This document shows, one piece after another, positions 1 through 64,000 of a stretch of DNA of 64,000 nucleotides. The notes under the pieces were generated by a model. It worked only from the letters and a program-made list of their open reading frames with translations, had not been told where the DNA came from and did not search any database. The stretch is from the NCBI GenBank assembly GCA_937959115.1, contig CALGAW010000026.1:1-64000 (forward strand). Direction: 5' to 3'. The position numbers and the translations under genes were made by a program. The stretch comes from an uncultured Saprospiraceae bacterium. Lineage in GTDB: Bacteria > Bacteroidota > Bacteroidia > Chitinophagales > Saprospiraceae. The number at the start of each line of letters is the position of its first letter. Positions within the stretch are counted from its first letter, which is position 1.

Positions 1-204
1 CAAATACTGCCCATATTTGAACTCTTAACCAATTTTGGATGGATAATCTTGAAATTTAATTAGATCAAATACATAATTCAACTTGACTAATACAAAATAA
101 AATTTTGTTAGATAGAATTTTTAGACTTTACAGGGAAACCCGAAATAAGCAACACGTAGACGGATGGACTAATCCTAGTTTAAATCAAACTAAATCAATC
201 CGCG

Positions 205-2430
205 CTATTCCTTAACAAACTTCTGTATACCAATCATTGAATTAGCAGAAGAAAGCTCAACGAAATAGACGCCAGAAGCCAGTGGAGAGACATTTACCTG
301 CTGGTTGCCTTGTAGAGTAGCAGACATTAATTCTTGGCCTAGAGCGTTGATTATTCTAAGTTTCATCGGTTTATTGTTGCTGTGCTCAATTCCAATATTT
401 AAAATATCATTCGTCGGATTTGGCCAGATCGAAAACTCAATAGAAGGAATGATAATTTCTTCATTGGAGGTCGCCAAACTATTAATAGGCATAGTGGAAT
501 ATAATGACACGCCTCCCCTTTTGTTACCAATTAGATAATCCTTAGCGCCATCTGAGTTAATATCAGCTATTGCTATTCTAGTGCGCACACCTTCTCTGAT
601 TTCCCCGAAATCGCCATCCACTAAAGTAAATCCACCTGAGTACAAACTATCCTGATTCACCAAGTACTTTTTAATTACGCCTTGCGCCGTTCCTAAATAT
701 GCATATACATTTCCAGCTTCTGTATCAAATACTGCTGCACCATATCCTGTAGGAAAGCCTAGAGTTGGAGTACGTGAATCCATTAACCCAAGGGAATCAT
801 TCACTTCTATCAAATTTGGTGCACTGACAGTACCTTGATTTTCATAATAATTAATAAACCCATTCCGTTCACCAATTACTAGGTCAAGCAACCCGTCTTG
901 GTTTAGATCAATAGCAAATGGTGAACTACGTTGACCTACATCGATAGCCCCCCAGTTAGGCGTAATCGTTGAAAAACTAGCAATGCCGTTCCCTGTATCC
1001 GTATTTTCTAGATACTTTAGTTTACCATTGTCATCTCCTACAACCATATCCATATCTCCATCTCCATCAAAATCACCAAAAGTAGGATGAAACGCGTTTT
1101 CATTTAAGACGCTCAATCCACCATAATCACTGTTCACTAACCTGTATTTCGGATTCATGGGAGCACCGATATTTTCATAGAGAAAAATAGACGCATCATG
1201 GATTCCAGACGTCGCATTATAGTTACCATATCCACCAATCACCATGTCCATCAGGCCATCACCATTATGATCGAAGAAGGTGGGGTTTGTTTCATCCCCG
1301 ATATCAATCATACCTGCAGCAACCAAGTCTTTTTTAACAAAATTGAAGGCTGGAAATTGATTATTCGTCACGTTTTTATAAAACCAAGCGACTTCAATAT
1401 CCTCCGAAATATTACCAGCAGAGGGACTTGCAATAAAGTCCTTCAATCCATCATTGTTTACATCCAATGCAAACATAGCCGGGAATAGGTGAATATCTGC
1501 TGGAACATCGTAGGAAGGAAAATTACTTTCTTGATCCACAAACCAAGCCGTATCAGAGTTTCCTGCATTGTTTTTAGCATATAAAATCTCAGAAAAAGAA
1601 ACATCTCCAAGGAAAAGCTCTCGGTCTTGATCATTGTCCATATCCCATGTTAACAAATTGGATCCTACATGAACCCCTTTTTGACCTACAAACGTACTTC
1701 TATAGGGGCAGGAGTCTATTCGAGGCGATATTTCTAATGCATTTATAATCCCACTTTCATATGCTCTTCCCCAGCATTCATCTACCATTAGAAAAATCAA
1801 ACTATCACTACCATATCCCATTTGTGCGGACTGATTTTCGTAATACTCAATGTATCCACCAAGACTTCCAAAAGTCACAACATCCATATCACCGTCGCTA
1901 TCAATATCGTCAATCGCTGGAAAATCTTCTGAACTCACGTATAAATTGATTTGGAGTCCGTTGAACGAAGGAAACTTCAAGTAATCTTGAACCAGCGTAA
2001 ACTCAAGTATATTGTTTGAATCGTAGGATCCTTTGTAAACAGTAATCCCTCCAATACCTGGTACAATTGAGTGACAGAACAAATCCATGATTCCATCTAA
2101 GTCATAATCACGAAACATCGCCCAATTTTTAAATTCAGGGAAGTTCACCTTTAACTCAGGATTAAGTGTATAATCAATTTGATTTGGAGTGCCTCCATTT
2201 TCAAACGTTAAGACCACATCACCATCTTTGTCAAAAATGAATAAGTCGTTGATTCCATCATTATTCAAGTCTACTTCAGAAAACTGCGGGTTGTTTAGTC
2301 CACCACTCAATGGATTCCAGAGTGCAAGTCCTTCTTCTACAGTTATTTGTTGCTGTGTAAGAACTTGAGCATTTGCAGAATAGAGAAAACAGATAGCAAG
2401 TACAATAAAAAAGGTAGTTTGGAAATTCAT
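205..2430 (-). CDS. Secreted FG-GAP/VCBS repeat protein with T9SS sorting domain (paralogue 1)
   Basis: The 741-aa product begins with a signal peptide (hydrophobic residues 7-20, ending ANAQ). It then carries about nine FG-GAP/VCBS-type repeats, each with a calcium-loop signature such as DLNNDGINDLF, DYDLDGIMDLF, DFDGDGDMDMV or DLNQDGLLDLV. Such repeats normally fold into a beta-propeller. The last 75 or so residues are a type A T9SS sorting domain: the FSIWPNPTNDILNIGI start, a central LRIINALGQ strand and a closing GVYFVELS...KFVKE. The protein is therefore expected to cross the outer membrane by T9SS and stay on the surface or be released. Two conserved cysteines (DECWGR and RIDSC) may form a disulfide. 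It is the last of three tandem paralogues on the minus strand. The ligand is unknown. Confidence 0.9.
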   Translation of the reverse strand: MNFQTTFFIVLAICFLYSANAQVLTQQQITVEEGLALWNPLSGGLNNPQFSEVDLNNDGINDLFIFDKDGDVVLTFENGGTPNQIDYTLNPELKVNFPEFKNWAMFRDYDLDGIMDLFCHSIVPGIGGITVYKGSYDSNNILEFTLVQDYLKFPSFNGLQINLYVSSEDFPAIDDIDSDGDMDVVTFGSLGGYIEYYENQSAQMGYGSDSLIFLMVDECWGRAYESGIINALEISPRIDSCPYRSTFVGQKGVHVGSNLLTWDMDNDQDRELFLGDVSFSEILYAKNNAGNSDTAWFVDQESNFPSYDVPADIHLFPAMFALDVNNDGLKDFIASPSAGNISEDIEVAWFYKNVTNNQFPAFNFVKKDLVAAGMIDIGDETNPTFFDHNGDGLMDMVIGGYGNYNATSGIHDASIFLYENIGAPMNPKYRLVNSDYGGLSVLNENAFHPTFGDFDGDGDMDMVVGDDNGKLKYLENTDTGNGIASFSTITPNWGAIDVGQRSSPFAIDLNQDGLLDLVIGERNGFINYYENQGTVSAPNLIEVNDSLGLMDSRTPTLGFPTGYGAAVFDTEAGNVYAYLGTAQGVIKKYLVNQDSLYSGGFTLVDGDFGEIREGVRTRIAIADINSDGAKDYLIGNKRGGVSLYSTMPINSLATSNEEIIIPSIEFSIWPNPTNDILNIGIEHSNNKPMKLRIINALGQELMSATLQGNQQVNVSPLASGVYFVELSSANSMIGIQKFVKE

Positions 2431-2462
2431 CTTCGTTAATTGAATGTTTATGTTAAATCACT

Positions 2463-2484
2463 ATAAAGATAACGCATTAAAATT
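2463..2484 (-). promoter_or_regulatory. Probable promoter of FG-GAP paralogue 1
   Basis: Read on the minus strand this segment has TATCTTTA, one base off the Bacteroidota -7 consensus TAnnTTTG, about 35 bp before the start codon. A 17-18 bp block (AAGATAACGCATT then AAATT on the plus strand) recurs upstream of the next paralogue at 4851-4869, in otherwise diverged intergenic sequence. A TTTG lies upstream but closer than the usual -33 spacing, so the assignment is tentative. Confidence 0.4.
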
Positions 2485-2584
2485 TACAAATGTTTCCAAT
2501 AAGTAAATTAAACCGCCCTATCCTTAAAGGATTCGTCCTTTATATTGATAGTAAATAAGAGTAAAAGGTCTCCAATCAATTGAT

Positions 2585-4813
2585 TCACTCTTTTATAAAC
2601 TTTTGAACACCTACCATTGAATGATCAACCGAAAGTTCAACAAAATAAACACCTGCAGTCAGATTTGCTACATTCACCATTCTATTTCCATCAATCGGTG
2701 CAGACATTATCTGTTGGCCTAATGCATTGATTATTCGTAGTCTCATCTCTTCCCTATTGTACTGTTCAATTCCAATATTTAAAATATCATTTGCAGGATT
2801 CGGCCAGATAGAAAATTCAATAGCTGAAACTACAAGCTCTTCGACACTTGTTGGTGGACTGCTGATAGATTGTGCCGAATATAAGGAGATTCCTCCTCTC
2901 TTATTACCAATTAGATAATCGTAAGCTCCATCTGAGTTTAAATCCGCTACAGCAATTTTACTGCGCAACCCTTCTCTGATCATCCCAAAATCTCCATCAA
3001 CCATTGTAAAACCTCCAGCGTACAAACTATCTTGATCTACAAGGAATTTTCGAATGACGCCTTGTGCTGTTCCCAGATAAGCATATAAGTTTCCTGCCTC
3101 ATTATTAAACACTACAGAACTATGTCCAGAAGGATAACCTAAAAGGGGCGTCCGTCCGTCCATCAACCCTAAAGAATCATTGACTTCTACCAAGTTAGGT
3201 GATGAAGCGGAACCTTGATTTTCATAGTAATTAACAAAGCCATTCCGTTCGCCAATGACCAAATCAAGTAAACCGTCTTGATTAAGATCAATGGCATACG
3301 GTGCATTGTAATACCCAACATCGATTCCAAGCCAATTAGAGGTAATCACAGGAAAACTAGCAATCCCGTTCCCGTTATCCATGTTCTCCAAATATCGAAG
3401 CCTTCCTTCATACTCACCAATGACCATATCCTGATCTCCATCACCATCAAAATCCCCAAATGTAGGATGAAACGCATTTTCACCCAATGCACTCAATCCA
3501 CCGTAATCGCTATTGATTAATCTGTATGCCGGATTCATGGTAGTACCAATATTTTCAAAGAGCGAAACAGAAGCATCATGCCCACCAGTTGTCCTGTTAT
3601 AGCGACCATACCCTCCTAGGACAAGATCTAAAAGCCCATCACCGTTGTGATCAAAAAATACGGGGATACTTTCTGCCCCAATATCAATCATGCCACCAGA
3701 TACTAAGTCCTTCTTTACAAAGTTAAATGCTGGGAACTGATTGTTTGTCACATTTTTGTAGAACCATGCAACTTCAACGTCCATCGAGATATTACTCAGT
3801 CCAGGACTAGCAACAAAATCCTTCAGTCCATCATTATCAACATCTAGTCCAAACATGGCTGGAAACAAGTGAATGTCTGCGGATAAATCGTAAGAAGGAA
3901 AATCACTTTCTTGATCAACAAACCAAGCCGTATCAGGATTACCTGCATTGTTTTTAGCGAACAGTATTTCTGAGAAAGAGATGTCTCCTAGAAACAACTC
4001 GCGATCATTGTCATTGTCCATATCCCATGTTAGAATGTTTGAACCAACGTGCACGCCTTTTTGCCCTATGAATCCACCATTTTTTCTAGGACAAGAATCC
4101 AATTTAGGAGACAATTCCAATTCATTGTAGATACCACTTTCATAGCCTCTTCCCCAACATTCATCAACCATTAGAAAAATCAAGCTATCACCCCCATAGC
4201 CAAGGTCTGCGGATTGATTTTCATAAAACTCAAGATAACCTCCAAAACTGCCAAAGGTTAAAACATCCATGTCCCCATCATTATCAATATCATCAACCGC
4301 AGGAAAGTCTTGTGAGCTAATGTAAAGGTTGATTAAAAGACCATTGAAAGCAGGAAACTTAAGGTAGTCTTGAACTAATGTAAACTCAAGGATATTATTT
4401 GAATCATAGGATCCTTTAAAAACGGACATTCCTCCTATCCCTGGCACAATAGAATAACAAAACAAATCCATAATTCCATCTAGGTCATAATCGCGGAGCA
4501 TTGCCCAGTTTTTCATTTCTGGAAAATTTACTTTCAACGCTGGGTTGATTGTATAGTCTATTTGATTCGGTGTTCCTCCGTTCTCAAAGGTCAGCACCAC
4601 GCTACCATCTCTATCAAAAATGAAAAGATCCTTAATTCCGTCATTGTTCAGGTCTACTTCAGAAAACTGTGGATTGTTTAACCCACCGCTTAAAGGATTC
4701 CAAAGTGCAAATCCCTCTTCTACAGTTATCTGTTGCTGTTGAAGTGGTTGAGCATTAAGATTAAAAATAAAGAGCATTACAAGTAAAACGAAAAAAATTG
4801 ATCGGTTATTCAT
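2585..4813 (-). CDS. Secreted FG-GAP/VCBS repeat protein with T9SS sorting domain (paralogue 2)
   Basis: The 742-aa product matches paralogue 1 almost block for block: signal peptide ending LNAQ, the same nine or so DxDxDG repeats, the paired cysteines (DECWGR, LDSC) and the same sorting domain beginning FSIWPNPANDILNIGI. By eye it is closer to the copy at 205 than to the copy at 4946, so it probably arose in the later of two tandem duplications. Long stretches such as WDMDND, ELFLGD and the Ala-Trp-Phe-Val-Asp block are unchanged, which argues that the copy is functional. The 154-bp gap to paralogue 1 is AT-rich and contains that gene's promoter-like element, so each copy may be transcribed separately. 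Confidence 0.9.
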   Translation of the reverse strand: MNNRSIFFVLLVMLFIFNLNAQPLQQQQITVEEGFALWNPLSGGLNNPQFSEVDLNNDGIKDLFIFDRDGSVVLTFENGGTPNQIDYTINPALKVNFPEMKNWAMLRDYDLDGIMDLFCYSIVPGIGGMSVFKGSYDSNNILEFTLVQDYLKFPAFNGLLINLYISSQDFPAVDDIDNDGDMDVLTFGSFGGYLEFYENQSADLGYGGDSLIFLMVDECWGRGYESGIYNELELSPKLDSCPRKNGGFIGQKGVHVGSNILTWDMDNDNDRELFLGDISFSEILFAKNNAGNPDTAWFVDQESDFPSYDLSADIHLFPAMFGLDVDNDGLKDFVASPGLSNISMDVEVAWFYKNVTNNQFPAFNFVKKDLVSGGMIDIGAESIPVFFDHNGDGLLDLVLGGYGRYNRTTGGHDASVSLFENIGTTMNPAYRLINSDYGGLSALGENAFHPTFGDFDGDGDQDMVIGEYEGRLRYLENMDNGNGIASFPVITSNWLGIDVGYYNAPYAIDLNQDGLLDLVIGERNGFVNYYENQGSASSPNLVEVNDSLGLMDGRTPLLGYPSGHSSVVFNNEAGNLYAYLGTAQGVIRKFLVDQDSLYAGGFTMVDGDFGMIREGLRSKIAVADLNSDGAYDYLIGNKRGGISLYSAQSISSPPTSVEELVVSAIEFSIWPNPANDILNIGIEQYNREEMRLRIINALGQQIMSAPIDGNRMVNVANLTAGVYFVELSVDHSMVGVQKFIKE

Positions 4814-4850
4814 CTTTGGTTAATTGACTTGTTTCTATTGAAGAATCATT

Positions 4851-4869
4851 AAGATAACGCATTTAAATT
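4851..4869 (-). promoter_or_regulatory. Probable promoter of FG-GAP paralogue 2
   Basis: This is the counterpart of the element at 2463-2484. The block AAGATAACGCATTTAAATT is shared at nearly every position and reads TATCTTAA as a degenerate -7 box on the minus strand, about 40 bp before the start codon. The conservation in an otherwise diverged spacer is the main evidence. Confidence 0.35.
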
Positions 4870-4945
4870 GAGAATTGAAGCGTTGATAATCATAAATAAA
4901 ACGCTGACCTTTATAACTTGGTAATTCTCAACAATCAAATTCAAA

Positions 4946-7168
4946 TTATTTTTTGATAAACTTTTGAATTCCAATCATTAATTTTTCATTAGATAATTCA
5001 ACAAAATATACTCCAGGACTCAGTCTCGATATATTGATCTGTTGATTATCATTGATTGTATTCGACATTAATTGTTGTCCAAGTGCATTAATTATCCTAA
5101 GATTTAAATCACTGCTATTCTGTATTCCAATGCCAATATTTAAGATGTTATCCGAAGGGTTTGGCCAAATCGAAAATTCAATTGGTTTTGTCTCAACACT
5201 TTCCTGAATAGAAGTTGAAACCATGTTATAGGAAAACAAGGAAACGCCCCCTCTTTTATTCCCAATCAAATACTCGTTCGTACCATCTGAGTTAAGATCG
5301 GCTATTGCAATTTTTGCGTGCTCCCCTTCTCTGATACGACCAAAATCTGGATCAACCAAGGTAAAACTTCCTGAATACAAGCTATCTAGGTCAACCTTAT
5401 ATTTTCGAATGACGCCCTGAGCAGTACCCAAAAAAGCATATAAGTCCCCGAGTTCTGTTTCAAATGCCACTGCACTTTGCCCTGAGTAATACCCAAATGG
5501 GATTGACCGAGCATCCATTAAACCAAGAGAATCATTGACTTCTACTAAGTTTGGGGCAGTGGAAGTCCCTCGATTTTCGTAATAATTGACAAATCCATTG
5601 CGTTCACCAATCACTAGATCCAATAAACCATCTTGATTTAAGTCGATTGCAATAGGTGCACAGCGCTGCCCTACATTTATTGACTGCCAATTGAGCGTGA
5701 CGGCTGAGAAACTGGCAACACCATTCCCATTATCCATGTTTTCTAGGTATCGGAGACTTCCAAACTCTTCTCCAACAACCATATCTTGATCTCCATCGCC
5801 ATCAAAATCTCCAAATGTAGGGTAAAATGCATTTTCGTTTAATGCACCCAGCCCGCCATAATCAGAATCAACTAATCTGAATTTTGGATTGATAGTCGTT
5901 CCAATATTCTCATAAAGATAAATAGACGTATAATGAAGAGCGGCCAACGGAACATAATGACCATATCCTGTAATGACCATGTCTTGTAGGCCATCACCAT
6001 TGTGATCAAAAAAGGTAACATTAGAATCATCACCAACATCAATCATACCCCCAACTACAAAGTCTTTCTGAACATAGTTAAACTCAGGGAATTGATTATT
6101 CGTAACGTTTTTATAAAACCAAGCAACTTCTCGATCTTCAGAGATATTTACCATTGAAGGGCTTGCAACAAGATCTGTAAGACCATCATTATCTGCATCA
6201 AGTGCAAACATAGCAGGAAACAACTCAATATTGGCTGCCAGATCATAGGAGGGAAAAAGTGTATCCTGCGCTACAAACCAAGCCGTATCAGCATTCCCTG
6301 CATTCTCACTGACATAAAGTATAGCTGGAAAATTGGCATCACCAAGAAACAGTTCTACATCCTGATCGTTATCCATATCCCACGTCAGCAGATTAGAGCC
6401 TGTGTGTGGTCCTTTTTGACCATGAAATGAGGTTCTTTCCGCGCAAGAGTCAATTCTTTCTGACAATCTTAAAGAATTTCGAATGCCATTTTCAAAGCCC
6501 CGTCCCCAACAATCATCTACTAGTGAAAAGATAAGGCTATCACTGCCATATCCCAATTGAGCAGACTGGTTTTCAAAGTATTCTATCCAACCACCAATTT
6601 GTGCGAATGTTACGATGTCCATGTCTCCATCACCATCTATATCATCAACGGCAGGAAAATCAATCGCTGTTACGTAGATGAGCTGTTCAGAAGAATCAAA
6701 AATTGAAGGGTATTTCACATAATCTTGAACCAAGGTAAAATCGAGTATATTATTGGAATTAAAATTCCCTTTATATACTGAAATACCAGGAATACCAGGC
6801 ACGACTGATCTGCAAAAAATATCAACAACACCATCCTGATCATAATCACGAAGCATCGCCCAATGTTCCATCACAGGAAAATTAGCTTTCAGCTCTGGAT
6901 TCAAGGTATAGTCTACCTGGTTAGGTGTTCCTCCGTTCTCAAACGTAAGAATCACCTCTCCATCACGATCAAAAACAAACAGGTCTTCAAGCCCGTCATT
7001 GTTTAAGTCGCCAGCAGAGAATTGTGGATTGTTTAGCCCACCTCCCATTGGGTTTTGCAGCATTGTCCCTTGCTCAACGGGGATCTGCTGTTGAAGCAAT
7101 GCTTGCGCAGAAACGTTGTAGAAAAATAGATTACCAAGTAACCATAGAAGTAGTGATTGAATATTCAT
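4946..7168 (-). CDS. Secreted FG-GAP/VCBS repeat protein with T9SS sorting domain (paralogue 3)
   Basis: The 740-aa product has the same architecture as the two copies downstream but is the most diverged. The signal peptide ends VSAQ. Calcium-loop repeats include DLNNDGLEDLF, DYDQDGVVDIF, DIDGDGDMDIV and DFDGDGDQDMV. The paired cysteines (DDCWGR, RIDSC) are kept, and the T9SS domain begins FSIWPNPSDNILNIGI and ends KFIKK. It differs in an inserted loop near residue 160 and in the sorting domain. It is first in the array, 141 bp downstream of tsaD, and was probably the earliest to split off. No catalytic motif is visible. A surface binding, adhesion or matrix role is inference from the fold only. 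Confidence 0.9.
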   Translation of the reverse strand: MNIQSLLLWLLGNLFFYNVSAQALLQQQIPVEQGTMLQNPMGGGLNNPQFSAGDLNNDGLEDLFVFDRDGEVILTFENGGTPNQVDYTLNPELKANFPVMEHWAMLRDYDQDGVVDIFCRSVVPGIPGISVYKGNFNSNNILDFTLVQDYVKYPSIFDSSEQLIYVTAIDFPAVDDIDGDGDMDIVTFAQIGGWIEYFENQSAQLGYGSDSLIFSLVDDCWGRGFENGIRNSLRLSERIDSCAERTSFHGQKGPHTGSNLLTWDMDNDQDVELFLGDANFPAILYVSENAGNADTAWFVAQDTLFPSYDLAANIELFPAMFALDADNDGLTDLVASPSMVNISEDREVAWFYKNVTNNQFPEFNYVQKDFVVGGMIDVGDDSNVTFFDHNGDGLQDMVITGYGHYVPLAALHYTSIYLYENIGTTINPKFRLVDSDYGGLGALNENAFYPTFGDFDGDGDQDMVVGEEFGSLRYLENMDNGNGVASFSAVTLNWQSINVGQRCAPIAIDLNQDGLLDLVIGERNGFVNYYENRGTSTAPNLVEVNDSLGLMDARSIPFGYYSGQSAVAFETELGDLYAFLGTAQGVIRKYKVDLDSLYSGSFTLVDPDFGRIREGEHAKIAIADLNSDGTNEYLIGNKRGGVSLFSYNMVSTSIQESVETKPIEFSIWPNPSDNILNIGIGIQNSSDLNLRIINALGQQLMSNTINDNQQINISRLSPGVYFVELSNEKLMIGIQKFIKK

Positions 7169-7309
7169 TTTGGCAATGTATAGAGTTAAGACTAAGAACT
7201 ATGTTAACAAAACGTTATAATTTACCTTAATATTATAATAATTGTCATAAATTTTAACCCGTATTAGACCTAAAGTAAAATCAACTTAATCTTCTGTTTT
7301 GTGTTCTAA

Positions 7310-8320
7310 TTACATGGCATACCTTGAAAGTGGTACAATATCCTGCCCCACAAACTCCCCTTTCTCGTATTTGAACTGAGCTGCACAAGCAATCATTGCA
7401 GCATTATCTGTACAGTATTCTATCTTTGGGACATACGTATTCCAACCCAACTCCACGCCAGTAGCTGTCAGTTGCTTGCGGAGTTCTGAGTTGGCACTTA
7501 CGCCTCCAGCCACAGCAATTTCAGTGATGCCTGTTTCTGCACTCGCCTTCCTCAACTTATTCATAAGATACGAGACAATGCGAATCTGGACAGAAGCACA
7601 GATATCATTGAGGTTTTCAGTGATAAAGTCTGGGTTTTCCTTTAGTTCCCGCTTCAAGAAATATAGAATCGATGTCTTGAGCCCACTAAAACTAAAATCA
7701 AGTGCTTTGACCTTTGGTTCTGGGAATTCAAAGCGTGGTATACCTTGCTGGGCAAGCTTATCAATCACGGGGCCAGCTGGATAGTCTAACCCTAGCATTT
7801 TGCCTGTCTTATCAAAGGCTTCACCTGCTGCGTCATCAATCGTTGTACCAATTACCTCCATCTCAAGTGGCCCACGAACTCGGACAATCTGGGTGTGTCC
7901 TCCAGAAACCGTTAAACACAGAAACGGAAATTGCGGCTTTGGTTCCTCAATAAAATGCGCAAGGACGTGTGCCTGCATGTGATTAATTTCAATCAACGGA
8001 ATATTGAGACTCAATGCCATCCCTTTTGCAAAACTAAGCCCAACAAGGAGAGAACCCAGCAATCCTGGCCCTCGTGTCACAGCAATTGCAGTAAGTGCAG
8101 ACTTATCGATATTGGCTTGTTCAAGTGCTTGACTGACGACTGGCACAATACTGATTTGATGTGCTCTTGAGGCGACTTCTGGCACTACTCCACCGTAGGC
8201 TTTGTGCAAATCTTGAGTGGCCACACAATTGGCAAGTATTTTGCCATTCTTTAATATGGCGGCAGATGTGTCGTCGCAAGAAGATTCAATACCTAAAATA
8301 ATAACATCCTTATCAGTCAT
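7310..8320 (-). CDS. tsaD: tRNA N6-adenosine threonylcarbamoyltransferase TsaD
   Basis: This enzyme transfers threonylcarbamoyl from TC-AMP to A37 of tRNAs that read ANN codons, in the cytoplasm with TsaB and TsaE. The 336-aa length is typical. Diagnostic motifs are GIESSCDDTS at 10-19, the metal-binding HMQAH at 114-118, SGGHTQ at 139-144, AGGVSANSELR near 275 and TDNAAMIA near 305. It is transcribed away from tamB across a roughly 200-bp divergent spacer. The tsaD/tamB neighbourhood is a recurrent arrangement in Bacteroidota. The T9SS array follows downstream on the same strand. Confidence 0.97.
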   Translation of the reverse strand: MTDKDVIILGIESSCDDTSAAILKNGKILANCVATQDLHKAYGGVVPEVASRAHQISIVPVVSQALEQANIDKSALTAIAVTRGPGLLGSLLVGLSFAKGMALSLNIPLIEINHMQAHVLAHFIEEPKPQFPFLCLTVSGGHTQIVRVRGPLEMEVIGTTIDDAAGEAFDKTGKMLGLDYPAGPVIDKLAQQGIPRFEFPEPKVKALDFSFSGLKTSILYFLKRELKENPDFITENLNDICASVQIRIVSYLMNKLRKASAETGITEIAVAGGVSANSELRKQLTATGVELGWNTYVPKIEYCTDNAAMIACAAQFKYEKGEFVGQDIVPLSRYAM

Positions 8321-8538
8321 TTATACTTGGATTTTATGTAAATTTAGGTTGTTTTTTGAAAATTCAATTTGTAATTGTTGATTTTTTCGAAAGTATTCAA
8401 AAATAAAGGTGATTTTCAAAGAACAAATATTGTAGTCAACCATCTAACCAAGAACAAAGAGAAGAAACATTAGTTTTAAATAATGTATTGATTAACAATA
8501 TTTTATCAAAGAAAAAAATCAAAATAGTACTCAACAAA

Positions 8539-8621
8539 ATGAGTCAAGCAAAACGCCAAAGAAGCGTAAGAGCTTTATAAGAAGGATTTTCAACCTTTTA
8601 CTCATCCTGATAATACTCCTT
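8539..8621 (+). other. Probable true N-terminus of tamB, out of frame by one base
   Basis: The tamB frame stays open upstream of its first standard start (GTG 8622) back to a TAA at 8493, but it contains no ATG, GTG or TTG there. It reads Lys/Arg-rich residues (KTPKKRKSFIRR) and then a strongly hydrophobic stretch, as expected for the signal anchor of TamB. An ATG at 8539 lies in the neighbouring frame and opens MSQAK before running to a stop at 8578. Adding one A to the AAAA run at 8550-8553 would join the two as MSQAKTPKKRKSFIRR. This points to a one-base deletion, either a sequencing error or a real lesion. Confidence 0.6.
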
Positions 8622-11600
8622 GTGTTATCTGCTTTGCTATTGAGTTATTTGATCCAAATTCCATCCATTCAAAATAAACTTGTCGATAGAACCACGAGCT
8701 GGCTTTCCAAGGAATTAAATACTAACGTTTCAATCGGTAAAGTCAATATCGATTTCTTTGATCAGTTAGACATCAGCAAGATATATATTGAGGACTTAAA
8801 CCAAGATACATTATTGGCTGCGGAGACCATCAAAGTCGATATTGCATTTTTCTCTTTTTTGAATAACAAACTACTGGTAGAGGACATTACCATTGATGAT
8901 GTTACCTTTAACTTAAACCGAAAAAAAGGAGAAGAGACGTATAATTTGCAATTTTTACTTGATTATTTCAAAACATCAAACAATGGGACCAAAAAGCAAA
9001 AACACTGGCTACTAGGTCTAGACCGTTTAAATTTAAGCAATCTTAGGTTTTTCAGTGATGACAAGCCATTAGGTAATAAACTTGATGTCCGCCTAGCTAC
9101 TGGCAGCTTTGTGTTTGACCAAATTGAACAAGATTCTATATACATATCCGCAGAATCTGCTATTCTTGATGGATTACGGGTAAACTTGGAAAAGCGTTCT
9201 CGGACAGCCGCTCAGACTACTTCTAAGGAAGCTGACAATACACCAGACTCACTCAAGAAAGTGCTACAATTTAAAGTAGCTGATGTCCAATTATCAAACT
9301 CTAAATTCATTTATAATCACAAGGAAAAACCGTATTCAGAATTGGATGGAATTGATTTTCAGCACTTGAGAGTAAATGGTATTCAATTCAAAATCAAACA
9401 GTTTGAATTTAAGGATGGCGATTTTACTGGTATTGTTAAATCGCTAAAGGCAAAAGAAAGTAAAAGTGGATTTGAGATTAAAAACCTTAAAGGAAACGCT
9501 TTTGTAAACAATAGAAAAATTCAAATTTACAATACTGAATTGGTAACACCTCAAAGTAGATTGGGCGATACTATTGTTTTAAACTACCGTCAATACTACG
9601 ATTTCTATGATTTTGTAAACAAGGTAAAGCTGGATGCTAAGTTTAATAATGCTGAAGTTAGTTTGAAGGATATTATTGCATTTGCTCCGCTATTGAACAA
9701 GCAAAAGATCATCAGTGAGAACGAAAACCAATTGATCCGACTCGATGGTACATTCAAGGGACAAGTCAACAAACTCAAGGGAAAGGACATTACCATTGCT
9801 GTAAATAATACGTTTTTGAAAGGGTCTTTCCGTACTAGAGATTTGACACTACCAGAACAAACATTCTTAGATGTGAAAGTATCTGAATTCGTGTCTAGTG
9901 TAGACGGGATTCAATCGTTTTTCAAGGGGATGAAGCTACCATCCAACTTCAAGAAGTTGGGAAATCTGAATTTTACCGGGAATTTCACAGGGTTCTACAA
10001 AGATTTTGTTGCTGATGGTAAGATGATGACTGACTTGGGACGCGTAAATTCTGATATTCAGATTAAACTAAATGATGGTTTGGAGCAAAGTGTCTACTCT
10101 GGAAGCCTGGAGGTGTTTGACTTCGATGTAGCCGAATGGGCAAGTAATCCTATTTTTGGAGATGCTAGTTTTAAAACCAAAATTAAAGGAAAAGGGATTA
10201 CAGAAAATACGGTAAATGCAAACTTAGATGCAGTCGTAAAGAGCTTTGAGTTTAAAGGTTACAACTACGAAAACGTAAGGCTTGATGGGCGGTTCGAGCA
10301 AAAGAAATTCGATGGTTTACTAAAGGTAGCTGAAAATAATCTAGATCTGATATTTGATGGAACCATTGATTTTAACGATAGTCTTCCAATTTTTGACTTT
10401 AAAGCAAACATCAATGATCTAAATCTGTATGCCTTAAACTTAATCAAACAAAAGGTGCAACTGAAAGGAGATGCAGCATTCAACTTTAAGGGAAACAACC
10501 TCGATAATTTTACGGGTATAGGATCAATCAATAAATTAAATGTGATAAAGGATGATAAATCGTATGAGGTGGATTCTGTCACATTAGAATCTTCGATTGA
10601 ATCTGAACGAAACAAGAAACTGGTACTTACTTCTGACATTCTTACTGCAAAAATAGAAGGTGATTTTGATATTATTCAATTACCTAACTCCATTGCCAAA
10701 TTTGTTGAAACCAATTATCCTGACTGGGCGAACAAGGCTAGTATTCAAAGCTTTATGTTTGTTGAAGATACGGTTTGGACAGCAGGCAGATACGACCTTG
10801 TAAGACGACCGATCACACCAAAAAACCAAGACTTTGCATTTGATGTGCATGTTAAAAAGACAAACAATCTAACAGAGCTTTTAGTTAAAGAGGTGAAAGA
10901 GATTTCAAATGCTCGGCTTGCTGGGACCTTCAATTCCCTAGCCAACGTCCTTGAGATTAATGGTACAATTCCCAAAATTATTGTCAAGAATATTAAGTTT
11001 GAAGACATCGTTTTGAAAACTAATTCCCTTCGGAATAACGCTACCTTAAAACTGGACATTGGTAATACAAGTATTTCAGAAAATTTTGTGCTGCCTCCAA
11101 TTGATTTTAACGGAGAAATTGCCAACGATACATTGAACTTTGGTGTGAATGTAGAAAACGTTGCCAATGTATTGAAAAACATTAATGTAAATGGAATATT
11201 GTTTCCTACTACTGAATATTTCCAGGCCTCGATTCTTCCCTCAGAACTTGCAATATTCAATAATGAATGGGATATTTCTGGTGATAATTATGTTCGTTTT
11301 GGCAAGCAATACATTCATACTCAAAATGTGGTTTTGAATCACAAAAATGAACGCATTGCCTTGAATAGTAAAGGGGATAAGGGATTATTTTTATCGCTAG
11401 ACAATATCGATATTCAACTGGTCAATGATTTGATTAATCTTAAAAAGGTAGATCTACAAGGCACGCTGTTTTCTACAGTGGAAGTAAAGGATATTTATAA
11501 ACTAGAAGATGTAGAATTAAAAGCAAAAATCAAGTCTCTAGTAATCAATGACAATCCTTATGGTATCGTTGATGTGCTTGCAACAAGTGATAATTTTAAT

Positions 11601-13502
11601 GAGCCAATCGATGCGGTTGTAAAATTGATTGATGGGAACAACGACATTACTGCGAAAGGACAATACATTCCACCATATGCAGCAAAAACAGAGGGTCTGA
11701 TTAATCATTTTGATTTTGATGTAAATGCGAATCATTATAATCTCAATGTAGCAGAATACTTCCTTGGGCATCAAATCTCAAATACCATTGGCAAATTCGA
11801 CAGTGATCTACGGTTTTACGGAACACCTAAGGATCCAAACATCGGAGGAACAATCAGAATTTATGATGGTGCAGTAACAATTGACTACTTACAAACCACG
11901 TATTTCTTGGATGATGTTGTTGCTAAGGTAAACAATTATGCCTTTGATGTAACGGGGAATACCGCTCGAGACAACTTTGGAAACCTAGCAACAGCTAGAG
12001 GTGCTATCGTTCATAAAAAATTAAAAAGCTGGGGATTAGACCTTATTGTGGAATCTGATAAATTCCTCTTTCTAAATACAGAGAAAGAAGATAATCCAGA
12101 TTACTATGGTCTTGGAATTGGCTCAGGACGTGTCCACTTCACTGGCCCGTTTAATCAGGTAAACATTGATGCCATTGCCACAACTGGAGAGAATACACGC
12201 CTCACCATACCGCTTACCGACGAGAATGATGCAGATGAAGTCAGCTTTATAGAATTTGTGAAACCAGACTCCGTTAATGTAGAGGAAACTGGAACAACTA
12301 AGATCCGTGGAGTCAATCTAGACCTAAAACTCACTATCACACCAGACGCCGAAACAAAACTCGTGTTTGACGAACAGGCAGGAGACATCATCCGTGGAAA
12401 AGGAAATGGAGACATCAGAATGCGGATTACTAGAACAGGTGACTTCTCTATTAATGGAAATTACGAAATTGAGGAAGGAGACTACTTGTTCACCTATCAG
12501 CGAATGATCAATAAACCGTTTGCTGTGAAGCCTGGTGGGACAATTAGGTGGTCTGGCGACCCTTACAATGCGGACATCAATATCAACGCCTTTTACAAAG
12601 GATTGCGCGCACCGACGTACAATCTGATCCAGGAGTATTTGCCACAAGGAACCAATGATGATATCTTCAGTGCTGCACGCCGAAACACAGAGATCAACTT
12701 ATTGATGAATATTAAAGGAATGCTATTGAAACCAAACATCAATTTTGATATTGAATTTCCAGGTGTTGACTCAAAGGTTAAAAACTATGTGGATAGCAAG
12801 ATGAGTCTGATACGGAGTAATAACTCGGAACTCAACCGTCAGGTATTTGCATTAATCGTGCTGGGCAACTTCATTCCTTCGCAAGATAACTTCCAAGCAT
12901 CCGCACCACTGATTACAGGTATAAACACCTTGAGTGAACTGATTTCTAGTCAACTGTCTATGTATGTGACTGATTTGCTCTCAGAGGTAGTAGGCGACGG
13001 AAATCTGATCAGTAGTATTGATTTTGATGTCAACTATCGTCACTATGAAATTAGCACGGACAATTTAGATGACCCGATTTCAAGTGACCAAGTACAACTA
13101 GGACTGCGAAACAACTTTTTAGACGATCGGCTATCCTTCAGTATCGGTGGTAATCTAGACGTTAGTAATTCAAGTACAGGAAGCGGTCAACCCGGTGAAA
13201 ATGGGCAATACTTTGCAGGAGACTACATGATCGAATACCTATTGACAGCTGACGGACAATATAAGATACGAGGGTATTTCAGACATGAAAATAGTTCTTT
13301 TGGAATAGAAGAAAAGCGTCGACGAGCTGGACTTGGACTCAATTACAGAAAACAGTTTGACACCTTCGCTGAATTCATCGAATCGTTCAAGAAAGGAATT
13401 GAGGATAGAAAGAAAAAAGCAGACAAAAACCAAAATAAACATAGAAACACCGAACCTAGTCAGCTAGGTATAAATAATAGGAGAGAACAAAACAATAACT
13501 AA
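8622..13502 (+). CDS. tamB: TamB-like translocation and assembly module protein (DUF490)
   Basis: The product is about 1,626 aa from the GTG, or about 1,655 with the restored N-terminus. It is a very large, mostly beta-strand protein with an N-terminal membrane anchor (LLLSYLIQIPS) and the AsmA/TamB-type opening of ...TSWLSKELNTNVSIGKVNI. The last 450 or so residues carry the TamB C-terminal domain, with GTIRIYDGAVTIDYL, GNYEIEEGDYLFTYQ, GGTIRWSGDPYNADINI and a terminal strand-rich segment. TamB spans the periplasm and works with a BamA-family partner or in lipid transport to the outer membrane. The tail (KKKADKNQNKHRN...) is basic and low in complexity. A TlpA-like gene follows after 6 bp, suggesting co-transcription. 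Confidence 0.9.
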   Translation: MLSALLLSYLIQIPSIQNKLVDRTTSWLSKELNTNVSIGKVNIDFFDQLDISKIYIEDLNQDTLLAAETIKVDIAFFSFLNNKLLVEDITIDDVTFNLNRKKGEETYNLQFLLDYFKTSNNGTKKQKHWLLGLDRLNLSNLRFFSDDKPLGNKLDVRLATGSFVFDQIEQDSIYISAESAILDGLRVNLEKRSRTAAQTTSKEADNTPDSLKKVLQFKVADVQLSNSKFIYNHKEKPYSELDGIDFQHLRVNGIQFKIKQFEFKDGDFTGIVKSLKAKESKSGFEIKNLKGNAFVNNRKIQIYNTELVTPQSRLGDTIVLNYRQYYDFYDFVNKVKLDAKFNNAEVSLKDIIAFAPLLNKQKIISENENQLIRLDGTFKGQVNKLKGKDITIAVNNTFLKGSFRTRDLTLPEQTFLDVKVSEFVSSVDGIQSFFKGMKLPSNFKKLGNLNFTGNFTGFYKDFVADGKMMTDLGRVNSDIQIKLNDGLEQSVYSGSLEVFDFDVAEWASNPIFGDASFKTKIKGKGITENTVNANLDAVVKSFEFKGYNYENVRLDGRFEQKKFDGLLKVAENNLDLIFDGTIDFNDSLPIFDFKANINDLNLYALNLIKQKVQLKGDAAFNFKGNNLDNFTGIGSINKLNVIKDDKSYEVDSVTLESSIESERNKKLVLTSDILTAKIEGDFDIIQLPNSIAKFVETNYPDWANKASIQSFMFVEDTVWTAGRYDLVRRPITPKNQDFAFDVHVKKTNNLTELLVKEVKEISNARLAGTFNSLANVLEINGTIPKIIVKNIKFEDIVLKTNSLRNNATLKLDIGNTSISENFVLPPIDFNGEIANDTLNFGVNVENVANVLKNINVNGILFPTTEYFQASILPSELAIFNNEWDISGDNYVRFGKQYIHTQNVVLNHKNERIALNSKGDKGLFLSLDNIDIQLVNDLINLKKVDLQGTLFSTVEVKDIYKLEDVELKAKIKSLVINDNPYGIVDVLATSDNFNEPIDAVVKLIDGNNDITAKGQYIPPYAAKTEGLINHFDFDVNANHYNLNVAEYFLGHQISNTIGKFDSDLRFYGTPKDPNIGGTIRIYDGAVTIDYLQTTYFLDDVVAKVNNYAFDVTGNTARDNFGNLATARGAIVHKKLKSWGLDLIVESDKFLFLNTEKEDNPDYYGLGIGSGRVHFTGPFNQVNIDAIATTGENTRLTIPLTDENDADEVSFIEFVKPDSVNVEETGTTKIRGVNLDLKLTITPDAETKLVFDEQAGDIIRGKGNGDIRMRITRTGDFSINGNYEIEEGDYLFTYQRMINKPFAVKPGGTIRWSGDPYNADININAFYKGLRAPTYNLIQEYLPQGTNDDIFSAARRNTEINLLMNIKGMLLKPNINFDIEFPGVDSKVKNYVDSKMSLIRSNNSELNRQVFALIVLGNFIPSQDNFQASAPLITGINTLSELISSQLSMYVTDLLSEVVGDGNLISSIDFDVNYRHYEISTDNLDDPISSDQVQLGLRNNFLDDRLSFSIGGNLDVSNSSTGSGQPGENGQYFAGDYMIEYLLTADGQYKIRGYFRHENSSFGIEEKRRRAGLGLNYRKQFDTFAEFIESFKKGIEDRKKKADKNQNKHRNTEPSQLGINNRREQNNN

Positions 13503-13508
13503 AAATCT

Positions 13509-14075
13509 ATGACAATCAAATTATACTACAGCATGCTGGTCCTGCTAATCCTCATTTTCACTAGTTGCAGCAGCGATAACACATCAAATACTTCAACTAC
13601 AGGAGAACAACAGGCTACTGGAACTGAAATACCATCAAAAAACAAGGTCCAAGCAATGACGTTGAGTGCATTTCAACAAACCGTAGCTAAAGAAAGTGAC
13701 GAGTTGATCGTATATAACTTCTGGGCCACTTGGTGCAAACCTTGTATTGAAGAAATGCCTTACTTCGAGCAGGTGGCAAGCGATATGAAGGACAAAAAAT
13801 TTAAACTGGTCTTTGTTAGTATTGATAATTTCAAAGATTCATATAATAAAGTACAGCGTTTTGTCAATAAAAATGACATTAAAGCATCTGTTTTTCTCCT
13901 GGAGTATAGTGATCAAAACAAACTTATTAGCAACATTGATAAATCGTGGAATGGAACCATCCCAGCTACGATGTTTGTAGACAATACAAACAAAACGAAG
14001 CTGTTTTACCAACAAGAATTCTCGTATCAAGAACTAAAAGCGATTGTTACACCATTACTACCAGTGGATATTTAA
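13509..14075 (+). CDS. TlpA-family thioredoxin-like lipoprotein
   Basis: The 188-aa protein has a lipoprotein signal ending IFTSC, so Cys20 would be lipidated. A thioredoxin fold follows with the redox motif WCKPC at 75-79 inside NFWATWCKPCIEEMP, the usual TlpA/ResA signature, and a cis-Pro region GTIPATMFVDN near 155. It should act as a periplasm-facing thiol-disulfide oxidoreductase, perhaps in cytochrome maturation or in repair of exported proteins; the substrate is not evident. It begins 6 bp after tamB and is probably in the same transcript. Confidence 0.88.
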   Translation: MTIKLYYSMLVLLILIFTSCSSDNTSNTSTTGEQQATGTEIPSKNKVQAMTLSAFQQTVAKESDELIVYNFWATWCKPCIEEMPYFEQVASDMKDKKFKLVFVSIDNFKDSYNKVQRFVNKNDIKASVFLLEYSDQNKLISNIDKSWNGTIPATMFVDNTNKTKLFYQQEFSYQELKAIVTPLLPVDI

Positions 14076-14205
14076 TTTTTAATGTTAAACTTACGTTAAG
14101 TCCGAGTAAAATTGAATCATATATAGCGTTTTACTGTTTTATTTTTGATATATTTATATGACAGAACTAGCGCGAATCCCTTTGTCATCTTCAAAATTGA
14201 ATACC

Positions 14206-14823
14206 ATGAAAAAGTTAAGCTGGTTAATCGCTTTAAGCCTATATTGCCTATCTTCCTTCGCTCAACATGCGGAATTAGCAATCGGTGCAGAGGCTCCAAA
14301 TTTTAAGCTTAAAAACGCAAGCAATACAGTAAATGGCCTTGACCAGATGGTCAGTCTTGATGATTATCGGAATGTGAAAGGATACATTGTCATCTTTACT
14401 TGTAATCACTGTCCCTACTCTATCGCTTATGAGGACCGAATTACCAACATACATAATACCTACGCTCTTCGCGGCTACCCTGTGGTAGCAATCAACCCGA
14501 ACGACCCAGAGCGCGTTCCTGAGGACTCGTATGACAATATGATCGTCCGTGCCAAGCAAAAGCGTTTTCCTTTTGCCTATTTGCACGATAACACACAAGC
14601 AATTGCAAAAGCGTACGGTGCGACTAAAACGCCACATGTGTTTGTCGTTCAAAAGAAAAAGGATAAAAACCTCGTTCGGTACGTTGGTGCAATTGACAAT
14701 AGTCACAAGGAAGAACCTTCTGAGACGTTCCTTTGTGATGCGATTGATTCCTTACTAGACAATCGCTTTCCTACGAAGACGAATGCTAAGGCATTTGGTT
14801 GTACGATTAAGTGGAAACGGTAG
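14206..14823 (+). CDS. Exported AhpC/TSA-type redoxin
   Basis: I chose the ATG at 14206 because it places a clean signal peptide (MKKLSWLIALSLYCLSSFAQ) at the N-terminus; an ATG 48 bp upstream adds a non-signal leader. The mature 185 aa form a thioredoxin fold: IGAEAPNFKLKN, then FTCNHCPYS with a CxxC at 66-69, then an ATKTPHVFVV cis-Pro loop. This pattern (CNHCPY) is typical of the small secreted redoxin-domain proteins common in Bacteroidota. A role in periplasmic thiol chemistry is inferred; the partner is unknown. It lies 130 bp after the TlpA-like gene on the same strand. Confidence 0.85.
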   Translation: MKKLSWLIALSLYCLSSFAQHAELAIGAEAPNFKLKNASNTVNGLDQMVSLDDYRNVKGYIVIFTCNHCPYSIAYEDRITNIHNTYALRGYPVVAINPNDPERVPEDSYDNMIVRAKQKRFPFAYLHDNTQAIAKAYGATKTPHVFVVQKKKDKNLVRYVGAIDNSHKEEPSETFLCDAIDSLLDNRFPTKTNAKAFGCTIKWKR

Positions 14824-14900
14824 ATGTGCTATTAGCGGATCTTATCATTAGAGCTATCTTTTCTAAATAACTGTAGGATTTTTATACAAAAAAATACAGA

Positions 14901-14925
14901 TTGTTAGGATGAAAATCCTAAACAA
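14901..14925. terminator. Hairpin between convergent genes
   Basis: TTAGGAT and ATCCTAA form a 7-bp stem around a GAAA tetraloop, extended by TTG/CAA with a bulged base. It sits between the convergent redoxin and patatin genes. There is no T-tract beyond it, so intrinsic termination is only possible, not shown. Confidence 0.35.
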
Positions 14926-14956
14926 TAAACGACCAAATACGTCTTAAGTCCTAGCT

Positions 14957-15718
14957 CTACAACGTATACTCTAAAATCTTAGGAATCTGTTCTAAGGTTG
15001 CTTGATAACCCAATTCATAAATCTCCTTGGATTTACTGAAATCGAAAATACCGTATTCGAAGACACCTTTGGACTCAATAACGACATCGCATTGTTCTAG
15101 GCGGCTCTTGACGTTTGACCAGACGACTAGATCCATTACACGATGACCCATATCTAGCATACTATCAAGCTTTTCATTGGGAACTGGGCCGCGTGGCATC
15201 ACATTGACACCGATCACGAAATCACAGACTTCTTTAAGCGGTTCTACAGGCAAATTGTTGAGCAGACCACCGTCACCATACTTTTGATCATTAATGACCA
15301 CTGGCTCAAAGAAAATGGGAATCGAGGAAGAAGCAACGACTGCGTCAAACAGTTGACCTGATTCCAGTATTTCGTATTCTCCTTTATTTAGATTGGTGAC
15401 GCAAACAAATAGCTTCTTGTCCAATCGGCTAAAGTCATCATATTGAATGTGCTCTTCTAGGATCTCTTTTAAGTATTTTAAGTTGGTGAGTCCCATGCCT
15501 GGCAGGCCTAATCGAAAGGCCTTAAACAGACTTTGGCGCTTAGCGATTTCAAGCATTTCATCAGGCGATAAGCCCGAAGCGTAAAGTGAACCGATGATGG
15601 AACCAGCACTCGCTCCTGATATGTACTTAGGACTGATCGCATGTTCCTCAAGGGCCTTCAATACTCCGATATGGGCCATGCCTCTGGCACCGCCTCCGGA
15701 TAAACAAATTCCAATCAT
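14957..15718 (-). CDS. Patatin-like phospholipase (RssA/NTE type)
   Basis: The 253-aa protein has every element of the patatin Ser-Asp dyad hydrolases. There is an oxyanion-hole glycine cluster GGGARG at 8-13, a nucleophile elbow GASAGS at 35-40 (Ser37), and the Asp of DGG at 149-151. It has no signal peptide, so it is probably cytoplasmic or peripheral to the inner membrane, acting on acyl esters of membrane phospholipids. Its start overlaps the end of the upstream lipoprotein gene by 4 bp (ATGA), so the two are almost certainly co-translated. The exact substrate cannot be told from sequence. Confidence 0.92.
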   Translation of the reverse strand: MIGICLSGGGARGMAHIGVLKALEEHAISPKYISGASAGSIIGSLYASGLSPDEMLEIAKRQSLFKAFRLGLPGMGLTNLKYLKEILEEHIQYDDFSRLDKKLFVCVTNLNKGEYEILESGQLFDAVVASSSIPIFFEPVVINDQKYGDGGLLNNLPVEPLKEVCDFVIGVNVMPRGPVPNEKLDSMLDMGHRVMDLVVWSNVKSRLEQCDVVIESKGVFEYGIFDFSKSKEIYELGYQATLEQIPKILEYTL

Positions 15719-16092
15719 TTTTCTTCTGGTTTTGGCTTTACAGCGATTACTTTATTTGTCGATCTATCATAATCCAACACAAAGGATTGTCCCAGCAGAT
15801 GCGGGTTGGCTGTTGGAGGTCCTTGATTTGTGTTTTCTAGAAGATTTCCGGGTAAATAGACCTTTGTTCCTCCTTGTGAGCTATTTGGAATATCTACGTT
15901 GATTCGTTTTCCCGTCTTGTCTTTGAATACATACCTGGTTGTGCCAGTGTATACTTGAGCATCTGTATATACAACATTAATGGAGTATACATTTGCTGGA
16001 GTGGCGACCTCAAATTTTTTATCTTCTTTTGGAGGATCATTCGTGCAACTAACGCTACAGAAAACAACCAAGGCAATCAACAATATTCTCAT
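15715..16092 (-). CDS. Small lipoprotein coupled to the patatin gene
   Basis: The 125-aa product has a lipoprotein signal with Cys16 in FCSVSC, followed by a charged linker (TNDPPKEDKKFE) and a compact beta-rich domain (YSINVVYTDAQVYTG, RYVFKDKTGKRINVDIP). I do not recognise the family. The 4-bp overlap with the patatin-like gene makes this the first gene of a two-gene unit, so a linked envelope-lipid function is plausible, but that is inference from position only. Confidence 0.7.
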   Translation of the reverse strand: MRILLIALVVFCSVSCTNDPPKEDKKFEVATPANVYSINVVYTDAQVYTGTTRYVFKDKTGKRINVDIPNSSQGGTKVYLPGNLLENTNQGPPTANPHLLGQSFVLDYDRSTNKVIAVKPKPEEK

Positions 16093-16117
16093 TTTAATGA
16101 TTAATTAATCATTACAA

Positions 16118-17173
16118 TTATTTCTCAATCAATCCGATTCGTTTAGCGCGTTTTTCCCAGTTTTTCCGGGCGAGTTGCTGCATATCTTGTACTTTGTCAA
16201 ACTCATCCATTATTTCAAGTCCAAGCAATGTTTCAATGACATCTTCCATACTAACTATTCCAGACATGGTACCATATTCGTCTACTACTTCTGCTATATG
16301 TTCTCTTTTTTCCATAAATAGGTTAAAGAGTTCAGGAATCGGCATGTTACGATTTGTGGTGATGATCTCCCGTTTGATATCGCTTAAAGGAATATCTCCC
16401 TTTTTATTGACTAGGCTAAGTAGCAATTGATCTTTTAAGAAATAGCCAGTAATGTTATCTGCATTTTCATTAAAGACAGGGATTCTAGAAAATCTTAATT
16501 CAGGATGTTTTTCATGAAATTCTGCGATCGTCATTGTCTCAGGAGCAGAAATAACAACAGTTCTGGGTGTCATCGTATCTTTTACTAGAATGCTTTCAAA
16601 CTTCAATAGATTCTGAATGATTTTAGATTCTCCTTTTTTGATGGCACCAGACTCCTCTCCTACTTGAGTCATTGCAAGGTAGTCTACCCGGCTCAATACA
16701 CTTTTGTCCTTTTCTTTTTTAAGCCGTTTGGTGATCAATTGACTCATCCAGATCAACGGGGCAAGCACAAACATCATAAATTTGAGACATTTCACAGTAA
16801 ATCCCGTAAGTGATTTCCAGTAGTTTGCGCCTAAAGTCTTTGGTATTAACTCTGATAGTATAAGAATAGCAAGCGTTACAAATACAGGCACTGCTACCCC
16901 AGTTATCAATTCATTATTCGGCCATACAGCAGTGGCTGATGCTCCAACTCCAATGGCCCCAGCTGTATGCGCTATTGTATTAAGTGTCAAAATAGCCGAA
17001 AGAGGCCTGTCGATATCCTCCTTAAAGGATTTAAGATCAGCTCCTAGAGGATCTTTGTCTTGTTCCAGTATAGAAATGTAGGAAGGTGTTACACTTAATA
17101 GCACGGCTTCCAAGATAGAACACAGAAAAGAAAAAACAATAGATATACACAACCAAAATAGTAATAATCCCAT
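16118..17173 (-). CDS. CNNM/CorC-type transporter with CBS pair
   Basis: The 351-aa protein has an N-terminal CNNM (DUF21) domain with about four membrane segments in residues 1-150 (start MGLLLFWLCISIVFSF; LSELIPKTLGANYWK is the family signature). A pair of CBS domains follows around 195-315 (MTPRTVVISAPETMTI; AEVVDEYGTMSGIVSMEDVIETLLG). The C-terminal CorC_HlyC transporter-associated domain of longer homologues is absent, as in many short bacterial members. Family members are implicated in Mg2+/Co2+ export or cation homeostasis. It is 25 bp upstream of the lipoprotein/patatin pair on the same strand and may share their transcript. Confidence 0.9.
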   Translation of the reverse strand: MGLLLFWLCISIVFSFLCSILEAVLLSVTPSYISILEQDKDPLGADLKSFKEDIDRPLSAILTLNTIAHTAGAIGVGASATAVWPNNELITGVAVPVFVTLAILILSELIPKTLGANYWKSLTGFTVKCLKFMMFVLAPLIWMSQLITKRLKKEKDKSVLSRVDYLAMTQVGEESGAIKKGESKIIQNLLKFESILVKDTMTPRTVVISAPETMTIAEFHEKHPELRFSRIPVFNENADNITGYFLKDQLLLSLVNKKGDIPLSDIKREIITTNRNMPIPELFNLFMEKREHIAEVVDEYGTMSGIVSMEDVIETLLGLEIMDEFDKVQDMQQLARKNWEKRAKRIGLIEK

Positions 17174-17193
17174 TTACAGATATTTAATTTTTG

Positions 17194-17201
17194 CAAAGTT
17201 A
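17194..17201 (-). promoter_or_regulatory. Putative -7 box for the CNNM gene
   Basis: The minus strand reads TAACTTTG here, a perfect TAnnTTTG, about 20 bp before the ATG at 17173. No clear -33 TTTG is seen at the expected distance. An AT-rich tract with repeated TTAAT blocks (17211-17256) lies directly upstream. Confidence 0.45.
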
Positions 17202-17319
17202 ATAAATTCCAATTGTTAATGTTTAATTATTAAAGTTTAATGTTTAATTGATCACTATACCATAAACAACAGTTACCGATTCCGATCAACTGTTCCCAAA
17301 TTATTAAACTTAGAGAAAT

Positions 17320-17922
17320 CTAATTATGCCGACACCTTCTGCTACCGATTTCGTTAAATTGAGCATCATAAGACTTGATTTCGCAGTTGATCGACTTTCT
17401 AACTGTGCGTTTTATTATAATATTGTTATTCAATAAATAAACATTTTTTACAAAGCGATCTGTCTGCATTCTACCAAGCAGGTTAAAATCCCAATCGTAG
17501 ATTTCAATGAAGATTGGTCCCCAGTATCGTTCCCTCATTCTTACCATGAAAAAGTTCTCAGTTGATTGTAACTCTTCTACGGTTCCCTTCTTGTATTCCT
17601 TTTTGTTTAGAACATTAAAACTCTTATCAAACACTGTTACGTAAGCCTTTCCAGCATCATTCGCATAACGAAACAATGTTACTATGTTTTCTTTTTCACC
17701 GAGTACTGTTCTGATATTTGAATTCCATTTCATGGCACCGAGCCTGTTCAAATTTGCATCGTAGGAAACATATTCATCCCAAAATTCAAATCGGATATTG
17801 TCCTTTTCAAGGGTAATCACATAATCACCTTCTGTTTTTATGATTTCAATATCATTTCCAACTTGACTCAGAATCGTGCTAAACGGTAGTGTTAGCAATA
17901 ATAGAATAATCTGGTATTTCAT
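17320..17922 (-). CDS. Secreted protein of unknown function
   Basis: The 200-aa product has a signal peptide (MKYQIILLLLTLPFSTILSQ). The rest is a run of beta-strands with repeated blocks of the form FDKSFNVLNKKEY, YDWDFNLLGRMQ and YDAQFNEIGSR, so probably a partial beta-propeller or repeat fold. I recognise no family, catalytic motif, T9SS domain or lipobox. It stands alone between the CNNM gene and the divergent symporter gene, so context gives no functional clue. Confidence 0.7.
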   Translation of the reverse strand: MKYQIILLLLTLPFSTILSQVGNDIEIIKTEGDYVITLEKDNIRFEFWDEYVSYDANLNRLGAMKWNSNIRTVLGEKENIVTLFRYANDAGKAYVTVFDKSFNVLNKKEYKKGTVEELQSTENFFMVRMRERYWGPIFIEIYDWDFNLLGRMQTDRFVKNVYLLNNNIIIKRTVRKSINCEIKSYDAQFNEIGSRRCRHN

Positions 17923-18190
17923 ATTTCATTTAGATTTATGCTTGATATACTTCAATTTTGTTGCCAATCTCGTTTTGGTTTTACGAACAATAGAGGAAAG
18001 AGTTTTATCAAAAAAATCAATTTGATTAAAAGTTTATGAAATTTGAGGCAAATACCGAACTGGAATCTTACCTACCACACCTCTCATAAGCAAAGTCAAT
18101 CGTTATCTATTTCATTCTTTCTACTTCGATTTCGTAAAATCAAAAATTAATTAATACATTAGTGCAAAAGAACGAAATAACTATAGCACT

Positions 18191-19525
18191 ATGGCAGAAG
18201 CACCAGAAAGAAAGGGACTTGAACTACATTGGCAAATACTAATCGGTATGGCGATTGGTATCATCTTCGGTTTGATCATGAATAACTTTGAGTTTGGTGC
18301 TCAATTTGTAAAAGATTGGATCGCCCCTTGGGGTACTATCTTCGTTAAATTGCTTAAGCTTATTGCAATACCGCTGATCATCGCATCCCTAATCAAAGGG
18401 ATATCCGACCTCAATGACATCAAGAAGTTTTCTAGGATTGGTGGTCGTACCATCCTAATTTACCTTGTCAGTACAGTCGTAGCAGTAACCATAGGATTAA
18501 TACTTGTAAACGTCGTTCAGCCTGGAGAAGGCGTGAATACGGAATTTCTTTCTGAGATTGACACAGGTGCAGGAGTAGATAAAAAGTTAAAAGGCGCAGC
18601 AGCACAAAAGTCAGCAGGTCCACTTGACTTTGTTGTTAAGATGGTTCCTGACAACTTTATATCAGCAGCAGGAAGCAATGGTAGAATGCTTGAAGTGATC
18701 TTCTTCACTTTATTTTTTGGAATTAGTATGCTCCTTGTAAAACAAGAAAAAATACAAGGCGTAAAAGCGTTTTTTGACGGGTTGAATGAAATTGTACTGA
18801 AGATGGTGGATCTGATTATGCTGATCGCTCCTATTGCAGTATTTGCCCTATTGGCGAATGTGATTGTCACTGCGGCCGATCCCAATATTTTGATGGCGTT
18901 AATTAAATATTCGCTTACTGTGATTGCTGGACTGCTTATTATGATTGGGGTCTACCTAACCGTAGTGAAACTGTACACAGGAAAATCACCACAAGCATTT
19001 TTAAAAGCGATCTCGCCTGCTCAGCTCCTTGCTTTCTCCACAAGCTCAAGCGCAGCGACACTGCCGTTGACAATGGAGCGAGTAGAAGAACACCTTGGCG
19101 TAGAAAAAGAAGTCGCTAGCTTCGTCTGCCCAGTTGGCGCCACCGTAAACATGGATGGAACTAGCTTGTACCAAGCAGTAGCCGCAGTATTCATTGCGCA
19201 AGCCATGGGCTTTGATCTTGACCTCTCAGACATGCTAGTGATTGTGATGACCGCTACACTTGCCTCTATTGGCTCCGCAGCAGTGCCAGGTGCAGGGATG
19301 GTGATGCTTGTGATTGTACTAGAGTCTATTGACTTTCCTGCTGATAAACTGGCTTTTGGTTTATCCTTAATTTTTGCAGTAGACCGAATACTAGATATGT
19401 GCAGAACTGTGGTGAATGTCACTGGAGATGCTACTGTGGCAATGCTGGTGGCGAAGTCAGTTGGTAGCCTAGGAGAACCAAAGGTTAAAAACTGGGATGA
19501 TCATTTAGATCAAATAGGAAAATAA
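18191..19525 (+). CDS. Dicarboxylate/amino acid:cation symporter (DAACS family)
   Basis: The 444-aa inner-membrane protein has the glutamate/dicarboxylate transporter fold: a first helix (HWQILIGMAIGIIFGLIMNN), the serine-rich hairpin AFSTSSSAATLPLT near 275-290, the cation/substrate motif NMDGTSLYQ near 317-325, and the second hairpin SIGSAAVPGAGMVML near 357-371. These are the GltP/GltT/DctA hallmarks. It would import glutamate, aspartate or C4-dicarboxylates with Na+ or H+; which one cannot be read from sequence. A 60-residue segment after helix 3 (TEFLSEIDTGAGVDKKLKG...) is a family-typical variable loop. DUF1761 and RapZ-C genes follow on the same strand after 34 bp and 5 bp. Confidence 0.93.
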   Translation: MAEAPERKGLELHWQILIGMAIGIIFGLIMNNFEFGAQFVKDWIAPWGTIFVKLLKLIAIPLIIASLIKGISDLNDIKKFSRIGGRTILIYLVSTVVAVTIGLILVNVVQPGEGVNTEFLSEIDTGAGVDKKLKGAAAQKSAGPLDFVVKMVPDNFISAAGSNGRMLEVIFFTLFFGISMLLVKQEKIQGVKAFFDGLNEIVLKMVDLIMLIAPIAVFALLANVIVTAADPNILMALIKYSLTVIAGLLIMIGVYLTVVKLYTGKSPQAFLKAISPAQLLAFSTSSSAATLPLTMERVEEHLGVEKEVASFVCPVGATVNMDGTSLYQAVAAVFIAQAMGFDLDLSDMLVIVMTATLASIGSAAVPGAGMVMLVIVLESIDFPADKLAFGLSLIFAVDRILDMCRTVVNVTGDATVAMLVAKSVGSLGEPKVKNWDDHLDQIGK

Positions 19526-19559
19526 CGATTATTATTACACACTATTAAATACTCTCATT

Positions 19560-20003
19560 ATGATGGACAACATTGTTCCGATTCTTGTAGCAGCCTTGAT
19601 TCCTACCATTGTAGGTATGGCATACTACAACCCAAAAACGATTGGTGGAGCCTGGATCAAATCTACTGGCAAAACTGAAGAAGAACTTATGGATGGTTTT
19701 AACTTGCCTTTAGTATTGATCCTAGGCCTTGTGCTCGGTCTATTTCTTTCCTTTGGGCTGAATGCTCTTATTGAGTTATCACATGGATCATTTGATGATG
19801 CTGGCAAGTTTACTGGAGGTAGTAATTACACGTTTAAACATGGCGCATTACATGGTGTAATTATTTTTGTAACGATAGCATTGCCTCCTTTTTTAATGAA
19901 TGCATTGTACGAACGAAAGTCTTGGATGAATTCCTTGATTCACATTGGCTATTGGCTGATTGTTTTTGCTCTAATGGCAGGATTAACAGATGCTTGGAAC
20001 TAA
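19560..20003 (+). CDS. DUF1761 family membrane protein
   Basis: The 147-aa protein has about four hydrophobic helices. The N-terminal IVPILVAALIPTIVGMAYY, then NPKTIGGAWIKSTGKTEEEL, fits the DUF1761 pattern (a helix, a G-x-W loop, then further helices). An amphipathic linker (SHGSFDDAGKFTGG) precedes TFKHGALHGVIIFV. The function of DUF1761 is unknown. It sits 34 bp downstream of the symporter and 5 bp upstream of the RapZ-C gene, so the three are likely one operon. Confidence 0.8.
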   Translation: MMDNIVPILVAALIPTIVGMAYYNPKTIGGAWIKSTGKTEEELMDGFNLPLVLILGLVLGLFLSFGLNALIELSHGSFDDAGKFTGGSNYTFKHGALHGVIIFVTIALPPFLMNALYERKSWMNSLIHIGYWLIVFALMAGLTDAWN

Positions 20004-20008
20004 TTTCT

Positions 20009-20422
20009 ATGAAAAATTTACAAGTCACAATTTCCAGTTTTTCTTACAAACTAGGTGGTATTCCTGAAGATGATTCTGGGAATGGTGGCGGCTTTGTGTT
20101 TGACTGTAGATCGATCCACAACCCGGGCCGATATGAACCTTATAAACGATTGACGGGCAGAGATTTGCCCGTCATTCAGTTTTTGGAAAGCAAATCAGAT
20201 GTTTCTTCTTATCTGGACGCTGTCTTTCAGTTAGTTGATCGCACCATTCGCCAATATCAGGAACGTGGGTTTACGCACCTCATGGTCAACTTTGGGTGCA
20301 CAGGTGGCCAACACCGCTCTGTGTATTGTGCCGACCGCTTAGCAGCGCATGTGAAAGATCGATTTTCAGTGGATATTCGCTTGCAGCATGTGGTGCAAGA
20401 AGCCAAAAACTGGGTAAATTAG
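20009..20422 (+). CDS. Standalone RapZ C-terminal domain protein
   Basis: I chose the ATG at 20009, where the domain begins (MKNLQVTISSFSYKLGGIP); an upstream start would overlap the DUF1761 gene. The 137 aa match only the C-terminal half of RapZ: the SFSYKxGxP opening, FDCRSIHNPGRYEPYKRLTG and the signature GCTGGQHRSV at 96-105. The N-terminal P-loop kinase-like half is missing altogether. In RapZ the C-terminal domain binds GlcN6P and the small RNA GlmY. Single-domain forms occur in Bacteroidota and their role is unknown. An amino-sugar or phosphometabolite sensor function is inference. Confidence 0.88.
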   Translation: MKNLQVTISSFSYKLGGIPEDDSGNGGGFVFDCRSIHNPGRYEPYKRLTGRDLPVIQFLESKSDVSSYLDAVFQLVDRTIRQYQERGFTHLMVNFGCTGGQHRSVYCADRLAAHVKDRFSVDIRLQHVVQEAKNWVN

Positions 20423-20881
20423 TCGGACAACTCATAATAAAACCTGATTCTAAAAAGACAACTCAAGTTCATCTGGTTCTTCCAATACGCTTGGGTTCCG
20501 ATTGTTGCTGCATTATAAAAATAGGTAGAAATCATTTTTAAGAATCAAAGTGAATCTGGTCCAATAAAATCTTACAAACTAAGTGCTGAAAGTCGCTGCG
20601 GAAATGATGCTGCGTTTTCGACATTTAAACTATTTTGTACGCGCCAAATGCAAGAGGGACAAATGTTTGAATAACCCGTATCAATGATATCGCCAGAGAT
20701 TGAATACTCGATCAAAAAGAAAAGTATAGCAAAAATCAAACTCAAAATCATCGTTGCAGAATCGGTTTTTTTAAAGAAAAAGGAATTTTTTTCGTGGAAA
20801 AAAAATTAGCTTTGACCATATTGACTATGAATTGTTTTTTATAACTCAAAAAATCTTATTTGAACCACCAAAAGTTAAATT
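20423..20881. other. Intergenic region with a promoter-like box
   Basis: These 459 bp hold no ORF I believe. Reading frames are short and the sequence becomes very AT-rich toward the end. TAGCTTTG at 20807-20814 is a perfect TAnnTTTG -7 box, about 68 bp before the ATG at 20882. An upstream T-rich run could supply a weak -33 element. I see no tRNA, small RNA or repeat. Confidence 0.5.
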
Positions 20882-21343
20882 ATGCGTGTTATTTTAACAT
20901 TATTTCTACTCACTTTTTCTTTCATACTAATTTCACCAGCTCCTGCAGTTGCAATTGGAAGCAGTAACACAAAAGTCACAAAGCAACTTTCAAAAAAGAA
21001 AGGAAAACGGTTAAGCAAAATTTCAAAAAAATTACAATCAAATAAAAAGAATCTCTTCAGTAAATTATCTTTTTTTACAGCAATTGGAGCCATTCTTTTC
21101 TTATTTATAGGGATCACTGCTATTTTTTCTACTCTTGCAGATGCATTCTTTGTTGTTGGCCTATCTATAGCCATGATTGCTGCTATCACCTCTATAGTCT
21201 TTGCGATTCTTGGTGCTAAAAACAAAGATTCGAATAAAGGTTTCAGAATTGCCGGAATATGGATAAGCTCTGTAACATTGTTACTAACATTATTATCTGT
21301 TTTGTTAGCCTTTGCTGTAGCAGGATTTACACCAGTATGGTAG
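20882..21343 (+). CDS. Small membrane protein of unknown function
   Basis: The 153-aa protein has a signal peptide (MRVILTLFLLTFSFILISPAPAVA). A 40-residue Lys-rich segment follows (KQLSKKKGKRLSKISKKLQ), then three hydrophobic helices with short loops (FFTAIGAILFLFIGITAIF; FFVVGLSIAMIAAITSIVF; SVTLLLTLLSVLLAFAVAGF). This resembles the DUF4190-like small membrane proteins seen in many Bacteroidota, but I cannot fix the family. It has its own promoter-like box upstream and a weak hairpin at its stop codon, so it looks monocistronic. Confidence 0.7.
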   Translation: MRVILTLFLLTFSFILISPAPAVAIGSSNTKVTKQLSKKKGKRLSKISKKLQSNKKNLFSKLSFFTAIGAILFLFIGITAIFSTLADAFFVVGLSIAMIAAITSIVFAILGAKNKDSNKGFRIAGIWISSVTLLLTLLSVLLAFAVAGFTPVW

Positions 21344-21358
21344 TTAGAAACTACTTTT
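21340..21358 (+). terminator. Weak terminator-like hairpin
   Basis: GTAGTT and AACTAC form a 6-bp stem around AGA, followed by TTTT. It overlaps the stop codon of the small membrane protein gene. The stem is short and the T-run is only four, so this is a weak candidate. Confidence 0.35.
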
Positions 21359-21466
21359 CACAATAGTGCCAACAGTCAACTTCTTAGGATTGAATCGGGT
21401 TTAATTTTAAATATAACACTATAAAATTCATTTTTTTTTACAACCTTGTTGCCAATTTTAATTGGC

Positions 21467-22063
21467 ATGAGTCAAAATCCTGAGACAAGACTGGATAAAA
21501 AACAATTTGAGCTACTGTTTAAATCACATTTTCAGTACTTGGTCAACTATGCCACTCAGTATGTACAAGACAGCAATACCGCTGAAGATATTGTACAAAA
21601 GGTATTTATTACCCTATGGGAAAAAAGAGCTACAATCAATCCTCAACAATCGGTTAAATCCTACTTGTTTACTGCAGTTCGTAACAATTGTTTGAATTAT
21701 ATTCGCGACAATAAAAAATACAGGAGTCGTGTGCTAGACCTTGACTGCGGCGAGTTTGATATCATAGAACCAGAAACAGAATCACAGGAAGCACTCCAAA
21801 AGCAAATAGAACACGCCCTTAGCGAACTTCCAGAAAAATGCAGAAAAGTATTTGAGTTAAGTCGCATTCACAAGTTAAAATACAAAGAGATCGCAGAGGA
21901 GTTAGACGTCTCAGTAAAAACAGTAGAGGCGCACATGAGTAAAGCACTGAAAACCCTAAGAGTGCTCTTGAAAAATACACCCGCAAAAATTATCCTCACG
22001 CTATGTTGTATAAAAATTTTTGATTGGGGAGTAAGGGTATTTAATCACCTCAGTGTATTCTAA
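21467..22063 (+). CDS. ECF RNA polymerase sigma factor (FecI-like, Bacteroidota expansion type)
   Basis: I chose the ATG at 21467; a TTG 21 bp upstream is a less likely start. The product is about 198 aa. It has sigma region 2 (FELLFKSHFQYLVNYATQYV, AEDIVQKVFITLWEKR, SYLFTAVRNNCLNYIR) and region 4 with a helix-turn-helix (LKYKEIAEELDVSVKTVEAH). A hydrophobic tail (AKIILTLCCIKIFDWGV) is unusual for a soluble sigma factor but occurs in this subfamily. It is followed by FecR, a TonB receptor and DUF4249, the standard cell-surface signalling cassette, so it should transcribe this operon when the receptor signals. Confidence 0.93.
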   Translation: MSQNPETRLDKKQFELLFKSHFQYLVNYATQYVQDSNTAEDIVQKVFITLWEKRATINPQQSVKSYLFTAVRNNCLNYIRDNKKYRSRVLDLDCGEFDIIEPETESQEALQKQIEHALSELPEKCRKVFELSRIHKLKYKEIAEELDVSVKTVEAHMSKALKTLRVLLKNTPAKIILTLCCIKIFDWGVRVFNHLSVF

Positions 22064-22079
22064 TTGAAAAGTAACAATA

Positions 22080-23057
22080 ATGCTTGACCAGGAATCAATA
22101 CATATCGATGAAATAATTGCTAAATACCTTAGCAAAAATGCTTCTGAGGACGAAACCAAAACCTTGGAACAATGGGTTTTAGACGATAAACAAAACAAAG
22201 CACATTTCATAGAAATGAAAAAAGCCTGGATGCTTAGCGGTATCAAGCAAACCGACACATCGAACAATACTGAAAAAGCATGGGAGAATCTGTCAAAACA
22301 GTTGTTTGAAGCGTCTTCAGCCAAAGTCATCCCGCTCTTCAAAAGACAGTGGGCAGTTGCGGCTTCCCTCGTCTTATTGGTCTTAAGCGGTTGGCTAATC
22401 TATCAATTTGTTGGACAGCCAACTACCTTCACCGCAGAAACATCAACAAATGCAGCCCTTTATCAGCTAGCAGATGGTAGTAAAATCATCCTCAACCAAC
22501 AATCCGCCTTGAGTTTTGAGACAATAGAATCAAACAGAATCGCTACCCTAGAAGGTGATGCTTACTTCGATGTAGCAAGAGATGAGCAACAACCATTCAT
22601 CGTAAAAACGAACAATATTCAGATCAAAGTACTAGGAACAGCGTTCTACGTGGATTCAAGAAAGAATCAATCTGAAACACAGGTCATCGTCGAGGAAGGA
22701 AAAGTTGCTGTATCTTACAATAGTCAATCCGTAATCCTGACGGCTGGAGACAAAGCAGTTTTTGAAAAGTCATCAGGAAAGCTGGTGAAAGTGATTAACG
22801 AAGACAAAAACTTTAATAGTTTAAAAACCAATGTTCTACAATTTGAGAATACGAACTTATCAGAAGTAGCATATGTCTTAAATCGTCAATTCAACATAGA
22901 AGTATCTCTTGAAAATCAACAACTTAAAAACTGTCAACTCAATGCTGTTTTTAAAGACAAATCAATGCCAAGCATCATCAAAGTGATTGAATCAACGCTT
23001 GGGGTAAAGATGAATCAAACTGGCAATAACGTTGTTATTTCAGGGAATTGTAAATAG
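22080..23057 (+). CDS. FecR-family anti-sigma factor
   Basis: The 325-aa protein has a cytoplasmic N-terminal domain of about 88 residues that would bind the sigma factor, one transmembrane helix at 91-110 (WAVAASLVLLVLSGWLIYQF) and a periplasmic FecR domain. That domain carries the family hallmarks YQLADGSKIILNQQSALSFE, LEGDAYFDVARDEQQPF and IKVLGTAFYVDSR. A C-terminal DUF4974-type/STN-like domain (FENTNLSEVAYVLNRQFNIEVS) closes the protein. It relays the signal from the receptor encoded next to the sigma factor encoded just before it (16-bp gap). Confidence 0.93.
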   Translation: MLDQESIHIDEIIAKYLSKNASEDETKTLEQWVLDDKQNKAHFIEMKKAWMLSGIKQTDTSNNTEKAWENLSKQLFEASSAKVIPLFKRQWAVAASLVLLVLSGWLIYQFVGQPTTFTAETSTNAALYQLADGSKIILNQQSALSFETIESNRIATLEGDAYFDVARDEQQPFIVKTNNIQIKVLGTAFYVDSRKNQSETQVIVEEGKVAVSYNSQSVILTAGDKAVFEKSSGKLVKVINEDKNFNSLKTNVLQFENTNLSEVAYVLNRQFNIEVSLENQQLKNCQLNAVFKDKSMPSIIKVIESTLGVKMNQTGNNVVISGNCK

Positions 23058-23101
23058 GTATATAATTATTACTTATTTAGTCCTAGTTATTTATAATTGA
23101 T

Positions 23102-25717
23102 ATGCGTCTAATCGTTACCATCATATTGTTCCTCTTTACCTTCTGCTTGAATGCTCAAGTACAACGGATTACAGTAAAGGAGCAGAAGGTAACAATTAGT
23201 AAACTGCTCAAACGAATAAGTAAACAGGCAAATGTTGAATTTTCCTACAATTCTAAGCTAATTGATAAAAAGAAATCTGTCTCCTTCAACATCGAAAACA
23301 GCTCACTGGATCAAGTGTTAACGCTTCTAGCCAACACCATCAACGTCAACTATGAGCAATTTGAAGATCTGATCATTCTTACTAGAAAAGAAACCGAAAC
23401 ACTTGGTAGTAAACCGCCAGTCTTAAAATCACCAAAAAAAATAACCATTAGCGGTACCCTGACCGACCAAAGCAATGGGGAAAGTCTAATCAATGCAATT
23501 GTTGCGGTAAAAGGAACGAGCAAAGGCGTATTTACCAATGCATTTGGGTTTTACAGCCTTCCGCTTACTGTAGGCACACACACGCTCATCTTCAATTATA
23601 TTGGCTACGATCAGCAAGAACAGGAAATCACCATTAAGGAAAACCAAGCCATCAGTCGGGCGCTCGCCCCTAGTCAGATTGACTTACCTGCAGTGACGGT
23701 TGGGCTCCCAGTTCGAGAAATCCTTAATAATAAGCTGCGCGGTGTCAATGCGCTTTCTGCTGCGGATCTCAATAACTTCCCAGAGTTTGGTGGTGAGTCT
23801 AGCTTGACAAAAGGCCTGCAAAGCCTTCCTGGCATGAAAATGCACAGTGATGGGTCGTCTGCTTATTATTCAAGAGGTGGTGAGCGAGATCAAAACCTTA
23901 TTTTGATAGATGATGCACCGATTTACAATCCTTCTCATCTCTTTGGATTTTACTCGATTGTGATTCCAGATTTCACCAAAAGTATCACGGTTTATCAAGA
24001 CGACATGCCGGCTGCGCTAGGCGATCAGCTATCATCGATTATAAGTATCCGAACTAAGGACGGAAATCTGAACAAGCTAAGTCTAGGTGGCTCTGTGAAT
24101 CCTTTTATGGCTCGTTTTTCCTTGGAGCTGCCGATTGTAAAACAAAGAAGCTCTTTATTTTTTACGTTTCGGCGTTCCTCCTTAGGGTTTTACAGTTTCG
24201 CCAATGCTCAGAATTTTCGTTATCAGTTTCATGATTTTCACCTAAAGTGGAATTTAAAAATTAGTAAGAAAAATAGAGTTTACTTTACGATGCTTCAAAT
24301 TGCAGATCTATTTGAAAATAAATCAATTGGTATAAATCGGTTGAACTGGGGTAACTTTGCAGCAGCTTTGCGTTGGAATTACATCATATCTCCTAAGCTT
24401 TTCACGAATACTACGATTTATACTGGCACGTATGCATTTCATTTGAATCTCCCAGGAAATTTGTGGAAATCAGAACTTGGCAACCTAAGCTTTAAAAGTG
24501 ATTTTACGCACTATGTCAATGATAAAATGACTTCGAAATTTGGATTTGAAAACCAAGGCTATTTTATTCTACCAGGTGAAACATCAAGAGATTCTTCCCT
24601 AGCATTTCTACCGAAAATAACGCCTGACTATTCGGGCAAATCCGTTTTGTATTACCAAACGGAATATCAACTCAATGAGCAATGGTCGATTAATGCAGGC
24701 TTACGTTGTATCTCTTGGAAAAACAATGGCCCAGAAACCTATTTTGAATACGATGATTCTTATCAGATAGAAGATACAATCACTGTAGCGAAGGGTTTAT
24801 ACAATTCATTCAACAACGTTGACCCTAGGATAAGTGTAAACTACTCGTGGAACGGTACGAATCAATTTAAACTTAGTTATGGCAGGTATCACCAATATCT
24901 TCAAATCCTTTCAAATACGGTCTCTCCATTTTCGTTTTTTGAGATTTGGCAACCTGCTAACACTACCATCAAGCCACAGGTGTCAAGTCATTATGTGCTC
25001 AGTTATCTAAAATTGTTGAAGGAAAAGGCATATGAAGTCAATACAACAGCCTATTACAAGCGTTCACAAAACATCATTGATTATGCGCCAAACAGCATTT
25101 TATTGGATAACACAGCGATTGAAGGCACTTTGCGCCAAGGAAATGCGGATGCCTATGGATTGGAAATGGGTATTAAGAAAAATACTGGTAAACTAACTGG
25201 TTCTGTTTCCTACAATTACGCACGTGTTTTCAGAAAAACCGAAGGCCTGAATAATGATCAAGTTTATAGGGCATTGCAAGATCGACCACATGAGCTTTCC
25301 ATCGTAGCAAACTATGATCTAACCAAGCGTATACAGGTTTCTAGCTATTGGACATCCTTCAGTGGCGCTACCTTTTCATCGCCAACCAGTTATTTTGAAT
25401 ATAACAACCAGACGATACCGATGTTTGATGAACTCAATAACGATCGGCTCCCGTTTTATCATCGCATGGATCTGTCCTTGAAATTTCAATTGCAAAAGAA
25501 GCGAGATAACGCGTTCAAACACAGCTTAATGTTGTCTGTCTACAACGTTATTGGCCATAAAAATACGTATGCTGTTAAATTCAACAAACTAGAAAAAGAT
25601 TTTCAGAATCCACCAGTGACAGGCAATGTCTTGTCTATGGAACAGCAGATGGCAACAGAGATTGACATGATCCGTTTTTTTCCGTCCTTAACCTATAAAT
25701 TCAAGCTCAATGACTAG
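23102..25717 (+). CDS. TonB-dependent outer-membrane receptor with signalling (STN) domain
   Basis: The 871-aa product has a signal peptide ending LNAQ and an STN/secretin-like signalling domain at about 20-98 (ISKLLKRISKQANVEFSYN...SLDQVLTLLA). A carboxypeptidase-like regulatory domain follows at about 113-195 (ISGTLTDQSNGESLINAIVAV), then a TonB plug (GESSLTKGLQSLPGMK, SAYYSRGGERDQNLILIDD) and a 22-strand-type barrel ending FFPSLTYKFKLND. It imports an unknown substrate across the outer membrane, and the STN domain signals to FecR. Lack of a SusD partner argues against a glycan system; the DUF4249 partner is typical of this receptor type. It overlaps the DUF4249 gene by 8 bp. Confidence 0.95.
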   Translation: MRLIVTIILFLFTFCLNAQVQRITVKEQKVTISKLLKRISKQANVEFSYNSKLIDKKKSVSFNIENSSLDQVLTLLANTINVNYEQFEDLIILTRKETETLGSKPPVLKSPKKITISGTLTDQSNGESLINAIVAVKGTSKGVFTNAFGFYSLPLTVGTHTLIFNYIGYDQQEQEITIKENQAISRALAPSQIDLPAVTVGLPVREILNNKLRGVNALSAADLNNFPEFGGESSLTKGLQSLPGMKMHSDGSSAYYSRGGERDQNLILIDDAPIYNPSHLFGFYSIVIPDFTKSITVYQDDMPAALGDQLSSIISIRTKDGNLNKLSLGGSVNPFMARFSLELPIVKQRSSLFFTFRRSSLGFYSFANAQNFRYQFHDFHLKWNLKISKKNRVYFTMLQIADLFENKSIGINRLNWGNFAAALRWNYIISPKLFTNTTIYTGTYAFHLNLPGNLWKSELGNLSFKSDFTHYVNDKMTSKFGFENQGYFILPGETSRDSSLAFLPKITPDYSGKSVLYYQTEYQLNEQWSINAGLRCISWKNNGPETYFEYDDSYQIEDTITVAKGLYNSFNNVDPRISVNYSWNGTNQFKLSYGRYHQYLQILSNTVSPFSFFEIWQPANTTIKPQVSSHYVLSYLKLLKEKAYEVNTTAYYKRSQNIIDYAPNSILLDNTAIEGTLRQGNADAYGLEMGIKKNTGKLTGSVSYNYARVFRKTEGLNNDQVYRALQDRPHELSIVANYDLTKRIQVSSYWTSFSGATFSSPTSYFEYNNQTIPMFDELNNDRLPFYHRMDLSLKFQLQKKRDNAFKHSLMLSVYNVIGHKNTYAVKFNKLEKDFQNPPVTGNVLSMEQQMATEIDMIRFFPSLTYKFKLND

Positions 25718-26516
25718 GAACATGCGATATATCATCTGGTTTACCGTTTTTCTATGCTATTCTTGTGAAAAAAAATCCGATTGGTCTACGAATACCGACA
25801 ACCACCCGAAACTTGTAGTCCAAGCGTTGTTGACCAACGAATATCGGATTCAAGATCTCCGCTTGTCCTTGAGTACTAATGAATTGAATCAAGCGCCTAC
25901 GCCAGTCGAAGACGCAAGTGTTACCGTTTCTACTGCAAACAACAGCTTTCAGTTCACTCATGCAGCTGGAGGTCGCTATCTGAGTACAGTGCCATTTAGT
26001 GTTTCCCGAGGCATACCACATCAGTTAACGATTGATTGGAATGGAGTAGACTATCTTGCGTTAAGCACAGACACAACGGTTGCTCCAATGCCACCTATTG
26101 AGTTTGCACCGATTCAGTCAGACTCTACCTTGCTGCGAATAAATGAAACTATTCCCTTGTATTCTGCCTTCGAGCAATCCATGTATCAGTTCGATATTGA
26201 CTGGCGTCAATTAACAGGTGACTCAGCGGCTATTGCAAGAATATATGACTACACGTTTAGTGATTATCACATCAATGAAATTCTGCCACCACCTAAGCAG
26301 GTGGTTCGCTTTCCTATTGGCACTCCAGTTATTGTCCGTAAATATGGTTTAAACGACGCCTACGCCCATTTCTTGATGTCTGTGCTCATTGCCACTGAAT
26401 GGAATGGAAATGTCTTCTATAGCTCTCCTTCCAGTCCTCCCTCAAATATCAGTAATGGAGGATTAGGCTTTTTTGCTGTGAGCAGAGTGCTGACAGATAC
26501 GTTGATTGCCCAGTGA
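25710..26516 (+). CDS. DUF4249 lipoprotein
   Basis: The 268-aa protein has a lipoprotein signal (IIWFTVFLCYSC, lipidated Cys about residue 19). The DUF4249 pattern follows: HPKLVVQALLTNEYRIQDLRLSLS, a PVEDASVTVS immunoglobulin-like strand pair and GIPHQLTIDW. DUF4249 proteins are encoded next to TonB receptors in Bacteroidota and probably act as surface or periplasmic substrate-binding accessories. It overlaps the receptor gene by 8 bp (ATGACTAG), so translation is coupled. A second ATG 12 bp in would also fit the signal peptide. Confidence 0.85.
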   Translation: MTRNMRYIIWFTVFLCYSCEKKSDWSTNTDNHPKLVVQALLTNEYRIQDLRLSLSTNELNQAPTPVEDASVTVSTANNSFQFTHAAGGRYLSTVPFSVSRGIPHQLTIDWNGVDYLALSTDTTVAPMPPIEFAPIQSDSTLLRINETIPLYSAFEQSMYQFDIDWRQLTGDSAAIARIYDYTFSDYHINEILPPPKQVVRFPIGTPVIVRKYGLNDAYAHFLMSVLIATEWNGNVFYSSPSSPPSNISNGGLGFFAVSRVLTDTLIAQ

Positions 26517-26661
26517 TTTTGGGTTTCTGCCCAGGCGTTTTCCTTTTATATGCTCTGCAAGAGCGGCTTTCTATTCAACTAGTTTCCTTCCTTAAGTCGG
26601 TTATGAATTTTAGAGATTCGGTTTCCTGCAGGGATTGTTTGCCCATCCAATACGAAATCAG

Positions 26662-26804
26662 TAGTACTGAAAACGGAGATTGAGTGCACTTTATTCAATG
26701 AAAATTACTAAATCATACAAAAAATTAGTCCATGCTAGCGAAATGCCGACACCTACTATTCAATAATTAAAATCTCCTTAACTACCCTTCCGTTTTCAGT
26801 ACTA
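26662..26804. repeat. 16-bp perfect inverted repeat spanning the adhesin gene 3' end
   Basis: TAGTACTGAAAACGGA at 26662-26677 is repeated in perfect inverse orientation at 26789-26804, inside the last codons of the SprB-repeat gene, where it encodes LSTENGR. The arms are 111 bp apart. There is no T-tract, so a terminator role is doubtful. Confidence 0.5.
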
Positions 26805-29800
26805 AGCTCAACTACATAAACACCATCCGAAACCCCGCGCAAGTCAATAGACATCAGCACCCGCCTGCCCGCTCCAGCCTCCGCAAACACCACACGCCCC
26901 AACACATCCAACACCCGCAAATCAGCCCGCACATCCCCTTCAAACGCCGTCTCAACAGTAAACAGCCCATCGCATGGAACAGGATAAACCGAAAATGCTG
27001 CTAACCCTTCTATCGTTTCCACGCTAGTGTTCATGTTTACTGTTACTCCGCCTTGAGTAGTGCAGCCATTGGCATCCACCACAAACACCGTATAGTTTCC
27101 AGGAGATAGTCCCGTTGCCACTTGACTCGTTTGTCCATCACTCCATTGATAGGTAAACGGAGGTACGCCGCCATTTACATTCACAGCAGCCGTTCCATCA
27201 TTTCCGTTTGAAGAAGTTGTGTATGGTGTCAGTTGCATTGGAGTTGGTTCCGAAATAACGATTGTTGTCGCAGCCAAACAGCCGTTTACATCCGTTACAA
27301 GCACTGTATAAGCGCTAGGAGGTAAGCCTTGTCGATCTTCTGAGGTAATTCCCCCACCCCAGTTATATTGAAACGGTGGTGTGCCTGAATTGACTGTAAG
27401 ATCAATTGAGCCATCGTTAGCACCAGGACAAGAAATGTCTATATTGCTTGAACTCAAAAAAGGCCCATTCGCATTACTAACAACAGCAATAGATTGAACA
27501 CCCGAACAACCATTCCCATCTGTGACTGTCACCGTGTAAGTGCCTGTCGTTAATCCTCCAATCGTTTGCATAGTCGCATTATTGCTCCAGAGATAGGTAA
27601 ACGGTGGTGTGCCATTCGAAGTGATTGCTGAAGCCGTAGCATCGTTTGCAGAGCATTCGCCATTCGTTCCATTTACCGCAATCGATAGCATGCCTGATCC
27701 TTGCACAGTCACTGTGCCTGTCGCCATGCATCCAATCGCATCTGTCACGGTATAATCATAGTTGCCTTGTGGTAATCCGTTGGCTGTTGATGTCGTTTGT
27801 GGAGGCGTTGTATTCCAAGCATAGGTGTAAGGACCAGTTCCTTGTGTTGTTGTAGCTGTTGCTGTTCCGTTAGTACTCCCGCAAGCTGCTGTTGTTGTAG
27901 AAGTTTGAACAGATAGACCACCAGATTGACCGATGACCACACTGCTCACTGTTGTACAACCAGCAACATCAGTAACCGATACCATATAGGACCCAGCTGG
28001 TTGATTGTTAATCGTTTGGGTAGTCTGATTATTGCTCCAAAGGAATGTAAATGGTCCTGATCCTACTGGATTTGCCGTTGCAGATCCGCCTTGTCCTGTA
28101 GAACAAGATACGGAAGACTGAGTTATCGTCACCGTTGGACCTGAATTACTGCCAGCCACCAACACGCTGCCGGTAGCCACACAGCCAGTTGCATCCGTCA
28201 CTGAGTAGTTATAACTTCCTGGTGAAAGTGAGGACGCAGTAGCTGTTGTTTGAGGAGGAACCGTGTTCCAATTGTATGTATACGGGCCAGTTCCTTGTGT
28301 TACGCTTACGGTTGCTGTACCACCATTATTTCCACAAGTTGCTGGCTGACTTGAAGTCACTACGACAACATTGGTAGAAGCGTTTACTAGACCTGAAAAA
28401 GAAAAGGAACAGTTCACCGCATTGGTCAATGTGGCTCCATAAACTCCAGACGGTAAGCCTGTAACCGTCATCGTAGTAGCTCCGGTGCTCCAAATGATTG
28501 TTAAGGGAGGAAAATTTGTAGTGGGCAAAACACTTAAGGTTCCTAAACCCGTAGTACAATCTGCCCAATCTTCAGGAGGAAAGACAACTATTTCACTAGT
28601 TTGTAACGTTTGAAGTGCTGTAATTGAACAACCACTGCCATCCGTCACAGTCACGGTATAATCTGTTGTATAATACGTTGATAAACCAGTAATTGTTGGC
28701 GTTGTTCCGCCATTGCTCCATTGATACATGTAAGGAGGATTTCCTCCACTTGTGGAAACAGAAACAGCCCCCGAAAACATAGAACATTCAACGACTTGGC
28801 TTGTAGATATTGCCATTGATCCACCAAGGACCTCAATCGTCTCAAAATGATCAATACAACCTGCTGTACTCGTAATAGAAACGGTGTAGGTACCAGGCGT
28901 TAATCCAGAAATGCTAGAGGTCGTTGCGCCTGTGGACCAATCATATTGATAAGAACCAGGTGAACTTACAAGCACAGAAGCAGTGCCCAATTGGCCACAA
29001 GATAAAGTCCCTGACTGTGTAACCGTTACACTCAGCGTGTCATTATCCCAATGAAGTCCATAAAGTCCATCACCAGAATTGTCATATTGAGTTTCGATAA
29101 TATTGTCAGAAGGATCACAGAACGTTGGAAGATTTACGGCTGAAATAACAGTTCCATCCGCAGCATTTAGCGTATAAAACACGCCATTTCCATCTCTAAA
29201 AAAATACCGCCCAGTCAAGTGATCATAAGTCACATAGCTTGGCAAACCAATAATGTTTGGAATAGGAAGTGCGCTAAGAATCGTGTGGAAACCCGTTACC
29301 AAATCAACCGTACAAAAGCTAAATTGGCCGGATATATTGTTATAATACAAACCATACGTAATACCGGTCGTATTGTCGAATTGCAACTCTGATACATTGT
29401 CATTTACATTTGGTACCGTTGGGAATATTGGACTAGAAATCACATTGCCAGTTAAGGATTCGATGGTATATAATCTCCGATTGCCAGTTGCATCCACAGC
29501 ATCTAAAATATAGTGGCCATTGATGTGATTATAGGTTGAATTGGCAATTGCAGCAACACCAGCAATCGTGCTAATTATCGTATGCACTCCAGTCATAACA
29601 TCAATTGATACAAAGTATTCAGTCTGTGCAGAGTTGTCCCAATGCACAGCATATAATATACCAGTCACATCATCAAACTGCAGTTCAGCTATATTATCGC
29701 TAGGATCTGCGACTTGCGGAAATACAGGATTCGCCACCACAGCACCAGTTGCCACATCCACACTGATCAATCGCCAGGTAAAAGCAGCATCTCCTCCTCT

Positions 29801-29992
29801 GAAAATATATCGTCCATTTAAATGATCAAATGTCGTATTACGAGGCAATACTGTAACCCAATTCACATCTGGTATAGCACTTATCTTGGCCACCGTTCCG
29901 CTTAGTGGATCTATTTTAACTAAATATTCTACTTGTGCTACTGCGTAATTAGCAATAAATAGGCTAATTAAAACAAGGATTAATCGTTTCAT
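26756..29992 (-). CDS. Large SprB-repeat surface protein with T9SS sorting domain
   Basis: The 1,078-aa protein has a signal peptide ending VAQ and then an N-terminal region (about 20-320) of propeller-like repeats (FDHLNGRYIFRGGD, YNHINGHYILDAVD, YDHLTGRYFFRDGN). Nine SprB-type repeats of about 70 aa follow, each of the form C...GTATV...PPYTYxWSNG...GxYTVTVTDxxGC. A T9SS domain closes the protein (FSVYPVPCDGLFTVE...VYVVELSTENG...KEILIIE). SprB repeats occur in gliding adhesins and large matrix proteins of Bacteroidota. The sorting domain is encoded by DNA of about 60% G+C inside an AT-rich gene. Repeats 4-5 and 6-7 look like a duplicated pair. Adhesion is the likely role. Confidence 0.9.
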   Translation of the reverse strand: MKRLILVLISLFIANYAVAQVEYLVKIDPLSGTVAKISAIPDVNWVTVLPRNTTFDHLNGRYIFRGGDAAFTWRLISVDVATGAVVANPVFPQVADPSDNIAELQFDDVTGILYAVHWDNSAQTEYFVSIDVMTGVHTIISTIAGVAAIANSTYNHINGHYILDAVDATGNRRLYTIESLTGNVISSPIFPTVPNVNDNVSELQFDNTTGITYGLYYNNISGQFSFCTVDLVTGFHTILSALPIPNIIGLPSYVTYDHLTGRYFFRDGNGVFYTLNAADGTVISAVNLPTFCDPSDNIIETQYDNSGDGLYGLHWDNDTLSVTVTQSGTLSCGQLGTASVLVSSPGSYQYDWSTGATTSSISGLTPGTYTVSITSTAGCIDHFETIEVLGGSMAISTSQVVECSMFSGAVSVSTSGGNPPYMYQWSNGGTTPTITGLSTYYTTDYTVTVTDGSGCSITALQTLQTSEIVVFPPEDWADCTTGLGTLSVLPTTNFPPLTIIWSTGATTMTVTGLPSGVYGATLTNAVNCSFSFSGLVNASTNVVVVTSSQPATCGNNGGTATVSVTQGTGPYTYNWNTVPPQTTATASSLSPGSYNYSVTDATGCVATGSVLVAGSNSGPTVTITQSSVSCSTGQGGSATANPVGSGPFTFLWSNNQTTQTINNQPAGSYMVSVTDVAGCTTVSSVVIGQSGGLSVQTSTTTAACGSTNGTATATTTQGTGPYTYAWNTTPPQTTSTANGLPQGNYDYTVTDAIGCMATGTVTVQGSGMLSIAVNGTNGECSANDATASAITSNGTPPFTYLWSNNATMQTIGGLTTGTYTVTVTDGNGCSGVQSIAVVSNANGPFLSSSNIDISCPGANDGSIDLTVNSGTPPFQYNWGGGITSEDRQGLPPSAYTVLVTDVNGCLAATTIVISEPTPMQLTPYTTSSNGNDGTAAVNVNGGVPPFTYQWSDGQTSQVATGLSPGNYTVFVVDANGCTTQGGVTVNMNTSVETIEGLAAFSVYPVPCDGLFTVETAFEGDVRADLRVLDVLGRVVFAEAGAGRRVLMSIDLRGVSDGVYVVELSTENGRVVKEILIIE

Positions 29993-30209
29993 AGTAATCG
30001 TAAATTCTGGTATGTTAGAATGGCATAGAAAACAGCCTAGTAGCGGATGGTAGTTAAAAATAACCTAAATTTTGCAATAATACCAGTTTATAGATAAAAA
30101 TGTTTTATAACACTTAGGTATTGCAAGTCACGTTTATTCTTGTGAAGGCATAAATGATGGTAATGGGAAATTGATTTAATTATGCTTAGAAAAGATAAAT
30201 GTTGAATGG

Positions 30210-30761
30210 CTATTCACTGAGCGCTTCTAGGCTGAAGGCTTGAGTTTCTTCTAATAAATCTTCTATGATTCGATCCCATTTGGCTTGTGCGTAGGTATCT
30301 ATGCTATGACGTGATTCGTAGTCATACTTGGCTTGTGCAGCTGCACACTCTTCCCAGATACGGTTGTAGATGGTTTTAATCTGACGTTTGTAATTCTTAA
30401 TAGTAATATCTTCTTCTTCAAATGCTTTCCTTAGTTTTCTAGCATGAACCTCCGCGAGATCAAAATGTTTTTGTTCATGTACTAGAATATATTCTGTTTT
30501 TCCCTTAGGAGCTACCCAAGATAGGTTTTTGACAAATTCACAAGTTACCTTAAACTTGAATTTGTTGTCTTCTAGCCAGTATTCATAGCCGATTTCGTAG
30601 TTAGTGGCAGCTACTTTATGGTTAGAAGGTTGCGGATTTCCTTTAAAATCATTCCAACTAAGTTTCTTGTCTTTCTCCCATTGGATGCGGTTTTGGTCTT
30701 GCAGAGAGATAGCAGAGAAGAGGATAACTAGTGGTAGTATAAAGGAAAACATATGTGTCAT
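30210..30761 (-). CDS. Exported putative metalloprotease-like protein (DUF922-like)
   Basis: I chose the ATG at 30761 because it gives a signal peptide (FSFILPLVILFSAISLQ) and leaves an 11-bp gap to the upstream gene; the longest frame would overlap that gene. The 183 aa include WEKDKKLSWNDFKGNP near the N-terminus and YILVHEQKHFDLAEVHARKLR in the middle. The HEQKHFD block fits an HExxH zinc site, and with the LSWNDFKG opening it resembles the DUF922 secreted Zn-dependent protease group. Family assignment is by pattern only, and protease activity is inferred. Confidence 0.65.
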   Translation of the reverse strand: MTHMFSFILPLVILFSAISLQDQNRIQWEKDKKLSWNDFKGNPQPSNHKVAATNYEIGYEYWLEDNKFKFKVTCEFVKNLSWVAPKGKTEYILVHEQKHFDLAEVHARKLRKAFEEEDITIKNYKRQIKTIYNRIWEECAAAQAKYDYESRHSIDTYAQAKWDRIIEDLLEETQAFSLEALSE

Positions 30762-30771
30762 AACCAAGTAT

Positions 30772-31404
30772 TTAATTATGGATATACAAATCCGTTTCGT
30801 TTGAGACTCTATCACATTTATCAATGGTAGAGCAATGATCAATTAAAAGATTTCCCTTGTAGGGATAGTAACTGTCTTTTGTAAAAAAGGCTTCTATAAT
30901 GACGTAATCAAAATCCATTTTTGGTAAAAATATGAACTCGTATTCTTTCCAATCAGTATGTTTAATCGCTGTTGTTTGAGCTAATAACTGTTTTTTCTCA
31001 CATAATGTTGTGCCACCCCAAACTTTAAGGATAACAGGTCTATTATAATTTGCATACGTATCAGAGCGGGCCAAGGTTACAGTAAAGCTATAGCAGTCAT
31101 TTTTTTTCAATGTACCACTTAGCTTTTGTCCAATCCACTCGTTAGTGCCGTCACTTCTGGTAATCAGGCCCAAAAACGTTTTGCCATTGACTGGCTTCTG
31201 TGTTACCTCCCAATAGCCAGGTAAAATATCTGGTGTGGAATAACTGCCGCAAGAGTTCCATTGCACTGGAGTTGTTGCATCCTTTGGTTCATCCTCAAAT
31301 GAAGGATTGGAAAGCGTAATCTGGCAATAGCTAACATTAGCAATTAAGCTCAGAACTAGAACGATCCAAATAGGACTAAAAAACTTATTACAACTACTAG
31401 TCAA
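30772..31404 (-). CDS. Secreted protein with carbohydrate-binding-like fold
   Basis: The 210-aa protein has an N-terminal signal (FFSPIWIVLVLSLIANVSYCQ). A jelly-roll-like domain follows: ITLSNPSFEDEPKD at its start, a conserved GYWEVTQKPVNGKTFLG loop, YSFTVTLARSD and a closing DYVIIEAFF. The NPSFE opening is what one sees in CBM4_9/galactose-binding-like domains. No T9SS domain or lipobox is present. It is directly upstream of the DUF922-like gene (11 bp) and probably in the same operon. Ligand and function are unknown. Confidence 0.65.
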   Translation of the reverse strand: MTSSCNKFFSPIWIVLVLSLIANVSYCQITLSNPSFEDEPKDATTPVQWNSCGSYSTPDILPGYWEVTQKPVNGKTFLGLITRSDGTNEWIGQKLSGTLKKNDCYSFTVTLARSDTYANYNRPVILKVWGGTTLCEKKQLLAQTTAIKHTDWKEYEFIFLPKMDFDYVIIEAFFTKDSYYPYKGNLLIDHCSTIDKCDRVSNETDLYIHN

Positions 31405-31589
31405 TGGTTAAAATTTATAACTTAAGTTATATAAAAAATTCATCAAATGTCAATAGTTAAAGATTATTTACGTATTTATTCTTTTTGTACCTTAGTAAAA
31501 ATAACGTATTCTATTCATGAATTTTAAACACTTATTCTTTAACAGTTACGAAGCAAAAGTGTTGAAAACATTGGTATTTTAACTATCTA

Positions 31590-32450
31590 ATGAGGGATAA
31601 TCCAAAAACTAAGCCAAACCATATTTTTACAATTGTCTGTATTTCGATTGTCTTTTCACTAATTGGAATGATTGGATTGGTATTAATTCATAGTAATAAC
31701 TTTCTAAAACAGCTTGAGAACAATCTTGTTGCAATGGTGGAATTGGACGCTGACATGAACACCTCTGATATTGAGACAATTAAGTCATCTCTTATGGCGA
31801 ATGCTTCAATTGAAGCTAGTTCAGTCAAGTTTGTATCAAAAGAAGAAGCCCTAAAAATCATGTACGAAGAATTAGGTAACGAAGTTGCTGTTCCTGGGAA
31901 AAACCCCTTCTTCAATGCCTTTACGTTTAAGGTTTTACCTGCCTACAGAAACCAGGCAAACCTTCGACAATTGCAACACGAGCTAACAGAAAATGCTGGC
32001 CTGTTAAACTTTCATTTCCCAGAGCGGATTGCGCAACAGTTCTCGGGATTTATCCGAACCTTTATTCTAGCATCGGTTGGTATTGTTTTATTGTTTTTAC
32101 TCCTAGGTATCTTCCTAATTATCAATACTATAAAGTTATCGCTTTACGCAAATCGTTTCCTTATTAAGAATATGCAAATTGTTGGTGCTCCATGGCAGTT
32201 TATCCGAGGCCCATTTATTAGGGCTGGACTCATCAACGGATTGATTAGTAGTCTGATTGCCATTAGTTTATTAGTTCTGATCATCCTTGTAACAGTTTCC
32301 TCCTTCCCACAAATCAAGCAAGTATTTGATGTCGGATTGACTGGTTTGCTCTTGTGCTCTTTGCTCGTTACTTGTTTACTTACGTGCTGGGCAAGCACAA
32401 AGATCGGTGTTGATTTCTATTTGAAACAAAAGCTGGAAAAGTTGTATTGA
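31590..32450 (+). CDS. ftsX: Cell-division ABC transporter permease FtsX
   Basis: The 286-aa inner-membrane protein has the FtsX layout: helix 1 (IFTIVCISIVFSLIGMIGLV), an extracytoplasmic domain of about 125 residues with FVSKEEALKIMYEELG, then three more helices with NTIKLSLYANRFLIKNMQIVGAPWQFIRGPF between helices 2 and 3. FtsX pairs with the ATPase FtsE to control peptidoglycan hydrolases at the septum. No ftsE is in this window, which is usual in Bacteroidota. The genes that most often follow ftsX in that phylum (a DUF3098 gene, uppP, truB) are absent here; sixA follows instead. Confidence 0.9.
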   Translation: MRDNPKTKPNHIFTIVCISIVFSLIGMIGLVLIHSNNFLKQLENNLVAMVELDADMNTSDIETIKSSLMANASIEASSVKFVSKEEALKIMYEELGNEVAVPGKNPFFNAFTFKVLPAYRNQANLRQLQHELTENAGLLNFHFPERIAQQFSGFIRTFILASVGIVLLFLLLGIFLIINTIKLSLYANRFLIKNMQIVGAPWQFIRGPFIRAGLINGLISSLIAISLLVLIILVTVSSFPQIKQVFDVGLTGLLLCSLLVTCLLTCWASTKIGVDFYLKQKLEKLY

Positions 32451-32683
32451 TTCTGGAATGCTCTCTTGGATTCTTATGGTTAGTTCTTTTATGCTATTTC
32501 TAGAATTATAACCCCTAAAATCACAAGCATCAATATAATAACACCACGAATTCAATCATTAACATTAAACAAGGCATAAGTAAATTACTGATTTTTGATA
32601 AAAAAATCTTCGTATAATTACATATTTATTAATTATAACTACTTTAATTGGCTGATTACATTAATAATTATAAACCTACAGTC

Positions 32684-33178
32684 ATGAAAACATTTTTTTT
32701 AATCAGGCATGCGAAATCAAGTTGGACACACCCAGAGTTGACTGATTTCGATCGCCCCTTAAACAAAAGAGGGATCAGAGATGCTCCGAATATGGGCAAA
32801 CAGCTACACAGTTCGAATTGTATACCTGATTTAATGATTTCAAGTCCAGCCAATCGAGCAAAAACCACAGCAAGTACCATTGCAAATGAACTGAATTATC
32901 CCATTGAGAACATACAACTAGAGCAAGATCTTTATCACGCATCTACAGAAGATATTTTAACGATTATCCGATCCGTTGCAAAGGATTGTAGGACCTTATT
33001 TGTTTTTGGCCATAATCCAGGGTTTACAGAACTAGCGAATCTTTTTAACAAAGAATCTTATATTCCAAACGTCCCCACCTGTGGGATTGTAACGATCGAG
33101 TCATCAGCAACGACTTGGACTGATGTCGATTCAAAGAACAGCAAGGTAGTTTCTTTCATTTATCCGAAAATGTTTTAA
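32684..33178 (+). CDS. sixA: SixA-type histidine phosphatase
   Basis: I chose the ATG at 32684 because it places the catalytic motif at the very N-terminus (MKTFFLIRHAKSSW), as in the family. The 164-aa protein has the phosphohistidine RHAKSS at 8-13, the DFDRPLNKRGIRDAP block, ISSPANRAKTTA and the second catalytic His in FVFGHNPGFTELAN. SixA proteins dephosphorylate phosphohistidine on HPt or PTS proteins. It lies 39 bp upstream of ppk1 in the same direction, so both may be expressed together. Confidence 0.9.
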   Translation: MKTFFLIRHAKSSWTHPELTDFDRPLNKRGIRDAPNMGKQLHSSNCIPDLMISSPANRAKTTASTIANELNYPIENIQLEQDLYHASTEDILTIIRSVAKDCRTLFVFGHNPGFTELANLFNKESYIPNVPTCGIVTIESSATTWTDVDSKNSKVVSFIYPKMF

Positions 33179-33217
33179 CTTTATCCGCCCAAGTAACTTA
33201 GAATTTAAATTATTACT

Positions 33218-35290
33218 ATGTCGCTGACTGAAATGCCCTACAGGCATAGAGATTTAAGCTGGTTAACCTTTAACTATAGAGTGTTACAGGAAGCAAAAGA
33301 TATATCTGTTCCTCTATTGGAGCGCATTAAGTTTTTGGCTATTTATTCTAGCAATCTGGATGAGTTTTATAGAGTAAGAGTTGCCCATCATCAAAACCTT
33401 CTAAGAATTGGTAAGAAAACGCGAAAGCAACTGGGGTACGATCCAGTCGATCTTTTGAAGAAAATACAGAAAATAGTAAATTCCCAACAGGAAGAGTTCA
33501 GTCGTATTTTTAGAAAAGAGATCATTCCTCAATTATCAAAAAATAGAATTTCAATTAGAAATAGCGAGGACTTAAAACCTTACCAAATACAATTCATTGA
33601 GGATTATTTTCAGGACAATCTGCTGCCTTATGCGCAGCCTGTATTGCTTGAAAAGAAGAAGATAAAACTGTTTTTAAAAAATGCTTCGCTTTACCTTGCC
33701 GTACACCTAGTTACAAAAAACAGATCTGCCTACCGCTTTGCTATTGTTCAGGTACCTTCAGAGCATCTTCCTAGGTTTGTAGAACTGCCTGGTCCTGAAG
33801 ACCGTCATGAGATCATCATGTTGGATGATATTGTGCGGCATAGTATCAACCTACTGTTTCCTGGGTATCACATAGAAGACACCTACTCCATCAAGCTTAC
33901 TAGAGATGCGGAATTATACATCGAGGATGAATATTCAGGTAACTTAATTGAAAAAATAAAAAAGAGTATCAGAAAACGAAATTTAGGGCCTGCTACCCGT
34001 TTTGTTTATGATCGTAAAATGAATAAAAAACTTCTAGAGTTTTTAATGGAAGATTTTGATCTAGAAAAAGAAAATTTGTTACCAGAGGGGCGTTATCATA
34101 ATAATTCAGACTTCTTTAAATTTCCTGATTTTGGCTATGATTTTCTTAAGAATCCTAAACTAGCACCGCTATCAAAGGGTTCATTAGAAGAATATCCTTC
34201 GATATTTCGGTGCTTGCAGAAGAAAGATCATTTGCTTCATTTTCCCTATCATTCCTACAAGTACGTAGTTCGGTTTTTCTCTGAGGCAGCAGATGACCCT
34301 GATGTCACGCATATAAAAATCATTCAGTACCGTGTAGCCCCTCAGTCTAAAATAATGGACAGTTTAATCCGTGCCGCCAAATCTGGTAAGCAGGTCACCG
34401 CCTTCGTAGAAGTAAAAGCAAGATTTGATGAAGAAGCTAACTTGGCTTGGGCAGAACGCCTTCAAAGTGCAGGAGTACAAGTGTTTTACAGCTTTCCAGG
34501 CTTAAAGGTACATGCAAAATTGGCCCTCGTCACAAGAAGAGAGAATGCCCGAATTACAAATTACTCCTATATGGGAACTGGGAATTTCCATGAAGGGACC
34601 GCAACCGTTTATAGTGATTTAGGCTTGTTCACAACTGATACAAGACTTACAGATGAAGTGTCTAGAATCTTTAACCATCTAGAAAATATAAAAGCCCCTA
34701 CTCCACCCTTCGAACACTTACTCACTGGGCAGTTTAACTTGAGAAAAGGGCTGCACAAACTCATTGACAAAGAGATCAAAAACGCAAAAGCTGGCAAAAA
34801 GGGATTGATCATTTTAAAGCTAAACAGCTTGCAAGATCCAGAAATGATCAACAGATTATATGAAGCAAGTAATGCTGGAGTAAAGGTGAAACTGATAATT
34901 CGAGGAATTTGTAGCATCATACCTAAAATCAAGGGATATAGCGAAAACATCCAGATCATTAGCATTGTTGATCGATTCTTGGAACATGCCCGAATTTATT
35001 ATTTTTACAATGGTGGGAAACAGATTATTTACCTTTCTTCAGCAGATTGGATGACGCGTAACTTGAGCCATAGAATTGAAGCAGCTTTCCCAATTTATGA
35101 TCAAAACATTCACAAAGAAATTAGGAACTTCCTTCGTATTCAATTGAAAGACAATGTAAAAGCAAGAATCATTGATGGTAAGAAAGATAGTGCTTATAAG
35201 TCAGATGGTAGCGACATGAAAATCCGCTCACAACTAGAAACTTACTATTATCTGAAACGAAAATTGGACTTACCTATCATTTCTACTTAA
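33218..35290 (+). CDS. ppk1: Polyphosphate kinase 1
   Basis: The 690-aa enzyme reversibly transfers the terminal phosphate of ATP to inorganic polyphosphate. Length and the four-domain order are normal. The N-terminal domain opens YRHRDLSWLTFNYRVLQEA and SSNLDEFYRVRV. Next come the PHP-like head domain and two phospholipase D-like catalytic domains. The autophosphorylated His lies in KVHAKLALV near 430, after VEVKARFDEEANLAWAERL, and the second conserved His is in FLEHARIYYF near 590. TGNFHEGTATVYSDLGLFT is also conserved. Linkage to sixA suggests a phosphate-stress module, which is inference. Confidence 0.96.
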   Translation: MSLTEMPYRHRDLSWLTFNYRVLQEAKDISVPLLERIKFLAIYSSNLDEFYRVRVAHHQNLLRIGKKTRKQLGYDPVDLLKKIQKIVNSQQEEFSRIFRKEIIPQLSKNRISIRNSEDLKPYQIQFIEDYFQDNLLPYAQPVLLEKKKIKLFLKNASLYLAVHLVTKNRSAYRFAIVQVPSEHLPRFVELPGPEDRHEIIMLDDIVRHSINLLFPGYHIEDTYSIKLTRDAELYIEDEYSGNLIEKIKKSIRKRNLGPATRFVYDRKMNKKLLEFLMEDFDLEKENLLPEGRYHNNSDFFKFPDFGYDFLKNPKLAPLSKGSLEEYPSIFRCLQKKDHLLHFPYHSYKYVVRFFSEAADDPDVTHIKIIQYRVAPQSKIMDSLIRAAKSGKQVTAFVEVKARFDEEANLAWAERLQSAGVQVFYSFPGLKVHAKLALVTRRENARITNYSYMGTGNFHEGTATVYSDLGLFTTDTRLTDEVSRIFNHLENIKAPTPPFEHLLTGQFNLRKGLHKLIDKEIKNAKAGKKGLIILKLNSLQDPEMINRLYEASNAGVKVKLIIRGICSIIPKIKGYSENIQIISIVDRFLEHARIYYFYNGGKQIIYLSSADWMTRNLSHRIEAAFPIYDQNIHKEIRNFLRIQLKDNVKARIIDGKKDSAYKSDGSDMKIRSQLETYYYLKRKLDLPIIST

Positions 35291-35298
35291 TGGAATGC

Positions 35299-35306
35299 TA
35301 TATTTG
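35299..35306 (+). promoter_or_regulatory. Putative -7 box for rimO
   Basis: TATATTTG is a perfect TAnnTTTG match, 16 bp before the GTG start of rimO, so the transcript would have a very short leader. No clear -33 element is seen, and the box lies only 8 bp past the ppk1 stop, so rimO may also be read through from ppk1. Confidence 0.4.
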
Positions 35307-35322
35307 CAGCAAATAATCACAA

Positions 35323-36639
35323 GTGAAAACTAAATCATTTAAAAATAATAAAGTAAACGTAGTCACACTCGGCTGCTCTAAGAACCTCGTCGATTCTGAG
35401 GTATTGATGATGCAATTGAAAGAAAATGACTATGATGTTGTACACGATGGTGGCATGAAAGACGATCCTAACATTGTGATTATCAACACTTGTGGCTTTA
35501 TCGAGCGCGCAAAGGAAGAATCAATCAATACCATTTTGGAATATGCAGAAGTACGAGCGAAAGGAGACATCGAAAAGCTCTATGTTACGGGCTGTCTCTC
35601 GCATCGATACAAGGACGACCTTGAAAAAGAAATCCCTGAAGTAGATGCCTATTTTGGTACGTTAGAACTCCCTGCTCTCCTAGAAAAATTGAATGCCGAT
35701 TACAAGCATGAGCTCCTAGGAGACAGAATCTTAAGCACACCGCCACACTATGCTTATCTCAAGATATCAGAAGGCTGCAATCGAACTTGTTCTTTTTGTG
35801 CCATTCCGCTAATGCGAGGAAAACATGTATCTAGATCAATAGAACAGCTAGTCGCTGAAGCAAAAAATCTAGCAAAAAATGGTGTAAAGGAGATCATGCT
35901 CATCGCCCAGGAACTAACCTACTATGGTCTTGATCTGTACAAGGAGCGCAAGCTAGCAGAATTGCTGAATGCACTTTGTACTGTTGAAGGTATTGAGTGG
36001 ATCAGATTGCACTACGCCTATCCAAGCAAATTTCCAAAAGAGATCTTTGAGGTGATGCGTGATCAGCCCAAAATCTGTAATTATCTAGATATCCCATTAC
36101 AGCATGCCAACAATGATGTGCTAAAGCGTATGCGCCGCCAAATCACTCAAGAGGAAACGGTTGAACTCATTGAATATGCAAGGAAGATGGTGCCTGATAT
36201 TGCTATCCGGACCACGCTTTTAGTTGGGTTTCCTAGAGAAACAGAGGAGGAGTTTGCTGATTTGTGTTCATTTGTAGAAAAGATGAAGTTTGAACGCGTG
36301 GGTGTATTCACATATTCTCATGAGGAAAATACACCAGCCGATGGCTTGCCAGACGACATTCCAGAACAGGTAAAGCAGGATCGTGCCGCTTCTATTATGG
36401 AATTACAGCAAGACACGTCACTGGCAAAGAATGAAGCAAAGGTAGGCCAAACACTGAAGGTCTTAATCGACCGTTGCGAAGGCGGTTATTTTGTTGGACG
36501 GACGGAATTTGATTCCCCAGAAGTAGACAACGAAGTACTTATTAAAACCGAAGGTAACTACCTAAGGGTTGGTGATTTTGCTACGATTCATATTACTTCT
36601 GCTAGTGATTATGACTTGTATGGAGACCCAGTAACCTAG
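35323..36639 (+). CDS. rimO: Ribosomal protein S12 methylthiotransferase RimO
   Basis: The 438-aa radical SAM enzyme adds a methylthio group to Asp88/89 of ribosomal protein S12. It has the N-terminal MTTase domain (VNVVTLGCSKNLVDSEVLM, INTCGFIERAKEES, VTGCLSHRY), giving the three auxiliary-cluster cysteines. The radical SAM motif is GCNRTCSFC in EGCNRTCSFCAIPLMRG, followed by a C-terminal TRAM domain. CSFCAIPLMRGKHVSR fits RimO better than MiaB. The start is a GTG. An ATG-less start so close to the previous stop suggests weak initiation. Confidence 0.95.
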   Translation: MKTKSFKNNKVNVVTLGCSKNLVDSEVLMMQLKENDYDVVHDGGMKDDPNIVIINTCGFIERAKEESINTILEYAEVRAKGDIEKLYVTGCLSHRYKDDLEKEIPEVDAYFGTLELPALLEKLNADYKHELLGDRILSTPPHYAYLKISEGCNRTCSFCAIPLMRGKHVSRSIEQLVAEAKNLAKNGVKEIMLIAQELTYYGLDLYKERKLAELLNALCTVEGIEWIRLHYAYPSKFPKEIFEVMRDQPKICNYLDIPLQHANNDVLKRMRRQITQEETVELIEYARKMVPDIAIRTTLLVGFPRETEEEFADLCSFVEKMKFERVGVFTYSHEENTPADGLPDDIPEQVKQDRAASIMELQQDTSLAKNEAKVGQTLKVLIDRCEGGYFVGRTEFDSPEVDNEVLIKTEGNYLRVGDFATIHITSASDYDLYGDPVT

Positions 36640-36712
36640 AAGTTTAGATTCTTAAATTTTCTTTTATAACCCTAGTAAGCCTCTAATCTTAAAAACCCTA
36701 CTCTAGACCACC

Positions 36713-38089
36713 TTAGTCGAGATGTGTAATCACCTTAAACAATTTAAAGTGATTGTCCTCTATTGGTTTTGGCTTGTCTATATTCCTTACAGCTGCTTTG
36801 AAAAACTTATAGACTCTTAAACAAGAATCCCAAGTAAATTGTTTGTGGGAGTTGGTGTCCAGATATCGCTTCATTTTATTAAGGAGACTTTCAAGCAAAT
36901 CAAAGTTTTCTAAATCATAGTGTATCCTGATTTCTAGTAATCTTGACCACATCGCGATGTAATGACTATCATTGTGTCTCAAGTCTTTCAGGTAATCTAG
37001 CGCTTCATCGGGCTTGCGTTCCATGTATAAAATCAATCCTTTCAGAAAGTCGATATAAAAGCGATTTTGATTGTTAAAATATCTTGAATTCCTTGCTTCA
37101 GAGATTCGATTAAACTCTTCAAAATCTTCATCTAAAATGACGAACATCAAGTGAAAGAAGTAGGTGATGGTCTCATGAATATTAAACTTTTCCTGGAGCT
37201 CAAACCCTTCTTGACTCCATTCTCTAAGGCTAGGAAGTGGTAGCCCGTATTGCATCCCCATTAGCATTTTAAGAAAGATGGTGACTCGTAGTAATCGTTT
37301 TCCTTTGTCCTTGTCCTCCTCATCTCCTTCTCCCTTGTTAAATAACACCTCTGCTTCTGCGATTTGTTTTTGAAGTTGGTCTAAATCGTAAAAATTGAAT
37401 CTGGCTTCACTTACTTTAAAAATTCCGGCAATTGAAGAACTTCTTACGTCCTGAATAATTCTGTTTATCTTATCATTAGAAGGAAAGTTCGACTTTAATT
37501 CATCATACAACAAAGAGTTATCCATACAGATACTAGACAGCAAATAGTAATATTGTCCTAGCTCTACATGGTAAAGGTCATCCAAAACACTACTTTTCCT
37601 GATGAGCAATTCCTTCAGCTTTTTATAATCCTCCTTGGTCTGAATTCTAAGTCGCAGGTTAATCTCCCAACTGATTCTCCGAAGGTCGGTGACTAGATCA
37701 AGTTGATTATTGTTGTCTTTTTTGATTTTATCAGAATAATAATCAAAAAGACCATATTGCTCTTCAGCATAAGCGATCTCTGCGAGTACCCTATTGCGCT
37801 CCTTACCATTTTCATTGAGGTAGTGCAACATTTTGACATTTTCAATTTCTTGTCTTGAAAAATAGATGATCCGGTTGAGTGACTCGTCTTGTTTCTTAGG
37901 ATTTAGGTGAGAGAACTTAGATTTTATTTTCTGAAGTTGTTTTTGAAATTTTTCACTCGAATCAACATCAAGGCAGCGTTTAAGGTAATCATGCCGCTTA
38001 TCATTTGACGAAGAGCATTTATAATTTAGTTGTCTCTTCTCTGATTTAGAAAGACTTGATATTAGTTCATATAATCTTTTCCCCTTCAT
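36713..38089 (-). CDS. Hypothetical all-helical protein
   Basis: I prefer the ATG at 38089 (MKGKRLYELISSLSKSEKRQ) over the longer start at 38116. The 458 or so residues are nearly all amphipathic helix, rich in Lys, Glu, Leu and aromatic residues, with TPR-like spacing (YYYLLSSICMDNSLLYDELK, FYIDFLKGLILYMERKPDEALDYLKDL). There is no signal peptide or membrane segment. The SLSKSEKRQL opening is shared by uncharacterised Bacteroidota proteins I have seen but cannot name. An acidic run (GEGDEEDKDKGKR) falls mid-protein. It is convergent with rimO and divergent from the next gene. Confidence 0.75.
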   Translation of the reverse strand: MKGKRLYELISSLSKSEKRQLNYKCSSSNDKRHDYLKRCLDVDSSEKFQKQLQKIKSKFSHLNPKKQDESLNRIIYFSRQEIENVKMLHYLNENGKERNRVLAEIAYAEEQYGLFDYYSDKIKKDNNNQLDLVTDLRRISWEINLRLRIQTKEDYKKLKELLIRKSSVLDDLYHVELGQYYYLLSSICMDNSLLYDELKSNFPSNDKINRIIQDVRSSSIAGIFKVSEARFNFYDLDQLQKQIAEAEVLFNKGEGDEEDKDKGKRLLRVTIFLKMLMGMQYGLPLPSLREWSQEGFELQEKFNIHETITYFFHLMFVILDEDFEEFNRISEARNSRYFNNQNRFYIDFLKGLILYMERKPDEALDYLKDLRHNDSHYIAMWSRLLEIRIHYDLENFDLLESLLNKMKRYLDTNSHKQFTWDSCLRVYKFFKAAVRNIDKPKPIEDNHFKLFKVITHLD

Positions 38090-38181
38090 AGCCCGCCAAA
38101 TTACAAATTGCAACAAAGAATCCCAAATTCATTTTTCAGAATGGTTTGGATGAGTTGCGATTCTTTACTAATTTCGAGTCA

Positions 38182-39225
38182 ATGAAGAAGTTGCTCTCAA
38201 ACATCCTAATTCTGTTATTTTCAACATGTACTGTACTATTAGGACAAGAAACCGATACCGACTATATCAAGGTGTATCCCGACAAGGTATATTTAAGTCC
38301 GTATTACCTCTATAAGTATCCTTTGATTCAATTAAAACCACAAGGAAGGACAAACGATTGGCAAGCAAAGTATTATCCCAACACACCGAATAGTTTAGGC
38401 ATCCAATTTAGATACAAGAGTATTTCGTTTGGCGTTGGTTTATCAAATACAATTTCTCAAACTAAAATTGATCGATTTGGGGAATCTAAAGCGATAGATA
38501 TTAATGTCAAAATCGCTCAGCCTTCCCAACTTATAGAGGTTTATGTCAAACGATATCAAGGACTTACAGACTTAAACGCACCCAACTACCCGCAAGATTC
38601 TATTTATAATTATGCATATTATAATCGACCCGATGCAACCTTTTGGTATAGTAAAGCAAACTACATATATATATTTAATAAGGAAGAATATTCCTATCGA
38701 TCAACATTCAACTTTATGGAAAGGCAGGTTCAATCTGCTGGTTCCTTGCTGCTTATAGCCAATGTCACTTACAATTGTTTAAGAGGAGATACTGCTCTTC
38801 TTGCAGCGCCAATTAGACAAGCATATGGGGAGTTAGGGACAATAAAATCCTTTGCTACGTTAGATTCTGGGATTGGTGCTGGATACGGTTATACAAAAGT
38901 ATTTGGCGACTTCTTCGTTTCTGGGGTAGGCTTTATAGGAATTGATTATCAAAACAACCGTTTTTTAACTTCAAATAGTATGGAGGAATGGGAAACAAAA
39001 GCAAGTGCAGTTCCGTTATTAGATATAAGAGCAACTTTGGGATATAATAATGATAAGTTTTTTGCAGGACTTGTTTATAATGCCGATTTTAACTTTATCA
39101 ATTTTAACAATGTGAATGGTTATTTTAATTATAATCTGATAATTGCAAGAATTGGCATACGTTTCGCAGCTCCAAAGTTGTTGAGGAATATTGAACGGCG
39201 TAATCCTTTGAATAAACAGTCGTAA
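38182..39225 (+). CDS. DUF4421 domain protein
   Basis: I chose the ATG at 38182, which gives a signal peptide (MKKLLSNILILLFSTCTVLLGQ). The 347 aa fit DUF4421: DTDYIKVYPDKVYLSPYYLYKY at the mature start, then GIQFRYKSISFGVGLS, a QLIEVYVKRYQGLTD block and a strand-rich C-terminal half with glycine/aromatic alternation (GAGYGYTKVFGDFFVSGVGFIG). The pattern suggests an outer-membrane beta-barrel. Function is unknown. It may share a transcript with the following kelch lipoprotein (about 60 bp gap). Confidence 0.75.
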   Translation: MKKLLSNILILLFSTCTVLLGQETDTDYIKVYPDKVYLSPYYLYKYPLIQLKPQGRTNDWQAKYYPNTPNSLGIQFRYKSISFGVGLSNTISQTKIDRFGESKAIDINVKIAQPSQLIEVYVKRYQGLTDLNAPNYPQDSIYNYAYYNRPDATFWYSKANYIYIFNKEEYSYRSTFNFMERQVQSAGSLLLIANVTYNCLRGDTALLAAPIRQAYGELGTIKSFATLDSGIGAGYGYTKVFGDFFVSGVGFIGIDYQNNRFLTSNSMEEWETKASAVPLLDIRATLGYNNDKFFAGLVYNADFNFINFNNVNGYFNYNLIIARIGIRFAAPKLLRNIERRNPLNKQS

Positions 39226-39285
39226 AATTAAATTGACGAATATTCTAACGCCTATTTTGTATTTTTTTATTAAAACTGGACATTG

Positions 39286-40239
39286 ATGAGATCTTTTTTT
39301 ATTCTCGCATTTATAGTATTCGTTTCACTTACAATTGGTTGTGAACCTGACAAACCAAAAGTAAACGAAGAACCTGACGGAACTTGGACACAGTTAGCAG
39401 ATCCGAACTTTTCAGAACGGGAGGATGCTGTCTGCTTTGTAATTGGCGGTAAAGCTTATGTCGGTTGTGGAAAACAGAATAGCACCTACCTTAATGACTT
39501 TTATGTGTTTGATGGCACTACCTGGAACCCAATTGCTAGCTTGCCTGGTGCGGAGCGTTCTGGGGCTGTGGCCTTCGTTTCAAACAACATGGGCTACGTT
39601 GGATTAGGTCAATCCGTAAACACTGCAGGACAACAAAGCGTGTATCAAGATTTTTGGAAATATGACCCCGTTTCAAATAGCTGGACTGCTGCCCCAATCT
39701 TCCCTGGGCAACCAAGATACCATGCTGCAGCTTTCGAGGCTGACGGTGAAGGCTTTGTAGCAACGGGCATCAATGCAAACGCCAATAGACTTAAGGATAT
39801 CTGGAAACTGAACAACTCCACTGATGCTTGGGTACAAATGGCAGATTTTCCTGATGGTGTTAGAATCAAATCCCTAGGAACGAGTATCCTCGGCAACGGT
39901 TTTATCATTGGAGGAACGGACAATAATGATATCTGGGAATACAACAATGCACTAGATACCTGGACAAAACGACTTGACCTTGAAGGAGCCGAGCGAGATG
40001 GAAGTATCTTGTTTACCATTGGCAGTAAAAGTTACTATGGTATGGGTTCTGGAAGCGGTTCTTACTACACGGACCTCTGGGAGTTCGACTTTCACGCTTA
40101 TCGCCTTGAAGAACAAAAAGAATTTGCCGGCACAGGACGCAAAGACGCCATCGGCTTTAGCATCAACAACAAGGGCTATCTCCTAATGGGAGGAAACAAC
40201 AGCGACTTATTCTCAGATTTCTGGGAATTTAAACCGTAA
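39286..40239 (+). CDS. Kelch-repeat lipoprotein
   Basis: I chose the ATG at 39286 rather than the TTG one codon earlier. The 317-aa product has a lipoprotein signal (FIVFVSLTIGC, lipidated Cys about residue 19) and an acidic linker. About six kelch-type repeats of roughly 48 aa follow (GKAYVGCGKQ...YLNDFYVFDGTTWNPIASLPG; GFVATGINANANRLKDIWKLN; GFIIGGTDNNDIWEYN; GYLLMGGNNSDLFSDFWEF), which form a beta-propeller. Such proteins usually bind other proteins or glycans at the cell surface. No enzyme motif is seen. Confidence 0.88.
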   Translation: MRSFFILAFIVFVSLTIGCEPDKPKVNEEPDGTWTQLADPNFSEREDAVCFVIGGKAYVGCGKQNSTYLNDFYVFDGTTWNPIASLPGAERSGAVAFVSNNMGYVGLGQSVNTAGQQSVYQDFWKYDPVSNSWTAAPIFPGQPRYHAAAFEADGEGFVATGINANANRLKDIWKLNNSTDAWVQMADFPDGVRIKSLGTSILGNGFIIGGTDNNDIWEYNNALDTWTKRLDLEGAERDGSILFTIGSKSYYGMGSGSGSYYTDLWEFDFHAYRLEEQKEFAGTGRKDAIGFSINNKGYLLMGGNNSDLFSDFWEFKP

Positions 40240-40254
40240 AGTAATTATTAACAA

Positions 40255-41487
40255 TTAAATATTTTCTTCCCTGTTTTCGAATTCTCGAATGAGTAGGTAA
40301 TACCAGAATACACCGATAATGTAGAGCACTACAGTGATCATAAAAATCCATACATAACGTATTTCTAGTTGTCGGAGCCAGCTAAACATGGTTAGGCTGA
40401 ACAACCAACTGCCTGACCAGATAGAAGAATTGATTGCACTTATAAATTCTTGATTCCGTTTACCAACATAATACATCGTGAGCTCTGAAGTCATGGGACC
40501 GGCAACATTCATTAGGGGTTGGCGGATGATGTAGAAGAAAATAGCGAGGTAAACGGCAATACCTAATTCAGTGTATAGTTCAGTCGTAGCCATTAAAAAC
40601 AAGGCGATTATTGATAAAGACTGGAATAGCGTGATGGCTGTTTTGTACCCAAAGTTCTTTCGTATGTAAGGGATAAAAGTGACAAAAATCGGTACAAGAA
40701 CATAAGTGATCGCACTTAGTATACTGAAGTATCTGGATTCTATTCCATGCACATGTAGGAAAAACAGATTGATGACTGGTATGGTGAATCCTGCGCCAAT
40801 AGCAATAATCAGAGTAGGAATAACGGCTTTGAATATCTTTTTGTAGTCATCAGGCATTAGTTTTATCCGTTTCCCGATCTGTTCATCAATGTTGATCTTA
40901 CGAACAAAATAAATACTTATAAACCCTATTAATGAACAACCAATCATCACATTTCGCTCAGAGAAGAGAACTGGGTCGTAGACATTTAACAGATAATTCA
41001 ACACACCCACTAGAAAAATAGAAGCGCCCCAAGTCTGAAAGAACAAGGCGATGGCTTCTGAATGTTGTTCCTTCTTTACATTTAACATGATAAAAGGCAA
41101 TGCAGAAGCCTGTATAGTTGCAAAAGATAGACCAAGCAGCATCATGAAAAAACGTAACCAACCTTCCCGTCCCATTTCAGCACAAAGAATGACGAGTAAG
41201 GAGAAAAAGGGCATTCCTACAGCTGCAACGTAAAAAAACTGGATCAGTTTCTTGCCTTTTATAAAAAAGCCTAACGGGGCGCCCAAAACCATGATCGCTA
41301 GGAATCGATAAGAAAAGAAGGAAGTAATTTCAAAATCTTCATAACCCAACTTTGTCATGAAAAAATTGAACAGAATAAAAAAGCTTGTATTGCAAACTTG
41401 GAGGAAAAACTCTGCTAAAACCAAATAATAGATTGGTGCTTCTACTTTCTTATACTCCGCCAGAATTCCTTTTAAAAACTTGATCAT
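40255..41487 (-). CDS. Major facilitator superfamily transporter
   Basis: The 410-aa inner-membrane protein has about 12 hydrophobic helices, an MFS-length product, and the loop 2-3 pattern GAPLGFFIKGKKLIQFF. A charged central loop (FVRKINIDEQIGKRIKLMPDDYKKI) separates two six-helix halves. I see no motif that identifies a substrate. Its start is 3 bp from the end of miaA on the same strand, so the two are co-transcribed with miaA first; a functional link with tRNA modification is not implied. Confidence 0.85.
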   Translation of the reverse strand: MIKFLKGILAEYKKVEAPIYYLVLAEFFLQVCNTSFFILFNFFMTKLGYEDFEITSFFSYRFLAIMVLGAPLGFFIKGKKLIQFFYVAAVGMPFFSLLVILCAEMGREGWLRFFMMLLGLSFATIQASALPFIMLNVKKEQHSEAIALFFQTWGASIFLVGVLNYLLNVYDPVLFSERNVMIGCSLIGFISIYFVRKINIDEQIGKRIKLMPDDYKKIFKAVIPTLIIAIGAGFTIPVINLFFLHVHGIESRYFSILSAITYVLVPIFVTFIPYIRKNFGYKTAITLFQSLSIIALFLMATTELYTELGIAVYLAIFFYIIRQPLMNVAGPMTSELTMYYVGKRNQEFISAINSSIWSGSWLFSLTMFSWLRQLEIRYVWIFMITVVLYIIGVFWYYLLIREFENREENI

Positions 41488-41490
41488 TCA

Positions 41491-42390
41491 CTAATTCTTC
41501 CGTTGTTCTTCAATCCATGGAACGACATCGTCAATCTTATTCAATGCAAACAATTTCAACCCGTTTTCCTTTCTAAACCAAGTCAATTGCCGCTTGGCAT
41601 ATCTCCTTGTATTTCTCTTTATTAAGTCTATTGTTCTTTCCAATGTTTCAGATCCATTCAGGTATCCAAAAAGCTCCTTGTATCCAACAGTCTGAAGCGA
41701 ATTAAGTTGTTGAAAATCAGACAATTTCTTTACTTCATCCACTAACCCCGCTTCGATCATTAAATCCACCCGATGATTGATTCGATCATACAGCTCTTGC
41801 CGATCCCAGTCTAACGCTACTTTTAAGGTAGTGAAGGGGCGTTTCTTCTTTGTTTGTTGCTGGAAGTGCACAAAAGGCTTTCCAGACGCTCTACAAACCT
41901 CTAACGCACGAATAACGCGATGTGGGTTTTGCTTGTCTACCATATTATAGTAATCTGGATCCGCAGTTTTCAGTTCATCCAGCAAGGAAGGTAGTCCGTC
42001 GGTTTCCAGTTGTTGAGTAAGCTTGGTTCTTATTTCTTCAGGCACCACTGGAAAACTGTCTAGACCTTCACACACTGCTCTAATAAACAGACCAGAGCCA
42101 CCAGCCATCACGACCACCTCATGTTTCTTAAATAGCTTTTCTAGTAATTGCAAGGCATCGCGCTCAAAATCTCCTGCACTGTATTGGTCTTGAATCGATA
42201 AAGAGTTCACAAAATGATGTGGTACTGCAGCTAGTTCTTCTGAAGTCGGCTTAGCTGTACCAATGTTCATCTCTCTGTAAAACTGTCTACTGTCTGCGGA
42301 AAGCACTACGGTGTTATAATGCTTAGCAATTTGAATGGCGAGTGCTGTTTTACCAGAAGCCGTTGGCCCACAGACAACGATTAAGTGCAT
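41491..42390 (-). CDS. miaA: tRNA dimethylallyltransferase MiaA
   Basis: The 299-aa enzyme transfers dimethylallyl from DMAPP to A37 of tRNAs that read UNN codons. The P-loop is GPTASGKTA at 8-16, followed by SADSRQFYREMNIGTAKP, the DMAPP/tRNA-binding HHFVNS and QYSAGDFERDA motifs, GGSGLFIRAVCEG, and the C-terminal YAKRQLTWFRKE. All conserved family residues appear to be present. It is the first gene of a unit with the MFS transporter. A modest -7-like box lies about 50 bp upstream. Confidence 0.97.
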   Translation of the reverse strand: MHLIVVCGPTASGKTALAIQIAKHYNTVVLSADSRQFYREMNIGTAKPTSEELAAVPHHFVNSLSIQDQYSAGDFERDALQLLEKLFKKHEVVVMAGGSGLFIRAVCEGLDSFPVVPEEIRTKLTQQLETDGLPSLLDELKTADPDYYNMVDKQNPHRVIRALEVCRASGKPFVHFQQQTKKKRPFTTLKVALDWDRQELYDRINHRVDLMIEAGLVDEVKKLSDFQQLNSLQTVGYKELFGYLNGSETLERTIDLIKRNTRRYAKRQLTWFRKENGLKLFALNKIDDVVPWIEEQRKN

Positions 42391-42436
42391 TTTTTTTATG
42401 TTTAATGATTAATTCACAGCTATTTAAGTTTTGATA

Positions 42437-42444
42437 CAAAAGTG
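42437..42444 (-). promoter_or_regulatory. Putative -7 box for miaA
   Basis: The minus strand reads CACTTTTG, one base off TAnnTTTG, and is followed by TATC. It lies about 47 bp before the miaA ATG. A TTTG further upstream is more distant than the usual -33 spacing, so this is a weak call. Confidence 0.3.
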
Positions 42445-42530
42445 AAAAACACTACACTGAATTCAGTACCTGCAAATAACCAAGATCCTTATATTAACGA
42501 TTAATCATTGACAATTACATTAATAATTAA

Positions 42531-43736
42531 TCAAACGTTTTCCCACCTTCTATAGACGCGTGAGTTTTTGAAGATGTACTCAAGAATGTCTTTCTCTGTT
42601 TGATCGAGTGTTTTGCCTCTTCTTGCCATGACCAGTTCGGCTGTTTCGAATGCTTTGGTTAATCGATAGGTAGACAGGCCGCTTGCACCGCCCCAAGCGA
42701 AGGATGGGATAAAGTTCCTAGGGAATCCAGCTCCAAAGATGTTTGCACTTACGCCAACTACTGTTCCAGTGTTAAACATTGTATTGATTCCACATTTCGA
42801 GTGATCACCCATGATTAACCCACAGAACTGTAGGCCTGTCGTTACAAAGCTTTCAGACGCATAGTTCCATAATCGGACATCTGCATAATTGTTTTTCAGA
42901 TTCGAGTTATTGGTATCCGCTCCAAGATTACACCATTCGCCAATGACAGAATTTCCTAGGAAGCCGTCATGTCCTTTATTTGCATAGCCGATAAACACGC
43001 AATTGTTGACTTCTCCCCCAACCTTAGAACTAGGTCCGATTGTCGTAGGTCCATAAATCTTAGCACCTAGTTTCACGACAGATTGCTCACACATTGCTAG
43101 TGGCCCACGAATCACAGAGCCTTCCATGATTTCAGCATCCTTACCTACATATATTGGTCCTTTTGAGCAATTCAGGATGGCACCCTCTACCATGGCTCCA
43201 GGTTCTAGGAATATGTTTGATGGATCACCGATGACCATGTTCGTGTCGCTGAGGGGCTCAGAGGTTCGATCACGTGTTATTTTTTCAAAATCCAGCTCAA
43301 TTGCTTCTCCATTTCGTTTAAAAATGTCCCAAGGGTGATTGATCTTAATAAAGTCAGCAGTAGAATTGACCTTGTTCAACCCTTCAATTTCCAATGATTC
43401 ATCCAATACCTTGAATTGTTCATCGCTAATATTAGCAGCAATGAATTCAGTTCCTTGGATGAGGGCATCTCCTTGTGCTAGCTCAGCAATCTCAGCACAT
43501 AGCGATGGACAAGGCAACACGCTACCATTAATCACGATATTTTTAGGTCTTAATTTAAACTTGTATTTAGTTGATAAATGAGGCGTGGTGAGGTAAGAAA
43601 ACGAATTATTAAACCAAAGCTCCCATTTTTCACGAATGGTTAGAATACCAACTCGGATTTCTCCAACAGGTCTGGTAAACGTCAACGGTTGAAGTCTCTT
43701 GTAAGATTTATCGTCAAATAGTATTAAGTTCTCCAT
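42531..43736 (-). CDS. GlmU-like sugar nucleotidyltransferase / left-handed beta-helix protein
   Basis: I chose the ATG at 43736 (MENLILFDDKSYKRLQPLTF). The 401-aa product is the Bacteroidota GlmU-family form. The N-terminal part is a reduced nucleotidyltransferase-like region (PLTFTRPVGEIRVGILTIREKW), and the C-terminal half is a left-handed beta-helix of hexapeptide repeats (VIGDPSNIFLEPGAMVEGAIL, IYVGKDAEIMEGSVIRGP, NCVFIGYANKGHDGFLGNSVIGEWCNLGAD). The canonical GlmU pyrophosphorylase loop LAAGxGTRM is not present, so catalytic activity is uncertain. It begins 72 bp after rpmE2, separated by a terminator. Confidence 0.82.
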   Translation of the reverse strand: MENLILFDDKSYKRLQPLTFTRPVGEIRVGILTIREKWELWFNNSFSYLTTPHLSTKYKFKLRPKNIVINGSVLPCPSLCAEIAELAQGDALIQGTEFIAANISDEQFKVLDESLEIEGLNKVNSTADFIKINHPWDIFKRNGEAIELDFEKITRDRTSEPLSDTNMVIGDPSNIFLEPGAMVEGAILNCSKGPIYVGKDAEIMEGSVIRGPLAMCEQSVVKLGAKIYGPTTIGPSSKVGGEVNNCVFIGYANKGHDGFLGNSVIGEWCNLGADTNNSNLKNNYADVRLWNYASESFVTTGLQFCGLIMGDHSKCGINTMFNTGTVVGVSANIFGAGFPRNFIPSFAWGGASGLSTYRLTKAFETAELVMARRGKTLDQTEKDILEYIFKNSRVYRRWENV

Positions 43737-43756
43737 ACATCCTTTTAAGAATACAA

Positions 43757-43788
43757 ACAAAAAAAGCCCCAAAATCATTGGAGCTTTT
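43757..43788 (-). terminator. Intrinsic terminator downstream of rpmE2
   Basis: On the minus strand AAAAGCTCCAA pairs with TTGGGGCTTTT (11 bp with one G-T wobble) around a TGATT loop, and a run of seven or more T residues follows. It ends the rpmE2 transcript 20 bp after its stop codon, which makes the GlmU-like gene a separate unit or dependent on read-through. Confidence 0.8.
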
Positions 43789-43807
43789 AATATCTTTTAG
43801 CCTTGTT

Positions 43808-44095
43808 CTACTCTCCACTCTCTTCTTCAGTGTCCTTCGCCTTAAATTGGTCGAACTTAGCAAATTTCTTGTTGAATTTATCAATTCTACCTGCAGTATC
43901 GACAAATTTCATTTTCCCTGTGTAGAAAGGATGTGAGTTTGCAGAAATCTCCACCTTGATTAAAGGATATTCACTGCCTTCAAATTCGATTGTGTCACTA
44001 GTAGGCGCACATGATTGAGTAATAAACGCGTAATCCGTAGATATATCTTTAAAAACTACTTTTCTATACGATTCAGGATGTATTCCTTTTTTCAT
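43808..44095 (-). CDS. rpmE2: 50S ribosomal protein L31 type B
   Basis: I chose the ATG at 44095, giving [17 protein letters not shown], the canonical L31 opening; an upstream start adds 11 unlike residues. The 95-aa protein has the L31 core ([55 protein letters not shown]). It lacks the CxxC zinc motif of the A type, so it is the zinc-independent type B form. The acidic tail (KDTEEESGE) is typical of Bacteroidota. It has its own promoter-like box upstream and a strong terminator downstream. Confidence 0.97.
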
Positions 44096-44125
44096 GATAA
44101 TTTTCTTTTTTACTATTTTGGACAG

Positions 44126-44133
44126 CAAAGATA
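44126..44133 (-). promoter_or_regulatory. -7 box of the rpmE2 promoter
   Basis: The minus strand reads TATCTTTG, a perfect TAnnTTTG, about 30 bp before the rpmE2 start. A clear -33 TTTG at the usual distance is not visible, but the match, distance and monocistronic context support it. Confidence 0.55.
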
Positions 44134-44306
44134 ATCAAAAATTGGATAAAACGTTAGTATTTTATTTCAAAAGTTTTAGCAACCAAAAGTCTAAGGTACC
44201 AATGCGTATTTGTTCATGACTTCAAACGATCTGCTGTAAAGATATTTCAGTAAGAAACAAGCGCCAGAAAAAGATAAAAATGGGTAAACTTGTAAACCAA
44301 ATACTG

Positions 44307-45062
44307 TTAACTCTTAGCATTCCATTCTTCATTAAAAGGATAACCTTCAAACGGATTAATCCCAGCTAATCCTTTTGCAAATAAAAAATTGGACCAAACA
44401 TCACGGTTTGCCTCCGGATAGAAAAACTGGAATCCTTCCGCTAGGTGCTCCCAATCCTGTAATTGAGATCGTTCGATTAGCTCCACCATATCTAGGAAAC
44501 GGTAAGACCATTCTTTCTCGACAAACTCGTCCTTCATCTCTGCCCCCTTGTTAATCTTCCCAAGTAAAAACAGTGTGGCAATAAGGACTTCAAGTTTTTG
44601 ATGATCAAAATCTGCTTCTTGAAACTCCTTGAAGGCCTCCTCATATTTTTCTTCTTTTAATAACGTTATTGCGACGCCCCATTCTTTATCATAGTCAGCT
44701 AGCGGATCGAGTAATAAATTGTTGTTTTTCAACGGATAATGCTCTACCAATGCTTTAGATGCAGGGATTTCTAGCAATTCCTTTCTCTTATCTTCTGGAG
44801 TCTTACGTTCACTCGAACTTTTGACTCCTGGTAAAAACTCTTGAAAGTTATGAATTGCGCCTTCATTTTCATCTCCTAACTCTGCATTCAGAATAAAGAC
44901 TTTGACCTGCTCACTCAGATCCTTTAATTCTAGGGCTGATGAGAGTCGAAGTAGCTCCTTGATCTGAACGTACCCAAGGCCAGCAATTGTTCCCTCCTTC
45001 TTGAATTGAGACAATGTATGCTTTAATAATTCTTCAACAATTGATAAATTTCTATACTTCAT
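44307..45062 (-). CDS. Hypothetical protein downstream of rluD
   Basis: The 251-aa product has no signal peptide or membrane segment. It is mostly helical and acidic (LLKEEKYEEAFKEFQEADFDHQ), ending in a tryptophan-rich region (WEHLAEGFQFFYPEANRDVWSNF). I do not recognise a family. The start is 10 bp after the rluD-like gene, so it is the last gene of the run that begins at 49114. No functional inference can be made beyond co-expression. Confidence 0.7.
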   Translation of the reverse strand: MKYRNLSIVEELLKHTLSQFKKEGTIAGLGYVQIKELLRLSSALELKDLSEQVKVFILNAELGDENEGAIHNFQEFLPGVKSSSERKTPEDKRKELLEIPASKALVEHYPLKNNNLLLDPLADYDKEWGVAITLLKEEKYEEAFKEFQEADFDHQKLEVLIATLFLLGKINKGAEMKDEFVEKEWSYRFLDMVELIERSQLQDWEHLAEGFQFFYPEANRDVWSNFLFAKGLAGINPFEGYPFNEEWNAKS

Positions 45063-45072
45063 TAATAACGCA

Positions 45073-46101
45073 TTAAAGTGTTTTTCTTCCTGCTAGATAA
45101 TTTCGCCATTTTTCAATACACATCTGCATATCATCTGGTAAATCTATTTCAAAGAATAGCTCTTTTCCAGTTGTTGGATGTACGAAACCAATTGATTTTG
45201 CGTGTAATCCCTGACGAGGCAATAATTTGAAACAGTTTTCCACAAATCGTCTGTATTTAGTGTATACGGTACCTTTCATGATTCGGTTGCCTCCATAACG
45301 CTCATCGTTGAACACAGGATTGCCATTGTACTTCATGTGTACACGAATCTGATGCGTCCTTCCTGTTTCAAGCTTGCACTCTACTAGACTGATGTAGTAC
45401 AACCGTTCCAACACTTTGTAGTGCGTGATGGCCGTCTTTCCTATTTCACCGTCTTTGGGATACGCTGCCATCTCAATCCTATGGCGTTCGTGTCGACCAA
45501 TGTTTAGATCTAAGGTGCCTTCATCAGAATCTGGTTCACTCCAAACCATTGCCACATAACGTCGTTGGATGGTGTGATTATAAAACTGTTTTGCCAAATG
45601 AGACATTGCGTGTTCTGATTTGGCAATCACCATTAAGCCTGAGGTATCCTTGTCAATTCGATGCACGATACCAGGGCGATCTGGCTCGTTTCCTTCCATG
45701 ACAGGCAGGTGCTTGAAGTGATAAGCCAAAGCATTTACCAATGTGCCAGTTCGATTACCAATACCTGGATGTACGACAAGACCAGGCGGTTTATTGATCA
45801 CGAGCAATTCTTCATCCTCATAAATTACATCTAGGGGAATGTTTTCAGGCAGAATCTCATTTGACTTAAGTGGCTTGGGTAAAACAACCGTGATCGTGTC
45901 ATTGGGGCGCACCTTATAATTCGACTTCACCCCTTTGTCATTCACCTTTACCGCACCAGACGAAATTGCATTTTGCACTCTGTTTCGAGTGGCTCGCTCA
46001 AGTCGATTGACTAGAAATTTATCTAGGCGAATGGGTTGCTGGCCAGGATCAGCAATAATTCTATAATGCTCGAAGTATTCCTGTTCTTCCTCTATGCTCA
46101 T
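45073..46101 (-). CDS. rluD: RluD-family 23S rRNA pseudouridine synthase
   Basis: The 342-aa enzyme has an N-terminal S4 RNA-binding domain (IRLDKFLVNRLERATRNRVQ near 22-41, AVKVNDKGVKSNYKVRPND) and a pseudouridine synthase domain. The catalytic motif is HRIDKDTSGLMVIAKS near 147-162, with Asp in the DTSGL block. VVHPGIGNRTGTLVNAL and GRTHQIRVHMKY are also typical. RluD makes pseudouridines in helix 69 of 23S rRNA; RluC/RluD assignment by sequence alone is imperfect. The start codon is 30 bp downstream of an RHS-like hypothetical gene on the same strand. Confidence 0.93.
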   Translation of the reverse strand: MSIEEEQEYFEHYRIIADPGQQPIRLDKFLVNRLERATRNRVQNAISSGAVKVNDKGVKSNYKVRPNDTITVVLPKPLKSNEILPENIPLDVIYEDEELLVINKPPGLVVHPGIGNRTGTLVNALAYHFKHLPVMEGNEPDRPGIVHRIDKDTSGLMVIAKSEHAMSHLAKQFYNHTIQRRYVAMVWSEPDSDEGTLDLNIGRHERHRIEMAAYPKDGEIGKTAITHYKVLERLYYISLVECKLETGRTHQIRVHMKYNGNPVFNDERYGGNRIMKGTVYTKYRRFVENCFKLLPRQGLHAKSIGFVHPTTGKELFFEIDLPDDMQMCIEKWRNYLAGRKTL

Positions 46102-46131
46102 AATAATTGTTTCTCAAAGGTAAGCATTCTT

Positions 46132-46986
46132 CTATTCTTCAAAGAACATATGTTCATAGAGAAATTGCGTGACGGATTCGTCGTTTCGGATGACTTTTTC
46201 AGAAACGAATTCATGGTCATCTGTGTATCTAGTCCGCGACTCGAATGATTTGTAGCCGGTGAGGTCAATTCTGTACACCTGCACTTCTCGTTCCTTTTCA
46301 TCGTATTGAATGATTTCTTTTACTCCACTGACCTGTGTTACTTCTTGCCTTGCCTTTTTTCCATTGGGGTGATATTCTGTTTCCTGTATTTCTGTATCTC
46401 CTTCGTCATCGATTCTCTTTTTAGAGGTGATGTTCCCATTTGTGTCTAGTGTGTACTCAAAGGTTTCAACAGTTGTAAATCCACCAAAGTCTACAGTCTT
46501 TTTTGCAAGATTCCCATTTTCATATTCGTATAGATAAGTTTCTACAGGATTCTCCTCAGCATCATAGATCGTTTCTTTTTGAATCGTTTCCTTTTCCACT
46601 AAAACCGTTTCAACTATATTTGCTAGAGCGCCTTCTGCATCGAAATAAGCTGTTTTTGAAGATAGGTAGTCTTCTGCCCATTCAACTTTTCTATGTTGTT
46701 CCAGTTGATCATTGACAAACACTTTTTCTTCAATCAGGTAGTCTTTATCATTGTAGGAAAATTCCATCCGATGGCTTTCTTCTTCGTGATTGGTGATTTC
46801 CTTTTGAGTAAGATTACCATTATCATCATAGGTAAACCTTGTTTCCTCATTTATACGTTCACCATCCTGCATGTAATGTTGCTCTAGCGTTCTATCGCCC
46901 TTTTCTGAAAATTCTAAGATCGCTGCAATGCGTTTTTCCTTTGAAGAAGGATCCACCTTGTATACAGTGGTTTTCTTTCGTTTCAT
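46132..46986 (-). CDS. Cytoplasmic RHS/YD-like repeat protein
   Basis: The 284-aa product has no signal peptide. It consists of about ten short repeats of the form YDDNGNLTQKEI, YDAEENPVETYLYEYENGNL, LDTNGNITSKKR and YDEKEREVQVYR. This is the YD/RHS or MORN-like pattern normally found in secreted toxins or surface proteins, but here without any export signal. It lies between a conserved hypothetical gene and rluD, with 6-bp and 30-bp gaps. Function is unknown; it may be a small beta-sheet scaffold. Confidence 0.65.
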   Translation of the reverse strand: MKRKKTTVYKVDPSSKEKRIAAILEFSEKGDRTLEQHYMQDGERINEETRFTYDDNGNLTQKEITNHEEESHRMEFSYNDKDYLIEEKVFVNDQLEQHRKVEWAEDYLSSKTAYFDAEGALANIVETVLVEKETIQKETIYDAEENPVETYLYEYENGNLAKKTVDFGGFTTVETFEYTLDTNGNITSKKRIDDEGDTEIQETEYHPNGKKARQEVTQVSGVKEIIQYDEKEREVQVYRIDLTGYKSFESRTRYTDDHEFVSEKVIRNDESVTQFLYEHMFFEE

Positions 46987-46991
46987 AGTGT

Positions 46992-47390
46992 TTATTTTAT
47001 CATTACTCCATCCGTATCAAGTAGTGGAATTTTTGTGAAGTTTACTTCATTTAGAGTGCCTTTCACGAAAATGTACTTTTTATCATACATTTGGCCATTC
47101 ACAGAAAAACTAACCCAATATTCGTTTGCTAATTCCTTCAATTTGTTTTGAAGCAATTCGACTTTCACAAACGACTGTGGTTCAATAGTTTCAAAATAAT
47201 ACCGCAGTGTGGTTGTCCTAACATTTTCACCTTTAATCTCTCCATAGCCAGTAGAATTGACCAATACATTCGTTAAGCCTTCGGCCTTTAAATTGATCAA
47301 GAATACTTGCCAAAATTCGGCATCATTTGGTTCTGGAACAACAGCAACAGCTACGTCGCTTACTTTTGGTATTGGAATATCTTTCTTCAT
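46992..47390 (-). CDS. Conserved hypothetical protein of Bacteroidota
   Basis: The 132-aa soluble protein begins MKKDIPIPKVSDVAVAVVPE and contains LRYYFETIEPQSFVKVELLQ and MYDKKYIFVKGTLNEVNF. I recall similar proteins across Bacteroidota that are sometimes wrongly labelled as phenylalanyl-tRNA synthetase alpha subunits; there is no synthetase motif here. It is one base from lipB upstream and 6 bp from the RHS-like gene downstream, so it is clearly in the same operon. Function is unknown. Confidence 0.7.
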   Translation of the reverse strand: MKKDIPIPKVSDVAVAVVPEPNDAEFWQVFLINLKAEGLTNVLVNSTGYGEIKGENVRTTTLRYYFETIEPQSFVKVELLQNKLKELANEYWVSFSVNGQMYDKKYIFVKGTLNEVNFTKIPLLDTDGVMIK

Positions 47391-47391
47391 T

Positions 47392-48090
47392 TTACGATTC
47401 TACAATTCTGTAGTTAAATAAATCCTTAAAATGGTTGTTTAATTTATCAATAACTTCGTCTAATTCTATCGTTTGCCCTGTCTCATCCTGTACAGATGTC
47501 ACCGTCTTATCCGTGATGCCACAAGGGACAATATGCTTAAAATATGACAGATCCGTATTCACATTCAAAGCAAAACCATGCATCGTCACCCAACGACTTA
47601 AGTGAATACCGATTGCACAGATTTTACGGTCTGGCTTATCTTCTGTTGCTCTAAGCCAAACGCCTGACAGTCCTTCGATTCTTACACCCTTTAATCCATA
47701 TTCAGCAATTGTAAGAATAGCGGCCTCCTCAATCAAGCGGACAAACTTATTGATATCAGTAAAAAAGCAGTCTAGATCAAGGATCGGATAACCAACTACT
47801 TGTCCAGGACCATGATACGTGATATCTCCACCCCGATTAATTTTGTAGAAGCTGGCGCTATGTTTTTTTAGGCCTTCGGTATTCAGCAACAGGTTATTTT
47901 CGTCGCCACTTCTTCCAAGTGTATAAACATGCGGGTGTTCACAATAAAGGAGGTAGTGTTTGGTTTGTGTCTCTTCGCCAGTTGCTTTTCTTTTTTTGTT
48001 GGAAATCACCTCATCTACCAACTTTTGCTGGAGATCCCAAGATGTTTTGTAATCGATGTTTCCTAACCGACGAACGATAACCTCTTCCAT
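47392..48090 (-). CDS. lipB: Octanoyl-ACP:protein octanoyltransferase LipB
   Basis: The 232-aa enzyme moves octanoyl from ACP to lipoyl domains of 2-oxoacid dehydrogenases and GcvH, the first step of lipoate synthesis. Hallmarks are LYCEHPHVYTLGRSGDENNLL, NRGGDITYHGPGQVVGYPILDL, GLSGVWLR...KICAIGIHLSRW (catalytic Lys) and IVPCGITDK (catalytic Cys). Length is normal. It lies 19 bp after the sugar isomerase gene in a six-gene minus-strand run. Confidence 0.97.
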   Translation of the reverse strand: MEEVIVRRLGNIDYKTSWDLQQKLVDEVISNKKRKATGEETQTKHYLLYCEHPHVYTLGRSGDENNLLLNTEGLKKHSASFYKINRGGDITYHGPGQVVGYPILDLDCFFTDINKFVRLIEEAAILTIAEYGLKGVRIEGLSGVWLRATEDKPDRKICAIGIHLSRWVTMHGFALNVNTDLSYFKHIVPCGITDKTVTSVQDETGQTIELDEVIDKLNNHFKDLFNYRIVES

Positions 48091-48109
48091 CTGTACACAG
48101 TATAATTGC

Positions 48110-49114
48110 TTACGCCTTGGCCAATTCTCCTTTAAGGAAATTAATCACATCTACCTCTACGGCATCAATGTCATCATTTAGTTCAGAAAGGTACCATGAA
48201 ATCCAATCGCCTAGATGCACAAGGTACATGGCATGTTCCATCAAGTTATCCCCCTTGGCCAATACCTCAATCAAGGTACCCGTTAGTTTACTGATAATCT
48301 CCTTATTGATATCAATTCTTACTTGATTACGATAGTAATCTTCTTTTGTTCTTAGAATAAGCACCGCCACATCATTGTTTTCCGCTTTCCAGCCAACCAA
48401 TTCATTATGGTTCATTTCCGGGATGACATGGTGCCAGCAAAGCATTTTCGCATTCTCATTTATTTGCTGACGTAGGCGAATTGCAACTGGCTCAATCGTA
48501 TCAACACAATAGACAACTGGTATTTTGTTTTCTAGAAACCCAGCGATATGGTTCGCTTTGCTCTTGATTTCTTCTTGGTTAGTTTTCAGGAAATCGATCG
48601 ACTTTTCCAATTCATTAATGCGCTTTTCAGAAATAATATCTAATTTATTCAAAATAAACAATTGTTGAACAATGGAATATCCTAAACAAGCACGTGGAGA
48701 AGGTTTTCCGGAAGGAACTGCGATATAATCAAATCCATTTTCCTTTGCTTCATCCAACAGTTTACCGCCAGATGCGATACAAACCACCTTTGCTCCTAAG
48801 CCTTTGGCCTGTTCGAATGCAGACACCGTTTCTTCCGTATTACCAGAATAAGATGAAAAGATGACAAGGGTGTGTTGATTTACATAGCCAGGCAGTTCAT
48901 AGCTCTTACTCACTAGGAATGGGACTTTTCGCTCATCTCTAGTAAAGACTTCAATAAAGTTGCCACCGATACCTGAGCCACCCAAACCGCAAACCAAAAC
49001 CGTATTAATAGGATGATTATGGTTAGAAATGTTAGCTTTTTTACCAATTTCTAACGCTTCTGCTAATTGGTCTGGAAATTCCTGTATTAATTGATCCATC
49101 ATATTCCTAATCAT
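48110..49114 (-). CDS. Bifunctional phosphoglucose/phosphomannose isomerase
   Basis: The 334-aa SIS-domain enzyme has the nucleotide-sugar fold motifs GLGGSGIGGNF near 44-54, FSSYSGNTEETVS near 90-102, and PSPRACLGYS near 139-148. The second SIS domain includes WHHVIPEMNHNELVG, where the conserved Glu and His catalyse isomerisation. This is the archaeal-type PGI/PMI found in many Bacteroidota, which interconverts glucose-6-P, fructose-6-P and mannose-6-P. MMDQLIQEF may mark the real start 4-5 codons in. It is the first gene of the run ending at 44307. Confidence 0.92.
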   Translation of the reverse strand: MIRNMMDQLIQEFPDQLAEALEIGKKANISNHNHPINTVLVCGLGGSGIGGNFIEVFTRDERKVPFLVSKSYELPGYVNQHTLVIFSSYSGNTEETVSAFEQAKGLGAKVVCIASGGKLLDEAKENGFDYIAVPSGKPSPRACLGYSIVQQLFILNKLDIISEKRINELEKSIDFLKTNQEEIKSKANHIAGFLENKIPVVYCVDTIEPVAIRLRQQINENAKMLCWHHVIPEMNHNELVGWKAENNDVAVLILRTKEDYYRNQVRIDINKEIISKLTGTLIEVLAKGDNLMEHAMYLVHLGDWISWYLSELNDDIDAVEVDVINFLKGELAKA

Positions 49115-49206
49115 TTAAAGGGTGAACGTATATTTTCATTACTTAAAGTTGAACGGTAGTTTTGTATAACCATTCTAATTGTCAACTTTATTGTAAATTT
49201 TTCTAT

Positions 49207-49227
49207 TAAATTTGAGGTGCAAAGATA
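49207..49227. promoter_or_regulatory. Divergent promoter pair between the isomerase and yraN
   Basis: TAAATTTG (49207-49214, plus strand) and TATCTTTG (minus strand, 49220-49227) are both perfect TAnnTTTG -7 boxes, placed back to back 5 bp apart. They would start yraN (ATG 49273) and the isomerase operon (ATG 49114). Good -33 elements are not evident for either. Confidence 0.5.
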
Positions 49228-49272
49228 CATAAATAAGCTATGTTAGCAGTAAAATTTTGAATTATTATTACA

Positions 49273-49641
49273 ATGGCAGATCATAATGAATTGGGAGCAA
49301 TCGGTGAAGCCATAGCTGTCGCGTTTCTAGAAGACAAAGGCTACAAGATCAAAGCAATAAACTGGAAACGTAGACGGTTGGAAGTAGATATCATAGCAGA
49401 ACACCAATCTATCCTAGTCTTCGCTGAAGTTAAAACCAGATCAACAAACCGCTTTGGAGAACCAGAAGAATCTGTCACTGATAAAAAGGAAAAGCTTCTT
49501 GTAGAAGCCGCTTCCGCCTACTGTGATGAAATGGACTATGAGGAAGAAATCAGATTTGACATTATCTCGATCACGCTGAAGCCAGCATTAGATATCCGTC
49601 ATTTCGAAGATGCTTTTTTTCCTGGATGGGATGAGGGGTAA
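49273..49641 (+). CDS. yraN: YraN family (UPF0102) protein
   Basis: The 122-aa protein has the UPF0102 pattern: LGAIGEAIAVAFLEDKGYKIKA at the N-terminus, then WKRRRLEVDIIAEHQSILVFAEVKTRS. The E, D and ExK residues resemble the core of PD-(D/E)xK nucleases. No activity has been firmly established for the family, which is often linked with DNA processing genes. It is divergent from the isomerase operon and followed by a hairpin cluster. Confidence 0.9.
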   Translation: MADHNELGAIGEAIAVAFLEDKGYKIKAINWKRRRLEVDIIAEHQSILVFAEVKTRSTNRFGEPEESVTDKKEKLLVEAASAYCDEMDYEEEIRFDIISITLKPALDIRHFEDAFFPGWDEG

Positions 49642-49673
49642 ACGGAAGATGGTGATCCGTTAAGAGCATCACC
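49641..49673 (+). terminator. Overlapping hairpins after yraN
   Basis: Two 6-bp stems lie just past the yraN stop: AACGGA (49641-49646) with TCCGTT (49656-49661), and GGTGAT (49651-49656) with ATCACC (49668-49673). The left arm of the second lies in the loop of the first, the geometry of an H-type pseudoknot. No T-tract longer than three follows, so simple termination is not assured. Confidence 0.4.
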
Positions 49674-49816
49674 TTTCAAAGATAATTGCCAATGAAGGAC
49701 ATCAATTTCCAGTACTAGAAAAATTACCCGCACACGCTATGCTTCCTATGTGAAACCCTATGTATTTATCTATGTGGTAAAAAAAGACGATAGACAATAC
49801 TCGGAATCAAGCCATT

Positions 49817-51097
49817 CTATTTGCTAATAATCAGTTGCTCAGAAATCCGATCTTGCCCACTTACCAACTGAACGACATAAGTACCACCAGCAAGATTGAG
49901 ATCGGGCAATCTGTAGGCGTTTAAGCCTTGTTTTCCAGCAATTTCGAATCGGTTTACGACTTGACCCAGCATATTTGTCACTTGGACTTCTAGTTCGTCT
50001 CGTTGCTCCTTTAAATCAAACACCATTTCAACTAAAGTGCTAGCAGGATTTGGATAAAGAGAAAATCCAGTAAAATTAGAATTTAGGTCTTCCGAAATCG
50101 TACTAATCTGGCAAGGGGAACCCATATTGGCATATTCAAATGTTGTGATACCAGTAAATGCTCCTTCAAAATCGAATAAAAAGATCCGCCATATCTCATC
50201 ATTTTGTAGCTTCACAAAAAAGACTCGGTCTTGATCAACCTCCCAGGCAAAATTGGGTAGATCATACGTTTTCCAATCAAAGCCAATCGTACTAATATCT
50301 GGATCGAACGAATAACAATGATTCGCTGGATCTACAGTGTAAGGGTTAACGTTATCCAATTCCACTACCTCAACGTCCAAACCCGACAAAACACCAGTCA
50401 CTGTATAGTTAAAATAGTTACTCGATCCAAGGTTAGCTGGTGTGTTGTACCGAGTGAATAGTAAATCCCAATTATAAGGCTCAATATTCACAAAACTATT
50501 GGTAACTAAAGAGAAGTGCGCCATGGTTTTACCAGAATGCTGACTAATATTAAAGGATTGATGAAACAGATTGGATCCATCTAAATTCGCATATCTAAAG
50601 TAATAATTGCCTGAAGCATCAAAGGAATCAATACTCACCTTTCTGTAAGTGCTGTCGGGCAAGGAGACGACAAAAACACGATTACCATAAATTACACCGT
50701 TTGTTTTTGTTCCCCAACCAAAGTCATCGGGACTATTAGGTATTTTAGGCTTATTGAACGCTCCTTCATTCCAATGCTCATCATCATTTCGAAGGGTATC
50801 TAAAACGACAGTATTAATGTCTATCAAATCATTAAAATCAGTAGTCGGGGCAATTCGAAGATTTGCGGGAACCATATTTCTTCCAGCAAATTCATTGATA
50901 AAAACACCGCCTTCCTGTTGATTATGTACTGCAAAACCAATGTCCCAGGATCTTCCGTTATCCGTTGCTGTAGCTCCTTGAGAAAAACTATAATAAACAT
51001 GGTTTGCATACAACACGTCCATATCTATCTGAAAATACTGTGCATTCATTTGGCAAGAAAACAAAATCAAACAAATCACTGTTAAACTCTTCATCAT
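49817..51097 (-). CDS. HmuY-like T9SS-secreted protein
   Basis: I chose the ATG at 51097, giving a signal peptide (MMKSLTVICLILFSCQMNAQ). The 426 aa contain two HmuY-like beta-domains, with VYYSFSQGATATDNGRSWDIGF and NVNPYTVDPANHCYSF...WEVDQDRVFFVKLQNDEIWRI as the best blocks; the Asp/Tyr/Trp-rich core is what this family uses to bind haem or another ligand. A T9SS sorting domain follows (FSLYPNPASTLVEMVFDL...GGTYVVQLVSGQDRISEQLIISK). Secretion or surface display by T9SS is expected; ligand identity is inference. It stands alone, convergent with yraN. Confidence 0.85.
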   Translation of the reverse strand: MMKSLTVICLILFSCQMNAQYFQIDMDVLYANHVYYSFSQGATATDNGRSWDIGFAVHNQQEGGVFINEFAGRNMVPANLRIAPTTDFNDLIDINTVVLDTLRNDDEHWNEGAFNKPKIPNSPDDFGWGTKTNGVIYGNRVFVVSLPDSTYRKVSIDSFDASGNYYFRYANLDGSNLFHQSFNISQHSGKTMAHFSLVTNSFVNIEPYNWDLLFTRYNTPANLGSSNYFNYTVTGVLSGLDVEVVELDNVNPYTVDPANHCYSFDPDISTIGFDWKTYDLPNFAWEVDQDRVFFVKLQNDEIWRIFLFDFEGAFTGITTFEYANMGSPCQISTISEDLNSNFTGFSLYPNPASTLVEMVFDLKEQRDELEVQVTNMLGQVVNRFEIAGKQGLNAYRLPDLNLAGGTYVVQLVSGQDRISEQLIISK

Positions 51098-51201
51098 TAC
51101 TATAAATTTATTCACATCACAATTATAGGGGAACAATTGTTATGTAGCAATTGTTTAGCTATAATTTTACTTCAATATTGCAGTAGTTTGACATTTCCCT
51201 G

Positions 51202-51711
51202 TTAATGAATATCTACTTCTTCAAAAAATCCGGTCTGCTTGTTTTTTCGTACGTTATTCCAGTTAAAATATCTTCCGTTCATTGCAACATAAACCCCAGA
51301 AGGTAATGTCTGAACAAACGCAAGTGAACTTCCTAAATTAAAAAACCCATCAGACGATGAGCCAAACGCATAAGGAATCATCGCTCCTGTTAATACAATA
51401 GTTTTATCTTCAATGTTTTCGGCGGCCAATACTGCCGCTGTCTCAACAATAGTGTCAGTGCCATGCGTTATAATAATTTTATTTTTCTTGGCTTTTTTAC
51501 AATTGTGAACGATCAATTTTCTGTCTTCATCGGTCATTTCAAGGCTATCGATCATCATTATTGTTCGAATAGTCATGCTGAGATTACACCTTCCTACTTT
51601 AAACATTTCGTGTAGATGAGTGTTCTGAAAAAACAATTCACCATTGATCATATTGTACTCCTTGTCAAAAGTACCACCTGTTACAAAAACTATAATTTGA
51701 TCTTCCTGCAT
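51202..51711 (-). CDS. Short asparaginase-domain protein
   Basis: The 169-aa protein matches only the N-terminal domain of type I/II L-asparaginases: TGGTFDKEYN at 11-20 with the catalytic Thr, and THGTDTIVETAA at 82-93 with the second Thr/Asp pair. Full asparaginases are about 330 aa, and here the C-terminal domain that completes the active-site dimer is missing. Such short forms recur in Bacteroidota, so this is probably a real family rather than a truncation. The gene overlaps the M1 peptidase stop by 1 bp (TAATG), so the two are translationally coupled. Confidence 0.85.
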   Translation of the reverse strand: MQEDQIIVFVTGGTFDKEYNMINGELFFQNTHLHEMFKVGRCNLSMTIRTIMMIDSLEMTDEDRKLIVHNCKKAKKNKIIITHGTDTIVETAAVLAAENIEDKTIVLTGAMIPYAFGSSSDGFFNLGSSLAFVQTLPSGVYVAMNGRYFNWNNVRKNKQTGFFEEVDIH

Positions 51712-53546
51712 TACTCTGTTATCTCAAAAATATTGTTCTCCTTATTGATATCAGCCATTCGATGCGTTGGATCAATCTCAATACTTACAATATCCTTTTG
51801 CTTTCTAGGAATCATAAACTCATAAGAAGGATGTGTCCAAGGCCAGTCTTCTAATAAGGTAAACTTAGAACGTTGATCTTCTTGTGGTTTATTTCCTCTC
51901 ATTATACGTAAAGGTATATTAAATAGTTCTTTCGAACCGTCTTTATATTCGACCACTAAATCAATAGGCATAATAAAGTCACCTATCCTATTTAGTACAA
52001 CTTTAGTTTGTTTCTTTTTCGCGGCCTCTACTGATTGAATGGAGTAATCGATTGTTCTTGTTGAATGCACAAAATACTCTTTATACCAGTCTAGCTCAAT
52101 ACCTGATTGTTTTTCCATCACCCGTACAAAATCATTGATGTTTGGGTGTTTGAAATGCCATTCATCATAATACTTCAGCAATCCCTTATCTAGATTATCC
52201 TGCCCAATCACATAACTCAATTGATGCAAGAACACCGCTCCTTTGGCGTAGGCCCCTACAGCATAAGCAGCATTTGTGTTGAAGTGATCTGCATGCAAGG
52301 TCAACGGTTCTTCCTCCCCTGCTTTTGCAAGCGCTAAATACCGTAGATAAGTTCCTTTCTGCGGATCTGCTCCGTCTTCCTTAGGAAATAGCTCAGCCAT
52401 AATGATATTGGATCCGTAGACTGTAAACCCTTCATCCATCCAAGCATACAAGGCTTCGTTTGTTCCCATCAACATCTGATACCAACTATGCATGATCTCA
52501 TGAACAGAAACACCAACAAGACTACCAAAATTCCGATGCCCAGTGATCAATGTAGCCATTGGGTATTCCATTCCACCATCTCCACCTTGGATAATAGTGT
52601 ATTGATTGTAAGGATATTTCCCAAATTTCTTCTCGATTGACTTCCATGCAGGCACTATATATTCAGGCAGTTTAGCCCACCCCTTCTCCGTCTTATCATT
52701 CTTTTGATATAGGAAGTGCAACCATGGTCCATCTGGCACCTTCACGGTGTTGTGATGGTAGTCAGGATCAGCCGCCCAAGCAAAATCATGAATATTTTCT
52801 CCTACAAAGTGCCAGGTTAGTTTATCTCCAGGAGCACGTTGCACATCTGTCGTTGTCTCGTAGCCATGTCCAATCTGGTTCGCGTTTTGCAGATCTCCAG
52901 TGCCTCCAATAAGATATTCTTTATCGATGCTAATCTTGACATCAAAATCACCCCAAATACCGTAAAACTCTCTTCCAACGTAAGGGTTTGGATGCCAGCC
53001 TTGATAGTCATATTCACACATCTTAGGATACCACTGCGTCATGGAGTAGTCAATCCCCTCTTTATTGTTTCTACCTGTACGTCGAATTTGTGCCGGGATC
53101 TGTGCCAGCCAGTCCATTTGAAACGTCGTCTTAGAACCTGGAGCGAGTGGTTTTGCCAATTCAACTTCTAAGATAGTTCCTACGACTTCATACTTTAACG
53201 GTGCACCATCTTGCGTCAAGGACTTTACCTGATGCCAGCCATATTCATTCTCCTTAAGTTTTGAAATCCGGTCTCCTACCCTTCGATCAGGATCGATAAT
53301 TGTCCTTGAGCGAACATCCATCATACTTCCAGGCTGAAATGCGTTGTAGTACAAGTGATAAAACACTCGTTTTAATGCATCTGGTGAGTTATTATAATAG
53401 ACCAGCGTTTGCTTACCAGTATACTGATGTTTCTCAGTATCCATGTCTATTTCCATTGTGTATTCTGCTCGCTGCTGCCAACGATCTGACTGCGCTGTTA
53501 ATGAGAAGGAGGCAATTATTAAGATGAAGAGAATTTTATAGCTCAT
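51711..53546 (-). CDS. M1-family zinc metallopeptidase
   Basis: I chose the ATG at 53546, giving a signal peptide (SYKILFILIIASFSLTAQ). The 611-aa exported enzyme has the M1 domain order: N-terminal beta-domain (YTMEIDMDTEKHQYTGKQTL, VFYHLYYNAFQPGSMMDV), then the exopeptidase loop GGMEYPMATLI near 324-334. The zinc site is HEIMH at 349-353 with the third ligand Glu 19 residues on (372), i.e. HEXXH(18)E. It should trim N-terminal residues from peptides outside the inner membrane. Its stop overlaps the asparaginase-domain start. Confidence 0.93.
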   Translation of the reverse strand: MSYKILFILIIASFSLTAQSDRWQQRAEYTMEIDMDTEKHQYTGKQTLVYYNNSPDALKRVFYHLYYNAFQPGSMMDVRSRTIIDPDRRVGDRISKLKENEYGWHQVKSLTQDGAPLKYEVVGTILEVELAKPLAPGSKTTFQMDWLAQIPAQIRRTGRNNKEGIDYSMTQWYPKMCEYDYQGWHPNPYVGREFYGIWGDFDVKISIDKEYLIGGTGDLQNANQIGHGYETTTDVQRAPGDKLTWHFVGENIHDFAWAADPDYHHNTVKVPDGPWLHFLYQKNDKTEKGWAKLPEYIVPAWKSIEKKFGKYPYNQYTIIQGGDGGMEYPMATLITGHRNFGSLVGVSVHEIMHSWYQMLMGTNEALYAWMDEGFTVYGSNIIMAELFPKEDGADPQKGTYLRYLALAKAGEEEPLTLHADHFNTNAAYAVGAYAKGAVFLHQLSYVIGQDNLDKGLLKYYDEWHFKHPNINDFVRVMEKQSGIELDWYKEYFVHSTRTIDYSIQSVEAAKKKQTKVVLNRIGDFIMPIDLVVEYKDGSKELFNIPLRIMRGNKPQEDQRSKFTLLEDWPWTHPSYEFMIPRKQKDIVSIEIDPTHRMADINKENNIFEITE

Positions 53547-53927
53547 TTCGTTATTTTTCACAAAAATACTAATAAACTTATAATTGTTAAACGGATTATA
53601 AAAAATGGTCAAGTATCTATTGGAACAAGAATGACTCAAAATTGTTAATTGCAACTGATTTTATTTTGGGGCCGCCCCTGCGGGTCAGGCTCCTCGGCAC
53701 TCTTTCCACTGCGTTTCATTCAAACAAAACCTCATATCCTTCGGCCGCATCAAACGTTATAATAATCGAAGTTGGTATAAATGAGATGAAGTGTACACAA
53801 CCAATTCATCTAGAATACTAGAATTTCAGAAAAATTATACCGATTTTTGGAACTAAACATTGAGATATAAAGTTTATACACTTTACCGTGATGGATCAGG
53901 ACTACCACCTGACATAAAAGATTAGAT
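53547..53927. other. Intergenic region with GC-rich repeat-like element
   Basis: This 381-bp spacer between divergent genes has no convincing ORF. At 53667-53753 it contains GGGGCCGCCCCTGCGGGTCAG and further GC-rich blocks in AT-rich surroundings: 24 of 30 bases at 53671-53700 are G or C. GGGGC/GCCCC can form a short stem. The pattern resembles dispersed intergenic elements I have seen in Flavobacteriia, but a second copy is not in this window. The remaining 170 bp show nothing. Confidence 0.6.
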
Positions 53928-56306
53928 ATGTTACTAGCGCCTGAAGATGGTTATGAAAAGTTAGAGTTCGACAAATTGTTAGAACGATTATCCGAGCATT
54001 GCTTAGGACAACCAGCAAAAGATAAAATTCCAAACCTAACGATTCATACGGAACAGTTGATCATAAAAATACTGCTTCGAGAAACAAACGAATTTAAAAC
54101 AACGTTTGAAGAAAACCATACAATTCCACTTTATGAATATGAAGAAGTCTCAGAAGAATTTCGGTTCCTAGAAGTTGTCGATTATGTACTAGATGTGCAC
54201 CAACTCTTCAAAATCGCTAGATTGATATTGATGATTGGAGAATTGTATCAATTCTTCACTTCGGAGATGAAGGAAAAATATCCCAAACTCTTTGACATCA
54301 TAAGGCCTTACTCTTTTAATGAAGAATTGGTTCATGCCATTAATAAAGTGATTGATCCTGAAGGAAAGATAAAATCAGATGCCTCGCCTGAGCTCTTTCG
54401 AATCAGAAAACTACAAATGTCAAAGTTTAAAGAGTTGGACCGAGCCTTCAACAGAATTATCAAAGAGTACAAAAGCAAAGGTTGGCTTTCTGAAACCGTA
54501 GAAAGCTTCAGGAATGGTCGTCGCGTCCTTTCTGTCCCCTCCGAATTTAAAAGAAAGATACGAGGCATCATCCACGATGAATCAGCAACGGGAAAAACGA
54601 CATTCATCGAGCCAGAAGCCATCATTAACATCAACAATGACATATTCGATTTAGGGAATGAGGAAAAACGTGAAATCTATCGTATTCTTAAAGAACTGAG
54701 TGACCTCCTTCGTCCCTATCTCGGCCTCCTTCGCGAATATTATGCACTGATTATAAGGTTTGACATCATCCGTGCAAAAGCGCGATTTGCCTTGGAGATG
54801 GATGGTATTCTTCCTAAACTAAAGTCTGAACCATACATTTGAATTCAGCAAGGATATCATCCATTGCTGTTACTAAAAAACAAGGAAGAAGGAAAAAAGA
54901 CAGTCCCCTTTTCGCTCACGCTACTCAATAACAACCGTATTCTTGTGCTCAGTGGTCCCAATGCTGGTGGCAAGTCGATTTGCCTAAAGTCCCTTGGGTT
55001 ATTGCAGTTGATGATGCAATCCGGAATGCTGATTCCAGTCCATGAAACCACAGAAATGGGCGTTTTCGAACGACTGTTTATCGATTTTGGGGATCAACAA
55101 TCCTTGGAAGATGAGCTGAGTACATACAGTTCTAGGCTAAAAAACGCAAAATACTTCTTAGAGAACGCTACCGAAAAGACGCTATTGCTCATTGATGAAT
55201 TTGGCTCTGGTACCGACCCAAAAATCGGTGGTGCCATTGCAGAAGCCATGCTCAAAGAACTCAATCAGAAAAAGGTTTTCGGATTAGTCACCACACACTA
55301 CTCCAATTTAAAGATGTTCGCTTACAATCATAAAGGCATTGTGAACGGCTGTATGACCTTTGACAAGGACACACTCTCTCCAACCTATGAACTAACAATT
55401 GGGCGCCCTGGCAGCTCCTACGCCTACGAAATAGCAGAAAAAACAGGTCTTAGCAAGCAGTTATTAAACTATGCTAAGAACAAAACAGGCAAAAACGAAA
55501 AGGCAGTCGATCAATTACTAGTAGATCTCCAGAAAGAAAAACAGGAACTCACTGAAAAGCTTGAAGGTATTGAGAAGCATCAGAAAAACTTAGACCGACT
55601 TATCAAAAATTACAATCAGATGAGCGAAGATCTTAGTATCAGACGTAAGAAGTTACGCCTAGATATTAAGCAACAAGAACTTCAAGAAACCAGCCGTTCC
55701 AATAAAGAGATGGAACGGATTGTCAAGGAGTTAAAAGAAGAAAAGAATCTAGAGAAAGCGAAAGAAGCACTTGCCAACGCAAAATCAAAACGCAAGGAGC
55801 TAACGAACAATGTGGACAAGTTGCACGGTGAAGTGTTTACCAAGCAAATCATCAAAGAACCAATAAAAGAAGGAGATTTTGTACGCTTGCATACAGGTGG
55901 AGAGATCGCCATAGTAGAGTCGATCAACAAAAAGAAAGCAACTATCATTGTAAACAACCTGCGGATGACCGCCAAACTTAGTGATCTAGTGCACTCCAAA
56001 CCTCCAGTTACAGCACCAATAAAAGGTAAAATAACAACTGACACCCGAAGCGATCAGTCTAAATTTATCAATAAAATTGATCTTAGAGGTATGCGCAAGG
56101 AAGAAGCCTTAAAAACACTTGAGCTCTTTGTAGATGAGGCACTAATGGCCAACGGGTCGTCCCTAAAAATCGTTCATGGCAAGGGAGATGGTGTGCTTCG
56201 GAAGGCTGTAAAACAAAAACTTCGTGAATACTCAGCAGTCAGCTCCATCGCTCATGAACCAGCAGAGCTTGGCGGTGATGGTGTAACGATTGCAGAATTG
56301 ACTTAA
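53928..56306 (+). pseudogene. mutS2: mutS2 interrupted by one in-frame stop codon
   Basis: MutS2 is a mismatch-repair relative that suppresses recombination and rescues stalled ribosomes in some species. The reading frame opens at ATG 53928 with the N-terminal core (EDGYEKLEFDKLLERLSEHCLG, the GRRVLSVPSEFKRKIRGIIHDES clamp region), then meets TGA at 54840-54842 after EPYI. Beyond it the same frame continues with IQQGYHPLLLLKNK, the Walker A GPNAGGKS near 343-350, Walker B LLIDEFGSGTDP and a C-terminal Smr nuclease domain (IDLRGMRKEEALKTLELFVDEA; IVHGKGDG) to a stop at 56306. The total is 792 codons, normal for MutS2. No frame change is needed: this is a single nonsense codon or a base-call error. 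Confidence 0.9.
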
Positions 56307-56326
56307 AGTCTCAACCTTTCCTATGC

Positions 56327-56800
56327 TTAGTCAACAATAACTGCATTTTCCTTTAAATACTCCAATTTTACGATGGTTAAGGATTTCTTGTGTGTGGCTT
56401 CTAAAACAACTTTTGGGGCAACTCCTTTGTTGTATGCCTCTAGCCATCTAGAAGCACACAAACACCATTTGTCCCCTGGATGCAGTCCAGGAAAATTGTA
56501 GGCAGGGAATGGCGTACTTAAATCATTCCCCATTGATTTCGTGTAGGCAAGAAATTCTTTTGTCATGATAGCACAAACAGTATGTGTGCCATAATCTCTG
56601 TCGTCTGTTCTGCAATATCCATCTCTGAAATATCCAGTTTTCGGCTCAAAGCAACAGGCTTTCAGCGTTGTTCCAACTACATTTTCAGCAACCAAATCTT
56701 GTTGTTCTTCTATCTTCAATATGTCGTTATTTGTTTGAGCTACACAAGACAAAGAAGCAAGAATAGCCAAAATCAATAAGAGTAAATACTTTGTATCCAT
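56327..56800 (-). CDS. DUF2237 domain protein with a signal peptide
   Basis: The 157-aa product matches DUF2237: LKACCFEPKTGYFRDGYCRTDDRDYGTHTVCAIMT...FLAYTKSMGNDLSTP and GLHPGDKWCLCASRW. The conserved cysteines and the Asp-rich DDRDYG loop look like a metal or redox site. Known DUF2237 proteins are mostly cytoplasmic, about 120 aa. This one has an added N-terminal segment (DTKYLLLLILAILASLSCVAQ) that reads as a signal peptide, possibly a lipobox at LSC19. It is convergent with mutS2. Confidence 0.85.
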   Translation of the reverse strand: MDTKYLLLLILAILASLSCVAQTNNDILKIEEQQDLVAENVVGTTLKACCFEPKTGYFRDGYCRTDDRDYGTHTVCAIMTKEFLAYTKSMGNDLSTPFPAYNFPGLHPGDKWCLCASRWLEAYNKGVAPKVVLEATHKKSLTIVKLEYLKENAVIVD

Positions 56801-56900
56801 ATGAATATCTAAACACTTTCTCCTTTTAATTGTTTAATTTATGTCTTAAAAGCATTATGCCCAATTAATAATTGATCACTAATCATTAACAAGTAAAATT

Positions 56901-57068
56901 ATGTTCGGACTATTCAAGAAAAAATCGCCAGTTGAAAAACTGAAAGTAAAGTACACTAAATTAATGGAGGAAGCTTATCAATTATCCCAAACCGATCGAC
57001 GTGCTGCAGATGAAAAGTATGCTGAAGCTGAAGCGATCATGAAGGAGATTGAACAATTTAAAGGATAA
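56901..57068 (+). CDS. Lacal_2735 family small protein
   Basis: This 55-codon ORF begins MFGLFKKKSPVEKLKVKY, continues KLMEEAYQLSQTDRRAADEKYAEAE and ends EIEQFKG. That is the pattern of the Lacal_2735 family of Bacteroidota: MFGLFKKKS opening, LMEEAYxLS, and DxKYAEAE. It is highly charged and helical, probably a coiled-coil. No function is known. The gene is preceded by an AT-rich tract of repeated TTAAT blocks. It is easy to miss because of its length. Confidence 0.85.
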   Translation: MFGLFKKKSPVEKLKVKYTKLMEEAYQLSQTDRRAADEKYAEAEAIMKEIEQFKG

Positions 57069-57237
57069 TTTTAAAAAATAATTTCTACCCAAACAACCTA
57101 TCAGTCAACACTTTACGCAAAATTTAGTTTTTATTTTTCATTTTTTTCTAGCATGAACTAGGGTTTTCTAAAAGTCTCGGGTATTAAAAGCGAAGTACCG
57201 GGAAATAACTTTTTAAAAACTTTAAAATTAGATTAAA

Positions 57238-58062
57238 ATGAAAAATACATTCAAATTATTCTTCGCGATCACACTACTTGCTACCCTTTTCCAATCATGC
57301 ATACCGGAGCGTGCTGACCAAGCACCTGATGGAGTCTTAGCTCCAGAAATCCCACCAATGGAAATGTATACAATGCCAACAGAAGCCCTGCGTACAACAA
57401 ATACAGATACGACAGCAGCCTCTACAGCAGGGAACACTTATTACAATTGGTTACATGCTGGTGTAAACCTTGCAGTATGGTCAGCAGTAGCTTATGTAAA
57501 TGTTGCACCACCAACAGCTGCCTTTCAAAGAGCTTTTCACGAACAAGCAACGTATGTGAACAACAATACCTTCAAATGGGAATACCGTCACTCAGACCAA
57601 AACGGTAAGCAGTATGACATCGAGTTAACGGGTAAATACATTGCTAACTTTCAAGAAGTTGAGTGGAAATTAATCGGATCAGAAGTTGGTGGATTCTCTA
57701 ACTTCACATGGTTTACAGGAACGACAAAAATCGATTTCTCCTACGGAACATATACATTAAACAAAAATCCGTTTAACCCAAAAGCTTACTTACAATTGAG
57801 TTATGACAAGACAAATCCTCAAGAAACTTCCTTGCGTTTTACCAATATTGAGCCAGGCAATGCAAATGGCCAATACATTGAGTACCGCACTAACTTGAAC
57901 AATTACCTCAACAAGGAATTTGACCTACAAGGCAACCCAGGAAATCTCCTCGAAATCCAATGGAATGAAGCATCTAGAGACGGCAGAGTCAAACACTTCA
58001 ATCGTTTTAATGACAACGACTGGCACTGCTGGAATACTGACCAACTAGATATACAGTGTTAG
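57238..58062 (+). CDS. Hypothetical lipoprotein
   Basis: The 274-aa protein has a lipoprotein signal (FAITLLATLFQSC, lipidated Cys about residue 21), a Pro/Thr-rich linker (APEIPPMEMYTMPTEALRTT) and a beta-rich domain rich in Trp, Tyr, Asn and Thr (NTFKWEYRHSDQNGKQYDIEL, SYGTYTLNKNPFNPKAYLQLSYD). No family or catalytic motif is recognised. It ends at a strong intrinsic terminator. The promoter region upstream is AT-rich without a clear box. Confidence 0.75.
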   Translation: MKNTFKLFFAITLLATLFQSCIPERADQAPDGVLAPEIPPMEMYTMPTEALRTTNTDTTAASTAGNTYYNWLHAGVNLAVWSAVAYVNVAPPTAAFQRAFHEQATYVNNNTFKWEYRHSDQNGKQYDIELTGKYIANFQEVEWKLIGSEVGGFSNFTWFTGTTKIDFSYGTYTLNKNPFNPKAYLQLSYDKTNPQETSLRFTNIEPGNANGQYIEYRTNLNNYLNKEFDLQGNPGNLLEIQWNEASRDGRVKHFNRFNDNDWHCWNTDQLDIQC

Positions 58063-58105
58063 TCGGTATTCAACTAAAGTAAAATAATAGTGTAGTTCAT
58101 AGTTA

Positions 58106-58140
58106 AAAGCTATTCGGCAGTAGTCGGATAGCTTTTTTTT
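58106..58140 (+). terminator. Intrinsic terminator of the lipoprotein gene
   Basis: AAAGCTATTCG pairs with CGGATAGCTTT (11 bp with one U-G wobble) around a GCAGTAGT loop and is followed by eight or more T residues. It lies about 45 bp past the stop at 58062. This is a strong rho-independent terminator. Confidence 0.85.
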
Positions 58141-58183
58141 GGATCAAACCGTAAATCGTTGTTAGACATATTGTTCATTATTA

Positions 58184-58213
58184 ATTGATCATTATTAATT
58201 TTTAATACCTTTG
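58184..58213 (+). promoter_or_regulatory. Consensus promoter upstream of the hypothetical gene at 58230
   Basis: ATTG (58184-58187) as the -33 element, an 18-bp spacer, and TACCTTTG (58206-58213), a perfect TAnnTTTG -7 box. The start codon follows 16 bp later. The AT-rich TTAATTGATCATTATTAATT tract forms the spacer, one of several such tracts in the window. Confidence 0.65.
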
Positions 58214-58229
58214 TATCGAATTTTAATCT

Positions 58230-58751
58230 ATGACAAAAGAAATACCGAAGAAAGGATTTAAGGCTTTCCTTTCCAAATTCCCTAAGGGAGAACTACCGAT
58301 TACACTAAACGAAGAAACACTTCGACAGTTTTCTAAGCAGAATAAACCAGTATCCAATGAAGCAATGATGGAATTTACATTCAATTCCAATGATGTTGAA
58401 CTGGATGAGTTTACAGAATTTATTGCGTGTATTAGAATACCAGACTTAAAAGACGTCCACGCCCTAATTTATTGGGAAGGCAAGCTGTTAGAGAACTATT
58501 ATTACCTTACAATTTTTGATAAAAAAGGAAATTTATTAAAAAAATCTAGAATCGGGGGAACTAAATCCAACGGATCTTTGTTTGATGTTGTGATACCTAT
58601 AGTGAAAAGCGAAAGTGAAATAGAGATTAGAAGCGCTAAATCAAACAACAACCCTTACCAATTACCTTCCAATGGGTTTTCCACCGACAAGATTCACTTC
58701 AACCATTCAGGAGAAATAAAAATACCAAACAATTTTCTGTTAATGGATTGA
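58230..58751 (+). CDS. Hypothetical protein
   Basis: The 173-aa product has no signal peptide. It opens MTKEIPKKGFKAFLSKFPKGELPITLNEE, then alternates beta-strands and loops (DEFTEFIACIRIPDLKDVHALIYWEGKLLENYYYLTIFDKKGNLL). I recognise no family. It follows a consensus promoter and precedes rnr by about 70 bp, so it may be co-transcribed with it. Confidence 0.7.
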   Translation: MTKEIPKKGFKAFLSKFPKGELPITLNEETLRQFSKQNKPVSNEAMMEFTFNSNDVELDEFTEFIACIRIPDLKDVHALIYWEGKLLENYYYLTIFDKKGNLLKKSRIGGTKSNGSLFDVVIPIVKSESEIEIRSAKSNNNPYQLPSNGFSTDKIHFNHSGEIKIPNNFLLMD

Positions 58752-58823
58752 TAATTAGATCAAGAATCAAAACAGTTGATACAAATATCCGTATCAATGT
58801 TTATGAAAGATATAGAAACAATA

Positions 58824-60971
58824 ATGAGAAAGAAAAAGAAATCAAAGAAAAATAGCATGCCAAAAGACTTGGCATTAGTTACACTTAACTTGTTTAAAAG
58901 AACACCAAAAAAAAGGTACAACACAAAGCAGGTACTAAAATCATTAAGAATCCCCTTGGATTTCGATGATATGACTCGCCAATTAGAAAAGTTGCGCGAT
59001 GAAGGACAATTAATTCAACTAAACAATGGTAAATTCAAATTCAATAAAGAGTCAAGAGATAAAAAGAAAGGCGGCCTAACTGCTGAAGGACGTGTAGATA
59101 TGACAAGAAGAGGCTCAGCATTCATTATATGCGATGATTTGGAAGTAGACATTCACGTCCCTCCAAGCAAAATCACCAATGCGATGAATGGAGACAAAGT
59201 CCTAGTAAAATATGCGAATGTCGCTGGAAAGAAAAGACCTGAAGGGAAAATCGTAAAAATTATTGAGCGGGCAAATACAAGTTTTATCGGCACAATCAAT
59301 GTTTCACCAACGTTTGCCCATGTCGAACCAGATAACGCAAAAATAAACGTCCATATCTTTGTACCTAGTGGCAACATACACGGAGCAAAGGATGGAGAGA
59401 AAGTAATCGTAAAGGTTATTCAATGGCACGGCGGTAAAAATAAAAACCCAGTCGGAGATGTCACAAATATCCTAGGAGAAGCGGGAAGTAACGATATTGA
59501 AATGAAGTCTATCCTACTTAAAGAAGGGTTTGACCTAGAATTTCCAGAAGAGGTGCTCAAAGAAGCAGAAAAGATTCCTAAAGAGATCACACAAGCTGAA
59601 ATAGAAAAAAGACGGGACATGCGTCCAATTACCACTTTCACCATCGATCCGCTTACTGCAAAAGACTTTGATGATGCCTTATCCCTCGAATACAAAGATG
59701 ACGGTACCTTCGAAATCGGTGTACACATCGCAGATGTTACGCACTTTTTAAGAGCAGGCACCAAGTTAGACAAGGAAGCATTCAAACGTTCTACCTCAGT
59801 TTATCTGGTCGATAGAGTTTCACCAATGCTGCCTGAAGTGTTATCCAATGATCTTTGTTCGCTCAACCCAAAGGAGGATAAACTGACATTCTCAGCAATT
59901 TTCACCTTTGACAAAGACAACAAGATAACGGATCGCTGGTTTGGGAAAACCATCATTCATTCCGATAGAAGATTTACCTACGAAGAAGCGCAAGAGCGAA
60001 TAGAAACGGGTAAAGGGGATTTCGTCAAGGAAATCAAGAAAATGGATGCTGTGGCTAAAGTCTTGCGAAAAGCCAAATTCAAAAAAGGAGCCATCAATTT
60101 TGACGCGCCTGAAGTGAAATTCGAACTGAATGATAAAGCAGAACCCGTATCTGTTTTTGTGAAGGAGCGGAAAGACGCTCACTTACTTGTTGAAGACTTT
60201 ATGCTCTTAGCAAACAAGGAAGTAGCCACAAAGATCTATACAAATAAAAATGGAGCACCAATTCCGTTTGTTTATCGTGTACATGACCAACCAGATCAAG
60301 AAAAGGTAGGCGAATTTGCCAACTTTGCAGCAGAAATGGGTTATAAACTGAAAATGACCACGCCAAAACAAATCGCAAAAGCATTCAACAAAATGGTACT
60401 GGAAGCACAGAAAAACCCAGAACTAAAAGTATTAATGCCACTCGCTATTCGAACAATGGCAAAAGCAGCCTACGCCACCGAAAACATTGGCCATTACGGA
60501 TTAGCATTTGACAATTACACCCATTTTACTTCTCCGATACGACGGTATTCTGATGTACTTGTTCACCGTATCCTCTTTGACAACTTAAAGAAACCGAAAC
60601 GAGTGAATGCGGAAGACCTGGAAATGAAATGTATCCATATTTCCAAGCAGGAGCGTAAAGCCATGGAAGCAGAACGGGCATCTGTCAAATATAAGCAAGT
60701 CGAATTCATGGTCAACCAAGTTGGTAATGTATTCGAAGGCCAAGTAAATGGTATGATTGAGAAAGGAATATTCATTGAGTTGACAGAGAACTTCTGTGAA
60801 GGAATGGTTCCGTTTAGTACCATGGATGAACCATTTTTCCTTGAATCTAGATACAAGGCGATTGGACACAATACTGGAAAGGTCTTCAAAATGGGCGACG
60901 TTGTTAAAGTTAAGATTGTAGACGCCGATCTAGCAAAACGACAAATAGAAATGATTCTTGTTGAAAAGTAA
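58824..60971 (+). CDS. rnr: Ribonuclease R
   Basis: I chose the ATG at 58824 (MRKKKKSKKNSMPKDLALVT); further upstream starts (58797, TTG 58776) add a non-conserved leader. The 715-aa 3'-5' exoribonuclease has an N-terminal winged-helix region, two cold-shock domains (GRVDMTRRGSAFIICDDLEVDIHVPPSKI; GTINVSPTFAHVEPD), the RNB catalytic domain (TIDPLTAKDFDDALSLEYKDDG, with the Asp cluster) and a C-terminal S1 domain (NVFEGQVNGMIEKGIFIELTENF). It degrades structured RNA. The basic N-terminus is normal. Confidence 0.95.
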   Translation: MRKKKKSKKNSMPKDLALVTLNLFKRTPKKRYNTKQVLKSLRIPLDFDDMTRQLEKLRDEGQLIQLNNGKFKFNKESRDKKKGGLTAEGRVDMTRRGSAFIICDDLEVDIHVPPSKITNAMNGDKVLVKYANVAGKKRPEGKIVKIIERANTSFIGTINVSPTFAHVEPDNAKINVHIFVPSGNIHGAKDGEKVIVKVIQWHGGKNKNPVGDVTNILGEAGSNDIEMKSILLKEGFDLEFPEEVLKEAEKIPKEITQAEIEKRRDMRPITTFTIDPLTAKDFDDALSLEYKDDGTFEIGVHIADVTHFLRAGTKLDKEAFKRSTSVYLVDRVSPMLPEVLSNDLCSLNPKEDKLTFSAIFTFDKDNKITDRWFGKTIIHSDRRFTYEEAQERIETGKGDFVKEIKKMDAVAKVLRKAKFKKGAINFDAPEVKFELNDKAEPVSVFVKERKDAHLLVEDFMLLANKEVATKIYTNKNGAPIPFVYRVHDQPDQEKVGEFANFAAEMGYKLKMTTPKQIAKAFNKMVLEAQKNPELKVLMPLAIRTMAKAAYATENIGHYGLAFDNYTHFTSPIRRYSDVLVHRILFDNLKKPKRVNAEDLEMKCIHISKQERKAMEAERASVKYKQVEFMVNQVGNVFEGQVNGMIEKGIFIELTENFCEGMVPFSTMDEPFFLESRYKAIGHNTGKVFKMGDVVKVKIVDADLAKRQIEMILVEK

Positions 60972-61047
60972 TAATCAACTTGAAACCATATTTCATCTGT
61001 AAATTCAAGCGATTCGTCTATATTGCGTAATTTTTACACTAAAAAAA

Positions 61048-61078
61048 TTGCTTTTTCAAACAATTGCATTTACATTTG
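61048..61078 (+). promoter_or_regulatory. Consensus promoter of the coiled-coil/VWA pair
   Basis: TTG (61048-61050), a 20-bp spacer and TACATTTG (61071-61078), a perfect TAnnTTTG, match the Bacteroidota housekeeping promoter. The start of the first gene follows about 98 bp downstream, giving a leader of roughly 90 nt. Confidence 0.65.
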
Positions 61079-61176
61079 TGTACATAATACGCAATTAATA
61101 TTTCTAGGTAATTTATAGATATTAAAGTATTATTATTAATTTTAATTTGATTAAGTAATTTAAATCCATTGCAACT

Positions 61177-61506
61177 ATGTCAGATTTATCAGGTAGCCCA
61201 TTTATGTCAACAATTTCCCGATCTAACAAAGAGCTGAGACAAGACAGGGCGTTGATTATTGCGAAAGCAACAGAAAAAGCGTTACGACGTAAAATTGAAG
61301 ATTTTAATGATAATTTAGAATCACTTAAACTTAGTTTAGATAATTTATTAGATATCAATCCAAGCAATACGCACACGATTATCAATCCAAGTGATTTTAA
61401 TCCAGAAGCTTATCTAAGAACAGCGGAAGAAATTGATCTAAAAATCAGAGACTTAAAAATTCGCAGAGACTTAGCCCAAAAACGCTACGACGCATTATTT
61501 AAATAA
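61177..61506 (+). CDS. Small coiled-coil protein
   Basis: The 109-aa protein has no signal peptide. Its opening (MSDLSGSPFMSTISRSNKEL) is followed by two charged amphipathic helices (KATEKALRRKIEDFNDNLESLKLSLDNLL and LRTAEEIDLKIRDLKIRRDLAQKRYDALF) separated by a proline-containing turn (NPSNTHTIINPSDFNP). This is a helical hairpin likely to oligomerise. No family is recognised. It is the first gene after a consensus promoter and is followed after 159 bp by the VWA gene and a strong terminator. Confidence 0.7.
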   Translation: MSDLSGSPFMSTISRSNKELRQDRALIIAKATEKALRRKIEDFNDNLESLKLSLDNLLDINPSNTHTIINPSDFNPEAYLRTAEEIDLKIRDLKIRRDLAQKRYDALFK

Positions 61507-61665
61507 TTATCAATGATCGATGTTTAATCATTAATTGGTCCACTATTAATTTTAATGTAAGGATGTTAATTTTTTACTAACCTAATTATACCCCTTGTTT
61601 CTTGCATTACTCATTATTCAACCATGAATTAAACATTAATAATTAACCATAAAACATTAAAAAAC

Positions 61666-62526
61666 ATGGGAGGAGGAAGATATGATTTTAGTAGTCGGAA
61701 AATACGATCTACTGCAAAAGGATATGATAAAGTAACATCATCCAACTTTAAAGCTTCATTTAGAAGCACTAGCGAACGGATTCATCAGTCACTAGACCCA
61801 ATGGGCCTAAGAGTTCGTGAGTCACGAGACAACGAGGGACAAGAAACCGTTGCAATACTAATTGGAATCGACTTCACAGGTTCAATGGGCGCTTTACCAG
61901 CTCAACTCTGCAAGGACGGTTTGCCAAATATGCTTCAAAATATCTTTGAGACCGGGATTAAAGACCCTCAAGTTGCCTTCATGGGCATTGGTGACCATGA
62001 GTGTGACCGATTCCCGTTCCAAGTCAGCCAATTTGAGATATCAGATGAATTGTTAGATCATTGTCTAACCAACATGATCCCTGAAGGCGGTGGCGGTGGA
62101 AACGGTGGGGAAAGTTACCTACTTTCCTGGTACCATGCCGCTATGCATACCTCCATTGATTGCTTTGAGAAACGAGGACAAAAGGGCGTTCTGATTACAA
62201 TAGGTGATGAGCCAACACTTCAAATCTTACCAGCAAGCGCCATCAAGAAAATCTATAATACACCTGAGGCAAAGGACTGGACTGCGGAACAACTGCTAGA
62301 CAAAGCTCGTGAAAAGTATGAAGTCTATCACATCAATATGACAAGTACGTATTCAGGCAATCGCACAAAGGAAAACGCTTGGTGGAAAAAACACCTTGGC
62401 GAACGGTATATCAATGAAGCGGACTACAAAAACGTAGCAAGCATCATTGCACGTCTAACAGCCCAAAGTATCAAGTCTTCAGGTAGCTCAACGGATGCAG
62501 ATGACCCAATAAATCACTTGCTATAA
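61666..62526 (+). CDS. VWA-domain protein
   Basis: The 286-aa protein has no signal peptide. It begins with a glycine-rich MGGGRYDFSSRKIRST leader. A von Willebrand A domain follows, with a MIDAS of the DxTxS type (GIDFTGSMG, Asp69, Thr71, Ser73), a glycine-rich loop GGGGGNGGES at 141-150 and a second acidic site TIGDEP near 179-183. This VWA form is metal-dependent and cytoplasmic in bacteria, where it usually works with an ATPase. No ATPase gene is adjacent. The small coiled-coil gene upstream is the only likely partner visible. Confidence 0.85.
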   Translation: MGGGRYDFSSRKIRSTAKGYDKVTSSNFKASFRSTSERIHQSLDPMGLRVRESRDNEGQETVAILIGIDFTGSMGALPAQLCKDGLPNMLQNIFETGIKDPQVAFMGIGDHECDRFPFQVSQFEISDELLDHCLTNMIPEGGGGGNGGESYLLSWYHAAMHTSIDCFEKRGQKGVLITIGDEPTLQILPASAIKKIYNTPEAKDWTAEQLLDKAREKYEVYHINMTSTYSGNRTKENAWWKKHLGERYINEADYKNVASIIARLTAQSIKSSGSSTDADDPINHLL

Positions 62527-62560
62527 GCAGAAAAAGGGAATAACGAACGCTACCAATAGA

Positions 62561-62638
62561 AGAATATCGAATAAAGAATTGTAGAATGTAAGCTGAAGTA
62601 AGCACTACATTAAATTCTTGATTCGATATTCTTTTTTT
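62561..62638 (+). terminator. Long-stem terminator after the VWA gene
   Basis: AGAATATCGAATAAAGAATT at 62561-62580 pairs with AATTCTTGATTCGATATTCT at 62613-62632, 19 of 20 positions matching, followed by seven T residues. The stem is unusually long for a Bacteroidota terminator. The inner loop can add a GTAG/CTAC pair. Confidence 0.85.
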
Positions 62639-62719
62639 ATTCCAATTTTAAATGTATCAACCAGATTTGAAACTTCTCCATCCGATAGCTTTAGCCTTCG
62701 TCACGCTTCACTCCCTTTC

Positions 62720-64000
62720 CTACTGATTATCAAGCAACAATGACTCAATTCTATCTATACGAGCTTTAAGCGCTGCATTTTCTTCCTCTAGCTGTTGCAT
62801 ACGGTCGCCTGCATCAGTCGTAGTGTTAGAAGACTTCAATGTTGCGTTTTCTTCTTCCAATTGCTCAATACGCTTGTTTAGTTCTTTGAACGCTTCTACA
62901 AACATAGCGTCATAACTTCCATAAGCGGTTTCTAAGAAGCCTAACTTATCTTCTTGTACGTTCAGTGGCCAAACAGACTGTAGGTCTTGTGCGATGAACC
63001 CGTATCGCATTCCTTTCGGTCTGTCAAGACCTGTTTCATTATCATTCCATTCATAAGTAACACCTTTCATATCAAGAACCTTAGCCAGAATGTCTTTTGA
63101 ATCCATGTATTGAATATTCTTCTTAAGGCGTTTATCCGAGTTTCCTAACCAAGAACCAGCTGTTGATTTAGAGGCTGTACCATTCACAGAAAATGAATTT
63201 GGAATCACTTGAGTTGTATTGACAGGCCAGTTGATCGCTACCTCCTGGCTACTAAAGTCTCCAAAGATTAGTGAAGCAGCAAAGGTAGAATTATCGATCA
63301 CTAGTTTATTGCTAAAATTGCCATTAACACTGTTGCCAGCATTATTCCCGATGACGACATTACTTGAACCAAGATTGGTTGTTGCAACAGATGCACCAAT
63401 GTATGTATTAAAGTTTCCACTAGTCGCGTCTCTTCCTGCATCATTCCCAACCATCAAGTTGGAAACACCTGTGGTCATTTTACCGCCTGCCTTGGAGCCT
63501 AGCATCGTGTTTGAGTTTGATGCTCCTAGAAATTCACCTGCTAAATAACCTACAAAGGTATTGTTGTTTCGTCCTGCAAGAATAGAATTACCAGCTTTAT
63601 ATCCAATCGATGTATTGCCACCATTTGCTGCGGATGTTCCAGCATCATATCCCAAACCCGTGTTTGTATCATTATTACCAATGTGCAAGGAAGTAACTCC
63701 CATTACTTGACCAGTTAACTCAGTCGTTGGAGTATTAATGGTATGTACAAAGTCTAATTTTGGTTCGATAGAAATTAAGTTAGTAGGAGAATTGATAATG
63801 TCGATATCATTCCCTGCCCCACCAAAAGAATTCGGTTTAGGCTTCCATTCTAATTCATTCAAAGGATTCAATACTAAAATAGAGTTAGAAAGTGCTCCAG
63901 TGTTTGGTATAGTATATCCACCCATATCAAGCTTTCCGTGAAGACGTGTCGTTCCATCCTTGTATACTGTTATTGCGTCCGAACGATTCGCATCATCTTC
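62720..64000 (-). CDS. Tail-fibre-like protein with S74 intramolecular chaperone domain (partial)
   Basis: The minus-strand frame runs open to the right window edge, so the N-terminus is missing; at least 426 aa are seen. The visible part has YadA-head-like repeats (NTGLGYDAGTSAANGGNTSIGYKAG, NNNTFVGYLAGEFLGASNSNTMLG), a peptidase S74 chaperone domain near the end (SDKRLKKNIQYMDSKDILAKVLDMKG) and a coiled-coil tail (ELNKRIEQLEEENATLKSSN). S74 domains self-cleave after helping trimers fold. Surface fibre or T9SS-type adhesin is likely, but the start must be seen to tell. No phage genes lie near. Confidence 0.85.
   Translation of the reverse strand, partial: EDDANRSDAITVYKDGTTRLHGKLDMGGYTIPNTGALSNSILVLNPLNELEWKPKPNSFGGAGNDIDIINSPTNLISIEPKLDFVHTINTPTTELTGQVMGVTSLHIGNNDTNTGLGYDAGTSAANGGNTSIGYKAGNSILAGRNNNTFVGYLAGEFLGASNSNTMLGSKAGGKMTTGVSNLMVGNDAGRDATSGNFNTYIGASVATTNLGSSNVVIGNNAGNSVNGNFSNKLVIDNSTFAASLIFGDFSSQEVAINWPVNTTQVIPNSFSVNGTASKSTAGSWLGNSDKRLKKNIQYMDSKDILAKVLDMKGVTYEWNDNETGLDRPKGMRYGFIAQDLQSVWPLNVQEDKLGFLETAYGSYDAMFVEAFKELNKRIEQLEEENATLKSSNTTTDAGDRMQQLEEENAALKARIDRIESLLLDNQ

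Follow-up and report, generated by a model that had tools for sequence, protein, structure and literature searches.

A single in-frame TGA in the otherwise constrained mutS2 gene of an uncultured Saprospiraceae bacterium

The mutS2 reading frame and its premature stop

The mutS2 gene of an uncultured Saprospiraceae bacterium is divided by one in-frame TGA codon, and we consider a young single-base nonsense allele of mutS2, probably causing loss of function, to be the best reading and a fairly likely one. The stop was observed in a gene that is present in single copy, it is absent from the relatives listed, and both halves of the gene are constrained. The favoured reading further takes it that the TGA is real, that termination at this codon would be efficient and that the gene would be dead. 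Recent nonsense pseudogenes of conserved bacterial genes carry a single stop, are intact and constrained over the remainder and are specific to one lineage, and mutS2 resembles them in all of these respects.

The gene was found in a stretch of 64,000 nucleotides (the window) from a draft genome of 6.38 Mb in 90 contigs, which is 96% complete. An earlier note on the window had described an in-frame TGA without a shift, and the sequence across the site (...CCA TAC ATT TGA ATT CAG CAA GGA TAT CAT CCA TTG...) bears this out. Besides this codon, the 792 codons of mutS2 contain no further stop and no frameshift, which supports the view that a single point change lies just before the ATPase domain of an otherwise intact gene. 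The features of the locus are listed in Table 1.

Table 1. Features of the mutS2 locus, in positions of the window.
Feature	Positions	Strand	Remarks
mutS2, whole frame	53928..56306	+	opens at ATG 53928, closed by a TAA whose last base is 56306
5′ part of mutS2 (core/lever and clamp region)	53928..54842	+	TIGR01069 match, 304 codons to the TGA
In-frame TGA	54840..54842	+	GGN (glycine) codon here in most close relatives
3′ part of mutS2: ATPase, KOW/SH3-like (MSSS), SMR	54843..56306	+	487 codons to the natural TAA
AAGGA, Shine-Dalgarno-like	54850..54854	+	9 nt 5′ of TTG 54864
TTG, in-principle restart for a 480-aa 3′ product	54864..54866	+	first in-frame ATG 56 codons past the stop

When the TGA is read through, the gene matches the NCBIfam mutS2 profile TIGR01069 with 765.8 bits, compared to a cut-off of 400. 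Positions 4-297 of the profile are covered by the 5′ part (246 bits) and positions 304-790 by the 3′ part (499 bits), and the profile is thus matched over its full length in one order, but not in one uninterrupted reading frame. MutS_V (ATPase), MSSS (SH3/KOW-like) and Smr all exceed their Pfam cut-offs and all lie in the 3′ part, while the 5′ part contains none of the three. The prediction that termination would remove the ATPase and SMR domains therefore holds, and the KOW-like domain is also located 3′ of the TGA. This is the sole mutS2 of the genome; a second copy was searched for, and the two remaining profile matches, both stop-free, reach only 75 and 36 bits.

The domain order is the same as in MutS2 of B. 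subtilis, for which PMC10897456 lists core/lever, clamp, ATPase, KOW and SMR domains. The same paper describes that KOW and SMR bring the protein to collided ribosomes and that Walker-motif mutants do not split disomes. The two halves in the window correspond to consecutive parts of the profile; in contrast to the B. subtilis gene, the frame is broken by the TGA between clamp/lever and ATPase. According to the mechanism we propose, the change to TGA would have hit a codon, probably for glycine, in the variable joint that connects these parts, and the allele would be either fixed in the sampled cells or a strain variant. Translation would halt after 304 residues and yield a fragment without ATPase, KOW-like and SMR domains. 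The cell would thus be deprived of MutS2; in Bacillus, the counterpart of this protein splits ribosomes that have collided.

Absence of the stop from listed relatives and age of the lesion

In order to place the stop among relatives, we surveyed 298 genomes of the family, that of the window included, of which 274 pass the mutS2 cut-off and 24 fall below it. Among the matches listed, 149 of 150 mutS2 rows contain no internal stop by an eye count, the exception being the window's own. The TGA is not a matter of chance, since 149 of the 150 matches listed are stop-free. The 24 genomes below the cut-off may represent losses, splits or contig breaks; one of them (G051) is 100% complete. In a separate search of 40 genomes, again including that of the window, the matched mutS2 stretch was free of stops in all 24 other family members, in one of which (G020) a contig end truncates the gene. 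In the genome collections searched, each species is represented by a single genome. A scan of genome collections added two relatives at a greater distance, with 57% and 51% identity; both are assemblies of Saprospiraceae and point to a lineage of this type for the bacterium. Judged by titles and the beginnings of abstracts, a premature-stop allele of mutS2 in Bacteroidota is not evident in the papers that a literature search listed.

The interrupted column is variable. In 31 aligned relatives (including L035 and L036) it is occupied by G in 14, E in 7, D, K, N and H in 2 each, and L and I in 1 each. The closest relatives have GGN codons at the position of the TGA, and the GGA form is one step from TGA; one base change therefore suffices to create the stop. 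The earlier note had called both halves fully conserved, which applies to the halves themselves but not to the interrupted residue. When each sequence was left out in turn, none of 41 conserved columns was altered before the stop and one of 108 after it. This single departure is a change from S to T that also occurs in two relatives, and the count of departures is as low for the window as for its nearest relatives. Identity to the nearest relative is 69% for the 5′ half and 74% for the 3′ half.

Since both halves are constrained, the lesion is very young, or not real. We simulated neutral change in the 3′ part and determined how probable it is that no second stop and not more than one departure of this kind arise; the probability is 0.18 for 1% substitutions per site, falls to 0.06 for 1.5% and to 0.01 for 2%. 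Under this model, more than about 1.5% neutral substitutions per site since inactivation are unlikely. No dN/dS ratio is given, because synonymous sites were saturated in all pairs tried.

Evidence against a young lesion comes from relative-rate tests with four outgroups, whose data overlap, so that the four results are not independent. In the 5′ half, changes on this branch compared to that of the nearest relative were raised with three of the four, numbering 37 v 17, 35 v 21 and 25 v 13, and came to 21 v 25 with the fourth; the chi-square values of the first three are 7.4, 3.5 and 3.8, and only the first passes 3.84. The corresponding counts for the 3′ half (40 v 28, 41 v 32, 29 v 39 and 32 v 33) are not significant in any case. 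Decay caused by this stop would not give such a pattern, in which the rate is faintly raised before the stop but not after it. That mutS2 is an old pseudogene is hardly credible, even though the stop itself and the faint excess in the 5′ half would fit: the gene has acquired neither a second stop nor a frameshift, only one of 149 conserved columns has changed, and the simulation disfavours neutral change beyond about 2%.

Sequence accuracy and the rival reading of a consensus error

The main rival of a nonsense allele is a one-base error in the consensus, introduced by sequencing, by polishing or by the base of a minority strain, in which case mutS2 of the organism would be intact. We regard this as a serious possibility, albeit a less probable one. 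It fits every observation equally well as a nonsense allele does, including the full constraint on both halves and the stop-free genes of the 24 other family members, and a draft of 90 contigs is the kind of assembly in which it may occur. If the TGA were an error, the long frames, with 114,737 codons in total, would include one such stop, and as 4.44% of substitutions create a stop, errors would occur at a rate of about 6.5e-5 per base, a level that a draft may reach. The absence of a further clear lesion from the 460 kb scanned, a result of limited sensitivity, speaks against an error, and so does the fact that the proposed second error is common to some relatives, as detailed below.

The 460 kb scanned comprise contig C25 as a whole, 80 kb of C36 and 84 kb of C26 including the window. 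A relaxed scan for stops within a continuing frame returned 12 places, one of which is the TGA of mutS2. In the other 11, the next ATG follows after 0-5 codons in 10 cases and after 21 codons in one, as it does between neighbouring genes; this assignment is based on the ATG distance. The stop scan is of limited sensitivity, given that the score of mutS2 barely exceeds zero: stricter thresholds missed mutS2 itself, and the relaxed scan also reported its TGA on request, irrespective of score. A scan for frameshifts over the same sequence yielded three places, tamB not being among them. Two are explained by alternative starts (TTG at C25 56423, GTG at window position 35323), and the third (C25 288035) is weak. 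Overall, neither scan revealed a second clear nonsense or frameshift lesion in the 460 kb, within its limited sensitivity, which argues against a generally poor consensus. Placing proteins from parts of three relatives' contigs on the window likewise gave a stop in mutS2 only, after rows judged by eye to be chance ORFs on the wrong strand or in the wrong frame had been set aside.

The earlier note had taken mutS2 together with a site in tamB as a possible sign of low sequence accuracy, a suggestion that neither the scans nor the tamB homologues support. In the tamB start region of the window (8496-8640), the frame is open from position 8496 and has no ATG, GTG or TTG before the N-terminal membrane helix; the sole start candidate near its beginning is an ATC at 8505. 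Near the beginning of their open frames, the homologues in two relatives (G002 and G005) have only ATC or ATT, and that in a third (G001) has TTG, ATT or ATC. We extended the comparison to 30 tamB-like loci of the family (L123-L152), the best-scoring of those from 59 matching genomes among 61 searched, that of the window included. An ATG precedes the helix or coincides with it in 24 of these 30 best-scoring loci; in L133 it is found at the helix only. The remaining six have no such ATG: L126 and L149 have an early TTG or GTG, and the tamB genes of the window, G002, G005 and G073 have only ATC or ATT in the first dozen codons. The missing start is thus common to some relatives and, therefore, not an error peculiar to this assembly. 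The sequences suggest that a non-AUG start (AUU or AUC) of tamB is common to several family members, and such a start is possibly regulated.

Reading of the TGA and consequences of a possible loss of MutS2

A further explanation assumes that the TGA is real and the gene nevertheless works, either by readthrough of UGA or as two cooperating proteins of 304 aa and, from TTG 54864, 480 aa. The constraint kept in both halves, the AAGGA 9 nt 5′ of the TTG and an interrupted column that accepts many residues would be in line with it. Programmed readthrough or a conserved split gene is at odds with the survey, because the stop is not conserved and was present in one of 150 rows among the matches listed, the window's own, the other 149 family rows being stop-free.

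The genome offers little that would support such a reading. An uninterrupted match to prfB (RF2) scores 481 bits. The 460 kb contain 199 frames that span at least 250 codons; TAA closes 116 of them, TAG 58 and TGA 25, mutS2 included, and TGA as a sense codon is disfavoured by the presence of RF2 and by this use of TGA as a stop. The RF1 frame is intact (359 aa); an apparent TAG in an RF1-like match falls just 5′ of the RF1 ATG. Selenocysteine at the TGA is disfavoured as well, as none of eight SelB profile matches and none of eight tRNA-Sec matches in the genome exceeds its cut-off, the best of the latter reaching 46.1 bits compared to 47 at a place where ARAGORN calls a tRNA-Ser. A UCA anticodon, which would read UGA, was not found in any of 52 tRNA matches in the genome, leaving no candidate for a suppressor tRNA; the first look for tRNAs scored 150 of 464 candidates, so that a divergent tRNA could be missed. 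ARAGORN typed 50 of the 52; of the other two, one at a contig edge was assigned to Asp by eye, and the short anticodon loop of the second, which is Lys-like, does not read UGA. Since RF2 is intact, Sec machinery does not surpass the cut-offs and no UGA-reading tRNA was seen among the 52 matches, readthrough or a split gene is unlikely, and we consider a working gene with a genuine TGA improbable overall.

As a side observation, the Lys-like tRNA with the shortened anticodon loop, which ARAGORN could not type, belongs to a cluster of 15 tRNA genes at the end of contig C74 (L118 4580-7956), inside which the only mechanical ORFs are two of 84 aa. Most of its anticodons recur in other parts of the genome; Ile was encountered in this cluster alone. 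The cluster adjoins a gene for a protein of 1053 aa (L118 548-3709, minus strand) without a Pfam match at 0.001.

The two-protein version, in which a 304-aa core/lever-clamp protein and a 480-aa ATPase-KOW-SMR protein would be translated separately, is more improbable still. It would entail coupling of termination and re-initiation 21 nt apart and a gene split that has only just arisen, and the product starting at TTG 54864 would lack the whole core/lever-clamp part. The AAGGA is formed largly by a glycine codon that is common in relatives (glycine in 12 of the 14 shown), and its position before the TTG is, from the sequence, probably fortuitous. Taken together, an ordinary mutation of very recent origin, or an error in one letter of the sequence, is the most probable cause of the TGA, and not a novel mode of gene reading.

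A nonsense allele raises the question of whether MutS2 is dispensable. According to PMC11633108, a survey of 1,956 genomes of the FCB group recorded mutS2 in 1,781 and rqcH in 404. A search of the genome of the window for the NFACT_N domain of RqcH gave no match. Within the order but outside the family, a match of mutS2 length is lacking in 10 of 15 genomes, and in 7 of the 12 with a completeness of 90% or more; MutS2 thus looks dispensable in the order. Each of the 40 genomes searched, that of the window included, contains one or more SMR-domain matches. The genomes of the order without a match of mutS2 length also still show SMR-domain matches.

Besides MutS2, the genome of the window encodes another SMR protein (L002 904-1701, contig C56), which is intact, is 265 aa long and carries DLH and GKG motifs. 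We liken it to the KOW-SMR clade of Bacteroidetes, the third SMR clade of PMC10897456. It differs from MutS2 in being the product of a separate gene on another contig and in having no MutS ATPase, and an N-terminal KOW domain is putative. This protein is a possible partial stand-in for MutS2. The absences of mutS2 in the order, together with the retained second SMR protein, thus make a loss of mutS2 plausible. Within the family, such a loss would be unusual, because the 24 other members among the 40 genomes searched keep a stop-free gene.

Overall, nothing points to new biology, and the case is ordinary either way. Should the TGA be an error, its significance is confined to that of a caution for automatic annotation. 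If it is real, it would mean that a ribosome-rescue ATPase has newly been lost in a family whose other members mostly keep mutS2, in a genome that has no NFACT_N (RqcH) match and retains a second SMR protein. The allele would then provide a small natural experiment on the dispensability of MutS2 in Bacteroidota.
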